Source: Ignavibacterium sp.
GTDB taxonomy: Bacteria; Bacteroidota; Ignavibacteria; Ignavibacteriales; Ignavibacteriaceae
Reading direction: 5' to 3'
DNA length: 64,000 nucleotides
Assembly (NCBI GenBank): GCA_032027145.1
Contig: JAVSMP010000001.1
Span: 434,001 to 498,000, forward strand
A program made the translations under genes and the position numbers. This document shows, piece after piece, positions 1-64,000 of the stretch. The notes below the pieces were generated by a model. It had not been told where the DNA came from, did not search any database, and was given only the letters and a program-made list of their open reading frames with translations. Position 1 is the first letter of the stretch. The number at the start of each line of letters is the position of its first letter.

Positions 1-2
1 AT

Positions 3-608
3 AAAGCTAAACTTGTTTCTATGATAGAACATCTGGGAATTTACATGTTAACTGTTCTTGTCGGACTGGCGATACATATGTTTATCACGCTTCCGCTGTT
101 GTTAAAAATTTTTGGGAAAGTGCGTCCGTTTCTGCATTTTAAAGCATTATCTCTGCCTCTAATAACTGCGTTTTCAACTTCATCCTCTTCTGCAACATTA
201 CCTCTAACAATTGAAGCAGTTGAAAATAATGTCGGTGTATCAAATAAAATATCAAGCTTAGTGCTTCCTCTTGGAGCAACAATTAATATGGATGGCACTG
301 CACTTTATGAATGTGTGGCAGCAATGTTTATTGCTCAGGCTTATGGAATCGAATTAAGTTTTATTCAGCAAATGATAGTGGTTGTAACCGCATTACTTGC
401 ATCTATTGGTGCTGCCGGAATTCCGATGGCAGGATTAGTAATGATGTCAATTGTGCTTACTGCTGTTGGCTTACCTTTAGAAGGTGTTGGTTTAATATTA
501 GCTATTGACAGACCGTTAGATATGTGCAGAACTGCTGTTAATGTTTTTAGCGATACTTGCGGAGCAGCGATTATTGCCAAAACAGAAGGTGAAATTCTAA
601 AAGTTTAA
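3..608 (+). CDS. Dicarboxylate/amino acid:cation symporter, C-terminal part (5' end outside window)
   Basis: This is the C-terminal half of a DAACS-family (GltP/DctA-like) secondary transporter, which brings glutamate, aspartate or C4-dicarboxylates into the cell with Na+ or H+. The frame is open to the left edge (codons run from base 3), so the ATG at 21 is probably internal and the true start lies upstream; the family is usually about 400-450 residues. Family signatures are visible in order: the serine-rich re-entrant loop SSSSATLP, the NMDGTALYE motif of transmembrane segment 7, and the [11 protein letters not shown] helix-8 motif that binds substrate. The usual NVxGD is NVFSD here, a Gly-to-Ser change at a conserved site. 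Substrate cannot be told from this fragment. Confidence 0.93.
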
Positions 609-653
609 AAGTATTTTTATATAACATATTTTACTGTTTAAGGAGCTTTTGCT

Positions 654-3332
654 ATGAGAACTATTTTTACTGTTCTTTTTTTTCTTCTATCTATAAATAT
701 CTTTTCTCAAAACTATCAAAAGATAAATATCAGCATCACCTCTCCGAATGATTTTATCAGATTATCCGAAGCGGGAATCAATCTTGAAGGTTCAAAATTA
801 AGTAAAGAAAATGAACTTACCATCTTTGTGAATGATTATGAATTGGCTGCAATTAATTCTATAGGAATTCCCTATAAGGTATTGATAGCAGACTGGCAAT
901 CTCACTATAACTCAATGCCAAAGCTTAATGAAAAAGAAAGACAGCTTGTTGTTTCAGACAGCAAAAAAGAATTCAATGTTGACGGTTTTGGTTTTGGTTC
1001 AATGGGCGGTTATTATACTTATGCTGAAATTGCTGCAAACCTTGATTCAATGTATGCAAATTATCCTAATCTTATCACTCAAAAGTTTTCTATTGGCACA
1101 AGCCATGAAAACAGAACAATCTGGGCAGTAAAAATATCCGATAATCCAAATATAAGTGAAAACGAACCAGCAGTTGGATTTGATGCTTTGATACACGCAC
1201 GTGAGCCTCAGTCAATGGCAACGCTTATGTATTATATGTGGTACCTGCTACAGAATTACGGAACAAATTCAGAAGTAACTTATCTTGTAGATAACAGAGA
1301 AATATATTGTGTTCCTTGTTTCAATCCAGATGGATATGAATACAACAGAAGCACAAATCCAGGGGGCGGAGGTAACTGGCGAAAGAACAGAAGAAACAAT
1401 GGCGGTGGATGGTACGGAGTGGATCTTAACAGAAATTTCGGATATGCATGGGGCTATGATAATTCCGGTTCAAGCCCAGATCCTAGCGTAGAAACTTACC
1501 GCGGACCTTATGCCTTTTCTGAACCTGAAGCTCAGGCAATCAGAGATCTTGCAATACTTGCAAATTATAAAACACAGTTTACTATGCACTCGTATGGTGA
1601 GTATATTTTATATCCCTGGGGATATATTGATATGGAAACTCCGGATTCGCTTATTTACAGGGAATTTGCCGCGCTGCTCACTTCTAAAAGCGGATATGAA
1701 TATGGTTCAGGCGGACAGCTTTTAGGATATAATTCTAATGGAAGTGAAAGAGATTGGATGTATGGCGAGCAAACATTAAAAGAAAAAACTTATGGTTATA
1801 CAATTGAGATCGGTGATGATTTCTGGCCTTATCAATCTCAGATATTTCCGATTGCACAACAGAATCTAAGTACAATGCTCTATCAAACTCATCTTGCAGG
1901 AGCTTATGTTCAAATGATTGATCCCGGTTACAGTGAACCATTTATTGATCCGGGCGATAATATTTCTATGAACAGTATTTTCAAAAATATTGGTCTGTCA
2001 ACCGCTTATAATCTTGATTTACAATTAACTTCACTCAGCCCATATATAACAATAACATCCGGCACTGCACAATTTGATTCTATTGAAGCAAGAGCCACTG
2101 CATCTTTAACAAATCCGCTTGCATTTTCTGTATCTCCATCAGCACCTATAGATGTTACAGCTAAATTATTACTTACTTCAAGCTTTAGCGGAAATGTTGT
2201 TAAGAAGGATACAATAAGTTTCATTCTTGGTACACAGATGTTTGTATTTGCTGATTCAACAAATGATCCTTTAGTATTATGGGATGTTACAAGCACACCA
2301 TCTTCAAGCCCAAAATGGGAAGCAACAACGCTTTCTTATCACTCTGCTCCAACATCTTTTACAGATAGTAAAATCGGAAATTATATTATTAATGCAACTG
2401 TAACTATGACATTAAAAAATGCAATAGATCTTTCCGCATATTCCAATCCAAAGTTAAAATTCTGGACTAAATATGAAACAGAGTCCGGATTCGACTATTG
2501 TCAGGTAAAAGCCTCAACTAATAATGGTTCAACATGGATTCCTCTGCATGGTAAATATACACAGCTCGGCTCAGGTTCACTGCCAAGCGGACAGCCATTA
2601 TATAGCGGAACTCAAAGCACCTGGGTTGAAGAAGTAATGAATCTCGCTCCTTATGCCAGCAGTCAGTTCAAACTTAGATTCGAACTGAAGTCCGATTATG
2701 CTATTAACAAAGATGGATGGTATGTTGATGACATTGGAATTTTTTATTACGGAATTGTTCCCGTTGAGCTTACTTCATTTACAGCACAGGTAATTGATGG
2801 TAAAGTTAGTTTAAAATGGCAAACAGCTACTGAATTAAATAATTCAGGGTTTGAAATTCAAAAAAAGAGAGCAGATGAAAAGAATCAGAATACTGAATGG
2901 AATAGAGTTGCGTTTGTTAATGGAAAGGGCACGACAACTACCGCTAATAATTACTCTTTCATTGATAATGAATTATTTAATGGAAAATCATTATACAGAC
3001 TTAAACAAATAGATTTTGACGGAAAGTTCTCATACTCAAATGAAGTAGAAGTTGATTACAAAGCCCCTGTATCATATTCACTTGAGCAGAATTTCCCAAA
3101 TCCATTTAATCCCGAAACAGAAATTTCTTTTGCACTTGCAAAGTCTGATAATGTAATATTAAAAATCTATAACATACTTGGGTCAGAAGTGGCAACACTT
3201 GTTAATGAATTTATGGATGCTGGAAAACACACAATTAAATTCAATGCTTCTGATCTAACATCGGGAGTGTATCTTTACACAATTAAGTCAGGTAATTTTA
3301 CAGCAACCCGAAAGATGGTTTTAATGAAGTAA
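654..3332 (+). CDS. Secreted M14 zinc carboxypeptidase with T9SS sorting domain
   Basis: An 892-residue exported metallocarboxypeptidase. A signal peptide (residues 1-19, ending FSQ) is followed by a propeptide-like region and an M14 domain at about 115-410. The zinc and catalytic residues are all visible: HxxE (H181, E184 in HAREP), the substrate-binding NPDGYEYN and DLNRNF segments, the third zinc ligand H312 (MHSYGEY) and the catalytic glutamate E385 (YTIEIG). A beta-sandwich region follows, then an SLKWQT fibronectin-like segment near 715-800, then a C-terminal T9SS type A domain (about 812-892) containing NFPNPFNP. Such domains are cleaved as the protein crosses the outer membrane. Known family role is release of C-terminal amino acids from peptides; the exact specificity is inferred only. 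GGAG lies just upstream of the ATG. Confidence 0.95.
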   Translation: MRTIFTVLFFLLSINIFSQNYQKINISITSPNDFIRLSEAGINLEGSKLSKENELTIFVNDYELAAINSIGIPYKVLIADWQSHYNSMPKLNEKERQLVVSDSKKEFNVDGFGFGSMGGYYTYAEIAANLDSMYANYPNLITQKFSIGTSHENRTIWAVKISDNPNISENEPAVGFDALIHAREPQSMATLMYYMWYLLQNYGTNSEVTYLVDNREIYCVPCFNPDGYEYNRSTNPGGGGNWRKNRRNNGGGWYGVDLNRNFGYAWGYDNSGSSPDPSVETYRGPYAFSEPEAQAIRDLAILANYKTQFTMHSYGEYILYPWGYIDMETPDSLIYREFAALLTSKSGYEYGSGGQLLGYNSNGSERDWMYGEQTLKEKTYGYTIEIGDDFWPYQSQIFPIAQQNLSTMLYQTHLAGAYVQMIDPGYSEPFIDPGDNISMNSIFKNIGLSTAYNLDLQLTSLSPYITITSGTAQFDSIEARATASLTNPLAFSVSPSAPIDVTAKLLLTSSFSGNVVKKDTISFILGTQMFVFADSTNDPLVLWDVTSTPSSSPKWEATTLSYHSAPTSFTDSKIGNYIINATVTMTLKNAIDLSAYSNPKLKFWTKYETESGFDYCQVKASTNNGSTWIPLHGKYTQLGSGSLPSGQPLYSGTQSTWVEEVMNLAPYASSQFKLRFELKSDYAINKDGWYVDDIGIFYYGIVPVELTSFTAQVIDGKVSLKWQTATELNNSGFEIQKKRADEKNQNTEWNRVAFVNGKGTTTTANNYSFIDNELFNGKSLYRLKQIDFDGKFSYSNEVEVDYKAPVSYSLEQNFPNPFNPETEISFALAKSDNVILKIYNILGSEVATLVNEFMDAGKHTIKFNASDLTSGVYLYTIKSGNFTATRKMVLMK

Positions 3333-3347
3333 ACTTAGCAGTTCTGT

Positions 3348-3380
3348 GTCTTTGCGTGAGAAATAATTTCACGCAAAGAC
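3348..3380. terminator. 12-bp perfect hairpin between convergent genes; also a dispersed repeat
   Basis: Perfect inverted repeat: GTCTTTGCGTGA at 3348-3359 pairs with TCACGCAAAGAC at 3369-3380 across a 9-base loop. It sits in the 70-base gap between the convergent carboxypeptidase and alpha-2-macroglobulin genes, so it may stop transcription from both sides. No long T-run follows. A related sequence occurs at 58821-58852, again next to a convergent gene junction, so it is probably a dispersed repeat as well. Confidence 0.6.
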
Positions 3381-3402
3381 GCCAAGTTGCAGAGAGCTTA
3401 CT

Positions 3403-6400
3403 TTAAATATCTTCAACTACAATATCTACAACATCGCTGAAACCATTTAACTCCGGATAGTACATTAAGTAACCCTGTGCGGGCATAATTTTATACTCAC
3501 CGGGAATCTGAGCTTTAATAATATAAGAGAATTCCATCCCTTTCTGACTCTTAGTTACAAAGAATGCAACCTTTTCATCACGGTATTCTCTTTCGGCAAA
3601 GTGCCAGCGCCAAGGCATATAATCATATAAATAATCACTGTATGTATTGTAGTTGTTTTCACCATCAATAAAATATCTGTCCATTTCCTTTACAACCTCA
3701 AAGCCCGAAGGAATCATATCTTCTAAAATAAAATAATCAAGATTATCAGATTTCGATTCAACAAAAGTCTTTACGAAAATATCCTGTCCGCTTTTAACTA
3801 TTCCATCAAAGTCTTTCTTATAATAAATTATGTGTCCATCTTTGCTGCCTGTTTCCAGTATGTAATACTCTCTTCTTATCTTAAAACCATTGTCATTCTT
3901 AACAGATGCAAGCTCAGTTGTAAAGTATTCGTTGAATCCGGAAAAATACAAAGCACCCTTACCTGATTTTTCTATTCTAATCCTGTTCCTGCCCTTTCTT
4001 AAAATCTTTTCTTTATCATCAGATATTTTGATTGTCTTCCCTTCATTAAATACATCATCTTTATCAAACTTTGCTGAATAAACTTCTTTATCATTTACGA
4101 AAACCTTTGCAGTATAATCAGGATCAAGTTCCTTTGTAATTTTCAAATAATCAGTTAACGCAAACAACACAACAGCGGTTTCCTGTGTAGAGCGCCAGGA
4201 GTATCCTTGTTTTTTTTGTATCAGCCATTTAACTGCTTTTTCTATCAATTCAGAATTTCCTTCAATATTAAGAATAGCCTTAACTGCAAATGCAGTTCCC
4301 TGTACATTATCATTCTGCCAGTTGTAATGCCATCCTTTGCCGCTCCAAAAGGCAAATGATTTTTCTTCATTAACTTGTTTTAGAATTTCAGCAGCAAGTT
4401 CCTTTGCCTTTGAAGTTTCATTCATATTCTTTAATGAAATTGCAAGCAAAGAAAGCGGATAGGACTGAAGGTCTTTTCTTAAAAGAATATTAATTATCTC
4501 AAGATAATTTCCTTTATCATATTGTTGGTTTTTTAAAGCAGTACTTAAAGCATAAATCATATATGATAGAGTTGTTTCGTCAATATCTGCTTTAGCATTA
4601 ATAATTTGATTCTTAAGGTTGTTCAATCCACTCTGATAAACATTTTCATTGATATTATATCCGGCTTCTTTTGCAAGACCCATTCCATAGATAACATAAG
4701 CAGTCATATATGGGTTAGAATTATCATTCTTCCACCATCCCCATCCACCATCGGAATGTTGATGTTCGTAAAGACGCTTTAGACCTGCTTCGACAAATTT
4801 AGGCAGCTCTTCTATCGTTTTTGATTTTAACGGGACTTTAATTTCATTAAATGTATTTGAAACAATAATTGTTGGCAGAAATCTGCTCATAGTCTGTTCA
4901 ACACAGCCATAAGGATAGCCGGCAAGGTCATCAAGAGATTTTAAAATAGTTCCGGCAATTGATGGAGCTACACTAAAAGAAAGCGTAGCTGATCTAAGAT
5001 CAAAATTATTCGGTAAATCAAAATCGAATGTTTCATTAACATTGTCATTGGTATAATTTTTTACAATTGGCTCAATCACCTTAACACCATTCGGTAAAAC
5101 TGGAACTTTAACTTCCATTGCATCTGATTCTTCATTTGTAAGCGCCGAAGCTTTTAATGTTGCTTCCCCGGTTGGAAAATCAACTTTAACTTTCCAATCA
5201 ATTCTTAACTCTGAATTAGCAGCAATCTCAACTTCATAAACCTTTTTAACCGAAAACTTTTCCGCTTCTCTACCGCTCTCATTAATCCTTGAACCTAACA
5301 GTTTCAGTTTGTCGGAGTTAAACTCAATTTTAGTTTTTTTCTTAGACGTAAGGTAGTTATGTACAATAGTTGAGATCACAACTTCATCGCCCTGCCTGAA
5401 AAAACGCGGAGTTTCCATCCTAATAAGAAGATCTTTTCTGCTTATAAATTTATTTGTGCTTTGTCCAACATCGGTCTGTTTTGTAATACCACGAACAGTT
5501 GTTCGCCATGTTGTTAAATTATCAGGAATTTTGAACTGTACTTTTGCTTTTCCATTATTATCAGTTACAACATGTGCTTTCCATATTAATGCATCAACAA
5601 AGTTTGTTCGGATATCTGCCTGCAAGTAAGAGGATTTATCATTAGTTTCTTTTTGCTTAAGTATAAGCGATGAAGGCATTTTTTCATCTTTTGATGATTC
5701 AATGCTCAGCTCATCTGCAGTTTCATTTCTGGATTGTCCGCTGGTAATACCTTGGCTACGCATCCTTTCAATTTGCTGATCCTGTTCTTCAGTAAAAGTA
5801 ATATCATACTTTTTTTCAACATCTATTTTAACATCATCAATTAAAAGCATTCCGCCATATCCTGCAGAAACAAAAAGCTGATAATTACCTTTTGCAATAT
5901 TTTTTATCTCATAATAACCGAGTGAATCGACTTTGGCAGAGTAGTAATATTTCTCACCGGTAAGCATTACAAATAATCCATCAGGAATTTTTTCCTGTCC
6001 CGGGATAATAATTTTTCCATATAACCTGCCTTTGTAAGTTTTATCATCCTTCTTATAAGAAAAATAATTTTTATCAATATAGGTAGCTGTTCTGCTGTAA
6101 GTACTAAAGTAACCATATTGCAATGAATTATTAGTCGAGATAAAATAACGTTGCGGAGAATAGAAAAAAGTTTCTATGGGTTGAGTGTCATCTTCTTTAA
6201 TTGCATAAATGCTTTCATCAATAATTCCGAAACTTATTTCAGTATTGTTAACAGGATTGCCCAGATAATCCTTTACAGAGATTTCGTAATCAGCTTGCTC
6301 ACCGGGCTTATAAATATCTTTAGATGGAGTTAGAGCAATATTTAAAAACTTATCTTTCGCAAGAACACCTATCAGTTTGGTTGTTTGATACAGCATTCTG

Positions 6401-8430
6401 TCCTTTATAAAACTTATCGAAATATTAAAACTCGGGGAAAATTTTTCTGTCAGTTCTTCTCTTATCTCAAAACTATTTTTTACTGGTTTAAGTTTTTTAT
6501 AAGAGAGAATCTTGTCAGTTTCATAAGAAAGTAAAAGCTCCTGATCCGGATCTGGAATAAATACATAGGCTATTAAAGAGTCTCCCTTTTCATAAGCTTC
6601 TTTATCCGTTATAATCTCTAAGCCTGCATTAGTTCTTTGATAATAATAATTATCAACATCTCCGACATAAAAAGAACTTGAAGTTTCAATCTCTCTTTCC
6701 TTCTCGTCAAAGGCAATAATCGTATAACTAAAGTAACCGGTTACATCCCTCTTTGGAAAAAACTTTACAACTGCTGAACCGGCTACATTTGTTTTTGCCC
6801 ATATAGTATCTGTATAAGACGTTTTATTTACATATCTGGAATCACCCGGATAATAAACGATTACTCTAAAGTCGGTTTGAACAGGTTTATCTGAAAAGTC
6901 AGAGGTATTTACTTTTAGTTTTACTTCTGAACCTTGCTTAAAGAACCATTTCTCAGGTGAAGTTGAGATTGTAAAAGACCCTCTGGTAACAAACGCTTCG
7001 GTAAAACCATTTATTGCCCTGCGTGAAGCATCTGTAACCTGTGCAACAATAGAATATTGATAATCACCTGAATTATCCGAATTATCTGAACCAATCTTAT
7101 ACGATAATTCATATTTCCCATCTTCATTTAAAGTTCCCGACTCCTGAAAGATTAATTCCTTCTGACTGCTGATATATCTGTCTGATTTAAAACCTCCATA
7201 AAACCATGACCATTCACTCCAATACCACCAGGGTCTCCAAAAGTATTGTTTGTAAATACTAACTTGAACATCAGCATTCTTTACAGGGGAACCAAAATAA
7301 TAATCTGCTGTTACTGTAGCAGTTAATTTATCCCCCCTCGAATACTGCTTTCGATCTGTAACAACATTTACTTTGAACTCCGGCTTTTTATATTCCTCAA
7401 CTGAAAAGGAACCATAATATGCTTGTTCATCTTTTTTTAATATTATCGAATAGTAGCCAAGGTCTGCATCTTCGTCCAGAAAAAAGCTGCCTGACAAGGT
7501 GCCAAATTCATTTGTTGTGGCTTCACCTGAGTAAACTTCTTTATCTTTTGATGACTTTACTGTTATAGAGAATTTTTGTTCAGGAATATTTTGGTATTCA
7601 TTTCCTGCTTTGTTCCTGAAAATAGCTTTGAAGTTTATCTCTTGTGCAGGTCTGTAAACTGGCTGTTGAGTGTAAATATAGGCAGTCAGATATTCATTTT
7701 GTCCCTGATTAAAATAAAAGTATGGGTCGGATAATAATATTTCATCATCTGCATACCCGAAAAGTTGAATAATCGAATTATCAGCACTTTCAAAATCTGT
7801 CAACTTTACATACATAACTCCATCTTTGTCAGCTCGTCTTGAACCGATTAACTTCCCATTCTGCAAAAAATCAAACTTTGCAGATTTATTGAATTGCCCT
7901 GTTTTTGCATCAGCAATATATGCCAGGATTTCCTTCTGGTTATTCTTGTATACCATACTAAGATTAGTTACCACTATTGCACAATAACCAACCTTATCTT
8001 CTCGGATTGCCTGAACAATATAAATTCCGGGTTTTTCAATCTTCCCAACATTGATCTCGTTATAGCCATACTGAGCTTTTTTATCTGGCTTAATCTCCCA
8101 TTGTTTAATAAGTGATGTATATTTTAATAAAAGAACATTATCCTTTCCCCATATATCAAACGAATAATGACTGTAGTTTTGATCAAGAAGGGAGAAAAAA
8201 GTAACCGGATCGTTGATCTTGAGTAGTTTAAGTTGAAATTTCTCGCTTATTTCGGCATAGGTATAAAGATTTAATTTTACTATGTCGCCAGGGGCATAAG
8301 AAGAATTATTTGAAATATAGAAATTATTGTTTTCCTCCAGGAGCTGCAATCTTGTCGAACCGCCAAAAAATAAAGTTGTAATAAAAATAATAATCAGTAA
8401 AAAAATCTCTTTAATGAGTTTCACTTTCAT
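3403..8430 (-). CDS. Bacterial alpha-2-macroglobulin family protein
   Basis: A 1675-residue exported protein of the bacterial alpha-2-macroglobulin family, thought to trap foreign proteases at the cell surface or in the periplasm. The start at 8430 is chosen because GGAG lies just upstream and it gives a clean signal peptide; a frame extension to 8520 adds 30 residues without such a site. Macroglobulin-type beta domains fill the first two thirds, with a carboxypeptidase-regulatory-like fold around 770-830. The thioester motif CVEQ (family CxEQ) is present near residue 1175, within GCVEQTMSRF, followed by the alpha-helical thioester domain with GGWGWW. The thioester means it can in principle bond covalently to its prey. 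No penicillin-binding protein 1C gene lies beside it, unlike in Escherichia coli. It converges with the carboxypeptidase gene. Confidence 0.93.
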   Translation of the reverse strand: MKVKLIKEIFLLIIIFITTLFFGGSTRLQLLEENNNFYISNNSSYAPGDIVKLNLYTYAEISEKFQLKLLKINDPVTFFSLLDQNYSHYSFDIWGKDNVLLLKYTSLIKQWEIKPDKKAQYGYNEINVGKIEKPGIYIVQAIREDKVGYCAIVVTNLSMVYKNNQKEILAYIADAKTGQFNKSAKFDFLQNGKLIGSRRADKDGVMYVKLTDFESADNSIIQLFGYADDEILLSDPYFYFNQGQNEYLTAYIYTQQPVYRPAQEINFKAIFRNKAGNEYQNIPEQKFSITVKSSKDKEVYSGEATTNEFGTLSGSFFLDEDADLGYYSIILKKDEQAYYGSFSVEEYKKPEFKVNVVTDRKQYSRGDKLTATVTADYYFGSPVKNADVQVSIYKQYFWRPWWYWSEWSWFYGGFKSDRYISSQKELIFQESGTLNEDGKYELSYKIGSDNSDNSGDYQYSIVAQVTDASRRAINGFTEAFVTRGSFTISTSPEKWFFKQGSEVKLKVNTSDFSDKPVQTDFRVIVYYPGDSRYVNKTSYTDTIWAKTNVAGSAVVKFFPKRDVTGYFSYTIIAFDEKEREIETSSSFYVGDVDNYYYQRTNAGLEIITDKEAYEKGDSLIAYVFIPDPDQELLLSYETDKILSYKKLKPVKNSFEIREELTEKFSPSFNISISFIKDRMLYQTTKLIGVLAKDKFLNIALTPSKDIYKPGEQADYEISVKDYLGNPVNNTEISFGIIDESIYAIKEDDTQPIETFFYSPQRYFISTNNSLQYGYFSTYSRTATYIDKNYFSYKKDDKTYKGRLYGKIIIPGQEKIPDGLFVMLTGEKYYYSAKVDSLGYYEIKNIAKGNYQLFVSAGYGGMLLIDDVKIDVEKKYDITFTEEQDQQIERMRSQGITSGQSRNETADELSIESSKDEKMPSSLILKQKETNDKSSYLQADIRTNFVDALIWKAHVVTDNNGKAKVQFKIPDNLTTWRTTVRGITKQTDVGQSTNKFISRKDLLIRMETPRFFRQGDEVVISTIVHNYLTSKKKTKIEFNSDKLKLLGSRINESGREAEKFSVKKVYEVEIAANSELRIDWKVKVDFPTGEATLKASALTNEESDAMEVKVPVLPNGVKVIEPIVKNYTNDNVNETFDFDLPNNFDLRSATLSFSVAPSIAGTILKSLDDLAGYPYGCVEQTMSRFLPTIIVSNTFNEIKVPLKSKTIEELPKFVEAGLKRLYEHQHSDGGWGWWKNDNSNPYMTAYVIYGMGLAKEAGYNINENVYQSGLNNLKNQIINAKADIDETTLSYMIYALSTALKNQQYDKGNYLEIINILLRKDLQSYPLSLLAISLKNMNETSKAKELAAEILKQVNEEKSFAFWSGKGWHYNWQNDNVQGTAFAVKAILNIEGNSELIEKAVKWLIQKKQGYSWRSTQETAVVLFALTDYLKITKELDPDYTAKVFVNDKEVYSAKFDKDDVFNEGKTIKISDDKEKILRKGRNRIRIEKSGKGALYFSGFNEYFTTELASVKNDNGFKIRREYYILETGSKDGHIIYYKKDFDGIVKSGQDIFVKTFVESKSDNLDYFILEDMIPSGFEVVKEMDRYFIDGENNYNTYSDYLYDYMPWRWHFAEREYRDEKVAFFVTKSQKGMEFSYIIKAQIPGEYKIMPAQGYLMYYPELNGFSDVVDIVVEDI

Positions 8431-8689
8431 GTTTTCTCCAAAATTTTGAGTTTTTATACAAACATAAAAAATAAAAGTGCCAATTCCTGCCTTTGTTAAG
8501 TTCAGAATCTCACTGAACAAGGTATTTCGAATACTATCAAAACAGAATAATCGACTATTAAACCAATATAGTTGAGTAATCTGGATTTTTATATGAGGCT
8601 CTCAGAACAAAATAAAGTATTGGATGGTCTTACTGACCGGATTAATTTTGAATCAGCAATCTGATATGTTTAACTAATCTGAGGTTTTA

Positions 8690-9175
8690 TTGAGATCATT
8701 AATTAAGATAGTCTTTGTTCTTTTATTTATTGCAATTGTGGGATTTACACTGGTAGTTAATGAAGAAAAGACAATTGAACCGACAATGTCCGAGAATTAC
8801 ACTGCTCCAGAGGAAGCAATAACTGCTGACAGGTCATTAGTCGAATTTACTGACAAAGGAACTATGAAAGCCAGCTGGTATGGACCAGGTTTTCATGGTA
8901 AAAGAACTGCAAATGGCGAGATTTATGATCAAATGTCATTTACAGCTGCTCATAAATCGTTGAAATTTGGCACTTTATTGAAAATAACAAATCCCAAAAA
9001 CGGAAAGTCTGTTATTATCAGAATAAACGATAGAGGTCCTTATATTTCAGGACGGGATCTTGATCTTTCAAAAGCTGCTGCACTAGAACTTGGGTTGATG
9101 CGAAACGGTGTTGGTAGAATGAAAGTTGAAGAAATCAAGATCGCTGGATTAGAGGGAAACTCAATGATGTACTAA
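8690..9175 (+). CDS. RlpA-like double-psi beta-barrel protein
   Basis: A 161-residue protein with one N-terminal hydrophobic segment (residues 4-23), either a signal anchor or a signal peptide, then an RlpA-like double-psi beta-barrel at about 58-150. Visible family motifs are ASWYGPGFHG with TANGE, the INDRGPY segment (112-118) and RDLDLS (122-127). RlpA proteins bind septal peptidoglycan, and some cleave glycan strands lacking stem peptides. The SPOR domain found in many RlpA proteins is absent, so this is the minimal form. The start codon is TTG with GAGG just upstream; no ATG fits the hydrophobic segment. A terminator follows. Lytic activity is not certain from sequence. Confidence 0.88.
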   Translation: MRSLIKIVFVLLFIAIVGFTLVVNEEKTIEPTMSENYTAPEEAITADRSLVEFTDKGTMKASWYGPGFHGKRTANGEIYDQMSFTAAHKSLKFGTLLKITNPKNGKSVIIRINDRGPYISGRDLDLSKAAALELGLMRNGVGRMKVEEIKIAGLEGNSMMY

Positions 9176-9204
9176 GAACAAGTCATCATTATTAAAGAAG
9201 TAAG

Positions 9205-9231
9205 CCCGGTTTAACCGGGTTTTTCTTTTTT
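9205..9231 (+). terminator. Rho-independent terminator after the RlpA-like gene
   Basis: CCCGGT (9205-9210) pairs with ACCGGG (9214-9219), followed by a T-rich tract broken by one C. It is 30 bases past the stop codon. Confidence 0.85.
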
Positions 9232-9345
9232 AAAGACTAATTTATCACACTTCAATATTATAAATTGAAATACTATAAAGCTTATCTTATTTTAGCATTA
9301 TCAATATGAAGATCTTATCAAAACAATTTATAAATAGGTGAAATA

Positions 9346-10395
9346 ATGTTAAATAAAATTAAAGAATTGCTGGGCAATGAAGCTGATTCATTGTTATCAT
9401 ACAAAGCTAAGTTTCCTAAAGAACAACTAAATCTACCTGGACCTGATTTTGTTGATAGAATTTTTGCACAAACCGATAGAAACATCAACGTTTTACGAAA
9501 TCTACAATGGATTTTTAAGTCAGGCAGATTGTCGGGAACCGGTTATTTATCAATCCTTCCTGTTGATCAGGGAATTGAGCACAGCGGAGGAGCGTCATTT
9601 GCACCCAATCCGGAGTATTTTGATCCTGAAAGTATAGTTAAGCTTGCAATTGCAGGCGGGTGTAACGCAGTTGCATCAACACTTGGTGTACTTGGAATGA
9701 CAGCAAGAAAATACGCTCATAAAATTCCATACATTGTAAAAATAAATCATAACGAATTACTTACTTATCCCAATAAATTTGATCAGATAATGTTTGCAAG
9801 TGTTGAGCAGGCTTATGATATGGGCGCAGCCGCAGTTGGCGCAACAATTTATTTCGGTTCCGAAGAAAGCGGAAGACAAATTGTTGAAGTTAGCCAAGCT
9901 TTTCAGTATGCTCACGAACTTGGAATGGCAACTGTATTGTGGTGTTATTTAAGAAATCCCGCTTTTAAATCTGACAAAGATTATCATGTATCTGCAGATT
10001 TAACCGGACAGGCAAACCATCTTGGTGTTACAATTGAGGCTGATATTATCAAACAAAAACTTCCTGAAAATAACGGCGGATATAATTCATTAAAGAATTT
10101 TGGGAAAACCAGTAAAAAGGTTTATACTGATTTGACAACTGATCACCCAATTGATCTTACACGTTATCAGGTTATTAATAACTTTATGGGACGTGCTGGA
10201 TTGATTAACAGCGGCGGAGCCAGCGGCGAAAACGATTTTGCTGAAGCAGCTAAAACAGCAATTATAAACAAACGTGCGGGTGGAATGGGATTGATTTCCG
10301 GTCGTAAAGCCTTTCAGCGTCCGATGGCTGAAGGAGTTAAATTGTTAAATCTTATTCAGGATGTTTATCTTGAAAAAGAAATAACCGTTGCTTAG
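9346..10395 (+). CDS. fbaB: Class I fructose-bisphosphate aldolase (FbaB/DhnA type)
   Basis: A 349-residue cytoplasmic aldolase that interconverts fructose 1,6-bisphosphate with dihydroxyacetone phosphate and glyceraldehyde 3-phosphate through a lysine Schiff base, with no metal. Length and sequence match the E. coli FbaB type end to end: [12 protein letters not shown] near residue 75, [11 protein letters not shown] in the middle, [13 protein letters not shown], and the C-terminal [10 protein letters not shown] and NKRAGGMGL phosphate-binding region. It serves glycolysis and gluconeogenesis. It stands alone with its own terminator at 10421-10457. The upstream gap of about 110 bases is AT-rich and probably carries the promoter, though no clear box is claimed. 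AGGTG lies upstream of the ATG. Confidence 0.97.
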
Positions 10396-10420
10396 GCTGG
10401 TTTTCAAAATATTTAAACTT

Positions 10421-10457
10421 AACAAACCCAGTTTCTCTAAGAAATTGGGTTTGTTTT
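10421..10457 (+). terminator. Rho-independent terminator after fbaB
   Basis: AACAAACCCA (10421-10430) pairs perfectly with TGGGTTTGTT (10446-10455), with further Ts after it. It lies 25 bases past the fbaB stop and may also serve the convergent cytochrome c gene. Confidence 0.85.
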
Positions 10458-10515
10458 AGATATTACTTTAAAAATTAGTCTTAAACATTTAGAATTGATC
10501 TATCGGGGTTTATTT

Positions 10516-10938
10516 TTACTGCGTTAGCAGATAATCAGCAATCTTTCCCAAATCTTTTACATCTTTATTATTATACGGAGGCATTATTGTGCCGGGATAT
10601 TTCTCCTGGTAATCTTTAAATCTATCCGAATCCATATAAGAGTTCGGATTTCGTAAATAGTTGATAAGATTATCTCTGCTGCTCCAGTATTGTTTGATAT
10701 CTTTAAGGGATGGTCCTGACTTAGAACCTGCTAAATCATTGCCATGGCAGGTAATACATCCGAAAGACTGGAATAATCTTTCCCCGGATATTTCGGCTGT
10801 GTTTTGTTCACTTAAGTTTTGATTATTCAGATTAGAAAAGTCCATAGAGGATTCTTCCTTTGATGTCATTCTACCTAACAGAAGGAGAATAATAAATAAA
10901 AATAAGAGAGCCGATACCCATATTTGAGGTTTAGTCAT
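10516..10938 (-). CDS. Membrane-anchored single-heme cytochrome c
   Basis: A 140-residue protein with one N-terminal transmembrane anchor (about residues 7-22), a hydrophilic linker rich in Asn and Ser, and a cytochrome c domain from about 50. One CxxCH heme-binding motif is seen (CITCH, 61-65), and M119 in TIMPP is the likely distal ligand. The fold resembles small class I cytochromes used as periplasmic electron carriers or as attached cytochrome domains of respiratory complexes. The gap to the SIMPL gene on the same strand is 41 bases, so the two may share a transcript. The electron partner is unknown; no oxidase gene is nearby. Confidence 0.9.
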   Translation of the reverse strand: MTKPQIWVSALLFLFIILLLLGRMTSKEESSMDFSNLNNQNLSEQNTAEISGERLFQSFGCITCHGNDLAGSKSGPSLKDIKQYWSSRDNLINYLRNPNSYMDSDRFKDYQEKYPGTIMPPYNNKDVKDLGKIADYLLTQ

Positions 10939-10979
10939 ATTTCAATTAATAGATTATTTTCAGAAAATTATTTTTGAAC

Positions 10980-11711
10980 TTATTCAATCTCGAAGGAAGC
11001 ATTTACAACACCGACAATTTCTTTCTCAATCGAACTTAAATCATTAATACCGTAATCAGAGATTGCATTTGAAAATTTTGGTGTAATTTGAAGCACTCCC
11101 ATTCGGGCATTTCTCATTGGACCCAGCGTCCGGTTTGTAGCTTCAGCAATTTTTTGAGCTCTGATCATAGCATCTTTTGCCGCTTCAGCTTGTATTTCAA
11201 TTTTCAAATCAGCCATTTTTGTATAATGGTACTCCGGCTGCTCAACCTGAAAACTTACTCCCCTTTCAATTAAAGAGGTAATATCCAATGAAATCTCTTT
11301 TATTTTGTTAACATCTGATGATTGAATTTCTATTCGCTGGCTATATACATATCCTATTATTCTTCCGGTTTGATAACCTTGTTCACTCATTTCATAAACA
11401 GGATAATTATTGATTGTAAAAAATTCAATCTTATCTTTCGGAAATCCCTTTTGTTCTAAATAGGAAATTAAAATCGGCTTTTGTCTGTTCAATTCAGAAT
11501 AAGCCCTGTCTGAAGTTGAAGACTGAACTGAAATTGAACCGCGTAAAAAGCCAAGGTCTGAGACAATCTCTTTTTTAGCAGAACCAGTAACATTTATTGT
11601 TTGATTCGCACTTTGATTTGACTTCCAGGCGCTTGTAAAAACAAAGACACCTATTATAAAACTAATTCCAATTACTATTGCCGGAATAAATAGATCACTC
11701 TTCTTTTCCAT
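10980..11711 (-). CDS. SIMPL (DUF541) domain protein with N-terminal membrane anchor
   Basis: A 243-residue protein (from the start chosen here) with a transmembrane segment at about residues 7-27, then a SIMPL/DUF541 domain, seen in NVTGSAKKEI and in the repeating beta-alpha pattern to the end. The E. coli relative YggE has been linked to oxidative stress and forms channel-like rings, but the family's biochemical role is not settled. The start at 11711 (MEKKSD) is preferred over the extended ATG at 11759 because it puts the anchor at the extreme N-terminus as is usual; neither has a strong ribosome binding site. It lies upstream of the cytochrome c gene and diverges from the YyaL-like gene. 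Confidence 0.85.
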   Translation of the reverse strand: MEKKSDLFIPAIVIGISFIIGVFVFTSAWKSNQSANQTINVTGSAKKEIVSDLGFLRGSISVQSSTSDRAYSELNRQKPILISYLEQKGFPKDKIEFFTINNYPVYEMSEQGYQTGRIIGYVYSQRIEIQSSDVNKIKEISLDITSLIERGVSFQVEQPEYHYTKMADLKIEIQAEAAKDAMIRAQKIAEATNRTLGPMRNARMGVLQITPKFSNAISDYGINDLSSIEKEIVGVVNASFEIE

Positions 11712-11856
11712 ATTATTAACTACTTTACTCTTTAAATCAATTAAATTGTGTGGCAACATATTAAAAAACAGTTATTTTAACAACACAATTCAAATCAGTT
11801 AAGAGTCCGGACACTAGAAGAATTATAAGATATTGCAATCAAAAGAAATTGATATT

Positions 11857-13932
11857 ATGAAAAAACCAAATAGACTTGTCAATGAAAAAAATCCTTATCT
11901 GCTTCAGCATGCTTACAATCCGGTTGATTGGTATCCCTGGTGCGATGAGGCGTTTGAAAGAGCCAAAATTGAAAACAAACCTGTATTCCTTTCGATTGGC
12001 TATTCAACATGCCATTGGTGCCATGTAATGGAAAAAGAATCATTTGAAGATGACCAAGTTGCTAAGCTTATGAATGATTCTTTTATTTCAATTAAAGTTG
12101 ATAGAGAAGAAAGACCGGACATTGACGGAATATATATGTCTGTTTGTCAAATGATTACCGGCAGCGGCGGCTGGCCCTTAACAGTTGTGATGACTCCGGA
12201 TAAAAAACCATTTTTTGTCGGAACATATTTTCCAAAACATCAAAGATTTAATAGAATCGGTATGATGGAACTTATCCCCAAAATAAAAGACATCTGGACA
12301 ACCAGAAAAGATGAAGTACTTAAATCTGCTGAAGAAATTTCTTTTTCAATTAACAATCAGGACACTATCCAAGGATCTGTGAGCATTAATGAAGCTATTC
12401 TTGATAAAGCGTATCAGGAACTTAGCGAAAATTTTGATGATGAATCTGGAGGATTTAATACTGCACCCAAATTTCCATCTCCACATAATTTGATGTTTCT
12501 TTTAAGATACTGGAAAAAGTCTGGTCATAGCAGGGCTCTTGAAATGGTTGAACTAACTCTAACACAAATGAGACTTGGCGGCATATACGATCATATTGGA
12601 TTTGGCTTTGCACGATACTCAACCGATAGTAACTGGATAGTACCGCACTTTGAAAAAATGTTATACGATCAGGCAATGCTGGTAATGGCTTATACTGAAA
12701 CTTTTCTTGCAACAAAAAATCAATTTTATAAAGCAACTGCTGAAGAAATCCTGGAATATGTTCTAAGAGATATGACCAATAAAGAGGGCGGATTTTTTTC
12801 AGCTGAAGATGCTGACAGCGAAGGCGAAGAAGGTAAATTTTATTTATGGAATACTGATGAAATCAGAAACATATTAAGTAAAGATGAATCAGATTTAGTG
12901 CTAAAAGTTTTTAACATTAAGGAAAATGGAAATTGGATTGATGAATCAAAGGGAATAACAAACACAACAAACATTTTCCATCTTAAAAAACCAATTAAGG
13001 AAATCTCAGATGAGATGAATCTTGATCTGGATGATTTCTCAGAAAGATGGGACGTAATTCGCAGAAAACTTTTTAATTACAGAGAAAAAAGAATTCATCC
13101 TCACAAAGACGATAAGATTTTAACCGACTGGAATAGTCTGATGATATCAGCTTTGTCAAAAGCATACCAGGCATTTAACAACGGAGTGTATCTTGATACT
13201 GCCGAAAAATCATTTGCTTTTATAGAAAACTATCTAATAAAAAAAGATGGTAAACTTCTTCATAGATACAAGGATGGAGAATCAGCGGTCGAGGCTTTTA
13301 TTGATGATTATGTTTTTCTGATAAATGCACTTCTGGATTTATTTGAATCAACTTTTAACTACAGATACTTGGAAAAAGCAATAGAGCTTCAATCAATTAT
13401 TGATAAAGAATTTTGGGATGATATGGGCGGTTATTATTTTACATCTGCTCAAAATGAAAAACTTATTGCAAGACAAAAAGTTGTTTATGATGGTGCAGTT
13501 CCTTCAGGTAATTCTATAGCTCTGCTAAATTTGATAAGACTTTTTAAAATTACTGCTGATTTAACTTATCAAACTAAAATTGATGCAACAATAAAGTTTT
13601 TTTCAGGACAGATTTATAGAATTCCTTCAGCTTTTAGTATGTTTTTATGTGGATTAGATTTCTTGTATAGTGATTCAACAGAAATCATCATAGTTTCTAA
13701 AAGCAAAGATGATATTGACAGTAAAGCATTAGCTCTAATTAGAAATACTTTTAGTCCGAACAAGATTATTATATTGAAACTTACTCAGAAAGAAGAAAAT
13801 TTTAATATATTTTTACCCTACACCGAAGGAATGAAATTACTGGACGGTAAAACCACATTTTATGTTTGCAGTAATTATTCCTGTAAACAACCGGTAAATG
13901 AGTTGAGCGAGCTGGAAAAACTAATAACCTAA
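11857..13932 (+). CDS. Thioredoxin-fold DUF255 protein (YyaL/SSP411 family)
   Basis: A 691-residue cytoplasmic protein of the YyaL/Spata20 family. The N-terminal thioredoxin-like domain (DUF255) opens with the family hallmark NPYLLQHA and NPVDWYPW and carries CHWCHVME, a CxxC redox-type motif. The rest is an alpha/alpha six-barrel like that of N-acylglucosamine epimerases and family GH76/88 enzymes, seen in [13 protein letters not shown] and [13 protein letters not shown]. The family is widespread but its substrate is not established. The ATG at 11857 matches the usual N-terminus; a TTG at 11833 would add eight residues. It precedes the sigma-FecR fusion gene by 83 bases on the same strand. 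Confidence 0.93.
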
Positions 13933-14015
13933 AAACTTATTCATATTGAAATATAGATATTTAATATTTGTTGAAGTAATTTTGCAAAACGGTCTAGAAT
14001 ATAATCGGAGAAATC

Positions 14016-15578
14016 GTGAGTTCAGATAATAAATTCGTAAGGTCATTAATTGAAAGTGCCAAGCTTGGGAACAATGCAGCTATTGAACAGCTTTTTCAGA
14101 TGAATCTTGCCAAAATATATGCCTTTGCACTTAGATTAACCGCTAATAAATCATTAGCCGAAACAATTACCAAAGACACTTTTATTGAAGCCTGGAAAAA
14201 AATCAATCTCGTTCGATCTGATGCCTCTCTGCTTAAATGGTTAAATTCAATCACTGTTTACAAAACAATTGAAGCATTTAGAAGTAAGAAATCAAAAAAC
14301 AAAACAGACCATCAGGATCTTAAAGAACTTGAATCAAAATGTGAGCTGGATAAATATCTAATTACACTTCCTGATCAGGAAAGAATGACCTTTGTTCTCA
14401 ATAAGGTTGAAGGATATACTCTTGAGGAAATTTCGGATATGATGGGAACAAAAAAAGATCAGGTTCAAGCTCAGTTAAATATTGCAATTGACAAGCTTAC
14501 AGAAAACATCCCTTCAATAAAAGATGAAAATATACTTATTGAAAAACTTGCACAATTGCAGCCTGAAATCCAACCATCAGCAGAGGTAAGAGATGGTATA
14601 TTTTCTTATATAATGGATGAAAAGATTCGTGAGAAAAGGGAGTTGGAAAAAATTGCTTCTGCATTAGCTGAAAAAGAAAAAAGAGAAAATCAGATAGATG
14701 AGTCTGAAGAAACCAATGAATTTGTTCCGGAACCAGTTGTTGTAAAACCTAAAAAAGATTTTAGTATTAATTTTGCTGTTATAAAAAAAATTCTGTATGG
14801 CATTATTGCTGTATTTGTATTAATAGTAGCCTATATGTTTATTACTGCACCGTCCGGGGGATGGCAAATTATATCAATGACAGGACAGCCAAAATTAAAT
14901 AATAATGATATGAGTAAGAATGATGATTGGTCAGCTGATGATGTTATTCAGACTGATGAGAATTCATCAATTACTTTTGCAATCCCAAAAATAGGGAGAT
15001 TACTTATAGATCCTTTAACCAATATAAGCAGAACAAAAAATGATCAGCTAAAACTTGAAACAGGACAGATTAAAAAGTTTGAAGGGGATGCTACTGATGT
15101 TTTAACAGTTATTACTCCTTTAGCAAAATTTACGGAGTTGTATAAAGGCAGTGCGTTCAGATTAAGTGTTGCTGCCGACGAAGTGAGTAAATTGATTGTT
15201 GAGAGCGGATGGATAGTGGTAAGTGTTAAAGAGTTTGATTCTTATGTACCGAAAAATTTTGGCTGTTTGGTGATGAGGGGAAAGTACGCAATGCCATATC
15301 CATTGGATACAGCACCTCAACTGATAAGCTTACTTGAAAACTTTTCAGGAGTTACTGACCCTACAATTGGAACTGTATTATCTCTGGCAACTAAAAAAGA
15401 ATCACTGACTCTATGGCATCTTCTTCAGTTAGTAAGCAGCGAAAACAGATTTCTTGTTTTTGATAAATTAAACGAATTAATTCCTGCTCCAAATGGTGTA
15501 ACCAAGGCAGGAATCCAAGGGTTAAATAAGGATATGCTTTTAAATTGGCGTCAGGAAATTGAACTGAAAATGGATTGA
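14016..15578 (+). CDS. ECF-type sigma factor fused to a membrane-anchored FecR-like domain
   Basis: A 520-residue protein that joins two functions usually split between two genes. Residues 10-90 look like sigma-70 region 2 (TKDTFIEAWKKI; weakly conserved), and 110-165 look like region 4 (LPDQERMTFVL, then GYTLEEISDMMG as the helix-turn-helix). A charged linker (165-255, with EKREKRE-type repeats) leads to one transmembrane helix at about 257-277. The outer part, 285-410, resembles a FecR domain (TGQPKLN, DDVIQTDENSSITF), and the tail to 520 has no match I know. The start is GTG with GGAG upstream. Inference: a self-contained membrane-tethered regulator that might be freed by proteolysis. Region 2 may be too degenerate to bind a promoter. 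Confidence 0.82.
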   Translation: MSSDNKFVRSLIESAKLGNNAAIEQLFQMNLAKIYAFALRLTANKSLAETITKDTFIEAWKKINLVRSDASLLKWLNSITVYKTIEAFRSKKSKNKTDHQDLKELESKCELDKYLITLPDQERMTFVLNKVEGYTLEEISDMMGTKKDQVQAQLNIAIDKLTENIPSIKDENILIEKLAQLQPEIQPSAEVRDGIFSYIMDEKIREKRELEKIASALAEKEKRENQIDESEETNEFVPEPVVVKPKKDFSINFAVIKKILYGIIAVFVLIVAYMFITAPSGGWQIISMTGQPKLNNNDMSKNDDWSADDVIQTDENSSITFAIPKIGRLLIDPLTNISRTKNDQLKLETGQIKKFEGDATDVLTVITPLAKFTELYKGSAFRLSVAADEVSKLIVESGWIVVSVKEFDSYVPKNFGCLVMRGKYAMPYPLDTAPQLISLLENFSGVTDPTIGTVLSLATKKESLTLWHLLQLVSSENRFLVFDKLNELIPAPNGVTKAGIQGLNKDMLLNWRQEIELKMD

Positions 15579-15585
15579 ACCGAGA

Positions 15586-15608
15586 AAATCTTGCTGTAAG
15601 CAAGATTT
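15586..15608 (+). terminator. Hairpin after the sigma-FecR gene
   Basis: AAATCTTGCT (15586-15595) pairs perfectly with AGCAAGATTT (15599-15608) across a 3-base loop, eight bases after the stop codon. The following T-tract is poor, so the terminator may be weak. Confidence 0.6.
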
Positions 15609-15763
15609 CTGTTTCAAAAGTAATACTTGGGGATATAGAAAATAAAAAGCAGCACGAATTAAACAAATTACTTAGTCTTCTAATCCATTGCATTCTTTAC
15701 GAAGAATGTTTTTAGCATGGTTAATGCAAAGATTGCTAAGAGTTTTCGATTATCTCAATAACA

Positions 15764-17179
15764 TCATCTTTTGGGTTTATAATAGTGTGCGCTTTGTCCA
15801 AAGAAAACTTCTGCTGCATCCATTATTGTTTCTGATAAAGTTGGATGTGGATGAATTGTCAATTTCAAATCGGTAACATTCGCACCCATTTCGATCGCAA
15901 GAACTCCCTCGGAAATCAACTCACCCGCACCGGGTCCGCAAAGTCCCATTCCTAATATTCTCTGTGTATCAGGATCAACGATCAACTTTGTAACACCATC
16001 ATTTCTATCCAACGTTACTGCTCGCCCGCTTGCAGCCCAGGGAAATTTTGCGACTTCGTATTTTATTCCTTCTTTTCTTGCATGCTCTTCCGTTAATCCT
16101 GCCCAGGCGATTTCCGGATCAGTAAAAACAACGGCAGGAATAGCAAGCGGTTCAAAATATGATTTGTGTCCTGCAATCACTTCAACAGCAACTCTTCCTT
16201 CGTGTGATGCCTTATGTGCAAGCATCGGTTCACCAGCTATATCTCCGATTGCAAAAATGTTAGGATCGGTTGTTCTTAATTGTTTATCAACTTTTATCCA
16301 GCCGCGATCAGTTAAACTTACCTTAGTATTTTCTAAACCAAGTCCTCGCGCTTCCGGTTTCCTTCCAATTGACATCAAAACATAATCGTAAATTTTGTCA
16401 GAAATATTTCCTTTATCATCCTGTATCTTAACACTTATTCCATCTTTGACTTCATTCATTTCAAGAACTTTACTGTTTAACATTACTTCTGCAAAAGATT
16501 TTTTAATCCGCATTGAAAGATAATTTACAAGATCACGATCTGCACCCGGCAATAATCCGGGCATCATCTCAACAACAGACACTTTAGTTCCAAGTGCCTG
16601 ATAAACAGAGCCAAGTTCAAGCCCGATATATCCTCCGCCAATTACTAATAGTGATTTTGGAATCCCAGGCAAATCAAGTGCAGAGGTTGAGTTAAGTAAT
16701 CTTTTTGATTGAATATTTAATGAGGGGATTGAAGTAATAACAGAACCTGTTGCAACAATAGCTTTATCAAATGATTGTTCAATTGTTTGCCCATCAACTT
16801 TTTCGATCTTTAAAGCTGATGAGCTAATAAAGCTTGCTCTGCCTTGTATGAAGTTTATTTTTCTTTGTTTTGATATCTGTCCAAGCCCGCCAGTAAGTTT
16901 GTTTACAACATTATCTTTAAAATCTCTTAATTTGTTTATATTAATTTGCGGCTTGCCGAATTCTATTCCCCAGTTTTTAGCATCTTCAGCTTCGTGAATA
17001 AGCTTAGCAACGTGAAGCAATGCTTTAGAAGGAATACATCCGCGATAAAGACAAACACCTCCTGGATTTTTTTCAAGATCAACAAGAGTAACATCCATAC
17101 CAAGATCAGCGGCAAGAAAAGCAGCAACATATCCGCCGGGTCCACCGCCTATAACTGTTAATTTTATCTTTTCACTCAT
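15764..17179 (-). CDS. lpdA: Dihydrolipoyl dehydrogenase (E3)
   Basis: A 471-residue flavoprotein that re-oxidises the dihydrolipoyl arms of E2 and passes electrons to NAD+. An FAD-binding GGGPGG motif lies at residues 11-16. The redox disulfide is in CLYRGCIPSK (C43 and C48), slightly unlike the more usual CLNxGCIPSK. An NAD-binding GGGYIGLELG is in the middle. The C-terminal HPHPTLSE carries the catalytic His-Glu pair contributed across the dimer. It is the last gene of the aceE-aceF-lpdA set, 67 bases after aceF, with AAAGGAT just upstream of the start. It probably serves this pyruvate dehydrogenase complex and may also serve other 2-oxoacid dehydrogenases. Confidence 0.97.
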   Translation of the reverse strand: MSEKIKLTVIGGGPGGYVAAFLAADLGMDVTLVDLEKNPGGVCLYRGCIPSKALLHVAKLIHEAEDAKNWGIEFGKPQININKLRDFKDNVVNKLTGGLGQISKQRKINFIQGRASFISSSALKIEKVDGQTIEQSFDKAIVATGSVITSIPSLNIQSKRLLNSTSALDLPGIPKSLLVIGGGYIGLELGSVYQALGTKVSVVEMMPGLLPGADRDLVNYLSMRIKKSFAEVMLNSKVLEMNEVKDGISVKIQDDKGNISDKIYDYVLMSIGRKPEARGLGLENTKVSLTDRGWIKVDKQLRTTDPNIFAIGDIAGEPMLAHKASHEGRVAVEVIAGHKSYFEPLAIPAVVFTDPEIAWAGLTEEHARKEGIKYEVAKFPWAASGRAVTLDRNDGVTKLIVDPDTQRILGMGLCGPGAGELISEGVLAIEMGANVTDLKLTIHPHPTLSETIMDAAEVFFGQSAHYYKPKR

Positions 17180-17246
17180 TTTATATCCTTTAAAAATCAG
17201 GTGCAGTTATTAATCTGCAAAATCGGTTTATTCTGTTTCCGGTTAA

Positions 17247-18908
17247 CTATAATAATCTAAGCGGCTGTTCTAACGCCTCAACCACAAATCTTAAAAATCT
17301 AATTGCGTCAGCACCATCAATAATTCTATGATCATAAGATAAAGACAATGGAAGCATCAGCCTTGGTTCAAAAACCCCATATCCATTCCAAACCGGTTCA
17401 AAAGCTCCGCGCGATACTCCGAGAATAGCAACCTCCGGAGAATTAACAACCGGAGTAAAATATGTTCCGCCAATTCCACCAAGATTTGAAATTGAGAAAC
17501 ATCCGCCTTGTAAATCGTCCAATCCGATTTTTTTACTTCGTGCTTTTTCTGCTAATAAATTAAGCTCAGCAGAAATTTCGGATAAAGATTTTTTATCTGC
17601 ATTTTTAATAACCGGAACAATTAATCCAAACTCTGTATCAACTGCGATACCGATATTAAAATAATTCTTGTAGATAATTTCCTTCTTTTCCATATCTATA
17701 CTGGAATTTACCTGTGGAAATTTCTTAAGCGCCTCTACAATTATTCTTACAAGAATAGCGGTAACAGTAAGTTTGGTTTTAGAATTCTGATTTAATTCTT
17801 TTCTTGATTTTTCAAGAAGAGTGATATCAGCTTTATCGAATTGAGTAACGTGTGGAATTGTTGCCCACGCATAACTAAGATGCTCGGCTGTTTTCTTCCG
17901 GATGTTTGTCATCTGAACTTTTTTAATTTCGCCAAACCGTGAAAAATCAGGCAATGTTTCAGCTTGGATATTTAATCCAAAACTGCCGCCTTGTGAATAT
18001 GATTCGTGTAGTTTTTTTGAAAAAGCTTTGACATCATCCATTGAGATCCTGCCGCCAGAACCAGTACCTGGAACTTTATTTATATCAACACCAATTTCAC
18101 GGGCTATTCTTCTTACTGATGGAGCTGCAGGAGCAGCACCTTTTAAAATTGGTGGTTGTTTATCAGGTGCTTCCATAGCTTGAGTTAATGGGCGTTCACC
18201 TGTTTTCACTTCTGATTTAACTTGCTTGTTCTCTTCTTTTGATAATTGTTCTTTCTCTGTTTTATCTTTATCAACCGATTTGGTTTCTGTTATAGTTAAG
18301 CCAGCTGTCTCAACTCTAATCATTACAGCACCGACTTTTGCTTTTTCGCCGGTTTTGATTAATACTTCAACAACCTTTCCTGCAAGGGTTGAGGGGACTT
18401 CAATCGTTGCTTTTTCGGTTTCGATTTCAAGCAGTGCCTGATCTTTTTCAATTACATCACCAACTTTAACAAGCACATCTATTACATCTGCCGATTCAAT
18501 ATTCTCGCCAAGTTCAGGCAAACGGAATTCTCTTATTTCTTTTTTCCCTGATTGTCCGGTTTCAACTGAGGGCTTTTGTATATTTTGTGATGTTGGCTTT
18601 GTTTCGGAGGCTTTTATTTCAGGCTTACTTTCGCTTGCGCTTTTCTTTGTATTACTCTCAGCAGTTTTACCAATTTCTTCAACAACTAAAATTACTGCAC
18701 CAACCTTTACTTTATCGCCGGTTTTAACATTGAGTTTTGTTATCTTACCTTCAACTGTTGAGGGAACTTCAATTGTTGCTTTCTCAGTTTCAATCTCAAG
18801 CACTGCCTGATTTTTTGCAATTGTATCCCCTTCTTTTACAAGAACATCTACAACCTCAGCAGATTCGATGTTCTCGCCAAGTTCAGGTAGTATAAATTCT
18901 TTTGTCAT
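17247..18908 (-). CDS. aceF: Pyruvate dehydrogenase complex E2, dihydrolipoyllysine acetyltransferase
   Basis: A 553-residue E2 core protein that moves the acetyl group from E1 to coenzyme A. It has two N-terminal lipoyl domains, each with the lipoylation motif ETEKATIEVPS (lysines 43 and 167), separated by Lys/Ser/Glu-rich flexible linkers. A peripheral subunit-binding domain (about 258-295, APSVRRIAREIGVDI) and the C-terminal catalytic acyltransferase domain follow, the latter ending with SYDHRIIDGA, where the His and Asp are the active-site pair. It lies between aceE (264 bases upstream) and lpdA (67 bases downstream). AGGA stands ahead of the ATG. Confidence 0.97.
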   Translation of the reverse strand: MTKEFILPELGENIESAEVVDVLVKEGDTIAKNQAVLEIETEKATIEVPSTVEGKITKLNVKTGDKVKVGAVILVVEEIGKTAESNTKKSASESKPEIKASETKPTSQNIQKPSVETGQSGKKEIREFRLPELGENIESADVIDVLVKVGDVIEKDQALLEIETEKATIEVPSTLAGKVVEVLIKTGEKAKVGAVMIRVETAGLTITETKSVDKDKTEKEQLSKEENKQVKSEVKTGERPLTQAMEAPDKQPPILKGAAPAAPSVRRIAREIGVDINKVPGTGSGGRISMDDVKAFSKKLHESYSQGGSFGLNIQAETLPDFSRFGEIKKVQMTNIRKKTAEHLSYAWATIPHVTQFDKADITLLEKSRKELNQNSKTKLTVTAILVRIIVEALKKFPQVNSSIDMEKKEIIYKNYFNIGIAVDTEFGLIVPVIKNADKKSLSEISAELNLLAEKARSKKIGLDDLQGGCFSISNLGGIGGTYFTPVVNSPEVAILGVSRGAFEPVWNGYGVFEPRLMLPLSLSYDHRIIDGADAIRFLRFVVEALEQPLRLL

Positions 18909-19172
18909 CTTAATATCCTGATTATTGTCTGCTGTTTCTGACTAGTGACTCTTACAGAGATAATCTATAAGAATCCACTCAGATCAACAGAGTTATAAAA
19001 TTTATCTATTAATATTTTCTTTAAATCTTACTCATCAAAGTAAGTCAATAAACTAATCTGCTCGTAAACATTAATTGTTAAGCTAATAATTACGTCAGTT
19101 AAATCTCTATTTAGCTTATATGCGTTTCTTGATACTCTCTAATCAAATCTCAATATATCTGGTTTACTTAAA

Positions 19173-21845
19173 TCAGCTATTCAAAGGATTTCTTTTATTT
19201 GGATTTATACCGAGTTCTTTTTCAGCCCTATCCAACACTTTATCCTGTATCTTGCCTTCTTTGAACAATGCAGTTAATGCTGCAAAGGCAATATGTTTAG
19301 CGTCCACTTCAAAAAACTCACGAAGCATTGCTCTTGATTCGCTTCTTCCGAAACCATCTGTTCCCATAGAATACAAATATCTCGGGAACCACTTTGCGAC
19401 TGAGTCAGGCAGAGCTTTTACATAATCAGATGCAGCTACAAAAACCCCGTCTTCTTTTTGAAGTGTTTTTTGGATATAATTTTGTTTTTGCTCTTTAGTT
19501 GGATTCAACATATTCCATCTTTCTATCTCAAGAGCATCGCGGCGTAATTCCTTATAACTTGTTACACTCCATATATCACAAGCAACACGATAATCTTCTT
19601 CTAAAATTTTTGCGGCTTTAATTACTTCGTTAAGTATCGTTCCGCTTCCAAGTAACTGCGCCTTTAATTTAAAAGTCTTTTTATCAGAAGCCTTAAACTT
19701 ATACATACCTTTTAAAATTCCATCTTTAACGCCCTTAGGCATTTCAGGCATTGCATAATTTTCGTTCATTAAAGTAACGTAATAGAAAATATCTTCCTGA
19801 TCTTCAAACATTCTTTTAATACCATCTCTGATGATAACAGCGATTTCATAAGCAAACGCTGGATCATAAGTAACAAGATTCGGCACCGGATAAGCAAGCA
19901 GATGACTGTTTCCGTCCTGATGCTGTAATCCTTCACCGGCAAGTGTAGTTCTACCCGCAGTTCCGCCGAATAAAAATCCTTTAGCACCCATATCAGCAGC
20001 AGCCCAAACCAAATCGCCAACTCTTTGTAATCCAAACATTGAGTAATAGACAAAGAAAGGAATCATATTTATTCCGTGTGTTAAATATGCAGTACCAGCT
20101 GCCATAAAAGATGACATAGAGCCGGCTTCTGTAATACCCTCTTCAAGTATCTGACCATCTTTAGCTTCTTTGTAATACAGCAAAGAAGCTGCATCAACGG
20201 GTTCATACAATTGTCCGGAGTGTGAATAAATTCCAACTTGTCTGAATAAAGCTTCCATGCCAAAAGTTCTGGCTTCATCCGGAACAATAGGAACAATAAG
20301 TTTTCCTATTTCTTTATCCTTCAGCAATTTTGCTAAAATTCTTACAAACACCATCGTTGTTGATACTTCGTGTCCTTCTGTTCCTTTATAAAATTCTTCA
20401 AATAAAGATTCAGGCGGGGTTTTAATTGGTCTGATATCTGTCTTTCGCGAAGGCAAATATCCGCCAAGCTCTTCTCTTCTTTTTTTAATGTATTGAATTT
20501 CTTCACTGTTATCATCTGGTTTATAAAAAGGATCATTAGCAATTCGCTCATCAGAGATTGGAATTCCAAATCTGCTTCTGAACTCTTTCATTTCATCTTC
20601 ATTTAATTTTTTCTGCTGATGAGTTATATTTTTTCCTTCACCTGCTTCACCAAGTCCATATCCCTTTATTGTTTTTGCTATTATAACTGTTGGTTTACCG
20701 ACATAGTTTACAGCTTCTTTATATGCAGCGTAAACTTTTTCCGGATCGTGCCCGCCGCGCTTCATCTTGAATAACTCTTCATCGCTCATCTGCTCAACCA
20801 TCTTCAGCAGGTCTTCATCTTTCCCAAAAAAGTTCTTCCTGATGTATGCTCCACCTTCAACAGAATATTTTTGATATTCACCATCAACAACTTCCCCCAT
20901 TCTTTTTACAAGTTTTCCTTCATTATCTTTTTCCAGCAATGGGTCCCAATCGCCTCCCCAAACAACTTTAATAACATGCCATCCTGCACCTCTGAATATC
21001 GCTTCAAGTTCCTGAATAATTTTTCCATTTCCTCTCACTGGTCCGTCAAGTCTTTGCAGGTTTGCATTGATAACAAAAATCAGGTTATCTAATTTCTCTC
21101 TTGAAGCAAGAGTAATAGCTCCAAGTGTTTCTGGTTCATCAGTTTCACCATCGCCGAGAAATGCCCAAACTTTTCCGCCTGGTTTTTTTAATTCACGATC
21201 TTCCAGGTATCTGTTAAATCTTGCACGATATATAGCCTGAATCGGACCAAGCCCCATTGATACAGTTGGGAATTCCCAAAAATCAGGCATTAAAAACGGA
21301 TGAGGGTACGATGTGAGTCCGCCTCCGGGAGCTAAATCTCTTCTAAAATTTACTAATTGCTCTTTAGTTATTCTTCCTTCAAGAAAAGCTCTTGCATAAA
21401 AACCGGGTGAAGCGTGTCCCTGAAAATAAATCTGATCACCTTCATAACCTTCACCTCTTCCACGAAAGAAATGATTAAATCCGATTTCATATAAAGTTGC
21501 CGCAGATGCATAAGTTGATATATGACCGCCAATTCCATGTTCCTGTTTATTTGCTTTAACAACCATAGCCATTGCATTCCAACGAATCAGACTTTTAATT
21601 CGTCTTTCAATTTCTCTGTTACCCGGGAATGGTGATTGTTTTTCTCTTGGAATAGTATTTATATAAGGTGTGTTTGCACTGAAAGGGATATGAACACCGG
21701 CTTTATAAGCACGAACCTGAAGTTCTCTTAAGAGTTCAATTACCCGTTCAGGACCGCTATGTTCAAGAACGTAATCAAGCGAGTATAACCACTCATTGGT
21801 TTCAATCTCTTCGATCTTTTTATCTTTTTTAATCTCTTCACTCAT
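19173..21845 (-). CDS. aceE: Pyruvate dehydrogenase E1 component, homodimeric type
   Basis: An 890-residue thiamine diphosphate enzyme that decarboxylates pyruvate and acetylates the lipoyl group of E2. The length and lack of split alpha and beta subunits mark the homodimeric AceE type. The thiamine diphosphate motif GDGETDEP through INANLQRLDGP is seen near residues 228-265, with the E. coli-like GHISTYAS and YFQGHASPG segments before it. It is the first gene of the aceE-aceF-lpdA set; GGAAG precedes the start. The 264-base gap to aceF is larger than usual for one operon and could hold a second promoter. It commits the organism to NAD-linked pyruvate oxidation, alongside the ferredoxin- and NADH-using hydrogenase elsewhere in this window. 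Confidence 0.97.
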   Translation of the reverse strand: MSEEIKKDKKIEEIETNEWLYSLDYVLEHSGPERVIELLRELQVRAYKAGVHIPFSANTPYINTIPREKQSPFPGNREIERRIKSLIRWNAMAMVVKANKQEHGIGGHISTYASAATLYEIGFNHFFRGRGEGYEGDQIYFQGHASPGFYARAFLEGRITKEQLVNFRRDLAPGGGLTSYPHPFLMPDFWEFPTVSMGLGPIQAIYRARFNRYLEDRELKKPGGKVWAFLGDGETDEPETLGAITLASREKLDNLIFVINANLQRLDGPVRGNGKIIQELEAIFRGAGWHVIKVVWGGDWDPLLEKDNEGKLVKRMGEVVDGEYQKYSVEGGAYIRKNFFGKDEDLLKMVEQMSDEELFKMKRGGHDPEKVYAAYKEAVNYVGKPTVIIAKTIKGYGLGEAGEGKNITHQQKKLNEDEMKEFRSRFGIPISDERIANDPFYKPDDNSEEIQYIKKRREELGGYLPSRKTDIRPIKTPPESLFEEFYKGTEGHEVSTTMVFVRILAKLLKDKEIGKLIVPIVPDEARTFGMEALFRQVGIYSHSGQLYEPVDAASLLYYKEAKDGQILEEGITEAGSMSSFMAAGTAYLTHGINMIPFFVYYSMFGLQRVGDLVWAAADMGAKGFLFGGTAGRTTLAGEGLQHQDGNSHLLAYPVPNLVTYDPAFAYEIAVIIRDGIKRMFEDQEDIFYYVTLMNENYAMPEMPKGVKDGILKGMYKFKASDKKTFKLKAQLLGSGTILNEVIKAAKILEEDYRVACDIWSVTSYKELRRDALEIERWNMLNPTKEQKQNYIQKTLQKEDGVFVAASDYVKALPDSVAKWFPRYLYSMGTDGFGRSESRAMLREFFEVDAKHIAFAALTALFKEGKIQDKVLDRAEKELGINPNKRNPLNS

Positions 21846-22407
21846 AATAACTTCCTTTTTTCTTGATCGCTATGTCAATGGTTTTTGTGATAAATATTTT
21901 ATTGTCTGAGGATATCTTGATTCATTGAATAGCAAAAAAAATTATAATTCTTAATAAAAATCATAATTTTGAGAAGAGCTATATCTTAATATTGTTTATT
22001 TTCTAATAAAGCTATGCTCAAAATTGGAATTAAAATATAAAGTAAATGAAACTGAATAACAAGAATTTGTAAGTGAGTAAAAGCAAAGACTTTATGTAAC
22101 AGCGATAATGAGATTTAGATCAAGATTATTTGTTTAAATTTTCTTTCTCGTTATCATCATCTGTAAACTGGTGCCAGCAATTATTTTTATCTTTTCTAAA
22201 GTTCAGGTAGTGTATATTGTTTATGTGTTGTATTACTTTTGTTTGAATTAAATTGGATTAAGTGAGCATAAAAGAATCAAGACTTCTTATTATCAAAGAT
22301 AGTTTAAGTATGTTAAAGCAACTTCAGGGTTCTAAATTAAAACACAGTAAAAGTTAAAGAAGAAATTTATTTATTATCAATTAACACAAAATGATCTCAC
22401 AACAATT
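21846..22407. other. 562-base intergenic region between divergent aceE and NUDIX genes
   Basis: AT-rich spacer between two divergent genes, so it should hold promoters for both. The aceE ribosome binding site is at the left end. I see no tRNA, no strong hairpin and no convincing conserved small gene. A 31-codon GTG-started frame at 22262-22357 is readable but has no support. Confidence 0.5.
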
Positions 22408-23040
22408 ATGAAAGAAGATAATTCAGAATTTAAATGGCTTGAAATCGCAAGAGAGATACAACAGCTTTCTCAAACCGGATTAGCTTTTGCAGTTACAGAA
22501 TATGAAAAGAAGAGATATAAACGATTAACAGAAATAACTGCAGAAATAATTGAACATCATACAACACTTGGAAAAGATTCTGTTCAAAAAGTTTTAATGG
22601 AACATCCCGGTTATGCAACACCGAAGATTGATGTTCGTGCGGCAGTAATTAAAGATGAACAAATATTACTTGTGCAGGAAACAACAGACAATTGCTGGGC
22701 AATGCCCGGCGGCTGGGCTGATGTAGGAGATATTCCATCCGAAGCAGCTATCAGGGAATGCAGAGAAGAAAGCGGATATAATGTAAAACCAGTTAAAGTA
22801 ATTGGAGTTTTTGATGCTAACAGAATAGGCAGGCAGCTGGAATTATTTCATGCTTTTAAAATTATATTTTTATGTGAACTGATTGATGGTGAAGCCAAAA
22901 TAAGTGACGAAACAACTGCTGTGAAATTTTTTGATTTCAATAATCTTCCTTCATTATCTTTGAATCGCACAAACAAAAAACATCTGAAAGAAATCAAACT
23001 TCATCTGGAAGACCCTGATAGAAAAACTTATTTTGATTAG
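22408..23040 (+). CDS. NUDIX hydrolase with N-terminal helical domain
   Basis: A 210-residue cytoplasmic enzyme of the NUDIX superfamily, which hydrolyses nucleoside diphosphates linked to another group. Residues 1-70 form a helical N-terminal domain typical of a subgroup common in Firmicutes and Bacteroidota. The NUDIX box spans about 98-121 (GWADVGD, then RECREESGY). It fits GX5EX7REUXEEXGU except that the first Glu is Asp; the metal-binding REUXEE core is intact. Members of this subgroup often act on ADP-ribose or ADP-sugars, but the substrate here is not shown by the sequence. The next gene starts only two bases after the stop, so the two are probably co-translated. Confidence 0.92.
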   Translation: MKEDNSEFKWLEIAREIQQLSQTGLAFAVTEYEKKRYKRLTEITAEIIEHHTTLGKDSVQKVLMEHPGYATPKIDVRAAVIKDEQILLVQETTDNCWAMPGGWADVGDIPSEAAIRECREESGYNVKPVKVIGVFDANRIGRQLELFHAFKIIFLCELIDGEAKISDETTAVKFFDFNNLPSLSLNRTNKKHLKEIKLHLEDPDRKTYFD

Positions 23041-23042
23041 TT

Positions 23043-23399
23043 ATGACAAAAGTTAAAGATCTTATATACACTATAGCTTTGTCTGAGTTACGAGCAGGTG
23101 AACAGGCAAGCAAGATTGGCAATATCGGGCAGGCTCGTGTCTGTGCAAGAAGGGCTTGTGGTATGGCTATTGAATATTGGCTTAAGTCTAATTCTGATAA
23201 AGATTGGGGCGCTTCAGCAATAACTATGCTTAATAAACTTCAGGAAGATTGCAGCATACCTAAAAATATTCGTGAAGCAGCTTTCAGGTTGACTAAAAAA
23301 GTTGATAGGAATTTTGAAACAGGTATTGAAGAAGATCCTTTAATAGACGGTGAAATGATAGTCAAATACTTTTTAGACTCTTTACAAACAAACGAATAA
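23043..23399 (+). CDS. Small helical protein of unknown function, coupled to the NUDIX gene
   Basis: A 118-residue protein I do not recognise with certainty. It is predicted all-helical by eye, with RAGEQASKIGNIGQARVCARR followed by an amphipathic ACGMAIEYWLKS helix. This looks somewhat like the HEPN / DUF4145-type helical bundles found in nucleotide-related and toxin systems, but the catalytic RxxxxH motif of ribonuclease HEPN proteins is not visible. There is no signal peptide or membrane segment. Two bases separate it from the NUDIX stop, so translational coupling and a shared role are likely. Base use resembles its neighbours. Confidence 0.75.
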   Translation: MTKVKDLIYTIALSELRAGEQASKIGNIGQARVCARRACGMAIEYWLKSNSDKDWGASAITMLNKLQEDCSIPKNIREAAFRLTKKVDRNFETGIEEDPLIDGEMIVKYFLDSLQTNE

Positions 23400-23700
23400 A
23401 TAAATTTATTTTGTTTTTAGATGCGATTAACTCCGGCTTACAATAATTCTTTTTTCAATCTCTTTACCAGACATTGTCTTTGTTAAATTGACCTGCACTG
23501 ACAATCCCATAATATTATTCTGATAACTGTTTTTGTTTTATGATTTACCAGAAGCATCAACAGTATTTCCTTTATTAGCAGTAATTATTAGTGTATCAAT
23601 CAGTTCTTTCTTATTTCAGAAATATTACTAATGTAAGACTAATTATTTGCATAAATTATTTTTAATCTTTTAAATTGAAGGTACAATTTTAGTTTTATTT
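23400..23700. other. 301-base spacer with a possible gene remnant
   Basis: No intact gene. On the minus strand, bases 23427-23612 read in one frame as a protein-like stretch (LIITANKGNTVDASGKS, then a stop at 23538-23540, then further readable codons ending at a stop at 23427). It could be a decayed gene tail or chance. The promoter of the TPR lipoprotein should lie at the right end. Confidence 0.35.
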
Positions 23701-24660
23701 ATGAATTTCAAACTAATTCTCAATTACATTGTTTGGTCTTTAATGCTTATTGCATGTGCGGCAAAACTTGATATGCCCCAATACATTGATGCACTTGAGG
23801 CATATAATGAAGGCAGATATCAAACTACGTTAACACTTATCAATCAGGCTATAAGTATTGAACCTGAAGTTGCGGAATTTTACCTCTTAAGAGCCAGAGC
23901 AAATTATAAACTCAATAATAAAGTATCTGCGATGAATGATTTAAATAGTTCGCTTAAATTAGAAGAATCATTCTCTGCTTTTTATTTAAAAGGCAGGATA
24001 TTTTTAGAACGCTCTGAGTTTTCTAAAGCCAAGACAAATTTCAGAAAATCATATAAACTCAATCCGACATCTGCCGAATTACTTTTTGACTTAGGCTATC
24101 TTGAATATTTAAATGGTGAAAACCAGCTTGCTATCGATTACTATCTTAAGGCAGCAAAATACGATTCAAGAAATCCTGCAGTTTATGTAAACATCGGTAA
24201 TCTCTATGGGATAATGGGTAATAGCAAACTGGCTATTGATAATTATTCAAAAGCTTTAGTTCTTGATACAACAGACGGCATTCCATATTACAACCGCGCA
24301 AATGAAAAAATGATTTTAAATGATATTAACGGAGCTATTGAAGATTATAAAAAGTCACTCGAAATAGATTCACTTAATACAAATACAATGTTTATTCTTG
24401 CAGAAGCACAGAGTAAGATCGGGGATTTCTCAGGAGCAATTGTTAATTATAACTCCATTTTAAAAATTGATTCTACATCTGCAAAAGTATTTTATCTGCG
24501 AGGGCTTTCGTTGCTGTCATTAAATGATGATAAAAACGCTTGCATGGATTTTAATAAAGCTGGAGAGCTTGGTTATTTTGATGCTTATGATATGATAAAA
24601 AAATATTGTGATCCCAAAAAACTAAAACAAACAAAAAAAAGTAATAAGAAAACAAAGTAG
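23701..24660 (+). CDS. TPR-repeat lipoprotein
   Basis: A 319-residue exported lipoprotein built mostly of tetratricopeptide repeats. The signal peptide ends in the lipobox LIAC, making C19 the lipidated residue. From about residue 30 to 300 there are roughly eight 34-residue helical pairs with the TPR pattern (for example AEFYLLRARANYKL, PAVYVNIGNLYG and GIPYYNRANEKM). The C-terminus is a Lys-rich tail. TPR proteins act as scaffolds for protein complexes; in this group they often belong to envelope or gliding/secretion machinery. No partner gene is adjacent, so the role is open. Confidence 0.9.
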   Translation: MNFKLILNYIVWSLMLIACAAKLDMPQYIDALEAYNEGRYQTTLTLINQAISIEPEVAEFYLLRARANYKLNNKVSAMNDLNSSLKLEESFSAFYLKGRIFLERSEFSKAKTNFRKSYKLNPTSAELLFDLGYLEYLNGENQLAIDYYLKAAKYDSRNPAVYVNIGNLYGIMGNSKLAIDNYSKALVLDTTDGIPYYNRANEKMILNDINGAIEDYKKSLEIDSLNTNTMFILAEAQSKIGDFSGAIVNYNSILKIDSTSAKVFYLRGLSLLSLNDDKNACMDFNKAGELGYFDAYDMIKKYCDPKKLKQTKKSNKKTK

Positions 24661-24792
24661 TAACTCAAAACATACCATCTTATTATAGACAAGTAGGCTT
24701 AACGGTTTATAATAACTTCACTTTTTTCATTAATCCCCAGCTAAATTAGTAAAATCTTTTCAATAGATGAGGATGCATAATACTTAAACATC

Positions 24793-25173
24793 TTATTTGC
24801 TTTTTGTTTTAAGCACAGGCACCTCATTGACTTCCAAAATGCTAATAATATTTCTAAACCTTGGAAGCCAGGGAATGTAAACACCGACAACCTTAACTTT
24901 ATATGTACTGCCGGGATATATCTGCAGATTTAATTCATCGGCATTTTCTTTATTCTGATAATAATTATCAGAATTACTGAAAACTTCATCTTCAGTAAAA
25001 ACAAAATACTTACCTCTTTCTTTACCGAATTGAGCTTTATTAATTACTTTTATTGTTACTGTATCTTCTGTTAAATAGGGTTCAAAAAAGAGATAACCAA
25101 AAAGTATTACTAATAAGATAATAATAAAACCAGCCAGTGCAGATAATCTGAAAAAACTCTCACTTAAAACCAT
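24793..25173 (-). CDS. Small membrane-anchored protein, possibly DUF1523-like
   Basis: A 126-residue protein with one N-terminal transmembrane helix (about residues 10-31), then a beta-rich outer domain. The segment KYFVFTEDEVFSNSDNYY, followed by a short Gly/Tyr/Val-rich end with WLPRFRNI, recalls the DUF1523 family of small membrane proteins, whose members share a KY-VFTE-EVF-N-D pattern; this is a resemblance from memory, not a search result. No function is known for that family. It is alone on the minus strand between the TPR gene and the exopolysaccharide operon. Confidence 0.75.
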   Translation of the reverse strand: MVLSESFFRLSALAGFIIILLVILFGYLFFEPYLTEDTVTIKVINKAQFGKERGKYFVFTEDEVFSNSDNYYQNKENADELNLQIYPGSTYKVKVVGVYIPWLPRFRNIISILEVNEVPVLKTKSK

Positions 25174-25418
25174 AGTTCATCTCCATAAATTTAGTGTCAA
25201 TTAATAATCCAAACTTAATTCTGATTTTGTTAATTAAAATCTCATCTTTCAAGCGTTTTAAATATAGTTTAAACCTGATTGTATTTAATTTAATCAAAAA
25301 CTATGCAATGAAAATTCCAGCATAAATCCCCTTTTTGCACTTATAAGATGTAATAATAACATCAACTTAATTACAGTTGTAAATAAATTGCAGCTAATCA
25401 AATACTTATTTTTATTTA

Positions 25419-26813
25419 CTAAACAGCATTAGCATCACCTTTAATCGCTTGCCACATTGTTATCAGGATTATCTGAATATCCAGCTTCATTGACCAGTTT
25501 TCAATATACCATAAATCATATTTTATTCTTTGTATTGTCCTTTGGCGATTTAATTCTTCATCTTTTACATCACCCCGTAAACCATTAATTTGTGCCCAAC
25601 CTGTAATGCCGGGTTTTACATTATGGCGAAGTTTTATTTCTTCGAAAACCTGTCCGTACATATTTTGATACGGAATAGCATGAGGTCTGGGACCAACAAC
25701 AGACATATCACCGATCAGCACATTAATAAACTGAGGCAGTTCATCAAGACTTGTTCTTCTAAGAACTCTGCCAAGTTTTGTAACTCTTTTATCACCTGCA
25801 AGAACTGGTTTGAATTCTTTAGATTTATTTTCATCTGTTATCATAGTTCTGAATTTAAAAAATTTAAACTTCTCGTTTTTTGCTCCGATTCTTTCTTGAA
25901 CAAATAAAGCCGGTCCACGTGAAGAAAGTTTTATCAAAACAGCCATAATCGGAAACAACCAGCTTAGAACTAAAATGATTACAAGAAGTGAAAAAACAAT
26001 ATCGAATGTTCTTTTAACGAACCTTTTGTTAACCTCTTCAAGAGGTTCATCGCGTGCTGTTATAATTGGAAAATTTCCTATAGAACTTACCTGAAATCTG
26101 CCTGAAAGAAATCTGAAATAATCGGGAATTATATGAATTTTCACTGCGTTGATATTGCATATTCTAATTATTTCATCAAGTTTTTGCGTGGATTCATTTT
26201 GTAAAGCGATTACAACTTCGTCTATGTTTTTTTCAATAATTATTTTTTCCAAATCATTCACACGCCCAACCACACCTGATTCGGTTAAATTGTCATCCAG
26301 AAATCCAACAAATGAATAACCAAAATCAGGATTATCAATAATTGTTTTTTTAAAGTTCCTGCCAATATCTTCTGCGCCGATTATAATCAGGCTTCTTATA
26401 TTTTTACCTTTTTTTCTGAGAGCCTGCAGAATTTTTTTAAACGCAACTATCCTCAAACTAATTGTTATAAAAAGTAAAACTCCAAAGAAGACAATAAAAT
26501 TCCTGGTAAATAAATCTTCTTTCATTAAAAAGATAAATAATACAGCGGCACTAATTTGTATAATGGTGCTTTTGGCAATGTTAAGTAACTGAGTTGCAAT
26601 TGATCTAAAATAAAATTCATCATAGAACTCTGTAACAGCAGCATAAAAAAACCAAAGAATATTCAGAATCAACAACAGAATAAACATATAGTTTCTATCA
26701 ATAAGAATATGATATGGCTGTGCAAGAATAGCTGCAATAAGAAATGAAATGTTCAGAAGGAACAAATCGGCAATTAACCTTTGATAATAAATTGATTTTT
26801 TATTTACGATCAT
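25419..26813 (-). CDS. Undecaprenyl-phosphate sugar phosphotransferase (WcaJ type)
   Basis: A 464-residue integral membrane enzyme that starts exopolysaccharide repeat-unit synthesis by moving a sugar 1-phosphate, often glucose, to undecaprenyl phosphate. Four N-terminal transmembrane helices (about 8-125) lead to a CoA-binding-like Rossmann domain (IIGAEDIGRNF). A fifth membrane segment (near 270-292) and the C-terminal catalytic domain follow, with KRTFDIVFS, KFRTM, RRTSLDELPQ, VGPRPH and KPGITGWAQING. It is the last gene of the operon; its start overlaps the preceding GT4 stop by four bases. Sugar specificity cannot be read off. Confidence 0.95.
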   Translation of the reverse strand: MIVNKKSIYYQRLIADLFLLNISFLIAAILAQPYHILIDRNYMFILLLILNILWFFYAAVTEFYDEFYFRSIATQLLNIAKSTIIQISAAVLFIFLMKEDLFTRNFIVFFGVLLFITISLRIVAFKKILQALRKKGKNIRSLIIIGAEDIGRNFKKTIIDNPDFGYSFVGFLDDNLTESGVVGRVNDLEKIIIEKNIDEVVIALQNESTQKLDEIIRICNINAVKIHIIPDYFRFLSGRFQVSSIGNFPIITARDEPLEEVNKRFVKRTFDIVFSLLVIILVLSWLFPIMAVLIKLSSRGPALFVQERIGAKNEKFKFFKFRTMITDENKSKEFKPVLAGDKRVTKLGRVLRRTSLDELPQFINVLIGDMSVVGPRPHAIPYQNMYGQVFEEIKLRHNVKPGITGWAQINGLRGDVKDEELNRQRTIQRIKYDLWYIENWSMKLDIQIILITMWQAIKGDANAV

Positions 26814-27940
26814 TTTCTAACAGAATTTGTATTGAATAATTTTATTTTTTCGTCAACATAATTTTTTATGTTTTTTTCAAATATTTCTCTACTGAATTTT
26901 TTAGCGTGAATTTTTACTTCACTGTAATTAATTGATTTTGCAATAACATCAAAGCTTTTAACCGCCTCAATAATTGAATCAACAGTTTGCTCTGGAAATA
27001 GAATTCCGGTTTCCTTATCAACCACAGATTCAGTTGTTCCTCCAAAGTTACCAGCAATAACCGGCGTTCCGCAAGCCATTGCCTCAACAACAATTATCCC
27101 AAAGTCCTCTTCAGCAGCAAAAACAAACGCCTTTGCTTTCTGCATATAGCTTTTAAGACTATCAAATTCCTGATAGCCGATAAGACTTATGTTTGCTGAT
27201 GCTTTTGTTTTAAGTTTTTCTTTCTCAGGACCACTTCCAATAATGATAAGTTTTTTATCCGGCATACTGGCAAATGCATCTATAATTAAATCGATTCTTT
27301 TATAAGGGACTAATCTTGAAGCCGTTAAATAAAAATCTTCCCTTTCAGTAAGAAGAGAAAATTTTTCTACATCAACAGGCGGATAAATTACATCTGCATT
27401 TCTGTTATAAATTCTCTTTATTTTTTTTGCTATATGATTTGAATTTGCAATAAAGTAATCAACATTATCAGCAGATTTTAAATCCCACTTGCGAAGGTAT
27501 TTTAATATCGATTGAACAATTAATCCTTTAACCCCTGAATTTAGATTAGCTTCTTTCAAGTAATAATCTGCTTCGTCCCATGCATATCTCATTGGTGAAT
27601 GACAATAGCAGATGTGCAGTTGATTTTTATTTGTTCTTACACCTTTTGCAACTGAATGAGAGCTTGAAATAATTAAATCGTATTGGGAAAGATCGAATGA
27701 CTCAATTGCTTTAGGAAATAAGGGCAGATATTTACGATGTTGCTTTTTTGCATAAGGCAAATGCTGAATAAAAGATGTTTTTGCTTTTTTCCCTTTGAGT
27801 ATAATTTTCCTTTCCTCATCATTTAGAAAATCAACAAGAGTAAAAACATCCGCATCCCGCCAGATGTTGGTAAAAGATTCAACAACTTTTTCCGAGCCTG
27901 CATAATTAACAAGCCATTCGTGTACAATTGCGGTTTTCAA
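26810..27940 (-). CDS. Glycosyltransferase family 4
   Basis: A 376-residue GT-B fold glycosyltransferase. The C-terminal half shows the GT4 sugar-nucleotide site (EEDFGIIVVEAMACGTPVIA, an EX7E-type motif) and the acceptor half begins VHEWLVNYAGSEKV. The segment ICYCHSPMRYAWDE is typical of the mannosyl/glucosyl transferases of O-antigen and exopolysaccharide loci. It adds one sugar to the lipid-linked repeat unit on the inner face of the cytoplasmic membrane; which sugar is unknown. It overlaps the WcaJ-type gene by four bases and follows the other GT4 gene after seven bases. Confidence 0.94.
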   Translation of the reverse strand: MKTAIVHEWLVNYAGSEKVVESFTNIWRDADVFTLVDFLNDEERKIILKGKKAKTSFIQHLPYAKKQHRKYLPLFPKAIESFDLSQYDLIISSSHSVAKGVRTNKNQLHICYCHSPMRYAWDEADYYLKEANLNSGVKGLIVQSILKYLRKWDLKSADNVDYFIANSNHIAKKIKRIYNRNADVIYPPVDVEKFSLLTEREDFYLTASRLVPYKRIDLIIDAFASMPDKKLIIIGSGPEKEKLKTKASANISLIGYQEFDSLKSYMQKAKAFVFAAEEDFGIIVVEAMACGTPVIAGNFGGTTESVVDKETGILFPEQTVDSIIEAVKSFDVIAKSINYSEVKIHAKKFSREIFEKNIKNYVDEKIKLFNTNSVRK

Positions 27941-27947
27941 GATTATC

Positions 27948-29054
27948 TCAGGATATAATTTTTAAATATAATTTTTTTGTTTCAGCAACTACTCTATTAA
28001 TACTATAATTTCTTTCAGCTTTCAATCTTGAATTATCGGAAAGACTCTTCCATAATGTTTTATTATTTGATAAATCAATTATTAACTTGGATGCATCATA
28101 AGGTTTGTTTATATCAAATAAAAATCCATCAACATTATTCTCAACAATGTTAAAATTTCCTGTTACATTAGTTGCAATCACTGGTAATCCATGTGCGTAT
28201 GCTTCCAAAACTCCAAGCGGCATTCCTTCCCATCTTGATGTTGAAATGTAACAAAAGGAACTAAGAAGTATTTTATCCGGCTCAGTAGTAGTACCTTTTA
28301 AGATGATATATTCTGCTAAACTATTAGTTTTTATCAGTTCCTTTACCTTATTCTGATCTGGACCTTCACCATACACCAGAATTCTGAAATCATTAATCTG
28401 ATTGAGTTCTTTTAATCCTAAAGCAATGGGTATCAAAAGCTCAGAATTTTTTGAATGATCAAAACGTGAAAATGAAACAATTATTTTGGGATTTTGCTCA
28501 AAGTTATTGTTATCAACTTTGATTTCAGGTATTTCTACTCCATTTTCTATAACAATTAACTTATCTGAAGAAGCGATATGATACTTTTTTGTTATTACAT
28601 TTTCTCCCTGAGATACATTTATAAACTTATCGGTCTTCAGTGCAAGTAATCTTTCGAGTAATATGTAGAGAAATTTTTGAAAAGAATTGTAATTATCTAC
28701 ATGAATCCCATGAAAAGTATGAATTACTTTAACATTTCTAAAAAATCTTACCAATCTGCTGTAAATGCCCGCACCTTTACCATGAGAGTGAACGATATCT
28801 ATCTTTCTCTTTTTAACAATCCAAACAAGTTTGAATAGAGGAGAGATTTTAAACTTTCGATGAGGGATAACCAATATATTTTCTTTTCCGATCAATTTGC
28901 TGTATTTGTCATAATATGGATAGTCAGTTGGAGCCGCAATACAAAAACTAACCTGCTCTTTCAAGTTGTTTACTAATTTAAATATATGTTCGGGACCACC
29001 GCCAAAATCAGAGCGTGAAGTAATGATTAAAATATTTGGTTTAATTTCAGACAA
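27948..29054 (-). CDS. Glycosyltransferase family 4
   Basis: A 368-residue GT-B glycosyltransferase. The N-terminal domain opens with ITSRSDFGGGPEHIF, a GGxE-type glycine loop common in GT4 enzymes, and has the VHSHGKGAG segment. The donor site is in EGMPLGVLEAYAHGLPVIA. It is expected to extend the exopolysaccharide repeat unit. It sits between the GT2 gene (8 bases upstream) and the other GT4 gene (7 bases downstream), consistent with one transcript. It is more distant from its GT4 neighbour than a recent duplicate would be. Confidence 0.94.
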   Translation of the reverse strand: MSEIKPNILIITSRSDFGGGPEHIFKLVNNLKEQVSFCIAAPTDYPYYDKYSKLIGKENILVIPHRKFKISPLFKLVWIVKKRKIDIVHSHGKGAGIYSRLVRFFRNVKVIHTFHGIHVDNYNSFQKFLYILLERLLALKTDKFINVSQGENVITKKYHIASSDKLIVIENGVEIPEIKVDNNNFEQNPKIIVSFSRFDHSKNSELLIPIALGLKELNQINDFRILVYGEGPDQNKVKELIKTNSLAEYIILKGTTTEPDKILLSSFCYISTSRWEGMPLGVLEAYAHGLPVIATNVTGNFNIVENNVDGFLFDINKPYDASKLIIDLSNNKTLWKSLSDNSRLKAERNYSINRVVAETKKLYLKIIS

Positions 29055-29062
29055 CTCTTTCC

Positions 29063-29923
29063 TTATTTTTCTGATAAGCGTTCTCTATTATCAAAGTAAC
29101 CGATAAATTTATATGTGATATAAATTAAGTAGTGAAGTGAATTCCTTACTAATAAAAAGAGCAAGCCTTTTTTCCGATAATACTTATAAGAATTCAACTC
29201 TATATTTTTTTTCCTTGCAAGATATTTCAGACTCTTTTCCTTGCTAATCCAATCCGAAGAGAATTGATTTTCATGTATGCGATAATAAACATGAACTCTT
29301 GGAATAAAATGAATACTATGATCTTTACTTACTTCCAGCCATAGACCATAATCTTCCAGTTTATCGTCAGGATCTTCATCAAATCCGCCAGCTTCTTCAA
29401 ACGCTTTTTTCCGAATTAATACCGACGAAAGAGGAATTGTATTTCCTATCTTAATCAGATCTTCTCTATTTCGTGCAGCACGAAATGGAAGCGGCAAAAG
29501 CTCAAACATTTCAGAAAAAAAATTTACTTTACCAAATGTAAAGCACATTGAATAGACTAATGAAATCTGAGTATTATTAATTAAATAATTTAATTGATAG
29601 TCTAATTTATCCTTAGTCCATAAATCATCAGCATCAAGAAAGGCAATGAAATCTCCTGAGGATTTTTTAACACCATAATTCCGTGGAACTGAAGGTCTGC
29701 CGGCATGCTCTAAAATAAAAATTTTAATTCGTGTATCACCCTGTGCTAACTTTTCAACAAGTTTTATCGTCTTGTCAGTTGATCCATCATCAACAAAGAT
29801 TATTTCATAATTTTGATAAGTCTGATTCAATACAGACTTGATTGTCTGCTCAATGAATTCCTCGCAATTATAACCGGGAATAATAACCGAAACCAATGGT
29901 TGATTTTTCAAGGCATCAGACAT
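29063..29923 (-). CDS. Glycosyltransferase family 2
   Basis: A 286-residue GT-A fold glycosyltransferase. The nucleotide-sugar domain opens with VSVIIPGYNCEEFIEQ and FVDDGSTDKT, and the metal-binding DxD-type site is in FLDADDLW. The C-terminal part (about 235-275) is basic and partly hydrophobic, suggesting attachment to the membrane surface. The role in the operon is addition of one sugar to the growing repeat unit. The gene directly follows the DUF268 gene with no gap. Confidence 0.95.
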   Translation of the reverse strand: MSDALKNQPLVSVIIPGYNCEEFIEQTIKSVLNQTYQNYEIIFVDDGSTDKTIKLVEKLAQGDTRIKIFILEHAGRPSVPRNYGVKKSSGDFIAFLDADDLWTKDKLDYQLNYLINNTQISLVYSMCFTFGKVNFFSEMFELLPLPFRAARNREDLIKIGNTIPLSSVLIRKKAFEEAGGFDEDPDDKLEDYGLWLEVSKDHSIHFIPRVHVYYRIHENQFSSDWISKEKSLKYLARKKNIELNSYKYYRKKGLLFLLVRNSLHYLIYITYKFIGYFDNRERLSEK

Positions 29924-30697
29924 TTATTTTTTTATTAATTCAAAAATTCCACAGCCGTAACTGCAGTAAAAATTATTTTGAATATTCTTTTCCGACAATT
30001 CAACAGAGATATGCAGTTTATTATTATCATCTATATATGAAAATTTTTCTATGATAAAATTTTCTTCAATCAGCTCAATAAGATATTTAACTGAAAATAC
30101 TCTGTGTGCATCAAATTCAATTCTTTGAGGACCTATTAAAGTGGAGAGATAAAGTCTGCCGTTTTTCTTAAGCATATTAGTTATGTTTTGTAGTCCCTTT
30201 AAATGACCGTTTACATCAACAGGATCGCCGTATCTGCCAAGTCCAAAATGCTCAATAGTATGTAAACAACTAACTGAATCACAATAATCGAGTAAGTTAA
30301 AATCTGCAGCCATAAGATCAGCTCTTATAAAAGAAACATTAGGAATATTTCCTTTAATTTCTCTTATATCAATAACTTCAATTTCTCTAAATGATGCCAC
30401 ATGAGTTACAAATCCGTCTATTCTTGAACCAATATCTACATGTTTTACAGAAAGATTATTGAATACTCTTTGGGCTACATAAAGATCCTGATAAAAATAA
30501 TGCAATGGAAAAGAGCCGCTTGTATCAAATCTATCCGTTAACTGCGGATAGAGTTTTGCAATTTTAAATGGTGCGTTAGTTGTTTTTAATTGTTTTTTTA
30601 ACAAGGCTTTGTTTTTAATATAAACCGGAAATCCTTTTAATAAATAAAACAGGTTTTTAGGATATAGACCGGATTCTTTTAATAAGATAGTAAACAT
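29924..30697 (-). CDS. DUF268 protein, methyltransferase-like
   Basis: A 257-residue cytoplasmic protein of the DUF268 family, often found in polysaccharide loci. A Rossmann-like core similar to class I methyltransferases is visible: HVDIGSRIDGFV as a possible SAM-loop, EVIDIRE at the next strand, then DSVSCLHTIEHFGLGRYGD. No activity is established for the family. The start at 30697 is chosen because it clears the upstream fkbM-like gene; an extended ATG at 30772 would overlap that gene by 68 bases. The gene abuts the GT2 gene. Confidence 0.85.
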   Translation of the reverse strand: MFTILLKESGLYPKNLFYLLKGFPVYIKNKALLKKQLKTTNAPFKIAKLYPQLTDRFDTSGSFPLHYFYQDLYVAQRVFNNLSVKHVDIGSRIDGFVTHVASFREIEVIDIREIKGNIPNVSFIRADLMAADFNLLDYCDSVSCLHTIEHFGLGRYGDPVDVNGHLKGLQNITNMLKKNGRLYLSTLIGPQRIEFDAHRVFSVKYLIELIEENFIIEKFSYIDDNNKLHISVELSEKNIQNNFYCSYGCGIFELIKK

Positions 30698-30704
30698 GTA
30701 AAAA

Positions 30705-31508
30705 TTAATTAGTTTCGAGTGTTGCAATAAAATTTGTTGTTCTAAATTGTTCGTATATCTCTTTATAACCATTCATAGGAACCAGAAAAGAAGATGGTGT
30801 AATACGATAGATTTTCATTTTATATTCTTTAAAGAAATAATAAAAATCTCTGTAATAGGTTTTAGTATCAATATTAGACCCACCAAACTCAAAACTAACA
30901 AGCTTAATTTTTTTATTACTAAACATATCCGCCCCTCCTATTAAAACATCCAACTCGTGTCCTTCTACATCAATTTTAAGTAAGTCTATACTTTCAATGT
31001 TCTTATTTTGACAATAATTATCTAAAGTATCCACCAGAATATCTTCAGAATAATCAAAATTAATATTAAAATGTTCGAGCTTCCTTTTAGTAAGTGATGC
31101 GAGTCCGGATCCTGCAAAATCATAAAACAAACTGGATTTTTTCTTTTCTTTCCCGAATGCAAAATTATTTAAGTAAATATTTTCGCCAGGTTTAATATTC
31201 TTTTCTAACTCTTTGAAAGTAGTTCTTGATGGTTCAAAACTATGCAGTTCATAATCCAATTTACCGGTTAGTTCAGATATCATCAGATTACTGAACAGCC
31301 CGACATTTGCACCAACATCAAAAATAACTGTTTTATTTTTTTTAGAATGTAATATCTGCTTTACTAAAACTAATTCTCCGCTTTCTTTAACATTTGTTCC
31401 CGCACCGATACCCATCAGATAACTTGAGACTTCAAGATTCTTCCTCAATAATTTCTGAGCTAAGAAATTACCAGTCAATCGTATTGCAATATTTTTTAAT
31501 ACTCTCAT
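30705..31508 (-). CDS. FkbM family methyltransferase
   Basis: A 267-residue class I SAM-dependent methyltransferase. Family motifs are FDVGANVGLFSN (SAM-binding glycine loop), HSFEPSRTTFKEL, LNNFAFG, and LLKIDVEGHELDVL, the FkbM signature. These enzymes O-methylate sugars or polyketides; in a surface polysaccharide operon the likely substrate is a sugar hydroxyl of the repeat unit. It lies 7 bases after the CgeB-like gene and 7 bases before the DUF268 gene. The N-terminal 60 residues are less conserved. Confidence 0.93.
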   Translation of the reverse strand: MRVLKNIAIRLTGNFLAQKLLRKNLEVSSYLMGIGAGTNVKESGELVLVKQILHSKKNKTVIFDVGANVGLFSNLMISELTGKLDYELHSFEPSRTTFKELEKNIKPGENIYLNNFAFGKEKKKSSLFYDFAGSGLASLTKRKLEHFNINFDYSEDILVDTLDNYCQNKNIESIDLLKIDVEGHELDVLIGGADMFSNKKIKLVSFEFGGSNIDTKTYYRDFYYFFKEYKMKIYRITPSSFLVPMNGYKEIYEQFRTTNFIATLETN

Positions 31509-31515
31509 TGTCTTG

Positions 31516-32529
31516 TTATTCCAGCACCTTTTTAATGAGGTTATCTAAATATTGAATTGACGAATGATCGGTTAAAGATCTCTTATATCCGGCTTCTGCA
31601 ATTGAATTTCTCAATGAATCATTATTAAGAAAAAAATTAATTTCATCAGCAAGATGATTAACGCTTTCAAACACAGCAATTTCTTTATCAATTTCATAAA
31701 TCAAATTTAATCCGGGAACAAAATAACTTAACTGGAAAGCACCGCAGGCATTAATTTCAAAATGTCTGCCTTTAACCTGTTCTTTATTTTTTTTCAGAAG
31801 TAATAATTCCTTCCAATCTTTAATTGAAAAGGCTGAATGCAAAAGATATTTTACATCATAATATACTGCATTTGAAAGATTAAGGTTGATTTTACTTTGA
31901 TTAAAAATTCTTACAACATCATCCTGTGAAACCCATTTGCCATACTTGCCCCAATTTCTTCCATATACATTTACATTGATGCCTTTTTTCCTAAGTGAAT
32001 CGATAATCCATCTTCTGAAAGGACTATAATTACCAACGAATGATACATCATAGCATTTTTCAAGATCAAGTTTTTTATAAATATCAGGATTAAATCCAAA
32101 AGGCGAATAAATTACGTTTGTTATATTATCAAGCAAATATTTCTGATAAGTATAATAATCCGGCGTAGAGAAGTAGTTGAAATACTTCCTCCAGTGTTTT
32201 GCAAACTCTACCCTCCACGGATCATCAATAAAATAAGAAATTGTTTTTGTATAATCTCTTAGTGAAGATATTGTGTCTTCATCGAATTCATTTTCAAACA
32301 AAGCAAACAAAGCAAAATCTGGTTTCTCATCTATAACAATTTCTTTTAGCTTCTTGTTCATACCACTCCTACCAAGTGATTTGAGTTCAGAAAAGAAATC
32401 AAATAAAATCACATTACTTTGTTTTAGAAGAGAACAAACCGGCAAATAAATGTTATTATACTCAAAAGAATAACCTCTAGATTCAACTCCATAATCATAT
32501 TTAAGAATTGCAATAAGTGCTTTAGACAT
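31516..32529 (-). CDS. CgeB-like glycosyltransferase
   Basis: A 337-residue protein of the CgeB / glycosyltransferase group 1_2 family. The donor-site half carries SFVGNYSPFRRW, VYGRNWGKYG and KGRHFEINACGAFQLS, which are typical of spore-coat CgeB and related transferases that decorate surface glycans. The first 140 residues match the less conserved acceptor domain. It follows the flippase gene by 5 bases. Its substrate is unknown, but the position suggests modification of the same exopolysaccharide. Confidence 0.88.
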   Translation of the reverse strand: MSKALIAILKYDYGVESRGYSFEYNNIYLPVCSLLKQSNVILFDFFSELKSLGRSGMNKKLKEIVIDEKPDFALFALFENEFDEDTISSLRDYTKTISYFIDDPWRVEFAKHWRKYFNYFSTPDYYTYQKYLLDNITNVIYSPFGFNPDIYKKLDLEKCYDVSFVGNYSPFRRWIIDSLRKKGINVNVYGRNWGKYGKWVSQDDVVRIFNQSKINLNLSNAVYYDVKYLLHSAFSIKDWKELLLLKKNKEQVKGRHFEINACGAFQLSYFVPGLNLIYEIDKEIAVFESVNHLADEINFFLNNDSLRNSIAEAGYKRSLTDHSSIQYLDNLIKKVLE

Positions 32530-32534
32530 AATAA

Positions 32535-33848
32535 TTAATTTATTTTTAATATTCTTTTATTAACTAATGAAATATAAAAAACATAGATTACACCTATAAC
32601 CAAAATCGAGTATGCAATTCCCTGAAAACCAAAATTTGAAATAAATAACACATTTAATCCAACAGACCCAATACCAATGATTAATTTAGGTGCAATATAT
32701 TTTTGAGGTTTACTAAGTCCTAGACCAAGCAGAGTTTGTGTTTGTCCTGTATAAAACAAACCCGTGCCTAAAGCTAATAATGGGAGAACTTTCCAATACA
32801 TTGAATAATTATTACTGCTTACTAACACTATTATTTTGTCTCCCCATAAAATTGTTAAAAGAGTGGCGATTAAAGTAATTGAGAAAACAAGCAGTGTACT
32901 TATCTTAATATAGGTGTAGCCAGTATCTACATTCTCTTTATTATTAATATCAGCAAATTGTTTGAAAATGATTGGAGCGGCAAACTCATTAATGATATTA
33001 TTTGGAATAACTATTAAAGCATTGACTATCGCTATCATAATTGCATAAATGCCGACTTCTTTAACAGATAAAACAGCGTTAATTATCCACTTTTCTCCAT
33101 TCATTTGAAACCAGCCGGCAATAGCCCAGATTAAAAAAGGTGATACATATATCAGAACTGTTCTGATCATCTTTTTTTGTATATCATTCTGATTTACTTC
33201 GGTAATTTTTATCGGGTCATACTTGCTGAATGTATATATTTTAATAAATACTATAGAAAGCGAAATACAACCAAAGGTGAGTAATATGTTAAATAATTCC
33301 AGATTGTTTTTTTTTAACAGTATTACCACAATAATAATCATCAATATTTTTTCTAAAGCCTGTAAAAGGGAATTTTCTCTTCTTTTTCTGATTAAATTCA
33401 AAATAGAATTGAAAAACTCACTGACTTTAGAAACTATTATAAATAGTCCTGAAATCAATAAGAATAGACTGTTATAAAATTCATTTTTAAAGGGAGACAG
33501 CAGTGAAGTAATAATAGTTATAATAATAAAAATCAGGATTGAAATTTTTAAGAATCTATACATTAATAATACAAAGTGACTTCTTTGATTCAGGTTTTCG
33601 TAGTGATAATAATATCTAAGAAACCCCTGTAAAAATGAACTATAAAACAATCCTAACAGAGCAGAAATCGTTAATATCAGAGTATAAACTCCATATTGTT
33701 CCGGACCAATTTTGGAAATAAATTTTATTATTATAAAGCCAAGAAATAAATTTATTGTTTGTCCCAATGCTACCCAGGCAATTTCAGCTGCAGATTTTCG
33801 GGAGACTTTTAATAACAATAAGGAAATGATTTTCCGTATTTCTTTCAT
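32535..33848 (-). CDS. Oligosaccharide flippase (Wzx-like), first gene of the operon
   Basis: A 437-residue integral membrane protein with about 12 to 14 transmembrane helices and the pattern of the MOP flippase superfamily; it should move lipid-linked repeat units across the inner membrane. The ATG at 33848 (MKEIRK) places the first helix (IAWVALGQTINLFLGFIIIKF) near residue 25 as usual. In-frame ATGs at 33914 and beyond would add a basic N-terminus and approach or cross the divergent gene's start at 33955, so they are less likely. No strong ribosome binding site distinguishes them. Leads a tightly spaced eight-gene operon. Confidence 0.87.
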   Translation of the reverse strand: MKEIRKIISLLLLKVSRKSAAEIAWVALGQTINLFLGFIIIKFISKIGPEQYGVYTLILTISALLGLFYSSFLQGFLRYYYHYENLNQRSHFVLLMYRFLKISILIFIIITIITSLLSPFKNEFYNSLFLLISGLFIIVSKVSEFFNSILNLIRKRRENSLLQALEKILMIIIVVILLKKNNLELFNILLTFGCISLSIVFIKIYTFSKYDPIKITEVNQNDIQKKMIRTVLIYVSPFLIWAIAGWFQMNGEKWIINAVLSVKEVGIYAIMIAIVNALIVIPNNIINEFAAPIIFKQFADINNKENVDTGYTYIKISTLLVFSITLIATLLTILWGDKIIVLVSSNNYSMYWKVLPLLALGTGLFYTGQTQTLLGLGLSKPQKYIAPKLIIGIGSVGLNVLFISNFGFQGIAYSILVIGVIYVFYISLVNKRILKIN

Positions 33849-33954
33849 TTTTTCTAAAGATGTATCTATTATGTCTTTAAATTTAGTAAAAAATCTTTGT
33901 TTATTTTTACACATTAAAGATAAAGTAGATGTGTAATTATTTCGGTTACTATAT

Positions 33955-35328
33955 TTGAAAACTCTAAGACTTAAATATTTTTTTTCTGATCTCTTTAATT
34001 TCAAAAATGCTTCCCGTTCAGAGAAAGCAAAAAAGAACATCATACTTCTTTTTATCTTACAAGTATTCAATTTCTTTTCAATAATGGCATTGGTACCTGT
34101 TTCAATAGCTTATTTGGGAAATGTAGAATATGGAATCTGGTTAACCTTAGCTTCAATTCTTAGCTGGTTAATTAATTTGGACTTTGGTATTGGAAATGGA
34201 TTAAGGAATAAACTTGCAGAATCGTTAGCATTAAATGATTTAAAATTAGCACGTATCTATGTAAGTACAGCTTATATTGTGTTTTCCATCGGAATTACTT
34301 TTGCATTTTTAATTTATTTGGCTGTGCATGGAATGCTAAATTGGGCTTCTATACTTCAAGCACCTTTAGATTATGCTAATCTATTAAATACTTTGGTTCT
34401 TTGGATTATAGTTTTATTTCTGGTGCAGTTTTTACTTAAACTGCTCACTTCAATTATTAATGCTGACCAGCGTCCAGCATTAAATGGAGTATTAAGTCTA
34501 TCAATCAACGCTTTGATATTATTAGCTGTATTTATCCTTTCACAAACAACCCAAAAGTCTTTTGTTGCTTTTGCAATAGTGTCAAGCGGTGTTCCTGTAC
34601 TCGTTCTCTTTGCTGCATCATTTTTTTTGTTTTCAGGTCATTATAAAAACATATCTCCTTCAATCAGATTTATTGATTTTAAGTATTCATCAAATCTTGT
34701 AAAACTCGGAATGCAGTTTTTTATAATTCAAATTTCAGGTTTAATTGTTTTTACGACTGACAATATAATTATCGCTCAATTGTTTGGTCCGGAGCAGGTT
34801 GTTATTTATAACATTGCATATAAATATTTTTATATGATTCCGCTTGTATTCAATGTAGTGTTAGCCCCTTTCTGGTCTGCTTTTACCGAAGCTTACGTAA
34901 AAAAAGAATACAGCTGGATACGAAATGCAGTACAAAAATTATTATTAATCTGGGCATTACTTTCTTTTATTGCTGTTCTGATGATTATAATATCCAACAT
35001 AGTTTATAGTATCTGGGTAGGTTCAGAAATGCAGGTACCATTTATTCTTTCAGTCTTTACCGGAGCTTTTGTAATAATTGCAAACTGGAATAATATATTT
35101 GCTTATTTTATAAATGGAGTCGGTAAAATTCGAATCGCTTTATATTATTCAATATTCACAGCACTATTAAACATACCTCTGTCAATTTTACTAGCTAAAC
35201 AATTCGGACTTGGTATTTCGGGAGTAATACTTGCAACAAATATTTGTTTGATTATTGCATCTGTCTGGTCACCAGTTCAATATTATAAGATTATTAACAA
35301 TAATGCATCAGGAATTTGGAATAAATAA
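33955..35328 (+). CDS. Second oligosaccharide flippase / polysaccharide biosynthesis protein
   Basis: A 457-residue membrane protein of the MOP flippase superfamily, with about 12 transmembrane helices beginning KKNIILLFILQVF. It starts with TTG; no upstream ATG is in frame, and the next ATG (inside the first helix) would destroy that helix. It faces the other flippase head to head with about 106 bases between starts, and the two are not close duplicates. It may serve a different glycan or be a duplicate route for the same one. The following 174 bases hold no gene and lead to nadK. Confidence 0.85.
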   Translation: MKTLRLKYFFSDLFNFKNASRSEKAKKNIILLFILQVFNFFSIMALVPVSIAYLGNVEYGIWLTLASILSWLINLDFGIGNGLRNKLAESLALNDLKLARIYVSTAYIVFSIGITFAFLIYLAVHGMLNWASILQAPLDYANLLNTLVLWIIVLFLVQFLLKLLTSIINADQRPALNGVLSLSINALILLAVFILSQTTQKSFVAFAIVSSGVPVLVLFAASFFLFSGHYKNISPSIRFIDFKYSSNLVKLGMQFFIIQISGLIVFTTDNIIIAQLFGPEQVVIYNIAYKYFYMIPLVFNVVLAPFWSAFTEAYVKKEYSWIRNAVQKLLLIWALLSFIAVLMIIISNIVYSIWVGSEMQVPFILSVFTGAFVIIANWNNIFAYFINGVGKIRIALYYSIFTALLNIPLSILLAKQFGLGISGVILATNICLIIASVWSPVQYYKIINNNASGIWNK

Positions 35329-35502
35329 GTAAAATTCATTTAAAGAAATAATTAAAAATCTGAATTTATTAAATCATAAATTTTAGTAATGTCTGTATAA
35401 AACTGAACTTAATGATTAAGCTGTTATTGCAAATATTATAAACAATTTTATCATTAAATAATTGTAAGTTTACTCAATCAATTTTTTGACAAGAGCAGAA
35501 AA

Positions 35503-36387
35503 ATGTTAATTGGAATTATTGCCAATACCACAAAAGAAAAAGTCTTTGATGTAGTTTCATCCTTTCTTGCAAAGCTAAAAAAGAATAATATTAATTATCT
35601 CTTAACCAAATCACTGTTTGAAGAACAAGGTAAGCTTAAAATTGGACAAAATAAAAATTTTGCTGATGATGATATAGAAATCTATAAAGAAAGCGATATT
35701 ATAATTTCAATTGGCGGAGATGGAACAATGCTCGCTACAGCCTTTAATGCGCAGTTTTATGATAAACCTGTCCTTGGTGTAAATCTTGGTAAGCTTGGCT
35801 TTTTAGCTGAGGTAAATATTGAACAAATGGATAAAGTAATTTCTGATCTGAAAAATGGTAATTATAAAATTGAAGAGCGAATGTTAATTTCAGGTGATGT
35901 CGTTGGATATAAATCAGAAAAATTTTATGCAATAAATGATATTGTTATTGATAAAGGCGGCTGGGCAAAAATGATTGAATTAACTATCCGGATAGATGAT
36001 GAATATGTTACAACTCTTTCGGCTGATGGTTTAATTATAGCAACACCAACCGGTTCAACTGGATATTCGATTTCTGTTGGCGGACCTATAGTATCTCCAA
36101 AGACAGATGTAATCACAATTGCCCCAATATCACCACATAGCCTTACTGTTAGACCGTTAGTTCTTCCGGGAAATCAGGAAATATTAATTAAAGCTGATTC
36201 ACTTCACACAGCAATTAAAGTAAATTGTGACGGGCAAAGATCATATTCTTTTCCACCTCCATTGGAAATTAAAATTAAGAAAACCGACAAAACATTAAAA
36301 CTGATTCATACTTCAGTAACAACTTATTTTGAAACACTCCGTAATAAACTTATGTGGGGGATTGATCTAAGAAATAAAAAAGATTAA
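35503..36387 (+). CDS. nadK: NAD kinase
   Basis: A 294-residue cytoplasmic kinase that phosphorylates NAD+ to NADP+. The family signatures are visible: SIGGDGTML (the GGDGT active-site motif, near residue 73), VNLGKLGFLAE, and the conserved TPTGSTGYSISVGGPI NAD-binding loop, then SPHSLTVRPLV. Length matches the bacterial type. It stands alone, followed by two palindromic dispersed repeats rather than a classical terminator. Confidence 0.97.
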   Translation: MLIGIIANTTKEKVFDVVSSFLAKLKKNNINYLLTKSLFEEQGKLKIGQNKNFADDDIEIYKESDIIISIGGDGTMLATAFNAQFYDKPVLGVNLGKLGFLAEVNIEQMDKVISDLKNGNYKIEERMLISGDVVGYKSEKFYAINDIVIDKGGWAKMIELTIRIDDEYVTTLSADGLIIATPTGSTGYSISVGGPIVSPKTDVITIAPISPHSLTVRPLVLPGNQEILIKADSLHTAIKVNCDGQRSYSFPPPLEIKIKKTDKTLKLIHTSVTTYFETLRNKLMWGIDLRNKKD

Positions 36388-36394
36388 ATCTTTT

Positions 36395-36470
36395 GTCACA
36401 CGGAGCGAAGTAGAAGTGTGACGCAATGTTATATTTATTAATTGTCATCCTTCATCTTCGCTCAGGATGA
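36395..36470. repeat. Two adjacent GAGCGAAG-type palindromic repeats
   Basis: First unit: GTCACAC (36395-36401) pairs with GTGTGAC (36416-36422) around GGAGCGAAGTAGAA. Second unit: TCATCCT (36445-36451) pairs with AGGATGA (36464-36470) around a core that reads GAGCGAAGATGAA on the other strand. Both share the core GAGCGAAG and belong to the same short-repeat family, in opposite orientation. They lie between nadK and the thioredoxin-like gene. A third relative is at 49993-50020. Confidence 0.75.
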
Positions 36471-36487
36471 TAGATGAAGAAAAAAAT

Positions 36488-36991
36488 ATGTTCAGATATC
36501 TTATTCCAATTGCAATCATAATTACCACTATCCAAATATTTTCTCAGGATTACAAAATTATTCCCGATGAAAAAACCGGAGAGCCTTTAATCCTCGGCTA
36601 CTGCCCTGTAAGTGAAATGAATGATTCTGTTTTTAACAATACCTGGTCTGAAGAATTCAAAAACTATCAGCCGGATTATGAAACTCTTGATAGACTTGAA
36701 GGCAAACTTGATCAGATAATTATCACAATAGTTTTCCGTTCAACCTGCAGCGATAGCAGGGAACAGTTGCCAAGATTATTTAAAATCCTTAGTGAACTTA
36801 ATTACGATTTAAACTCTATTACTTTAATTGGAGTTGACCGTGAAAAGAAAGGTTTATCAAACGAAGCAGAAGGGCTTGAAATAGAATTCGTTCCAACAAT
36901 TATTTTTTACAAAGACGGTAGTGAGATCGGCAGAATAGTTGAAACACCCGCAGAGAGTTTAGAGAAAGATTTGTTGAAGATGATATTTTAA
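36488..36991 (+). CDS. Exported thioredoxin-like protein
   Basis: A 167-residue exported protein. A signal peptide (residues 1-20, ending IFSQ) is followed by a thioredoxin-like fold: a beta strand IITIVFRSTCSDSREQLPRL, then LITLIGVDREKKG-type strand and EFVPTIIFYKDGSEIGRI, where the cis-proline VPT is seen. Only one cysteine stands at the active-site position (STCSDSR rather than CxxC), so a simple disulfide oxidoreductase role is doubtful. The start at 36488 is preferred to the upstream ATG at 36467 because it gives the signal peptide. Possible role is periplasmic thiol chemistry; unproven. Confidence 0.82.
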   Translation: MFRYLIPIAIIITTIQIFSQDYKIIPDEKTGEPLILGYCPVSEMNDSVFNNTWSEEFKNYQPDYETLDRLEGKLDQIIITIVFRSTCSDSREQLPRLFKILSELNYDLNSITLIGVDREKKGLSNEAEGLEIEFVPTIIFYKDGSEIGRIVETPAESLEKDLLKMIF

Positions 36992-37026
36992 TAATTATTA
37001 GTTAAAAAGAGTACAATTCTAAAACT

Positions 37027-37359
37027 CATCACAAAAGAAGCATAAGATTAAAAGAATACGACTATACAAATCCCAATTAGTACTAGGTTACCTTCTGCGC
37101 ATATAACCGGGAATATTTATTTGGTGAAGTTAGGAACAACAATATGGTTCCAAATAATTATGGTAAAATTGTAAGTGATTGTTGGCTTAGTATTCCGGAT
37201 CATTTTTATTCCGCAGAATTAGATGACTTTAATATTATGCCTAACCATGGACATTGAATAATTATATTAAACAGTAGAGACAGGGCATGCCATGTTCCTA
37301 CTACAACCCAAAAGAAAAAATTTGGTAATCCATTAAAGTGGAAATCAGATGAATATTAA
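37027..37359 (+). pseudogene. Decayed REP-associated tyrosine transposase (RAYT, Y1/HUH type)
   Basis: One reading frame (starting at 37027) matches the N-terminal two thirds of RAYT transposases: RSIRLKEYDY, VTFCAYNREYLFGEV, NYGKIVSDCWLSIPDHF, then the metal-binding HUH region NIMPNHGH, then a KKFGNPLKW segment. The frame is kept for 111 codons but carries internal stops at 37078-37080, 37084-37086 and 37255-37257. The catalytic tyrosine region at the C-terminus is gone. RAYTs mobilise REP palindromes, and REP-like hairpins are present at 48104-48219. The remnant ends just before the kamA terminator. Confidence 0.85.
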
Positions 37360-37363
37360 TAAT

Positions 37364-37392
37364 CAAAAAACCCCGATTCGCATCGGGGTTTT
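37364..37392. terminator. Bidirectional terminator after kamA
   Basis: CCCCGAT (37371-37377) pairs with ATCGGGG (37382-37388), loop TCGC. A run of A precedes and a run of T follows, so it works in both directions. On the minus strand it lies just past the kamA stop. Confidence 0.9.
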
Positions 37393-37396
37393 GTTT

Positions 37397-38584
37397 TTAA
37401 TTTGTTACTTCCTCAAGCACAGGAAGTTTAATCCTCTTCGGTTTCAGATCTTCTTTCTTTCCTTTGCCGTTTCCGTTACTTCCGTTTCTGCCATTCTTTC
37501 CATTGACTTTGTTCTTGCTGCCATATCCGTTAGGATTATTTGCATCAGCATAATTCTTATAAGTATAAATCTTATGCTGGAAGTTTCTTAGAATTATTCT
37601 TTCTTCATCTTTATGTAAAACATAATTGGGAAGTAAAGGAATTTTACCGCCGCCGCCAGGTGCATCAATAACAAAGTGCGGAACAGCAAGACCGCTTGTA
37701 TGACCGCGTAAAGCTTCAACTATACTTATTCCTGTTTCGATTGAAGTTCTGAAATGATTGGCTCCTTTAGTTTCATCTGCCATATACATATAATACGGAC
37801 GCACTCGTATTTTAAGAAGTTTTTGAACTAATTCTTTCATAACTGCAGGATCATCATTTACACCCTTCATAATAACTGTCTGATTTCCCATAGGTATCCC
37901 GGCATCAGCCATCATTTGACATGCTTTAGAACTTTCGGGAGTAATTTCCCAAGGATGATTGAAATGTGTATTGCAGTAAATAGGATGGTACTTCTTCAGC
38001 ATATTAACAAGCTTAGTTGTTATACGGTGCGGAAGTACACAAGGCATTCTTGAACCAAGTCTTATTATCTCTATGTGAGGAATTTTTCTTATCCTTTGCA
38101 GTATTTTCTCTAACATTGCATCCGTCAACATTAAAGGGTCGCCGCCCGAAAGTATTACATCGCGTATTTCTGTATGCTGCTCAAGATAATTGAATGCACT
38201 TTCAAGTCCTCTCATCGAAATCTTTTCGTAATCCCCAACTTTTCTTTTCCTGGTACAGAATCGGCAATACAATCCGCATTGACTTGTAACAAGAAACAGC
38301 GCACGATCCGGGTAGCGATGAGTGATATTAGGTACCGGACTCATAGCATCTTCCATCAGAGGATCTTCAGCTGCATCAAAGTCTTCCAGCTCGGTTTTAT
38401 CAGGCACACATTGACGCCAGATAGGATCTCCCGGATAACGGATTAAATTAAAATAATATGGATTGATACGAGCCTGGAAAAATTCATCAAGGTCTGCCGC
38501 TACTTTGCGGTCGATCCCGAATTTTTCTACAAGCTGCTCTACAGTATGAACACTGTCCCGTACCATTTGCTGCCAAAGTTCCAT
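37397..38584 (-). CDS. kamA: Lysine 2,3-aminomutase family radical SAM enzyme
   Basis: A 395-residue radical SAM, PLP-dependent enzyme of the lysine 2,3-aminomutase family, which turns L-lysine into beta-lysine. The iron-sulfur motif CGLYCRFC gives C103, C107 and C110. The PLP lysine lies in DAPGGGGKIP. The two aspartates that hold lysine in the clostridial enzyme appear conserved (MADETK and VIDAPGG). The clostridial C-terminal zinc cysteines are missing; instead the tail is rich in Asn, Gly and Lys (about 345-385). It is the last gene of a compact operon with a GNAT and two ATP-grasp ligases, nine bases after the GNAT gene. The alternative, a role like EpmB in EF-P modification, is less likely for this length and context. 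Confidence 0.92.
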   Translation of the reverse strand: MELWQQMVRDSVHTVEQLVEKFGIDRKVAADLDEFFQARINPYYFNLIRYPGDPIWRQCVPDKTELEDFDAAEDPLMEDAMSPVPNITHRYPDRALFLVTSQCGLYCRFCTRKRKVGDYEKISMRGLESAFNYLEQHTEIRDVILSGGDPLMLTDAMLEKILQRIRKIPHIEIIRLGSRMPCVLPHRITTKLVNMLKKYHPIYCNTHFNHPWEITPESSKACQMMADAGIPMGNQTVIMKGVNDDPAVMKELVQKLLKIRVRPYYMYMADETKGANHFRTSIETGISIVEALRGHTSGLAVPHFVIDAPGGGGKIPLLPNYVLHKDEERIILRNFQHKIYTYKNYADANNPNGYGSKNKVNGKNGRNGSNGNGKGKKEDLKPKRIKLPVLEEVTN

Positions 38585-38593
38585 AACGATTCC

Positions 38594-39076
38594 TCAGTGA
38601 TTCTTATTAGAAAAAAACTTTCCAAATACCAGCAGGTTATCACCCACTGCGTAAAAATCTCTTATCTCTGAAATAATCGAGTAATTATTTCTAAGATAAA
38701 AGTTTTGTGTAGAAGAATAACTTTCTTTGGAAGAAGTTTCGGCAAGCAGCCATCTGCCGTTATTGTTTCTCACAAACTCTTCAGCATGAGTTAAAAGACT
38801 TTTTCCGATTCCTTTGCCCGAGGAAGTTGGATCGGAAACAATCCAATAAAGATCATAAACCCCGTCAGTTAAAGGACGCTTTCCTGTACAATGATAACCA
38901 ATAATCTTGCCATCTTTTTCATATACATAAATATGATAGTCGTCTTGATGAGGATTCATAACAGAAATACTCACCAGTTCCATTGCAACTTTAATTTCTT
39001 CTTCATTAAAGTTTGGTATCCTTGAGAGCATCTTTTCAATTTCAACTTCATCAGACTGCTTTATTTTTCGGATCAT
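38594..39076 (-). CDS. GNAT family N-acetyltransferase in the kamA operon
   Basis: A 160-residue acetyltransferase of the GNAT superfamily, expected to move an acetyl group from acetyl-CoA to an amine. The fold is shown by VYEKDGKIIGYH (strands 2-3), YDLYWIVSDPTSSGKGIGKSLL (motif A with the acetyl-CoA pyrophosphate loop, GKGIG) and FYLRNNYSII (motif B). It is smaller than AblB, the beta-lysine acetyltransferase that pairs with AblA in methanogens. The start at 39076 lies inside the preceding ATP-grasp gene (stop at 39051), and an ATG at 39097 is also possible, so translation is coupled. The likely substrate is a lysine- or beta-lysine-containing product of this operon, by inference only. Confidence 0.88.
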   Translation of the reverse strand: MIRKIKQSDEVEIEKMLSRIPNFNEEEIKVAMELVSISVMNPHQDDYHIYVYEKDGKIIGYHCTGKRPLTDGVYDLYWIVSDPTSSGKGIGKSLLTHAEEFVRNNNGRWLLAETSSKESYSSTQNFYLRNNYSIISEIRDFYAVGDNLLVFGKFFSNKNH

Positions 39077-40112
39077 TGTACTTTCTCTGTAATGCAAAAT
39101 CAGTTATGGTAAATAAAAGTTCACTATAATTTTTTCCTGAAGCTGCAGCAGCTCTTGCAAAACCAGAATCACTTGACACATCAGGATTAGGATTTACTTC
39201 GATCACATAAGGTATTTCATCACCGGATAATCTAATATCAACCCGTGCGTAATCTCTGCATCCTAAAACATTGTATGCATTAACTGCAATTTCTTCTAAT
39301 TGAATTTTTAAATCATTCTCAAGATTAGCCGGACACACCGGTTTTGTATAATTATAATAAGTGCTTCCTTCTATCCACTTGCCATCATAGGTTACTATCT
39401 TTGGTAAATTTTTCGGCAAACCGGTAAAATCTATCTCTGATATTGGTAAAGTTTTACCACCAAGAACAGCACAGTTTAATTCTCTACCAACTATATATTC
39501 TTCAACTATCAGATTTTTATTATATGTCTCTGTTAAAAAAGTATAATGCTTTCTTAATTCTTTGTAATTATTTACAACAGAATTTTCCGAAATACCTATA
39601 CTTGCATCTTCATCAATGAGTTTTAGAATTAGAGGATAGTTAAGATCAATATCTTTTTTACTGAACTTTTGATTTGGTGCTAAAGTTATTGCTCTTGGAG
39701 TTTTTATTCCGTTCGAGTATAATATTTCTTTTGTCCTTCTTTTATTCAGACAATTGCCGAGTGTTTGAGGTACATTTCCTGTGTATTCATATTCCAATAA
39801 CTCATATAAACCAGCCATACAGTATTCATAGTGTGCGATTCCTTCAACTGACTCAACAAAATTTAAAATTGCATCAGGGTTATATTTGGTTATTTCATGA
39901 ATAGTCCGGTTAACATCTCTATCAACAGCTAAGGAACTAACATCTGTAAAAAAGGTTCTTAAGTGATTTTCAATTTCCAGCATATTAGATGCAAAAGAAT
40001 GTTCTGATAAATCCTTACTGTCTGATTTTTCATCAGCAGGTTTACCGTTATAAATCGGAAATATGCTTACAGGTGAATTGAAACAAATTAATATTTTAGC
40101 TTTTGTTTTCAT
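39051..40112 (-). CDS. ATP-grasp ligase, D-Ala-D-Ala ligase-like (second of two)
   Basis: A 353-residue ATP-grasp enzyme, the fold that joins a carboxylate to an amine through an acyl phosphate. It is related to D-alanine-D-alanine ligase. Visible motifs are the ATP-binding LNKRRTKEILYSNG, PLILKLIDEDASIG, the EEYIVGRELNCAVLGG loop, and the Mg-binding C-terminus CRDYARVDIRLS and VIEVNPNPDVSSDSG. The acceptor-site end NPNPDVSSDSG differs from that of true D-Ala ligases (NTxPG). It starts five bases after the other ATP-grasp gene and overlaps the GNAT gene. Role as a peptide-bond or amide ligase in an unknown pathway is inferred. Confidence 0.9.
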   Translation of the reverse strand: MKTKAKILICFNSPVSIFPIYNGKPADEKSDSKDLSEHSFASNMLEIENHLRTFFTDVSSLAVDRDVNRTIHEITKYNPDAILNFVESVEGIAHYEYCMAGLYELLEYEYTGNVPQTLGNCLNKRRTKEILYSNGIKTPRAITLAPNQKFSKKDIDLNYPLILKLIDEDASIGISENSVVNNYKELRKHYTFLTETYNKNLIVEEYIVGRELNCAVLGGKTLPISEIDFTGLPKNLPKIVTYDGKWIEGSTYYNYTKPVCPANLENDLKIQLEEIAVNAYNVLGCRDYARVDIRLSGDEIPYVIEVNPNPDVSSDSGFARAAAASGKNYSELLFTITDFALQRKYNDPKNKAV

Positions 40113-40117
40113 GTAAT

Positions 40118-41173
40118 CTATAAAAGATTATATCTCCTGATGCCAGCAGCTAAAACGTAATTAATCATATCGTTATACTCAATCCCTGCTGCACGAGCAG
40201 CTTTAGGAAAGCTTGAATTCTCGTTTGGATCGGGAATGATTCCAGGTAAAGGATTAATTTCAATAATATTCGGTTCGCCGTTTTTAGCAAGACGCAAATC
40301 TATTCTGCTCCAATCGCGGCATCTTAAGACTCTATAAGTATCAAGACAAACTTTATTTATCCTTTCTTCAAGCTCTTTTGAAATATCAGCCGGACAGTCA
40401 AACACATCAAATTCATTTTCTTTCGTATCAAGAATCCATTTTGCCTCGTAAGAATAAAGAGGTGCAGTACCTTCCGGATATTTATCATATCTCATTTCAA
40501 TTGCAGGAAGTACTTTTGCATCACCGTCATTTCCAAGAATAGCAACTGTAAACTCACGCCCCGGTAAAAATTCTTCTACCAATGCTGCCTGATTGTATTC
40601 AGAAGTTATTCTTTCAATCTCTCTTTTAAGTTCAGATTTGCTGTGAACAAAAGACGAAGTGTAAATTCCTTTGCCGGAACCTTCGCTGATTGGTTTTACA
40701 ATCATCGGAAATTGTAAGCTGTTAGATTCTGCATCTTCAATTTTTTCAGCTACGAAAAATTTTGCATTCGGAATTTTATGATAACTTAAAATTTCTTTCG
40801 TGCGTGCTTTATCCAAACATATTGCTAAAGTAAGAGCATCGGAACCAGTGTAAGGTATTTTAAGTAAATCAAGTATTGCGGGGATTTGTGCTTCGCGGCT
40901 AACACCATTTGAACCTTCAGCAATGTTAAAAACTATATCAGGTTTTGCCTCTCTGAATTTGTTGTAGGCTTCTTCGTCAGCTTCGATAAGAAAAACATTA
41001 TTGTAAATTGAGATTGCATCCTTAACAGCATTAATTGTTTCCAACGTATCCCACTCAGCATATTCATCAATTTTTGAATTTAATTTTTTTGAAGATGGAT
41101 TAGGATTTGGAGACACTATTGCGGAGAAAGAATCACTTTCTGGTTTAACATTATATGCCAAAGCAACATTCAA
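40118..41173 (-). CDS. ATP-grasp ligase, D-Ala-D-Ala ligase-like (first of two)
   Basis: A 351-residue ATP-grasp enzyme, paralogous to the next gene. Its motifs are LDKARTKEILSYHKIP, KPISEGSGKGIY for ATP, EEFLPGREFTVAIL, and CRDWSRIDLRL with IIEINPLPGIIPDPNENS. The NPLPG end is nearer to true D-Ala-D-Ala ligases than its partner but lacks their usual serine and lysine context. As the first gene of the operon its upstream 250 bases should carry the promoter. Two such ligases in a row suggest two successive ligation steps, or one heteromeric enzyme. The dedicated peptidoglycan ligase is not implied, since no mur genes are near. Confidence 0.9.
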   Translation of the reverse strand: MNVALAYNVKPESDSFSAIVSPNPNPSSKKLNSKIDEYAEWDTLETINAVKDAISIYNNVFLIEADEEAYNKFREAKPDIVFNIAEGSNGVSREAQIPAILDLLKIPYTGSDALTLAICLDKARTKEILSYHKIPNAKFFVAEKIEDAESNSLQFPMIVKPISEGSGKGIYTSSFVHSKSELKREIERITSEYNQAALVEEFLPGREFTVAILGNDGDAKVLPAIEMRYDKYPEGTAPLYSYEAKWILDTKENEFDVFDCPADISKELEERINKVCLDTYRVLRCRDWSRIDLRLAKNGEPNIIEINPLPGIIPDPNENSSFPKAARAAGIEYNDMINYVLAAGIRRYNLL

Positions 41174-41423
41174 CTTCTTATTAAAGAAGGACGATAAAAT
41201 ATTTTTTTCTCCTACAATAATTTTTTCGATAGCAAATATAATGTTTATAAAATTTTTGTCAATAACTCGGCAACTTTGTTTAAAATTAATTTTTAAAGCA
41301 TCATCAACCGTAATTTTACTCTGCAGAAAATATTTTTAAATATTTTTTTCAGATATTTTTTTTATCAATATCATTAACAGGCTTTGTTTATCGATATAGA
41401 ATTGATGTAGTGATTAATTTCTG

Positions 41424-43631
41424 TTATGCTATTTTAGCATAAGAAAGATTTTCGGAGTAGTGTTTGATAAGATTTTCGCGGATGATCACAGAAATTTTTT
41501 TTTCTAACTTTGGGTCAACTTCTATTAATTTGAAAGCACTTTGCTTCGCTTCGAGTATTAATTCCTGATCATCAACGATGTTTGTGTACTTCAATTCAGG
41601 GAAACCGCTTTGCTTTGTTCCAAAGATATCTCCAGGTCCGCGAAGTTTTAAATCTATCTCTGAAATTTTAAATCCATCAAGATATTTAACCATTGACTGA
41701 AGTCTTACAGATGATTTATATCTTTCAAGCTGTGAAGATGACAAATATTCCAGTTCAAGTTCATTCGCATTTTGCTTAGCAGCAATGTTATCACTGGTTA
41801 TTAAAATACAATACGCCTGTTTGCTGCCTCTTCCAATTCTTCCTCTTAGCTGATGAAGCTGTGATAAACCAAATCGATGTGCATCATTAATTAAAATTAT
41901 ATTTGCATCCGGTATATCAATCCCAACCTCTATGACAGTTGTAGAAACTAACACATCAAAGGCTTTAGCTTTAAACATCAGCATCACTTCTTCTTTTTCC
42001 TGCCAGCTCATTCTACCGTGAATCAATCCAAGCTTAAGATTTTGCAGATGATTCTCTTTCAAATCCTCATAAAAAGTTGTTGCAGCTTTTAAGTCTAATT
42101 TTTCTGATTCCTCAACAAGCGGATAAACTAAAAATGTTTGATATCCCTCTTTAGCTTTATCAATTATAAATTTATAAATATCCGGAAGTTTTTTCTCTCC
42201 GCGTAAAACAGTTTTAATTGGAATACGGTTCTTAGGCATTTCATTGATGATTGATAAATCCAAATCGCCGTAAACTGTCATTGAAAGAGTTCTGGGAATA
42301 GGAGTTGCACTCATAACAAGAACATCAGGAGTTTTTCCTTTACTTTGTAAAGCTGCTCTTTGCTTAACACCAAACCGATGCTGCTCATCAATTACTACTA
42401 AACCAAGATTGTTAAACTTAACCTGTTCTTCAAAAATTGCGTGAGTACCAATTATTATATCAGCTTCCTGCAATTCAATGTCTGTAAGTTTTCTGCTCCG
42501 CTCGGATTTTTTTTGTCCGCCAAGAAGCAAACTAACTTTTATTTCTTTTCCTTTGTGGATCGATGAAAGTTTGCTCATCATCACTGAAATATTTTTTGCG
42601 TGCTGATCAGCCAGAATTTCTGTTGGTGCCATCAGCGCTGCCTGGAATCCATTATCAACAGCAATAAGCATTGAAATTAAAGCAACGATTGTTTTTCCGC
42701 TGCCAACATCACCTTGTAAAAGCCTGTTCATTGGCTTTTCAGACAACATATCGTTTTTTATTTCTGTTAAAACATTTAATTGTGCTTTTGTTAATTCAAA
42801 AGAAAGTGTTTTGATAAAATCAGAAACAAGTTTGGATTTTATTTCCATCTTGTTCCCGATAAGCTTTGTTTGATAATTATTCTTCTTGATTGCAACAAGT
42901 AATTCGAGATAAAACATTTCTTCAAACTTAAATCTGCGCTTTGCTTTCTCAAATAATTCTTTGCTCTGCGGATAGTGATAATTTTTAACTGCAGTTATTA
43001 AATCAATCAGTTTATGCTGTTCAATTATTTCCTTTGGAAGAGTTTCTTCAAGATTATCAACATAACTCTCAACCGCCGTATTAATAATTCGGCGTAAACT
43101 TAAATCACCGATGTTTTTCTGCTTTAGCTCTTTTGGAATTCTATAAAACGGAATGATTTTACCAGTGTTAAGAAAACTTTGTGTTTCTTCCTCTGTAATC
43201 TTATCATAATCAGGATGAACAATTTGAAGCTTGTTATAATTTATTTCAGGTTTACCCGAGATTGCAAAATAATCTCCTTCATTAAACACAGAATGAAAAT
43301 ATTTTACACCCTGAAACCAGACACATTCAATAAACCCGCTTCCATCTCTAAACTGAACTTTAAGAATTTCCTTTCTGCCAAGGTTTCTTTTTTCTTTATC
43401 AACAACTTTTGCGATTATTGTAGCTTCACCATCAAAACCATTTATTGCATATCCATAGGCTTTTGCTGCAGTTAAAACAGTTGTGCGGTCAAGATGGCGT
43501 GAAGGGAAGTAGAATATTAAATCACGTATTGTATTTATACCAATTTTGGAAAATGATTCAGCTCGTTTTGGTCCAACAGATTTGATGTATTGAACTGAAG
43601 ACTCAAGAATATTTTCTTTCTCAGATTTCAT
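41424..43631 (-). CDS. recG: ATP-dependent DNA helicase RecG
   Basis: A 735-residue helicase that remodels stalled replication forks and branched DNA. It has an N-terminal wedge/OB domain (about 60-190). Superfamily 2 motor motifs follow: Walker A GDVGSGKT, MAPTEILADQHA, the DEQH box (VVIDEQHRFG), SATPIPRTL, and the C-terminal STTVIEVGIDIP and QLRGRIGRG motifs. The C-terminus (LRGPGDIFGTKQSG) is the TRG wedge-linked region. Length suits the family. It follows the kamA operon on the same strand after 250 bases, so is probably separately expressed. Confidence 0.97.
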   Translation of the reverse strand: MKSEKENILESSVQYIKSVGPKRAESFSKIGINTIRDLIFYFPSRHLDRTTVLTAAKAYGYAINGFDGEATIIAKVVDKEKRNLGRKEILKVQFRDGSGFIECVWFQGVKYFHSVFNEGDYFAISGKPEINYNKLQIVHPDYDKITEEETQSFLNTGKIIPFYRIPKELKQKNIGDLSLRRIINTAVESYVDNLEETLPKEIIEQHKLIDLITAVKNYHYPQSKELFEKAKRRFKFEEMFYLELLVAIKKNNYQTKLIGNKMEIKSKLVSDFIKTLSFELTKAQLNVLTEIKNDMLSEKPMNRLLQGDVGSGKTIVALISMLIAVDNGFQAALMAPTEILADQHAKNISVMMSKLSSIHKGKEIKVSLLLGGQKKSERSRKLTDIELQEADIIIGTHAIFEEQVKFNNLGLVVIDEQHRFGVKQRAALQSKGKTPDVLVMSATPIPRTLSMTVYGDLDLSIINEMPKNRIPIKTVLRGEKKLPDIYKFIIDKAKEGYQTFLVYPLVEESEKLDLKAATTFYEDLKENHLQNLKLGLIHGRMSWQEKEEVMLMFKAKAFDVLVSTTVIEVGIDIPDANIILINDAHRFGLSQLHQLRGRIGRGSKQAYCILITSDNIAAKQNANELELEYLSSSQLERYKSSVRLQSMVKYLDGFKISEIDLKLRGPGDIFGTKQSGFPELKYTNIVDDQELILEAKQSAFKLIEVDPKLEKKISVIIRENLIKHYSENLSYAKIA

Positions 43632-44097
43632 TGTCCGAAAAATAGATGCTTAGCAAAGCAAACTCAAATGGAAATTATTTTGATTATTCACTCAAAGAAT
43701 ATGTTATTAGATTTTTAATGTAAGTAAAATTTGTTACTTACTTTAATAAATATATAAACTAATTCGGTGATGGCTTTATATTCGCTCTTTGAGAGGGGAA
43801 CTATTGCCTACGAAATAAAATTTGAATAAATATCAATTCAGAAGAGTAATTTTGCAACACTTAAATGTTAAAATATTTTTCCAGATGATAAAAGTTTTAT
43901 ACTTAAATAATTTGTAGTGATAGTTGTTTTAATAATAGCTTTTACCATCTTTCAATCAGCTGTCATGGTCGTACCGTGACAACCTAAAAAACAATTTTCA
44001 AACTAAAGCAAAGTATGCCGATAAAAAAGTTTTTATAAATGGGTAAGTGTTGAAAGAGTAGTATATATTTTTACAAAAACTTTATAGCCAATGTAAG
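43632..44097. other. 466-base spacer between recG and the hybrid kinase gene
   Basis: AT-rich with no supported gene. The one structured element is an imperfect palindrome at 43961-43981. The start-proximal part for recG, near 43640-43700, is likely promoter sequence but shows no clear boxes. Confidence 0.5.
43961..43981. repeat. Imperfect 9-bp palindrome
   Basis: TGTCATGGT (43961-43969) and ACCGTGACA (43973-43981) are inverted copies with one mismatch, separated by CGT. It is isolated inside a non-coding spacer and could be an operator, a repeat relic or an RNA hairpin. Confidence 0.4.
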
Positions 44098-45576
44098 CTA
44101 AATTATCAATGGTAAAAAGATTTTAAAAGTTGATCCCTCACCAAACTCTGAATCAACTTCTATTCTGCCTGAGTATGAATCAACAATTCGTTTGACGATA
44201 GAAAGCCCTAATCCTGTTCCGCTAATATTTTTTGTTTTTTCGTTTTTAGCTCTAAAGAATTCACTGAAAAGTTTTTGCCTGTCTTCAGGTTTCAATCCGA
44301 TGCCACTGTCTTTAATTTCAGTTACAATGTAATTATCGGATTGGTAAAGATTGATAGTTATTATACCCTGCTCGCGGTTATATTTAATTGCATTGCTGAT
44401 AAGGTTTGTAAACAAACGTGATATCTCATCGCTGTCGGCATTGATGCAATGTGCAGTGTTATCTTTTTCGAAAACAACCTGCAGACCTTTTTTGCTTATA
44501 TCAATTTGAAATAGTTCGAGTATTGAAGAAATGATTTCGTGCAAGCAGACTTTTTTAATTTCGCGGTGGACAGTCTTTAATTCCATTCTTGAAATATCCA
44601 AAAGATCGTTTACCATTTTAAGCAAACCATCTAATCTTATCATAGATCGGATTTCATAGTCTTTTCTTTGTTCCGGACTAAGTTGTATGGAATCATCATT
44701 AAACAATTTTAAGAATCCATACACAGCAGCAATTGGTGCTTTAAGTTCGTGCGAAACCATCGAAACAAACTGTGATTTTACAAATTCAATTTTCTTAAGT
44801 TCGGTTATATCTTTAAATACAATTACAACTCCGGCTACATTATCAGTAGAGTGTCTGACAACCGAAGCAGTAACTTCAACAAAAAACTCCCTGTTAGGTT
44901 TTAGCTCAATCTGAATGGTATAAGATTTATGCTCGATCGAGACTTCACTGACCAGTTTATTAAAAAGCTCAAGTAATTCCGGACGAAGTTTATCAAGAAT
45001 ATATTCTTCAACTGCAATTGAAGATAGTTCTAAAAATCTTAACGCTGCGGGATTGTAGAGAACAGCAAGCCCTTCTTTATTAATTACAAGAACACCGTCT
45101 GTAATTGAATTAATAATTGTATTCAGTCTGGTTTTTTCAAAAGCAACTTCAAGCAAACGCTCTTCGCGTTCCCTTTGCCATTTCTCTGCTTCAAGATTTA
45201 CTAATCTTTTCTGATATCCTTCCTTAAGATTTGATATAAGCTCTTCAGGCGAAAAAGGCTTTGGAATATAGCTGTGTGCTCCAAGTCTGGTTGCTTCTAC
45301 TGCAGTTTCATAGCTTGCATAAGCAGTTGCTATAAAACAAACTGTATTTGGATATTTCTTTCTGATTGTCTGAAGGACTTCAAGTCCATCTATATCCGGC
45401 ATTTTCAGATCAATAACTGCAAGATCAAATTCGGTTTCCGTTCCAAACTTAATTCCTTCCGTTCCATTTTCAGCAGTAGTAACTTCATAACCCTCCATTT
45501 CAAGCAATCTTTGTGCACCTATACGAAGACCTTTTTCGTCATCAACAATCAGAACTTTTGGTTTACTTGTACTCAT
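44098..45576 (-). CDS. Hybrid signalling protein: REC-PAS-histidine kinase
   Basis: A 492-residue cytoplasmic signal protein. An N-terminal receiver domain has the acidic pocket VDDE and phospho-acceptor D56 (VIDLKMPD). A linker coiled coil (120-150) leads to a PAS domain (about 150-260, DGVLVINKEG) and a histidine kinase core. H276 lies in MVSHELKAP, and the ATP-binding part has NLISNAIKYN, DSGIGL and GTGLGLSIV. A receiver at the N-terminus lets an upstream kinase control the output kinase. It is the last gene of the hydrogenase set, 103 bases beyond the single-domain regulator, with a palindromic repeat in between. No DNA-binding domain is present, so its target is protein-level or a further regulator. 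Confidence 0.93.
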   Translation of the reverse strand: MSTSKPKVLIVDDEKGLRIGAQRLLEMEGYEVTTAENGTEGIKFGTETEFDLAVIDLKMPDIDGLEVLQTIRKKYPNTVCFIATAYASYETAVEATRLGAHSYIPKPFSPEELISNLKEGYQKRLVNLEAEKWQREREERLLEVAFEKTRLNTIINSITDGVLVINKEGLAVLYNPAALRFLELSSIAVEEYILDKLRPELLELFNKLVSEVSIEHKSYTIQIELKPNREFFVEVTASVVRHSTDNVAGVVIVFKDITELKKIEFVKSQFVSMVSHELKAPIAAVYGFLKLFNDDSIQLSPEQRKDYEIRSMIRLDGLLKMVNDLLDISRMELKTVHREIKKVCLHEIISSILELFQIDISKKGLQVVFEKDNTAHCINADSDEISRLFTNLISNAIKYNREQGIITINLYQSDNYIVTEIKDSGIGLKPEDRQKLFSEFFRAKNEKTKNISGTGLGLSIVKRIVDSYSGRIEVDSEFGEGSTFKIFLPLII

Positions 45577-45587
45577 GTTTTTTTTGT

Positions 45588-45670
45588 GTCATTGCGAAGA
45601 AGACTGAAAGAATGACGAAGCAGTCTGCAAGATTATAGATTGCTTCATTCGAAGACTTGTTCGCAATGAC
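45588..45670. repeat. 83-bp MITE-like inverted repeat
   Basis: GTCATTGCGAA (45588-45598) and TTCGCAATGAC (45660-45670) are perfect inverted ends. Between them AATGACGAAGCAGTCT and AGATTGCTTCATT form a nested imperfect arm. The whole could fold into a long hairpin, and it sits between the response regulator and the hybrid kinase. It resembles a short dispersed repeat found in many genomes of this kind, recalled from memory. Confidence 0.7.
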
Positions 45671-45679
45671 CAGCTAGTA

Positions 45680-46084
45680 TTATTTCTTCATTTCATAGAA
45701 TGCTTCTAACTTCTGAACGAACTCTTCAATTATTACCGGTTTATGAATCAGTGCGTCAGCCTTTATCCATTCTCTCTCTTCAGATGTTGATGCTCCAAAT
45801 TTAAATCCGGTATCATAGGTTGCCGAAGTTAATATGAAGACAGGAATATTCTTTCCGTGCTCATCATTTTTTATTCTATAACATAGAATAAAACCCGAGT
45901 CGTGTTCTTCCATAATTAAATCAATTACGCAGGCATCGGGTTTGGTTTTTTTAAAGGTCTCAAAGCCCTCCCTGCCGCTGTTTGCAGTAATTACTTCATA
46001 ACCTTTTGATTCAATTAGTAGTTTGTTTTGTTCAAGAAGATCCAGATCGTCATCTACTAATAATATTTTTTTCTTATTGTTCAT
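45680..46084 (-). CDS. Single-domain response regulator
   Basis: A 134-residue receiver domain with no output domain. It has the acidic pocket DDDLD, the phospho-acceptor D55 (VIDLIMEE), a Thr/Ser switch in FILTSATY and the conserved lysine in ALIHKPV. It overlaps the sensory hydrogenase-kinase gene by four bases (ATGA), so it is very likely its direct phosphotransfer partner. An insert of about 15 residues (GFKFGASTSEEREWI) between the switch and the KP motif is longer than usual. Single-domain regulators act by binding other proteins, perhaps here the REC-PAS-kinase next to it. Confidence 0.92.
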   Translation of the reverse strand: MNNKKKILLVDDDLDLLEQNKLLIESKGYEVITANSGREGFETFKKTKPDACVIDLIMEEHDSGFILCYRIKNDEHGKNIPVFILTSATYDTGFKFGASTSEEREWIKADALIHKPVIIEEFVQKLEAFYEMKK

Positions 46085-48093
46085 AAAGCTTCAATTCCTT
46101 TATTTGCATTTGTTATCTGATATACTTGATTAGTCGGCAGTACAACTGTAAAAGCAGTGCCTTTTCCTATTTCACTTTTAAATGTAATATTTCCTTTGTG
46201 CATTTTAATAATACCGTATGATATTGCCAGCCCAAGCCCGGTGCCTTTGCCCATACTTTTTGTAGTAAAAAATGGAATAAATACTTTACCATGATTTTCT
46301 TTTGGTATGCCAGGCCCAGTATCAGAAAATTCGATTTTAACACTATCCCGGTTTAAAGCAAGTGTTATAATCAATTCCTTTTTGCTGTCAATATCTGTCA
46401 TTGCATCACAGGCGTTTTTAATAAGATTAATAAAAACCTGCTTAAGCTGATCTTCATCGCCTGTAATTCTGTAATTATTTTCTTCAACATCAAGTCTAAA
46501 GTTAATTCCGCGATAAGCGGTGTTCATTGCAAATGGTTTTAACAATTCTTTTAATGTTTCAGCCAGATCAAATTCTTTTAGATTAAGTTTTCCTTGTCTT
46601 GCAAAGTTAAGAAGATTGGCAACTATATTTTTACATCTGTTAGCTTCTTCAACAATTAATTCAAGGTCTTCAGTTTTCTGATCATCATTAAAAATCTTTT
46701 CCAGATCTCTTTTCAACATTGATGCATAAAGTAATATTGTTCCGAGCGGATTATTGATTTCGTGAGCAACCCCTGCAGCAAGCTGTCCAATTGATGCAAG
46801 TTTTTCAGCAACACGAAGCTGTTCTTCTGTATTGCTCAGATTATCGTAGGCAGTTTTTAACTCATTAAGAAGATAAGGCAAACACATTTCTTTTTCAGCA
46901 AGGTCTTTAGCAATTGCAACTGCATATTCACGACAGGTGGTATAACCGCAGGCACCACAGTTTAATTCGTCTTTAACAGAATATTTTTTTGTCTGTGCTA
47001 ATATTTCTTTAATCTTTTCTTCAGAAGGATAGGGTCTTCTCTGATTATCCAGACCAAAACTTCTTTTTAGATTTAGTTTTCTTGCATTGTAAAGATTACT
47101 TTTCCAAACGTGTTTATCAACATTGTTAATTTTCTCATCAATGTAATTAATAACTTTTTCGCGCCTTGCATAATAATTTAAGTCAGTATCAATTGCCGGT
47201 CCGCTTATACATCCCTCGCAAAATAAAATATCTGTAAACTTGGCATTGATATGATTGTTAGCAATCTCATCAATTATTTCAAGAACTTTTTTCTTTCCTT
47301 CAACCACAATAATATCTTTTTCAAGAATGTCATCATTTACATCGGTAGTTTTTAATAAACCTCCTGCAAGAGGATAAGCCTTACCCATCATTGCATACGG
47401 CGGATCAAATTCGCTTTCCTCATATTCGTCTAAGTTAATGTTACTGTTTACAAACATTTCCTTCAATTCTGAAAATGTAAGTACAGCATCAATTACCCCT
47501 GCAACAGCTTCATCTCTTGCCTCGTGCTTTTTGGCTATACAAGGTCCGATAAAAACAATTTTACAATTTGCATCCTCGGTTACTTTAAGGTATCTGCCGA
47601 TTGCAATCATAGGCGAAACTACTTTTGCAAGATAAGGAACAAGATCAACAAAATATTTTTGAATATAACTAACAACTGCAGGACAGGCAGAGCTAATCAC
47701 TGTTTTATCTGAATCGCTGTTTATTACCTCCATATAATCATTTGCGATCAGATCAGCACCAAAAGCAGTTTCAATTACTTTTTTAAACCCAAGTTTTTTT
47801 AATGCTGCGGGAACCTTTCCATAGTTATCCGGGAATGATGCCGCAAAAGACGGCGCAACAATAGCAATGGTATTGTTAGCTGCAATCAGATCGTAAGCAA
47901 CATCAATTTCGGATAGAATTTGTTTTGCATCCTGAGAACAGACTTTTACACAATGCCCGCAGACAATACATCTTTCTTCAATAACTTTTGCTTGTCCATC
48001 AATAACACGTATAGCTGCAGCGGGACATTCTCTAATACAAGAGTAACATCTTTTACATCTATCGCTTATTGTGCTAACTATTGCGTGATTCAT
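46081..48093 (-). CDS. Sensory [FeFe]-hydrogenase-like protein fused to a histidine kinase
   Basis: A 670-residue cytoplasmic fusion. Two N-terminal 4Fe-4S clusters (CxxCxxC...CP at 13-23 and CIVCGHCVKVC at 42-52) precede an H-cluster domain with its cysteines in place: C137 (SACP), C185 (GPCIAKK), C292 and C295 (CEGC). The proton-transfer cysteine of catalytic enzymes (first Cys of TSCCP) is Ala here, as in sensory [FeFe] hydrogenases. An extra 4Fe-4S motif (C379, C382, C387, C404) follows, then a kinase: H444 in VAHEINNPLG, NLIKNACDAM, DTGPGIP, GKGTGLGLAI. Inference: it reads H2 or redox state and phosphorylates the regulator that overlaps it by four bases. Next to it lie hydABC. Confidence 0.92.
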   Translation of the reverse strand: MNHAIVSTISDRCKRCYSCIRECPAAAIRVIDGQAKVIEERCIVCGHCVKVCSQDAKQILSEIDVAYDLIAANNTIAIVAPSFAASFPDNYGKVPAALKKLGFKKVIETAFGADLIANDYMEVINSDSDKTVISSACPAVVSYIQKYFVDLVPYLAKVVSPMIAIGRYLKVTEDANCKIVFIGPCIAKKHEARDEAVAGVIDAVLTFSELKEMFVNSNINLDEYEESEFDPPYAMMGKAYPLAGGLLKTTDVNDDILEKDIIVVEGKKKVLEIIDEIANNHINAKFTDILFCEGCISGPAIDTDLNYYARREKVINYIDEKINNVDKHVWKSNLYNARKLNLKRSFGLDNQRRPYPSEEKIKEILAQTKKYSVKDELNCGACGYTTCREYAVAIAKDLAEKEMCLPYLLNELKTAYDNLSNTEEQLRVAEKLASIGQLAAGVAHEINNPLGTILLYASMLKRDLEKIFNDDQKTEDLELIVEEANRCKNIVANLLNFARQGKLNLKEFDLAETLKELLKPFAMNTAYRGINFRLDVEENNYRITGDEDQLKQVFINLIKNACDAMTDIDSKKELIITLALNRDSVKIEFSDTGPGIPKENHGKVFIPFFTTKSMGKGTGLGLAISYGIIKMHKGNITFKSEIGKGTAFTVVLPTNQVYQITNANKGIEAL

Positions 48094-48103
48094 TTTTCTA
48101 TTG

Positions 48104-48219
48104 CCACGACCTTCGGGTCGTGGGATAAATTAATAAACAAGTGGGCTTTAGCCCAATTGTAATTTGTCTGGCTAAAGTCAGTATCCTTTTCCAAACACTA
48201 CCCCGACCTAAAGGTCGGG
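48104..48219. repeat. Cluster of three REP-like hairpins
   Basis: Three short hairpins in the hydA to sensor-kinase gap. The first is CCACGACC (48104-48111) with GGTCGTGG (48116-48123), loop TTCG. The second is TGGGC (48142-48146) with GCCCA (48151-48155), with a partial inverted copy (GGCTAAAGTC) near 48170. The third is CCCGACC (48202-48208) with GGTCGGG (48213-48219), loop TAAA. GGTCG lies in two of them. They look like a BIME-type REP cluster of the kind moved by RAYT transposases. Confidence 0.75.
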
Positions 48220-48232
48220 AATATAATAATTC

Positions 48233-49960
48233 TCAGTTCTTTAAAATCTTTTTCTTATCAAAATACTCTGTGTGAAGTATCTCGTGAGCTTTGTGAGAAT
48301 TTGGCTCACCGAAAAATTCTTTATATAAAGTCAATACAGATTCATTTTCATGAGATCTTCTGGTCTTTGCATTTTCATCAATCTTATAAAGTGCCTTAAC
48401 ACGCTTAATGACTTTTTCCGGTTTCTGATGGATAGGCTGCCCGCCTCCGTTTATACATCCGCCGGGACAAGCCATAACTTCTATAAAGTGATGTTTAGAA
48501 GTTCCGTTTTGCACCTCATCCAGAATAGGTCCAACATTTCCGATTCCATTTACAACTGCGATACTAACATTGAGATCACCAATTTTTACAGTTGCCTCTT
48601 TAACTCCAGCCATACCGCGTATTTCTTCAAACTCCAGATGTTCGAGTTCGGTTCCTGTAATTTTAAAATATGCTGTACGCAAAGCAGCTTCCATAACACC
48701 GCCGCTTGTACCAAATATTGCCGCAGCTCCGGTAGATTCACCAAGCGGATTATCAAACTCACTTTCTGGAAGATCGTTAAAATCTATTCCCGCAGTTTTA
48801 AAGAATCTTACAAGCTCTCTTGTTGTTAATACTGAATCAACATCTGGCATTGCTTCGGCAGAAAGCTCTGCACGATTAGATTCATATTTCTTTACAGTAC
48901 AAGGCATAATAGACACTACATAAATATCTGCGGGATCAATTCCCATTTTTCTTGCATAATAAGATTTGAGAACAGCGCCTTCCATTTCGTGTGGAGATTT
49001 ACAAGTTGAAATATGCTCTAGCACTTCGGGTCTGTTCATCTCAACATATTTAATCCATCCGGGGCAGCAGCTTGTAAACATCGGTAAGCTTCCGCCATTT
49101 TGTATTCGGCTGATTAACTCTGTTGCTTCTTCCATAATTGTAAGATCAGCAGCAAAGTTTGTGTCAAATACTTTTTTGAATCCAAGTCTTCTCAATCCGG
49201 TTACTAATAAACCTGTAACATCAGTTCCGAGAGGCATATTATATTCTTCACCAAGTGAAGCACGAACTGCCGGTGCAACCTGCGCAATACAATATTTTTT
49301 TCTGTCATAAAGTGCGTTTGCAACTTCCTTAATAGAACTCTTTTCTCTAAGTGCAGCAGTTGGACAAACAATTATACACTGTCCGCAAAGGATACAATCG
49401 CTTACATTTAATCCTTTATTATATGGAGTAGTAACGATTGAAGTAAATCCTCGTTTTGTAAAATCTATCGCTCCGATTTTCTGCACTTCGTGACAAACAC
49501 GTACGCATCTTCCACAAAGAATACACTTTGCAGGGTCACGTTCCATTGATGCACTTGAAATATCTATTGCATGGCATTTTGTTTCGCCAACATAACGATG
49601 CTCACGTATTCCATACTGCTCAGATAAGTCCTGAAGCTCACAATTTTTATTACGCACGCAAATCAAACAATCCTGCGGATGATTTTCTATTAAAAGCTCA
49701 ACAATTGTTTTTCTTGCTTTACGAACTCTTGGCGAGTCTGTAGTAACCACCATCCCCTCTGTAACAGGATAAGCGCATGATGGTGTTAGTCCTCTGAATC
49801 CCTCGATTTCTACAACGCAAATTCTGCAGGCGCCTGTTGGATCCAGATTTTTTAGATGACATAGTGTTGGTATTGAGATACCAACTGATTTAGCAGCATC
49901 AAGAATTGTCATTCCTTCTTCTGCGTTTACTTTTATTCCATTTATTGTTAATTGAACCAT
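48233..49960 (-). CDS. hydA: [FeFe] hydrogenase catalytic subunit HydA
   Basis: A 575-residue hydrogenase that forms or splits H2. Its N-terminal module is 2Fe-2S (C34, C45, C48, C62), followed by a His-Cys 4Fe-4S site (HPQDCLICVRNKNC) and two ferredoxin-type clusters (CILCGRCVRVC, CILCGQCIIVC). The H-cluster motifs are TSCCPGW near residue 295, MPCTVKK near 352 and ACPGGCINGGGQP near 497, all with catalytic cysteines. This layout is the M3/A3 form used in NADH- and ferredoxin-linked electron-bifurcating enzymes. Together with hydB and hydC just upstream it forms HydABC. The hydB-hydA gap of 108 bases holds a palindromic repeat. Confidence 0.96.
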   Translation of the reverse strand: MVQLTINGIKVNAEEGMTILDAAKSVGISIPTLCHLKNLDPTGACRICVVEIEGFRGLTPSCAYPVTEGMVVTTDSPRVRKARKTIVELLIENHPQDCLICVRNKNCELQDLSEQYGIREHRYVGETKCHAIDISSASMERDPAKCILCGRCVRVCHEVQKIGAIDFTKRGFTSIVTTPYNKGLNVSDCILCGQCIIVCPTAALREKSSIKEVANALYDRKKYCIAQVAPAVRASLGEEYNMPLGTDVTGLLVTGLRRLGFKKVFDTNFAADLTIMEEATELISRIQNGGSLPMFTSCCPGWIKYVEMNRPEVLEHISTCKSPHEMEGAVLKSYYARKMGIDPADIYVVSIMPCTVKKYESNRAELSAEAMPDVDSVLTTRELVRFFKTAGIDFNDLPESEFDNPLGESTGAAAIFGTSGGVMEAALRTAYFKITGTELEHLEFEEIRGMAGVKEATVKIGDLNVSIAVVNGIGNVGPILDEVQNGTSKHHFIEVMACPGGCINGGGQPIHQKPEKVIKRVKALYKIDENAKTRRSHENESVLTLYKEFFGEPNSHKAHEILHTEYFDKKKILKN

Positions 49961-49992
49961 TTATAACTCCGAAATTTCAATTTAATGTTTGT

Positions 49993-50052
49993 GTCACCCT
50001 TAGCGTAGCCGAGAGGTGACTATAGTAGTCAGACTTCGATAAATTCAGTCTG
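49993..50052. repeat. Palindromic repeats in the hydB-hydA gap
   Basis: GTCACC (49993-49998) pairs with GGTGAC (50015-50020) around a core TTAGCGTAGCCGAG, a relative of the GAGCGAAG-type repeats at 36395-36470. A second stem, CAGACT (50030-50035) with AGTCTG (50047-50052), follows. Confidence 0.65.
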
Positions 50053-50068
50053 CTCAAAGATTTTACCT

Positions 50069-52051
50069 TTAGTTAATATTTATCGCTTTGAAGCGACAGG
50101 TTTCATAACACATTCCGCACTTAATACATTTTTCATCTAAGATGTAATGTGCCTGACCTTTTTCACCAACTATTGCCTCTACCGAGCATTTTCTAATACA
50201 TATTCCACAACCGGTGCAAAGCTCATTATCAATTGTAAAAGTTAACAGTTCCTTACAAACACCGGATGAACATTTTCTATCATATAAATGTTCTTCGTAT
50301 TCATGACGGAAATATCTCAATCCACTTAAAACAGGATTTGGCGCTGATTGTCCTAATCCGCAAAGTGATGTATCTTTAATAACATCAGCTAATCTTTGCA
50401 AGTGAATCATTCCTTTAAATCTCTGGAGTTGATCAAGTTTGTTTCCATCAGTTCCATATCTTTTTGGTATTCGTTCAATAATTTCAAGCATCCGTTTAGT
50501 GCCCTCACGACAAGGAACACATTTACCGCAGCTTTCTTCCTGTATAAATGTTAAAAAGTATTTTGCAACATCAACCATACAGGTTTCTTCATCCATTACA
50601 ACAAATCCGCCTGATCCCATCATTGCACCAACTTCTTTAAGCGATTCATATTCTACAGGTGTATCAATTACATTATAGGGCAGGCATCCGCCTGATGGAC
50701 CGCCGATTTGAACTGCCTTAAATTCTTTTTTATCAGGGATACCGCCGCCGATTTTGAAAACTATATCTCTTAATGTTGTACCCATCGGAACTTCGACCAA
50801 ACCGGTGTTTTTGACATTACCACTTAAAGCAAAAACTTTTGTTCCTTTAGATTTTGCCGTGCCGATTGATGCAAACTTCTGTGCGCCCATCATAATTATT
50901 GGCGGAACATTTGCATAAGTTTCAACATTATTAATTACTGTCGGTTTGCCAAACAACCCTGCATTACTTGGATATGGCGGACGAGGTTTTGGCATTCCGC
51001 GTTTACCTTCAATTGAACCAATGAGTGCAGTTTCTTCACCGCAGACAAAAGCCCCTGCACCTTTTTTAATTTTTATGTGGAGTGAATAGCCGGTGTTAAG
51101 AATATTATCACCCAATATTCCGTACTCTTCACATTTGGCAATTGAGTTTTTAAGTCTCTCAATTGCAAGGGGATATTCTGCCCTGCAATAAATATATGCT
51201 ACACTTGCACCAATTGTATAAGCAGCAATTGCCATTCCTTCAAGGACTCTGTAAGGATCGCTCTCAAGAAGTGATCTATCCATAAATGCACCCGGATCAC
51301 CTTCATCAGCATTACAAACCAAATATTTTTGATCCGATTTTTGTTTAAGCGCAAGTTCCCATTTCTTTCCTGTAGGAAATCCGCCGCCGCCTCTTCCTCT
51401 TAATCCTGAATCAAGCACTTCTTTAATAACTTCTTCCTGTTTCATCAATCTTAAGGCTTTATCAAAAGCTTTAAATCCACCATTTGCCAGATAAGCATCA
51501 ATTGAATCAGGATTGATAACACCGCAGTTTGCAAGAACAACTTTATGCTGATATTCAAAGAATGGAACTTGTTTTAAACTGATTATACCATTTGATTTTC
51601 CGTGACTGCCAAGAAGTTTTTCTTTGTAAACCTGATTATCTACAAGAGTGGTTTTAATAAATCTGGGAACATCTTTAACAGTAATTTCCTGATAAGAAAC
51701 TCTGTCTTTACCTGGTAGTTTAATATCAACGATTGGTTCAACAGCACAGTAGCCAATACAGCCCGTACCTTCAATTGTAGCTTCAATATTAAGTTTTTTT
51801 AATTCAGCTTCAATTGCTTCTTTTACCTTTGCAGCACCTGAAGCAAGTCCGCAGGTTCCCATTCCAATCATTATAATTGGATGATCGTGCTCTTCGTATT
51901 TTAGTCTTTTACGAAGTGAGCTGATTTCTTGTTTACATTTTTCATCGTGATGGCAAAGCGGACCTTCAGTACAGCACTGAATAAAATGTTCGCATGGTTT
52001 ATCGGTTGTATGCCAGCACTTTTCGCAGCAGAGTTGATTAAAATCTTTCAT
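50069..52051 (-). CDS. hydB: HydB, NuoF-like NADH-binding subunit of bifurcating hydrogenase
   Basis: A 660-residue flavoprotein that handles NADH with FMN and passes electrons among FeS clusters. Residues 60-145 form a thioredoxin-like 2Fe-2S domain (GTGCIGYC). The NADH/FMN core carries GLRGRGGGGFPTGKKW and GEETALIGS; a 4Fe-4S site is in ESCGKCVPCREGT; and two C-terminal ferredoxin clusters are in CTGCGICIRKC and CIKCGMCYETC. The first 40 residues contain eight cysteines (8, 9, 12, 20, 26, 27, 33, 39), an unusual possible metal site. The gene overlaps hydC by four bases. Context with hydA makes the bifurcating role more likely than complex I. Confidence 0.94.
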   Translation of the reverse strand: MKDFNQLCCEKCWHTTDKPCEHFIQCCTEGPLCHHDEKCKQEISSLRKRLKYEEHDHPIIMIGMGTCGLASGAAKVKEAIEAELKKLNIEATIEGTGCIGYCAVEPIVDIKLPGKDRVSYQEITVKDVPRFIKTTLVDNQVYKEKLLGSHGKSNGIISLKQVPFFEYQHKVVLANCGVINPDSIDAYLANGGFKAFDKALRLMKQEEVIKEVLDSGLRGRGGGGFPTGKKWELALKQKSDQKYLVCNADEGDPGAFMDRSLLESDPYRVLEGMAIAAYTIGASVAYIYCRAEYPLAIERLKNSIAKCEEYGILGDNILNTGYSLHIKIKKGAGAFVCGEETALIGSIEGKRGMPKPRPPYPSNAGLFGKPTVINNVETYANVPPIIMMGAQKFASIGTAKSKGTKVFALSGNVKNTGLVEVPMGTTLRDIVFKIGGGIPDKKEFKAVQIGGPSGGCLPYNVIDTPVEYESLKEVGAMMGSGGFVVMDEETCMVDVAKYFLTFIQEESCGKCVPCREGTKRMLEIIERIPKRYGTDGNKLDQLQRFKGMIHLQRLADVIKDTSLCGLGQSAPNPVLSGLRYFRHEYEEHLYDRKCSSGVCKELLTFTIDNELCTGCGICIRKCSVEAIVGEKGQAHYILDEKCIKCGMCYETCRFKAININ

Positions 52052-52527
52052 TTTGATGCCTCAGCAGTCTCAGTTTTATTTACTGTCTGGTATTTTTTTA
52101 AAATTTTCGGAATATCTTTAACGGTAATCCTGCCGTGATAATCATCGTTAATTAGTATAACCGGTGCTATCGAACAAGCTCCGATACAGTTAACAACTTC
52201 AAGAGTAAAATTTTTGTCGCGGGTTGTTTGTCCTGCAGTTATACCAAGCTCGGTTTCCAAAGCAAAAAGTATATTGGCAGAATTTTTAACGTGACACGCC
52301 GTTCCGCGGCAAACACGAATAATGTTTTTGCCAAGCGGAGTTAATCTGAACTGATTATAAAAAGTTGCTACACCGTAAACACGGCTTAGCGGAACTTTTA
52401 CAAAATCAGAAATATCTCTTAAAGCATTTTCTGGTAAATAACCATAAATGTTTTGAACGTCCTGAAGAAGAGGTATTAAGGAACTTCTGTCATTCGGTTG
52501 ATAAGATTCAAATATTTTATTATGCAT
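52048..52527 (-). CDS. hydC: HydC, NuoE-like 2Fe-2S subunit of bifurcating hydrogenase
   Basis: A 159-residue thioredoxin-fold iron-sulfur protein. It has an N-terminal helical bundle (LIPLLQDVQNIYGYLPENAL) and the 2Fe-2S ligands in VCRGTACHV (CX4C) and VNCIGACSIAP (CX3C). It is the small partner of HydB in the NADH-handling unit of HydABC. First gene of the hydCBA set and overlapping hydB by four bases, so subunit ratio is likely coupled. Its upstream 270 bases, before hydF, should hold a promoter. Confidence 0.95.
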   Translation of the reverse strand: MHNKIFESYQPNDRSSLIPLLQDVQNIYGYLPENALRDISDFVKVPLSRVYGVATFYNQFRLTPLGKNIIRVCRGTACHVKNSANILFALETELGITAGQTTRDKNFTLEVVNCIGACSIAPVILINDDYHGRITVKDIPKILKKYQTVNKTETAEASK

Positions 52528-52797
52528 TTTTTTTCCTTAAGTGTTTCGTTTAGTCATTGTAATTGTGCATAGTAAATGCCAGATTTTTTAGGTTAAAAGA
52601 TGTTTTTAAGTAAAAATTTCAAATCAACTAATAACAATTAGCAATTATCTTTTCTTGCTTTTGAGAAGATATTTATTGAAAAATGGAACAGGATTAGACT
52701 TTGATTACAACACTGTATTATGGGGATAATAGAAAGTTGGTTTTGATTAAAATAAATTTAGGATAAAGGTATAATTCTGCAATAATAAACACTCACT

Positions 52798-54009
52798 TTA
52801 AAACTTTTCCCACTCAGCAGCAGCTTCAGGAAAAGGTAAAAGTCCACGAGGAATGGCGCCATCTATAAAAGAATTAATCACTCCATAATTAACAACATAA
52901 ACATCCATCAATCTTGCCTGATTAATTCTTGTCTGCATTGAACGATGAGTTAACAGGCAACCGCCGCAATGAACTATAAGTTTATACTCTGATAAGTTAT
53001 CTGGTAAATTATAACTTTGCACAATATCGATCTTTAATTCCTTTTTAGTATAAGCTTTTAACCATTTAGGAATTTTTATCGAATCCTGAGCATCATCTGT
53101 AATATGATGGGTACAAGCTTCGGCAATTAGTATCCTATCGCCGTTTTCAAGGTCATTTATTTTTTTCAATCCTCTTATAAACAGAGGAAGATCGCCTTTG
53201 TGTCTGGACAGAATAATCGAAAATGTTGTAAATCTGATCTTATCCGGTATATCCTGAATGATCTTTTTAAAAAAGGCACTATCTGCAATTACAAGATCAG
53301 GATAAGATTTAAGGTTGTTAATTGTCTTAAGCAGTTCTTTTTCTCTGCAGATAACAACCACTGCATGATCGTCTAGAGCTTCTCTGATAATATGAACTTG
53401 TGAAAAAGCAAGTTTATTCTTCGGTAAAGAATTATCATCCGGAACCGTAAGCACTACAACATCACGCGCAGAAATAATATCGTTTATAAGCGGCTTCTCG
53501 CTATCCAGCGGCAGCATTCTTATCATTCTTCTTTTCAGTTCATCAAGTCCGGCTTTTTCTTTACAGGATACTTCAAAATGAGTCAGCCTAAGTTCCTTTA
53601 ATTCATTAAGTAAAACCGGATTTACACCAAATTCAATTTTGTTTACTACTACAATGTAATTTATCTGAATCCTGTCAAGATAACTGAACAATTCAAGTTC
53701 CTTACTGTGTAATGTTTCGCGGGCATCAAGAACAACTAATGCAAAATCTGAAGCAGAAAGTATTTTTATTGTTTCTGTTATTCTCTGTCTGCCAAGTTCA
53801 CCCTCATCATCAATACCGGCAGTATCAACAATCATAACAGGTCCGTAAGGTAAAAGTTCAAACTTTGTTTTAAGCGGGTCAATTGTGGTTCCGGCGACAT
53901 CAGATACTTTAGATACGTTTTGTTTAAGCAGTGAATTTATCAATAATGATTTTCCAACATTTCTTCTGCCTACGATTGCTATATGAGGGCGCCCGGAATC
54001 AAAAATCAT
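52798..54009 (-). CDS. hydF: [FeFe] hydrogenase maturation GTPase HydF
   Basis: A 403-residue GTPase that acts as scaffold for the 2Fe part of the H-cluster and delivers it to HydA. GTPase motifs are GRRNVGKS (P-loop, residues 14-21), switch-region TTIDP, DTAG and NKIE. The C-terminal iron-sulfur site has the family CxH...HCxxC pattern: C299, H301, H347, C348 and C351. It proves that a catalytic H-cluster is made here. The radical SAM partners HydE and HydG are not in this window. It lies upstream of hydC on the same strand, separated by 270 bases. Confidence 0.96.
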   Translation of the reverse strand: MIFDSGRPHIAIVGRRNVGKSLLINSLLKQNVSKVSDVAGTTIDPLKTKFELLPYGPVMIVDTAGIDDEGELGRQRITETIKILSASDFALVVLDARETLHSKELELFSYLDRIQINYIVVVNKIEFGVNPVLLNELKELRLTHFEVSCKEKAGLDELKRRMIRMLPLDSEKPLINDIISARDVVVLTVPDDNSLPKNKLAFSQVHIIREALDDHAVVVICREKELLKTINNLKSYPDLVIADSAFFKKIIQDIPDKIRFTTFSIILSRHKGDLPLFIRGLKKINDLENGDRILIAEACTHHITDDAQDSIKIPKWLKAYTKKELKIDIVQSYNLPDNLSEYKLIVHCGGCLLTHRSMQTRINQARLMDVYVVNYGVINSFIDGAIPRGLLPFPEAAAEWEKF

Positions 54010-54308
54010 AACTAATAAATTTTAAATTTTTAAACATAAAAGGACTGTTGATTATAGTGCAGAGTCCTGATTCAAATACTAATATCCTACCTTGGTTTCA
54101 AAAAATGTTCCATACAATAAATTATATTATCCAATTAGAATTGTGCATTTGTGTCTTAATATTATTTCACATTTGTTTAGTAATACCAAGTTCAACAATA
54201 GGTTTCTCTTTTTCAAGAAACGAAACAGGAGCTTAATGTCCGTTTATACAATAAAAGATAAGATTGATTTAAGGTTAATAATGAAAGTAAAATTGACTAG
54301 CAGAACAA
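54010..54308. other. 299-base spacer between hydF and the phosphatase gene
   Basis: No supported gene. AGGACT (54041-54046) and AGTCCT (54063-54068) form a weak inverted pair near the hydF start, possibly regulatory. Short readable frames here on the plus strand have no support. Confidence 0.45.
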
Positions 54309-54977
54309 TTATAAATCGAGTACATCTTTAATCGAACTGATAATAAAATCTGGCTGTTCATATTCCAATAACTCTTTGGACCTATAACCGTATTCAACTC
54401 CGCAGGTAAAACTACCGGCGCTTTTTCCACATCTGATATCGAGTTCAGTATCTCCAATTATTATAGTTTTACTAATCTCCGTATTTAGATGCTTGCAAAT
54501 AATTACCAAAGGCTCGGGTGATGGTTTGTAAGGAATGCCGTCTCTTCTACCCATTACAAAATCAAAATATCCGGTAATATTAAAATGATCAAGGATTATC
54601 TCAGTCTGATCCTGTGCTTTAGTAGTTAAAAGTGAAACCAACTTGTTTTTGTGTTTTAGCTGTTTTAAAACTTCTTTTACTTCCGGATAAAGAGCTGAGT
54701 GTTGCAGCTGCTGAAAATAAATTATTTTATACGAGTCTATGAATTCTTCAAGATCAGATACTATAATATTAAATGAGTCAAAGATATCCTTAAAATGCTG
54801 TCCTATCTTCAATGAAAACTCTTTTTCATCCAGTTCATTCTTTATCCCGAGTTTTGCTAAGGTTAGTATAGTTGAGTTAAAAATTGTTTTGCTTGAATCA
54901 ATCAGAGTTCCATCCATATCAAAACAAAAATGTGTTATACTTCGTTCTGAATTGTCTTTAAGATCATTCTTTCTCAC
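54309..54977 (-). CDS. HAD hydrolase, phosphoglycolate phosphatase-like
   Basis: A 222-residue HAD-superfamily hydrolase. The nucleophile motif is FDMDGTLIDSS, the second motif is SLLTTK, and the last is IIGDTELDIRCGKSAG. A helical cap between them (about residues 30-95) matches the phosphoglycolate phosphatase / PpaX subgroup. Such enzymes remove phosphate from phosphoglycolate, pyrophosphate-linked substrates or sugar phosphates, and the substrate cannot be told from sequence. Alone on the minus strand between hydF and the small secreted-protein gene. Confidence 0.9.
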   Translation of the reverse strand: MRKNDLKDNSERSITHFCFDMDGTLIDSSKTIFNSTILTLAKLGIKNELDEKEFSLKIGQHFKDIFDSFNIIVSDLEEFIDSYKIIYFQQLQHSALYPEVKEVLKQLKHKNKLVSLLTTKAQDQTEIILDHFNITGYFDFVMGRRDGIPYKPSPEPLVIICKHLNTEISKTIIIGDTELDIRCGKSAGSFTCGVEYGYRSKELLEYEQPDFIISSIKDVLDL

Positions 54978-55220
54978 TAAAATACCTGTACCTTTTCTAA
55001 TAGCATTAAATTTTTTATTTACAATTGCTAAAATACTGCATTTGCCTGATTGATAAACATATATTGATTTTTCATTTTTAGACAGAATGTAAATTTCTTC
55101 TCAAAATATTTTTGTTTAAGAATATTTTACAAATTGATTGTTAAAACAATGAAAATTTTAACACAATTAACTGGCATAAATTTTTGTATAATAATACTTC
55201 ACAATAAAAAGGAGTCATAT

Positions 55221-55640
55221 ATGAAAAAATCTTTTTTTCTTTTCTTTGTTCTGTTTGGTCTAACATTAGGCTTAAATCAAAATCTTTTTGCACAGAATGA
55301 ACCTGTACTTTATTTCTGTGAAAAATATGGTAAAAATGGTGAGGTTGGTGTAAGTGATAGATTTACTACCGGCTATTTAACCGTAATGGTTAAGTGTGAT
55401 TATGCACTTGACTTAGAAGATGTTTCAATACAATTTGATAAGTATAATCCAAGAACCGGAAAATTTGAATACTATAAAAGTTTTAGTTACTCTGTTGAAC
55501 CAGATATGAAGTACATATACTTTTCTAAAAATTCTGAGAGCGACATGAAGTTTGAAGAACCGGGATTCTACAGGGTTTTCTTACTTGACGATAGTGATAA
55601 AACAGTAGCAAGTGCTTTAATCGAAATCATAAGCCGATAA
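55221..55640 (+). CDS. Small exported protein of unknown function
   Basis: A 139-residue exported protein with a clear signal peptide (residues 1-25, ending LFAQ). The mature part is beta-rich with charged and aromatic residues (KYGKNGEVGVSDRFTTGYL, YYKSFSYSVEPDMKYIYF, GFYRVFLLDD), consistent with a single immunoglobulin-like sandwich. I do not recognise a named family. The ATG at 55221 has a strong AAGGAG site; an upstream in-frame ATG at 55134 is less likely. A TATAAT-like box lies at 55187-55192. A terminator follows directly. Confidence 0.88.
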   Translation: MKKSFFLFFVLFGLTLGLNQNLFAQNEPVLYFCEKYGKNGEVGVSDRFTTGYLTVMVKCDYALDLEDVSIQFDKYNPRTGKFEYYKSFSYSVEPDMKYIYFSKNSESDMKFEEPGFYRVFLLDDSDKTVASALIEIISR

Positions 55641-55658
55641 TTTTCTTTTTATAATTAG

Positions 55659-55682
55659 GCGGCACTCGTGCCGCTTTTTTTA
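55659..55682 (+). terminator. Rho-independent terminator
   Basis: GCGGCA (55659-55664) pairs with TGCCGC (55669-55674) with loop CTCG, followed by a run of Ts. It follows the small exported protein gene. Confidence 0.9.
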
Positions 55683-55738
55683 TTTTAAATAAAATAATTT
55701 CATGTCATTTCATTAAATTGCCTAAAGGAAATCTAATT

Positions 55739-56299
55739 ATGATGAAACTGAACTTAGGCTGTGGTAAGGACTTAAAACAAGGATATGTTAATCTTGATAT
55801 TGTTGATTACGGCGGCAACCAGATTCACGATATAAATAAGTTTCCTTACCCTTTTCCGGATAATCATTTTGATGAAATTTATGCTTCGCATGTTCTTGAA
55901 CATATTGAAAATTTTAACAGAACTATAACTGAGCTTTACAGGATACTGAAACCAAACGGGATTATGATTGTTTATGCCCCGTTTTTTTTGAACACAAAAT
56001 ATTTTGGCGACCCAGATCATAAGATTCCATTTTCAATTCGTACTTTTGATAATTACGAATATATTGGAAATCGAAAATTGAAATTTTATGAAAAGTGGAA
56101 ACTGCAGCATCGTACTAACTATGAAACAGGCGCACAGTTTGAGGTTTTGGATAAAAAATTCATCACATCTCATTTTTCTATCCTTAAGTGGATGGATTTT
56201 TTTGTTAACATCGAGCCGGTTATGTATGAAAGATTTTTTGCTGGGATCTTTTCACCTGAAGAGGTTTACTTTAAGTTAAGAGCAAAAAAAAATAATTAA
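55739..56299 (+). CDS. Class I SAM-dependent methyltransferase
   Basis: A 186-residue cytoplasmic enzyme of the Methyltransf_11 type. LNLGCGKDLKQGYVNLDI is the SAM glycine loop with the acidic strand-2 end. The conserved HVLEHIENFNRT and the LKPNGIMIVYAP strand complete the fold. Small enzymes of this kind methylate small molecules or sugars in surface glycan pathways; its substrate is not shown. AAAGGA lies before the ATG at 55739 (an ATG follows at 55742). A TTG at 55718 would extend it and is less likely. Confidence 0.88.
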   Translation: MMKLNLGCGKDLKQGYVNLDIVDYGGNQIHDINKFPYPFPDNHFDEIYASHVLEHIENFNRTITELYRILKPNGIMIVYAPFFLNTKYFGDPDHKIPFSIRTFDNYEYIGNRKLKFYEKWKLQHRTNYETGAQFEVLDKKFITSHFSILKWMDFFVNIEPVMYERFFAGIFSPEEVYFKLRAKKNN

Positions 56300-56463
56300 T
56301 ACTGATTCGTGTACTGAAAACTTAACGCAGTCTTTTCTTAACTCTAAAATCTCCTACTACTAAATGCACAAAATTATGAGGGTAGCATTTTATTTTGAAT
56401 TGAATACTAAAATTTAATTTCATTAACTTTGCTCAACATTTTATAACAACAAAAAGAAGTGAG

Positions 56464-56802
56464 ATGAAGAAACTACAAAAATTAATTTTACCATTATTAA
56501 TTATACTTGTCTTTTTTATTATCTATAGATTTTACTTTGCCAAAAGCGGACTTGGCTCATTTGACGATTTTGATCCAAATAATACCGCCGTTAAAGAAAT
56601 ACGGGTTCAATTAGTTGTTGATCGCGGAATCAGCAAAAAAGGTGATGGTTTTGTTTTTTATGCTTCGGATAAAAACGGAAAAATAATGATGGTAAATGGA
56701 GAGGTTGATTTACCTGAGGGTTTTGAAAGTGCTGATATAATAATCCTCAAAGGGCATTTAAGCTCTAACTCATTTCATGCTCATGAGGTCAGTTTAAATT
56801 AA
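56464..56802 (+). CDS. Membrane-anchored CcmE-like OB-fold protein
   Basis: A 112-residue protein with one N-terminal transmembrane helix (about 7-25) and a small beta-rich outer domain. The final segment [23 protein letters not shown] resembles the closing strand and GxL/FxAxEV motif of CcmE-type cytochrome c maturation chaperones. The heme-binding His of CcmE (HxxxY) is not clearly seen. A distant CcmE-like OB fold is a guess. The gene is placed two bases before uvrB, so it is probably co-transcribed with it, though the functions look unrelated. Confidence 0.7.
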
Positions 56803-56804
56803 CA

Positions 56805-58817
56805 ATGAAAAGTTTTGAGCTAGTATCCAATTACCAGCCATCCGGTGATCAGCCTGAAGCTATCAAACAGCTTGTAGAAGGTATGGAACGAGGAGACAAG
56901 TTCCAGACTTTACTCGGTGTTACCGGAAGCGGAAAAACTTTTACAATTTCAAATGTAATTGCTCAAACAAAAAAGCCAACATTAATAATCTCGCATAATA
57001 AAACCCTGGCTGCTCAGTTATACTCAGAGTTTAAAGCTTTCTTTCCAAATAACGCTGTTGAATTTTTTATAAGTTATTATGATTACTATCAACCAGAAGC
57101 TTATGTTGTTTCGCGTGATATTTATATAGAAAAGGATTTTTCTGTTAATGAGGAAATTGACCGGCTGAGATTGAAAGCTACAACATCACTGATTGAAGGC
57201 AGAAGAGATGTGATTGTTGTTGCAAGCGTCAGTTGTATATACGGAATAGGTGCACCTGATGAATATGCAAAACAGATTATATTTATCAAAAGGGGAGAAA
57301 AGATTGATAAGAAGAAATTACTCCGAGAACTGATAGATATTTATTATGTTAGAAATGATACTGAATTTAACCGCGGAACTTTCCGTGCACGCGGCGATGT
57401 GGTTGAAATAATACCGGCTTATCAGGATGAAGAGGCAGTTCGTATTGAGTTTTGGGATAGTGATGTTGAGAAAATTTCAATAATAGATATTGTAACCGGA
57501 AAAATAATTCGTGATGTTGATTCTGTTCCGGTTTATCCTGCAAAGTATTTTGTTACCGATAGAAACAAAATGCAAAAAGCAATTTATAACATTGAAAGAG
57601 AGCTTGCTGAAAGATTGAATGTTCTTCGCAAAGAAGAAAAATATCTTGAAGCACAACGTCTTGAACAGCGCACTAAGTTCGATATCGAAATGATGAAAGA
57701 AATCGGCTATTGTTCGGGTATCGAAAATTATTCGCGCCATATGGATTTACGCGCCCCGGGTTCGCGCCCATCTAATTTGTTCGACTATTTTCCGGATGAT
57801 TATCTATTAATTATAGATGAATCACACGTAACCATTCCCCAAATCCGTGCAATGTATAACGGCGATAGAAATCGCAAACAAACTTTAGTTGATTATGGTT
57901 TCAGATTACCTTCTGCACTTGATAACCGCCCGATGACATTTGTTGAGTTTTCTGAAATGCTTAATCAGGTAATTTTTGTCAGTGCCACTCCGGCTGATTA
58001 TGAACTTGAAAAAAGCGGTGGGGTGGTTGTCGAACAAATTATCCGTCCGACCGGTTTGCTTGATCCCGAAATCGAGGTAAGACCAATAAAAGGACAGATC
58101 GATGATCTTATCGCCGAGATAAGAAAGCGGGTTGAAGTTAAGGCTAGAACACTCGTTACTACTCTTACAAAAAAAATGGCTGAAGATCTTTCGGATTATC
58201 TTGATAAAATCGGAATTCAGGTTCGCTACATACACAGCGATATTGATTCATTGGAACGTGTTGAGATTTTGCGTGATTTAAGATTAGGTGAATTTGACGT
58301 ACTGGTCGGAGTTAATTTATTAAGAGAAGGTTTAGATCTGCCTGAAGTTTCTCTTGTTGCAATTATTGATGCTGATAAAGAAGGATTTTTACGAAGTGAA
58401 AGATCACTGATGCAAACAGCCGGAAGAACCGCTCGTAATGCAAACGGCAAAGTGATTATGTATGCAGATAAAATTACTGACTCAATGGCAAAGACAATAA
58501 ATGAAACAAAGCGAAGAAGAAAATTGCAGCAGGAATACAACGAGAAAAACGGCATTGTTCCGGCAACGATTTATAAATCTCTTGATGATATTCTCAGTTC
58601 AACTTCAATTGCAGATATTAGAAAGAAAGAAGTAAAGGAAAGTTACGGATTTTCTAAAGTTGCAGAACCTGTCTTAAAGTATATGAACAAAGAACAAAAA
58701 GAAGATTTAATAGAACAGCTTACCGATGAAATGCACAAGGCAGCAAAAGACCTTGAATTTGAAAAAGCAGCCAACCTTCGTGATGAAATTCAGAAGCTTA
58801 AAAAACTTGTCGGATAA
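56805..58817 (+). CDS. uvrB: Excinuclease ABC subunit B
   Basis: A 670-residue nucleotide excision repair helicase that verifies damage with UvrA and recruits UvrC. The Walker A motif GVTGSGKT, the beta-hairpin [11 protein letters not shown], the IIDESHV box, [14 protein letters not shown] and [10 protein letters not shown] are all present, and a UVR motif (the UvrC-binding helix pair) closes the protein at 630-670. The length is typical. The start is only two bases after the preceding stop, which suggests coupling. A dispersed repeat of the 3348-type follows. Confidence 0.98.
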
Positions 58818-58820
58818 CTT

Positions 58821-58852
58821 TGTGTCTTTGCGGCTTAGTGTGAAAAATAATT
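58821..58852 (+). repeat. Second copy of the TGTGTCTTTGCG repeat
   Basis: TGTGTCTTTGCG (58821-58832) and TGAAAAATAATT (58841-58852) match 3345-3368 apart from an 8-base insertion and one change. The inverted arm seen at 3369-3380 is not kept here. It is in the 62-base gap between convergent uvrB and truA, like the first copy between convergent genes. Confidence 0.55.
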
Positions 58853-58879
58853 CTTGTCTTCCGCTAAAAAGCAGATCGG

Positions 58880-59767
58880 CTAAGATAGTTTTATAAATGC
58901 AGCTAATTCTTTCTCGATTGGCTCGTTTGAATAAGTAACCATTTCTAAAAATAATCCGGAAGGCGGAGCAGTAAATTTAACAGGTTCGTTTGTTCTATTA
59001 TTTAGATAGAACAAAATATCTTTTTCGGATTTTCTTCCTCTTCCAACTTCAGCTAATACTCCGGCAATTCTTCTTACCATTTTCCAGATAAAGTGCGAGC
59101 CAGTAATTCTTATTAAAATTAAATCACCATCTTCTTTTAGCTGAATATCATCTATTAAAACTTTTGTGGATTTTTCCTCAGGCTCATCATCAGAAAAAGA
59201 TGCAAAATTATTCATACCAAGAAACAACTTTGCTGCAGATTCCATTTTCTTAAAATCAAGTTCATCTTTAATCCACCAGACAAAGTTTTTACCAAAAGCT
59301 GTTCTTCTTCTCGAAATCTGATAAAGATAACTGCGGGATTTAGCATCGTGTCTTGCATGGAATTCTTTACTTGCCTTTTCAACTTCTAAAATATTTATAT
59401 CGTGAGGTAAAAGATCATTTAATTTAATTCGTATTATTTCAGGAGCTAAAATTGTTTTTGCATCCAGATGCGCAACCTGACAAATTGCATGAACTCCGCT
59501 GTCAGTCCTTCCGGAACCTTGTAAATCGATAAAGTCATCACCAAAGACTTCCTTAGCTGCCTTAATAATCGTACCCTGAATAGTTTTTGCGTTTTCCTGT
59601 TTTTGCCAGCCGGAATATCGTGTGCCTTCATATTCGATATAAAGTTTATATCTGGAAAAATTCTGACTAAATGCTTTAGACTTATCCTGAGAAAACCTTG
59701 ATCGCTTTGATTTATTAGCTGGCTTATTGCTAAACCTGTTTTTTGAATGGAATTTTTTCTCTATCAA
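58880..59767 (-). CDS. truA: tRNA pseudouridine(38-40) synthase TruA with basic N-terminal extension
   Basis: A 295-residue RNA-modifying enzyme that makes pseudouridine at tRNA positions 38, 39 and 40 in the anticodon arm. The catalytic aspartate is D89 in GSGRTDSGVHA; YSGWQKQ and the C-terminal FLEMVTYS support the family. The first 38 residues are an extra basic segment rich in Lys, Arg, Ser, Asn and Phe, not usual in TruA. The extension is likely real because its start codon overlaps the queD stop by four bases (ATGA). It could aid RNA binding. TruA and QueD/QueE both affect tRNA modification. Confidence 0.95.
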   Translation of the reverse strand: MIEKKFHSKNRFSNKPANKSKRSRFSQDKSKAFSQNFSRYKLYIEYEGTRYSGWQKQENAKTIQGTIIKAAKEVFGDDFIDLQGSGRTDSGVHAICQVAHLDAKTILAPEIIRIKLNDLLPHDINILEVEKASKEFHARHDAKSRSYLYQISRRRTAFGKNFVWWIKDELDFKKMESAAKLFLGMNNFASFSDDEPEEKSTKVLIDDIQLKEDGDLILIRITGSHFIWKMVRRIAGVLAEVGRGRKSEKDILFYLNNRTNEPVKFTAPPSGLFLEMVTYSNEPIEKELAAFIKLS

Positions 59768-60180
59768 TTAAGTCTCAGTGTTTCTTCTGCATAATCAAAC
59801 TGGGTTTCGTAAACCCGGATTTTAACAGACGAAATATTAGGAGGTAATGATGTTTTTTTAATTTCAGATAAAAGATAAGTGCAGATGTTCTCAACAGTTG
59901 CTAAAAAGTTTACAACAACTTTTTTAGAATTAATTTTATCCAAAAATTCTATTACCGGAGTATCATTAATATTAACCATAAATGAATGGTCAAGTTTTTC
60001 AATTACCGGATTAATAGTTTTTTCAACATCATAAAAATCAATCACCATTTGGTTTTTATCTAATTCACCTTCAAACTCAACAATCATTTTATACGAATGT
60101 CCGTGAATATTTTTACATAATCCAAAATGCTCAGGAAGTCTGTGTCCCATTTCCCATCTGAATTCTTTTGCTATTTTCAT
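59764..60180 (-). CDS. queD: 6-carboxy-5,6,7,8-tetrahydropterin synthase
   Basis: A 138-residue enzyme of the queuosine pathway that converts 7,8-dihydroneopterin triphosphate to 6-carboxytetrahydropterin. The zinc-binding histidines H13, H26 and H28 (HGHSY) and the catalytic cysteine C22 are visible, as is the C-terminal VYETQFDYA segment. The start at 60180 is chosen because GGAG stands upstream and the ATG overlaps the queE stop by one base (TAATG); an ATG at 60207 is less likely. Its stop overlaps the truA start by four bases. It supplies QueE. Confidence 0.95.
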   Translation of the reverse strand: MKIAKEFRWEMGHRLPEHFGLCKNIHGHSYKMIVEFEGELDKNQMVIDFYDVEKTINPVIEKLDHSFMVNINDTPVIEFLDKINSKKVVVNFLATVENICTYLLSEIKKTSLPPNISSVKIRVYETQFDYAEETLRLN

Positions 60181-60821
60181 TATACTCCTTTTGTTTGCGG
60201 ATGCCATATAAATTTATGCATCTGAAGTTGAAATCTTACGTTTAATTTATCCTCTAAAATCCAGTTTACTAATTGAACAGGTTCAAGTTTGCCGAAAACA
60301 ACTGAAAATAAAATCTTACATTTATTTTCAAGATTATATTTATTTAATATCTCAATTGACCAGTTGTAATCCTCCCTGTTCCCTATTACAAACTTTAATT
60401 CATCAACAGGTTTTAAGAAATTAATATTTTCATAAAGGTTTTTCTTTTCCATTCCGCTTGATGGACATTTTAAATCCATAATTACTTTTACTCGTGGATC
60501 GATATCTTTTATGGATAAACTTCCGCTTGTTTCTATTAAAACTTCAAATCCATTATCACAAAGCTGTTTCATCAAATTCAAACATTCATTCATCTGAAAT
60601 AAAGGTTCGCCGCCGGTAATTTCAACAAGCTTACAATCGTATTTTTTTACCTCAGAAATAATTTCCTGAACAGAAAGATCTTTACCATCATAAAAAGCAT
60701 ATTCTGTATCGCAATAAGTGCATCTTAAATTACAATATGTTAGCCTAACAAAAACACAGGGTAAACCTGCATAAGTGCTTTCTCCCTGAACCGAATAAAA
60801 AATTTCATTAACCTTAAGCAT
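60180..60821 (-). CDS. queE: 7-carboxy-7-deazaguanine synthase
   Basis: A 213-residue radical SAM enzyme that makes 7-carboxy-7-deazaguanine, an early step in queuosine and other 7-deazapurines. The iron-sulfur motif CNLRCTYC gives C30, C34 and C37, preceded by FYSVQGES and followed by ITGGEP, the SAM-binding GGE motif. First gene of the queE-queD-truA set, with one-base overlap to queD. Later queuosine genes (queC, queF, tgt) are not in this window, so the fate of the product is inferred from pathway knowledge. Confidence 0.96.
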   Translation of the reverse strand: MLKVNEIFYSVQGESTYAGLPCVFVRLTYCNLRCTYCDTEYAFYDGKDLSVQEIISEVKKYDCKLVEITGGEPLFQMNECLNLMKQLCDNGFEVLIETSGSLSIKDIDPRVKVIMDLKCPSSGMEKKNLYENINFLKPVDELKFVIGNREDYNWSIEILNKYNLENKCKILFSVVFGKLEPVQLVNWILEDKLNVRFQLQMHKFIWHPQTKGV

Positions 60822-60881
60822 AAAAAGTGCGTTTTTAAACTATTTTCCAATTATTTGTGGGCAAAGTTACTAAAGCTAAGT

Positions 60882-60910
60882 TTGACATCAAACGAGCCAT
60901 TAACTATATT
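60882..60910 (+). promoter_or_regulatory. Promoter of rpsT
   Basis: TTGACA (60882-60887) and TATATT (60905-60910) with a 17-base spacer fit a sigma-70 promoter. The same bases also read as TTTG ... TATATTTG, the -33/-7 pattern of Bacteroidota. It is 38 bases before the rpsT start. Confidence 0.75.
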
Positions 60911-60948
60911 TGACCCGCATTTTTAAACTAATTATAAGGTTCTTGTAA

Positions 60949-61212
60949 ATGGCTCATCATAAATCGGCAAAGAAGAGAATACGTTCATCTGAAAGAAAAA
61001 AAGCAGTGAACAAAATGACAGACTCTAAGATTAAAACTGTTGTAAAGAAAACATTAGCAACCGATAAAAAAGAAGAATTAGAAAAATTATACAAAGAAGC
61101 TATTTCTGTTTTGGATAAAGGAACTTCAAAAGGCAGATTACACAAAAACACTGCGGCAAGAAAAAAATCCAGATTAACAAAACACTTAAATAAAGTTACT
61201 TCTGAAAAATAA
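60949..61212 (+). CDS. rpsT: 30S ribosomal protein S20
   Basis: An 87-residue basic helical protein that binds 16S rRNA in the small subunit. MAHHKSAKKRIRSSERK is the typical N-terminus, followed by the helical-hairpin core (KLYKEAISVLDKGTSKGRLHKNTAARKKSRL). Size and composition match the family exactly. It has its own promoter and a strong bidirectional terminator. Confidence 0.98.
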   Translation: MAHHKSAKKRIRSSERKKAVNKMTDSKIKTVVKKTLATDKKEELEKLYKEAISVLDKGTSKGRLHKNTAARKKSRLTKHLNKVTSEK

Positions 61213-61233
61213 GTTTTTGATTTTATGATTTAC

Positions 61234-61263
61234 AAAAAAAGCTCTTCATTTGAAGAGCTTTTT
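61234..61263. terminator. Bidirectional terminator after rpsT
   Basis: GCTCTTCA (61241-61248) pairs with TGAAGAGC (61251-61258). A-run before, T-run after, so it can also end transcription from the T9SS gene on the other strand. Confidence 0.9.
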
Positions 61264-61285
61264 AGTTTTAAAAGAAATTTTAATT

Positions 61286-62699
61286 TTACTTTGTTAGCAA
61301 CATTTTCTTCACGTCAGTAAAACTACCAGCTTGCAATTTATAAATATACATTCCACTTGGTAATTCTGAAGCATTAAAATCCACTTCGTAATTTCCTTCT
61401 GCTTTATTTTCATTTACAAGTGTTGTTACTACTTTTCCTAAAACATCATAAACTTTTAGTGTTACCAATCCTTCTTCTTTAATAGAGTAAGAAATTTTTG
61501 TGCTTGGGTTAAATGGGTTAGGATAATTCTGATCTAGTGTGTAATTACTTACCACTCCGCTTATCTTCATTTTATCAAGTATGTTCTGTCCATACTCAAT
61601 TGTTACAGATTGAACCGGTTAAGCATTATTTTCTTCATCAATAGCAGTAATTCTGTATTCTGCTTCTCTATCTCCGCCTGATGCATTGTTTATTGAGTAA
61701 TCAATATATGAAGATGTTGTGCCTGATAAGTTTGCAAGTTCTGACCAGCTTGATCAGGTTCCATTTAAAGGTCCTGTTCTTCTTTCTATTTTATAGGCAT
61801 CCGTTGAATTACCTCTTACATCCGGCTCATTGTTTAATGACCAGGTTAATCTGGGATAATAATTTGTACCTGATTGATAAGCTGCTACTGAATAGTTCAA
61901 TAATTGTGGAGAAGACCACGTGCTGCTATTTATACCTCTTTCTTTTACGTAAAGGTTAACAAAAATACCTGGCACTAAAACATCGTAAAAATCGAAAAGT
62001 TTATCACAGCCGCTTTGTACCCCTTCATTACCGTCAGCAATTGTTACACCTTGTGTACTTTCCCAACTATTATTAGTTAAATTTTTATCTCTTGTTCTTA
62101 CGTAACCATTCGAATGAAATCCGACATGAGCTTTATTTGATGAAAGTGATATTGTTGGCCAACCTAAACCATCCTCAGATTCATTTACTACATAATGATT
62201 TGATGGATAAAAGGATGCATATAAATAGTAATGAGTTTTATAACTACTCGATCCATCATATTCCGAGTAAACAATATGAAGTCCTCGAGAATCATAAGCA
62301 TTATCAACACTGTTACAATTTTGGTTATTCAAACTTATAGGATATTGAGCTGCCCAGGTACCATTTGAATAATTATAAATTTTTTGTAACAATACTATTT
62401 CCAAGCCGATAACTTATAAACATATTGTCGTTATCACCTGCTATGTGTGGGAATTCGGCGCCACCGGAGGCTTCAATTGTTGTAGTAGTTTGAACACTTC
62501 CTGAGCTGTTCAATCTGTAATATTTAATTGAGCTTGAAGAATTTGAATTCTGAGCTACGACGTGGATGCCATCTCTATTCGTAAAATTATCAAGCTGAAC
62601 AAGATTCGGCTCATAAATAGTCGTAGTTATAATATTATTCCAGGACTGTGCAGTTATGCATCCTGAAATTAAAACGATTATTAAGAATAACTTTTTCAT
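61286..62699 (-). pseudogene. Broken T9SS-secreted protein gene
   Basis: Three fragments of one gene. It begins at 62699 with a signal peptide (FLIIVLISGCITAQ) and beta-propeller-like repeats (YDSRGLHIVYSEYDG). It ends with a T9SS sorting domain (NYPNPFNPSTKIS). The frame shifts at a run of six T on the plus strand (62380-62385); one base fewer would restore it. Two in-frame stops follow: TGA at 61754-61756 and TAA at 61619-61621, with readable coding on both sides (SWSELANLSG and DREAEYRITAIDEENNA). The rest is recent-looking. Either recent decay, or a sequence error at the homopolymer plus true stops. Function before decay unknown. Confidence 0.85.
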
Positions 62700-62718
62700 A
62701 TTATTATTTTCTATAAAA

Positions 62719-64000
62719 CTATTTAAGTAATATTGTTTTTATTGTTTTGGTGTAATTATTGGCTCTAAACCGAATTAAATACACCCCTGCAGGTAGCAAT
62801 TTGCCATTACTATCCTTTGCTTCCCAGTTAATTGAATAACTACCGGGAGACATTTCTTTATCTAATAGTGTGGTTATTTCTTTCCCTAAAACATTAAATA
62901 CTTTCATTGTAGTATGTGATGCCTCAAATACATCAAACTTTATATTTGTATTCGGATTAAATGGGTTGGGGTATGCCGGAAAAATATTGTAACTGCCTGG
63001 AAGTATATCTTCTTCACTTTCAACTTGGACAGTGAAGTCTGGTTTATAAATCCAGTTAAACCATTTAATGGAGCCTAATCCGGGAGGATCATCCCACATA
63101 TTTATTAATAACTCTTCTCTTTCATCATCAATTAAATTGTAAAGATTAGCTCCGTAGTAACCCATATAATTGGTTTCCCAACTATGCTGCTTGTAATAAA
63201 ATACTTCATAAGTATGATGATTTAGACTGCCGTTAAACTTCAGAATCAATACAGTCATATCAAGCCCGAAAAGAACTTCTTCCTGTCCATCTTTATCAAC
63301 ATCAATTACCTGAATATTTCCTGCATCAAAAGAAAATATTCCTAGCAGGTCAATCCTGCCAACTACTTCGTAGCTATTATCTCCGTTGGCTTCAAAAATT
63401 GTTATTCTTGTTATCCCTTGTCCGCTGTAAAATGCGTCCCCGCCAATCCATATTTCTTTTTTGCTGTTTCCATCTATGTCATTTGTTTCAGCACATAAAT
63501 ATGCATTATAGGTTTCAACCATTCCCTGCCAGTTGGGCGCATAACAGTTATCTCCACAGTTTTCTATTGAAAGAACTTTACCGTGAACACTACCAGCCAA
63601 AAATTCTGTTTTTCCATCCTGATCGAAATCTCCAATGGAAAAGCCTCCATAGTACAGATCAATCATACTATGATCGAATTGAAAGACAGAATCGAAATTG
63701 GGAATATATGGATCATATTCATAAATATTTATATGCTGATTCAAGGTATAGAATATCTGATCAGTTAATGCATCACCATCCCAATCTCCAAAGTAGTTAT
63801 CGTTTTGCTGAGTCGATGAATCAATAGGATCAAATATAAATGCCAGATTTGTTGCTAAAGAAGAATCAATATTTTTAGAATAAAATAAAAAAGTGTTTAC
63901 ATATGCTTGCAAAGTTGTATCTACTGCATTTTTTATCAAATGTAATTCTTCTTTACTATCTTTATCAATATCAATGATGGATCTTGCCATAACTGTATTG
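62719..64000 (-). CDS. FG-GAP/VCBS repeat protein with T9SS sorting domain, 5' end outside window
   Basis: The C-terminal 427 codons of a secreted protein; the frame is open to the right edge, so the start is outside. It shows repeated calcium-binding-like DxDxDG turns of an integrin-type beta-propeller: GDWDGDALTDQI, GDFDQDGKTEFLAG, TNDIDGNSKKEIWIG and DVDKDGQEEVLFG. The C-terminal T9SS type A domain has AYPNPFNPNTNI and the closing GVYLIRFR. The role could be surface adhesion or glycan or protein binding. It is 19 bases before the broken T9SS gene on the same strand. Confidence 0.9.
   Translation of the reverse strand, partial: NTVMARSIIDIDKDSKEELHLIKNAVDTTLQAYVNTFLFYSKNIDSSLATNLAFIFDPIDSSTQQNDNYFGDWDGDALTDQIFYTLNQHINIYEYDPYIPNFDSVFQFDHSMIDLYYGGFSIGDFDQDGKTEFLAGSVHGKVLSIENCGDNCYAPNWQGMVETYNAYLCAETNDIDGNSKKEIWIGGDAFYSGQGITRITIFEANGDNSYEVVGRIDLLGIFSFDAGNIQVIDVDKDGQEEVLFGLDMTVLILKFNGSLNHHTYEVFYYKQHSWETNYMGYYGANLYNLIDDEREELLINMWDDPPGLGSIKWFNWIYKPDFTVQVESEEDILPGSYNIFPAYPNPFNPNTNIKFDVFEASHTTMKVFNVLGKEITTLLDKEMSPGSYSINWEAKDSNGKLLPAGVYLIRFRANNYTKTIKTILLK

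Follow-up and report, generated by a model that had tools for sequence, protein, structure and literature searches.

The window analysed here, a 64,000-nt stretch of DNA from Ignavibacterium sp., belongs to a 3.67 Mb single-contig genome. It holds a single open frame in which a sigma factor, a transmembrane (TM) helix and a FecR-like part are joined in one polypeptide. The frame opens with GTG at 14016 and closes with a stop at 15576-15578, and its start region is also found in L002-L004. The gene is flanked by two markers of the locus, and the features of the region are as follows.

11833..13932, forward strand: YyaL-type thioredoxin-domain gene (PF03190), marker of the upstream side of the locus
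13977..13984, forward strand: TAATTTTG, a TAnnTTTG match present in each of the 6 genomes of the genus (as TAAATTTG in one)
14016..15578, forward strand: whole fused ORF, 520 aa plus stop, with a GTG start preceded by cGGAGAA
14037..14300, forward strand: sigma2-like domain, aa 8-95, with Gln53 replaced by Lys, Asn82 replaced by Tyr and Arg89 kept
14337..14510, forward strand: sigma4-like domain, aa 108-165, with the recognition helix GTxKAHLHRAR changed to DQVQAQLNIAI
14526..14630, forward strand: putative anti-sigma domain remnant, aa 171-205, equivalent to helix 4 (by alignment and RsiW profile match; PMC7406223 for the role of helix 4)
14631..14771, forward strand: charged helical linker, aa 206-252, fast evolving
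14772..14846, forward strand: single TM helix, aa 253-277 (AF2 helix, hydropathy)
14856..15230, forward strand: FecR-like beta domain, aa 281-405, predicted to lie outside the cytoplasmic membrane (family-level PF04773, 4m0h profile match, beta strands)
15273..15575, forward strand: C-terminal helical domain, aa 420-520, LTLWHLL..V...R..VFDKLNEL.P.P.GVTK.GI..LN..ML..W..EIE, also found in split anti-sigmas
15764..17179, reverse strand: convergent dihydrolipoamide dehydrogenase (LpdA) gene, marker of the other side of the locus

The ECF sigma-70 fold of the window protein is recognised with both regions above curated cutoffs: in Pfam, Sigma70_r2 scores 30.3 bits against a cutoff of 24 at aa 26-92 and Sigma70_r4_2 scores 28.5 bits against 25.7 at aa 111-155, and the NCBIfam model TIGR02937 (sigma70-ECF) is passed with 53.7 bits (cutoff 42.9). 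The initial annotation had read sigma regions 2 and 4 and one TM helix in a single frame, and the domain search and hydropathy bear this out. There is one clear TM segment, with a Kyte-Doolittle maximum of 2.64 over 19 residues from aa 259, and AF2 places a low-confidence helix at aa 253-277. The low confidence of the AF2 models (mean pLDDT 47.8 for the whole protein, 62.2 for aa 281-520) is due to the fact that just five close sequences were usable, and a PDB fold search with the low-confidence model of aa 281-520 returned nothing meaningful. The absence of a TonB receptor nearby, also noted at the outset, is confirmed: TonB_dep_Rec has no match in the 64 kb, and the nearest lies ∼170 kb away.

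The FecR-family assignment is made through the family profile. Pfam does not detect FecR from the window sequence alone, which falls below threshold, nor anywhere in the window's genome. Among 22 aligned homologous membrane halves, 12 match PF04773 (best 8.3e-7) and 11 match zf-HC2. The profile of the membrane-half family matches RsiW (5wuq_C) at E=3.6e-5 over profile positions 1-76, the ZAS domain, and weakly, over the beta domain (E=0.0086, profile 194-298), a putative anti-sigma factor, 4m0h; it is at this level that the FecR-like outer domain proposed earlier finds its support. No Pfam match was found for the ∼100-aa C-terminal helical domain in the window protein or its relatives. This domain is common to fused and split anti-sigmas, and its constraint is nearly that of sigma2.

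Four other genomes of the genus carry intact fused orthologs with 65-80% identity, and fused relatives occur in other genera of the window's family. In most of the order and in the sampled rest of the class the halves are separate, many of them overlapping as ATGA. Class-level relatives in families f5, f8, f15, f20 and f30 encode the two halves in genes that adjoin or overlap, one for a canonical ECF sigma and one for an anti-sigma built of zinc finger (ZAS), TM and FecR. The membrane-half profile has matches in 116 of 391 genomes (class search, E<=1e-8). Class-level anti-sigma frames of 580-640 aa were considered as fusions and rejected, being separate genes with longer C-termini.

The split pairs of the class provide the reference for the sigma half: 23 canonical sigmas, whose invariant or near-invariant sites were followed in 21 split sigmas of the order, 6 fused sigmas of the window genus and 14 other fused sigmas. 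The contact roles of these positions are those assigned by established ECF structures. Gln53 in region 2.2 is present in 23/23 canonical and 3/21 order-split sigmas and in no fused form (0/6 in the window genus, 0/14 elsewhere). Asn82 in region 2.4 follows the same course (23/23, 2/21, 0/6 and 1/14 in the same sequence of groups), as do Gly148 and Thr149, which precede the recognition helix (each 23/23, 1/21, 0/6 and 0/14). Arg158 is found in 22/23 canonical and 21/21 order-split sigmas, 0/6 of the window genus and 3/14 other fused forms, and Lys151 is kept in 14/21 order-split sigmas. Throughout the order, several further residues of the recognition helix have disappeared from split and from fused sigmas, and the exposed positions of this helix differ even between orthologs of the same genus, some turning acidic. 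Core positions of the fold remain (Leu11, Gly18, Ala48, Trp75, Leu118, Leu128), and Arg89 is kept in the window genus. The other ECF sigmas of the window's genome carry Lys or Arg at 151, and mostly Gln53 and Asn82.

Two of the ten positions checked, Trp75 and Arg89, are retained in the window protein. Among the sigma-2 residues, whose conservation the initial annotation had proposed to examine, Gln53 has become Lys and Asn82 has become Tyr. The region 2.2 Gln, the region 2.4 Asn and the basic region 4.2 recognition helix of an active sigma are absent from it. Judged by this alignment, the window sigma is one that has lost most DNA-contact positions and one core-contact position.

The promoter element of the family has a parallel history. 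Alignment upstream of the canonical sigma genes gives a strongly conserved TAAACC[AT]TTT-N11-GCATC (L064-L070 and L095-L100, e.g. L070 and L066). The ECF-type element AACC-N16-CATC precedes at least 18 of the 23 class-level canonical sigma genes, AAAC-N15-18-CATC precedes all six f15 and all ten f8 sigma genes (expected 0.1-0.2), and related forms occur at f5-like loci. The AAAC-N15-18-CATC pattern is found upstream of 0/21 order-split genes, 0/6 genes of the window genus, 1/14 other fused genes and 0/4 truncated genes. An unbiased gapped-pair scan ranks AACC-N15-GCAT first, with hits at 18 of the 23 canonical loci where shuffles gave at most 6; in the order the scan yields nothing above shuffles, and no common new bipartite motif upstream. 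The classic GGAAC/AAC-CGT patterns of ECF promoters, which were also tried, gave nothing clear beyond chance in any group, unlike the family element AAACC-N16-CATC, which emerged from the alignment only. When whole genomes were scanned, each of ten canonical ones had one to three exact sites, one of them at the sigma gene, and a single exact site turned up in 12 genomes of the order. The class-level element probably marks a small regulon.

Because the split pairs of the order are without both, the contact residues and the element were lost together, before fusion. Upstream of the fused gene, TAnnTTTG is conserved in 6/6 genomes of the window genus. This is the Bacteroidota housekeeping -7 consensus, and constitutive expression from a housekeeping promoter is therefore likely. 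Among the canonical genomes, a second exact site of the class-level element, orthologous in G073 and G100 (L220, L221), lies ∼300 nt upstream of a gene of 693-706 aa without a Pfam match; G073 has a third (L224), which precedes a DUF5916/CBM9 gene.

The anti-sigma half has been trimmed at its start. In the order, most split anti-sigmas have a zinc-finger-type domain at the N-terminus, with the pattern M..CEEV...HD..D......E...H...C..C. In the alignment, the window-type fusion is without the first ∼45 residues of a split anti-sigma, and sigma4 is joined directly to the helix-4 segment. Zinc-finger helices 1-3 (HxxxCxxC) are missing from the window protein and present in many split relatives and in the fused L012; the sequence of the helix-4 region is retained. 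In known complexes, coevolution and crystal data place helix 1 of the anti-sigma against the -35-binding residues of sigma4, and helix 4 covers the face of sigma2 that binds the beta' clamp (PMC7406223). The joint loss of helices 1-3 and of the DNA-reading helix of sigma4, with helix 4 and sigma2 kept, would fit this division of labour between helix 1 and helix 4.

Despite its degenerate sigma, the window protein is not decaying. Within the genus, dN/dS values, which rest on partly saturated synonymous sites, are well below 1 for the whole protein: they are lowest in sigma2 (0.02-0.07 where defined) and the C-terminal domain (0.04-0.10), and are 0.09-0.20 in the FecR part and 0.05-0.44 in the recognition helix. 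The range of sigma2 set against that of the recognition helix indicates that the fold is kept and that the DNA-contact surface is freer.

In family f1 the locus bounded by the YyaL-type gene and the convergent lpdA occurs in several states: with split pairs (G033, G431, G027), with fusions (the window genus, G024, G421, G427, G428, G009), with a form ending in a TM (G032) and with TM-less forms of ∼220-290 aa (G016, G035, G019, G409, G411, G281, G308). At this locus the gene was undetected in G408, G405, G008 and G287 (one other genus, g4). In G002, a fifth other genome of the window genus, the ortholog (L006), 81-83% identical, is frameshifted at about aa 340, which may be a sequencing error since the single-contig assembly has 90% completeness. 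In the membrane-half tree the fused/split label needs four changes, three of them forced by well-supported branches, and the sigma tree needs eight changes for the fused state, three of them forced. The split pairs of G033 and G431, which have the zinc finger, are placed near the fused f1 forms, so that repeated fusion is favoured over re-splitting, a preference that several long branches make unsure. Fusion came after the loss of the contact residues and the element, probably several separate times. Two of these genomes carry additional members: G027 has a second, fused gene (L012) with the zinc-finger HxxxCxxC beside its split pair at the YyaL locus, and G033 (L013) has a second membrane half, L088, which groups with the class-level clade.

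The seven TM-less orthologs at the YyaL-LpdA locus have lost TM and FecR, and the sigma and the helix-4 region are kept in 7/7. Their tails (L011, L016, L030, L151, L155, L156, L161) combine a net charge of +3 to +5 with F/W/L/I residues: KKFGLFSWKKK, KKFGFLNWKKK, RKFNIFGWKKK, KKFGLFNWMKK, GGLFKKILPKSKK, GFLTRIKKFLKK and GKKLMGLFKKKS. A comparable tail filter is passed by 3 of the 46 window ORFs. Net charge and aromatic content alone stand out in these tails, which we take to resemble peripheral membrane-targeting sequences, e.g. that of MinD. The resemblance suggests that membrane contact was kept when FecR was lost, but this is to be read as a lead, the helical hydrophobic moment being mostly non-significant (shuffle p 0.03-0.98).

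The explanation that we prefer, with confidence a little better than even, is that the window protein is a membrane-anchored pseudo-sigma. An autoregulated pair of ECF sigma and ZAS-TM-FecR anti-sigma would have lost promoter reading in the ancestor of the order; the correlated loss of contact residues and element is observed, and it points to the loss of the function itself. Gene fusion would have come later and removed helices 1-3 of the anti-sigma, whose part would have been to block sigma4, while helix 4 stayed. The deletion is read from the alignment; by analogy with solved ECF/anti-sigma complexes, helix 4 would lie on sigma2 and hold its core-RNAP-binding face. An envelope signal is presumably sensed by the FecR-like and C-terminal domains, which would in turn alter the exposure of sigma2 and helix 4 on the cytoplasmic side. 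This module may then bind a partner, either an anti-sigma or other regulator (by mimicry, cf. PhyR-NepR) or core RNA polymerase, and would not carry out promoter-specific initiation. A further step, which we put forward tentatively and at somewhat less than even chances, is that an ECF sigma has here become a signalling module that is tethered to the membrane and no longer directs transcription, in effect a transmembrane sigma mimic, along a traceable series: from a canonical pair with its element, to a split degenerate pair without the element, to fusions losing the zinc finger, to TM-less forms with a cationic tail.

Several points weigh against the pseudo-sigma. An altered sigma could read an altered promoter, and the order-split sigmas keep Lys151 (14/21) and Arg158 (21/21). 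The main effector could lie outside the sigma part, as the C-terminal domain is also well conserved. The AF2 models are of low quality (mean pLDDT 47.8 and 62.2), which leaves the packing of helix 4 on sigma2 putative. The initial annotation offered two readings, release by membrane proteolysis and a purely sensing role for a protein whose sigma has decayed. The data lean towards the latter, corrected in one respect: most contact residues and the element are indeed lost, but 'decayed' does not describe a protein under purifying selection, with sigma2 at a dN/dS of 0.02-0.07.

Fusion of sigma and anti-sigma is already known from IutY of P. putida (ECF243), which has an N-terminal sigma2-sigma4, one TM and a FecR-like periplasmic part (PMC5411451, PMC9249621) and becomes active when Prc and RseP cleave it (PMC5411451, PMC8999054). 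The window protein could be an active sigma of this type, freed by regulated intramembrane proteolysis in response to an envelope signal and acting at altered promoters. This alternative is rather unlikely. In its favour, the parts stand in the same order (cytosolic sigma, one TM, periplasmic FecR-like anti-sigma), sigma2 is strongly constrained, Arg89 is kept in the genus, and proteolytic release is kept in play by the IutY precedent and by the M50 (site-2) and S41 proteases encoded in the window's genome. It has to contend with the loss of Gln53, Asn82 and the recognition helix, whose positions vary within the genus and in part turn acidic, with the absence of the family ECF-type element and of any common new bipartite motif upstream, and with the seven orthologs that lack TM and FecR and therefore offer no substrate for intramembrane proteolysis.

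That the gene is an evolutionary relic, drifting to loss with no regulatory role or with just the FecR/C-terminal sensor still of importance, is improbable. The failure to detect it at the locus in G408, G405, G008 and G287, the loss of TM and FecR in seven orthologs and the frameshift in G002 are what such drift would leave, but the last may be a sequencing error, dN/dS is well below 1 throughout and lowest in sigma2 and the C-terminal domain, and the TM-less orthologs retain sigma and helix 4, the opposite of what a sensor-only gene predicts. That two genes were joined by an error of assembly or annotation, a reading for which the separate and often overlapping halves of same-class and same-order relatives could be cited, is rejected with near certainty because multiple independent assemblies from several genera carry the intact fusion, many at the YyaL-LpdA locus, and a simple frameshift error would not remove the ∼45 residues of the split anti-sigma N-terminus; the gene is continuous, as first described.

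With IutY, the window protein shares the union of sigma, TM and FecR-like part in one polypeptide. In contrast, IutY has 374 aa, works together with the TonB receptor IutA and has an active sigma, which drives iutA, whereas the window protein is without a nearby receptor, the promoter-contact residues or the ECF element, and has an extra C-terminal helical domain; the fusions of its family arose from a pair with a zinc-finger anti-sigma that is found in the same class. In the actinobacterial ECF48, ECF52 and ECF53 (e.g. SCO4117), the C-terminus of the sigma is fused to a zinc-finger anti-sigma, a TM and an extracytoplasmic part, and some ECF36 are also fused sigma/anti-sigma proteins (PMC8999054). 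The zinc finger described there is missing in the window lineage, where the outer part is FecR-like. Among class I (ZAS) anti-sigmas of the RsiW type, to which the split relatives match over the ZAS domain, RsiW is a separate protein, whereas the window protein keeps the helix-4 region alone and adds the FecR-like outer part. The FecI/FecR systems likewise link a FecR-like outer domain to a sigma inhibitor through one TM, but here no TonB receptor lies nearby and the anti-sigma domain of the relatives is a ZAS (zf-HC2). In the alphaproteobacterial PhyR, a sigma-like domain has degenerate promoter- and RNAP-binding regions and a preserved fold (PMC8103513). The window sigma is similarly degenerate with its fold kept under selection, an analogy for which no homology is claimed: PhyR has a receiver domain and belongs to the response regulators, whereas the window protein has a TM and a FecR-like sensor.

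No description of this Ignavibacteriota family was found in the open literature, a search outside which most subscription journals fall. As the fusion itself has a precedent in IutY, it is likely that the membrane-anchored pseudo-sigma is the new element. Few fusions of sigma and anti-sigma have been studied, and PhyR is the main source of what is known about degenerate sigma-like domains; in this case the two traits meet in one family, with intermediates at hand, several of them at one syntenic locus. Because these intermediates are in sequenced genomes, the order of events (first the loss of promoter reading, then fusion, loss of the zinc finger and loss of the TM) is open to reading and to testing. 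If the proposal holds, the pseudo-sigma would be a new use of the sigma fold at the membrane. The family also cautions against taking every Pfam-positive sigma factor of Ignavibacteriota for an active regulator. Elsewhere in the window, a 1705-aa ORF at 3403-8520 has, by eye, the appearance of a bacterial alpha-2-macroglobulin-type protein.
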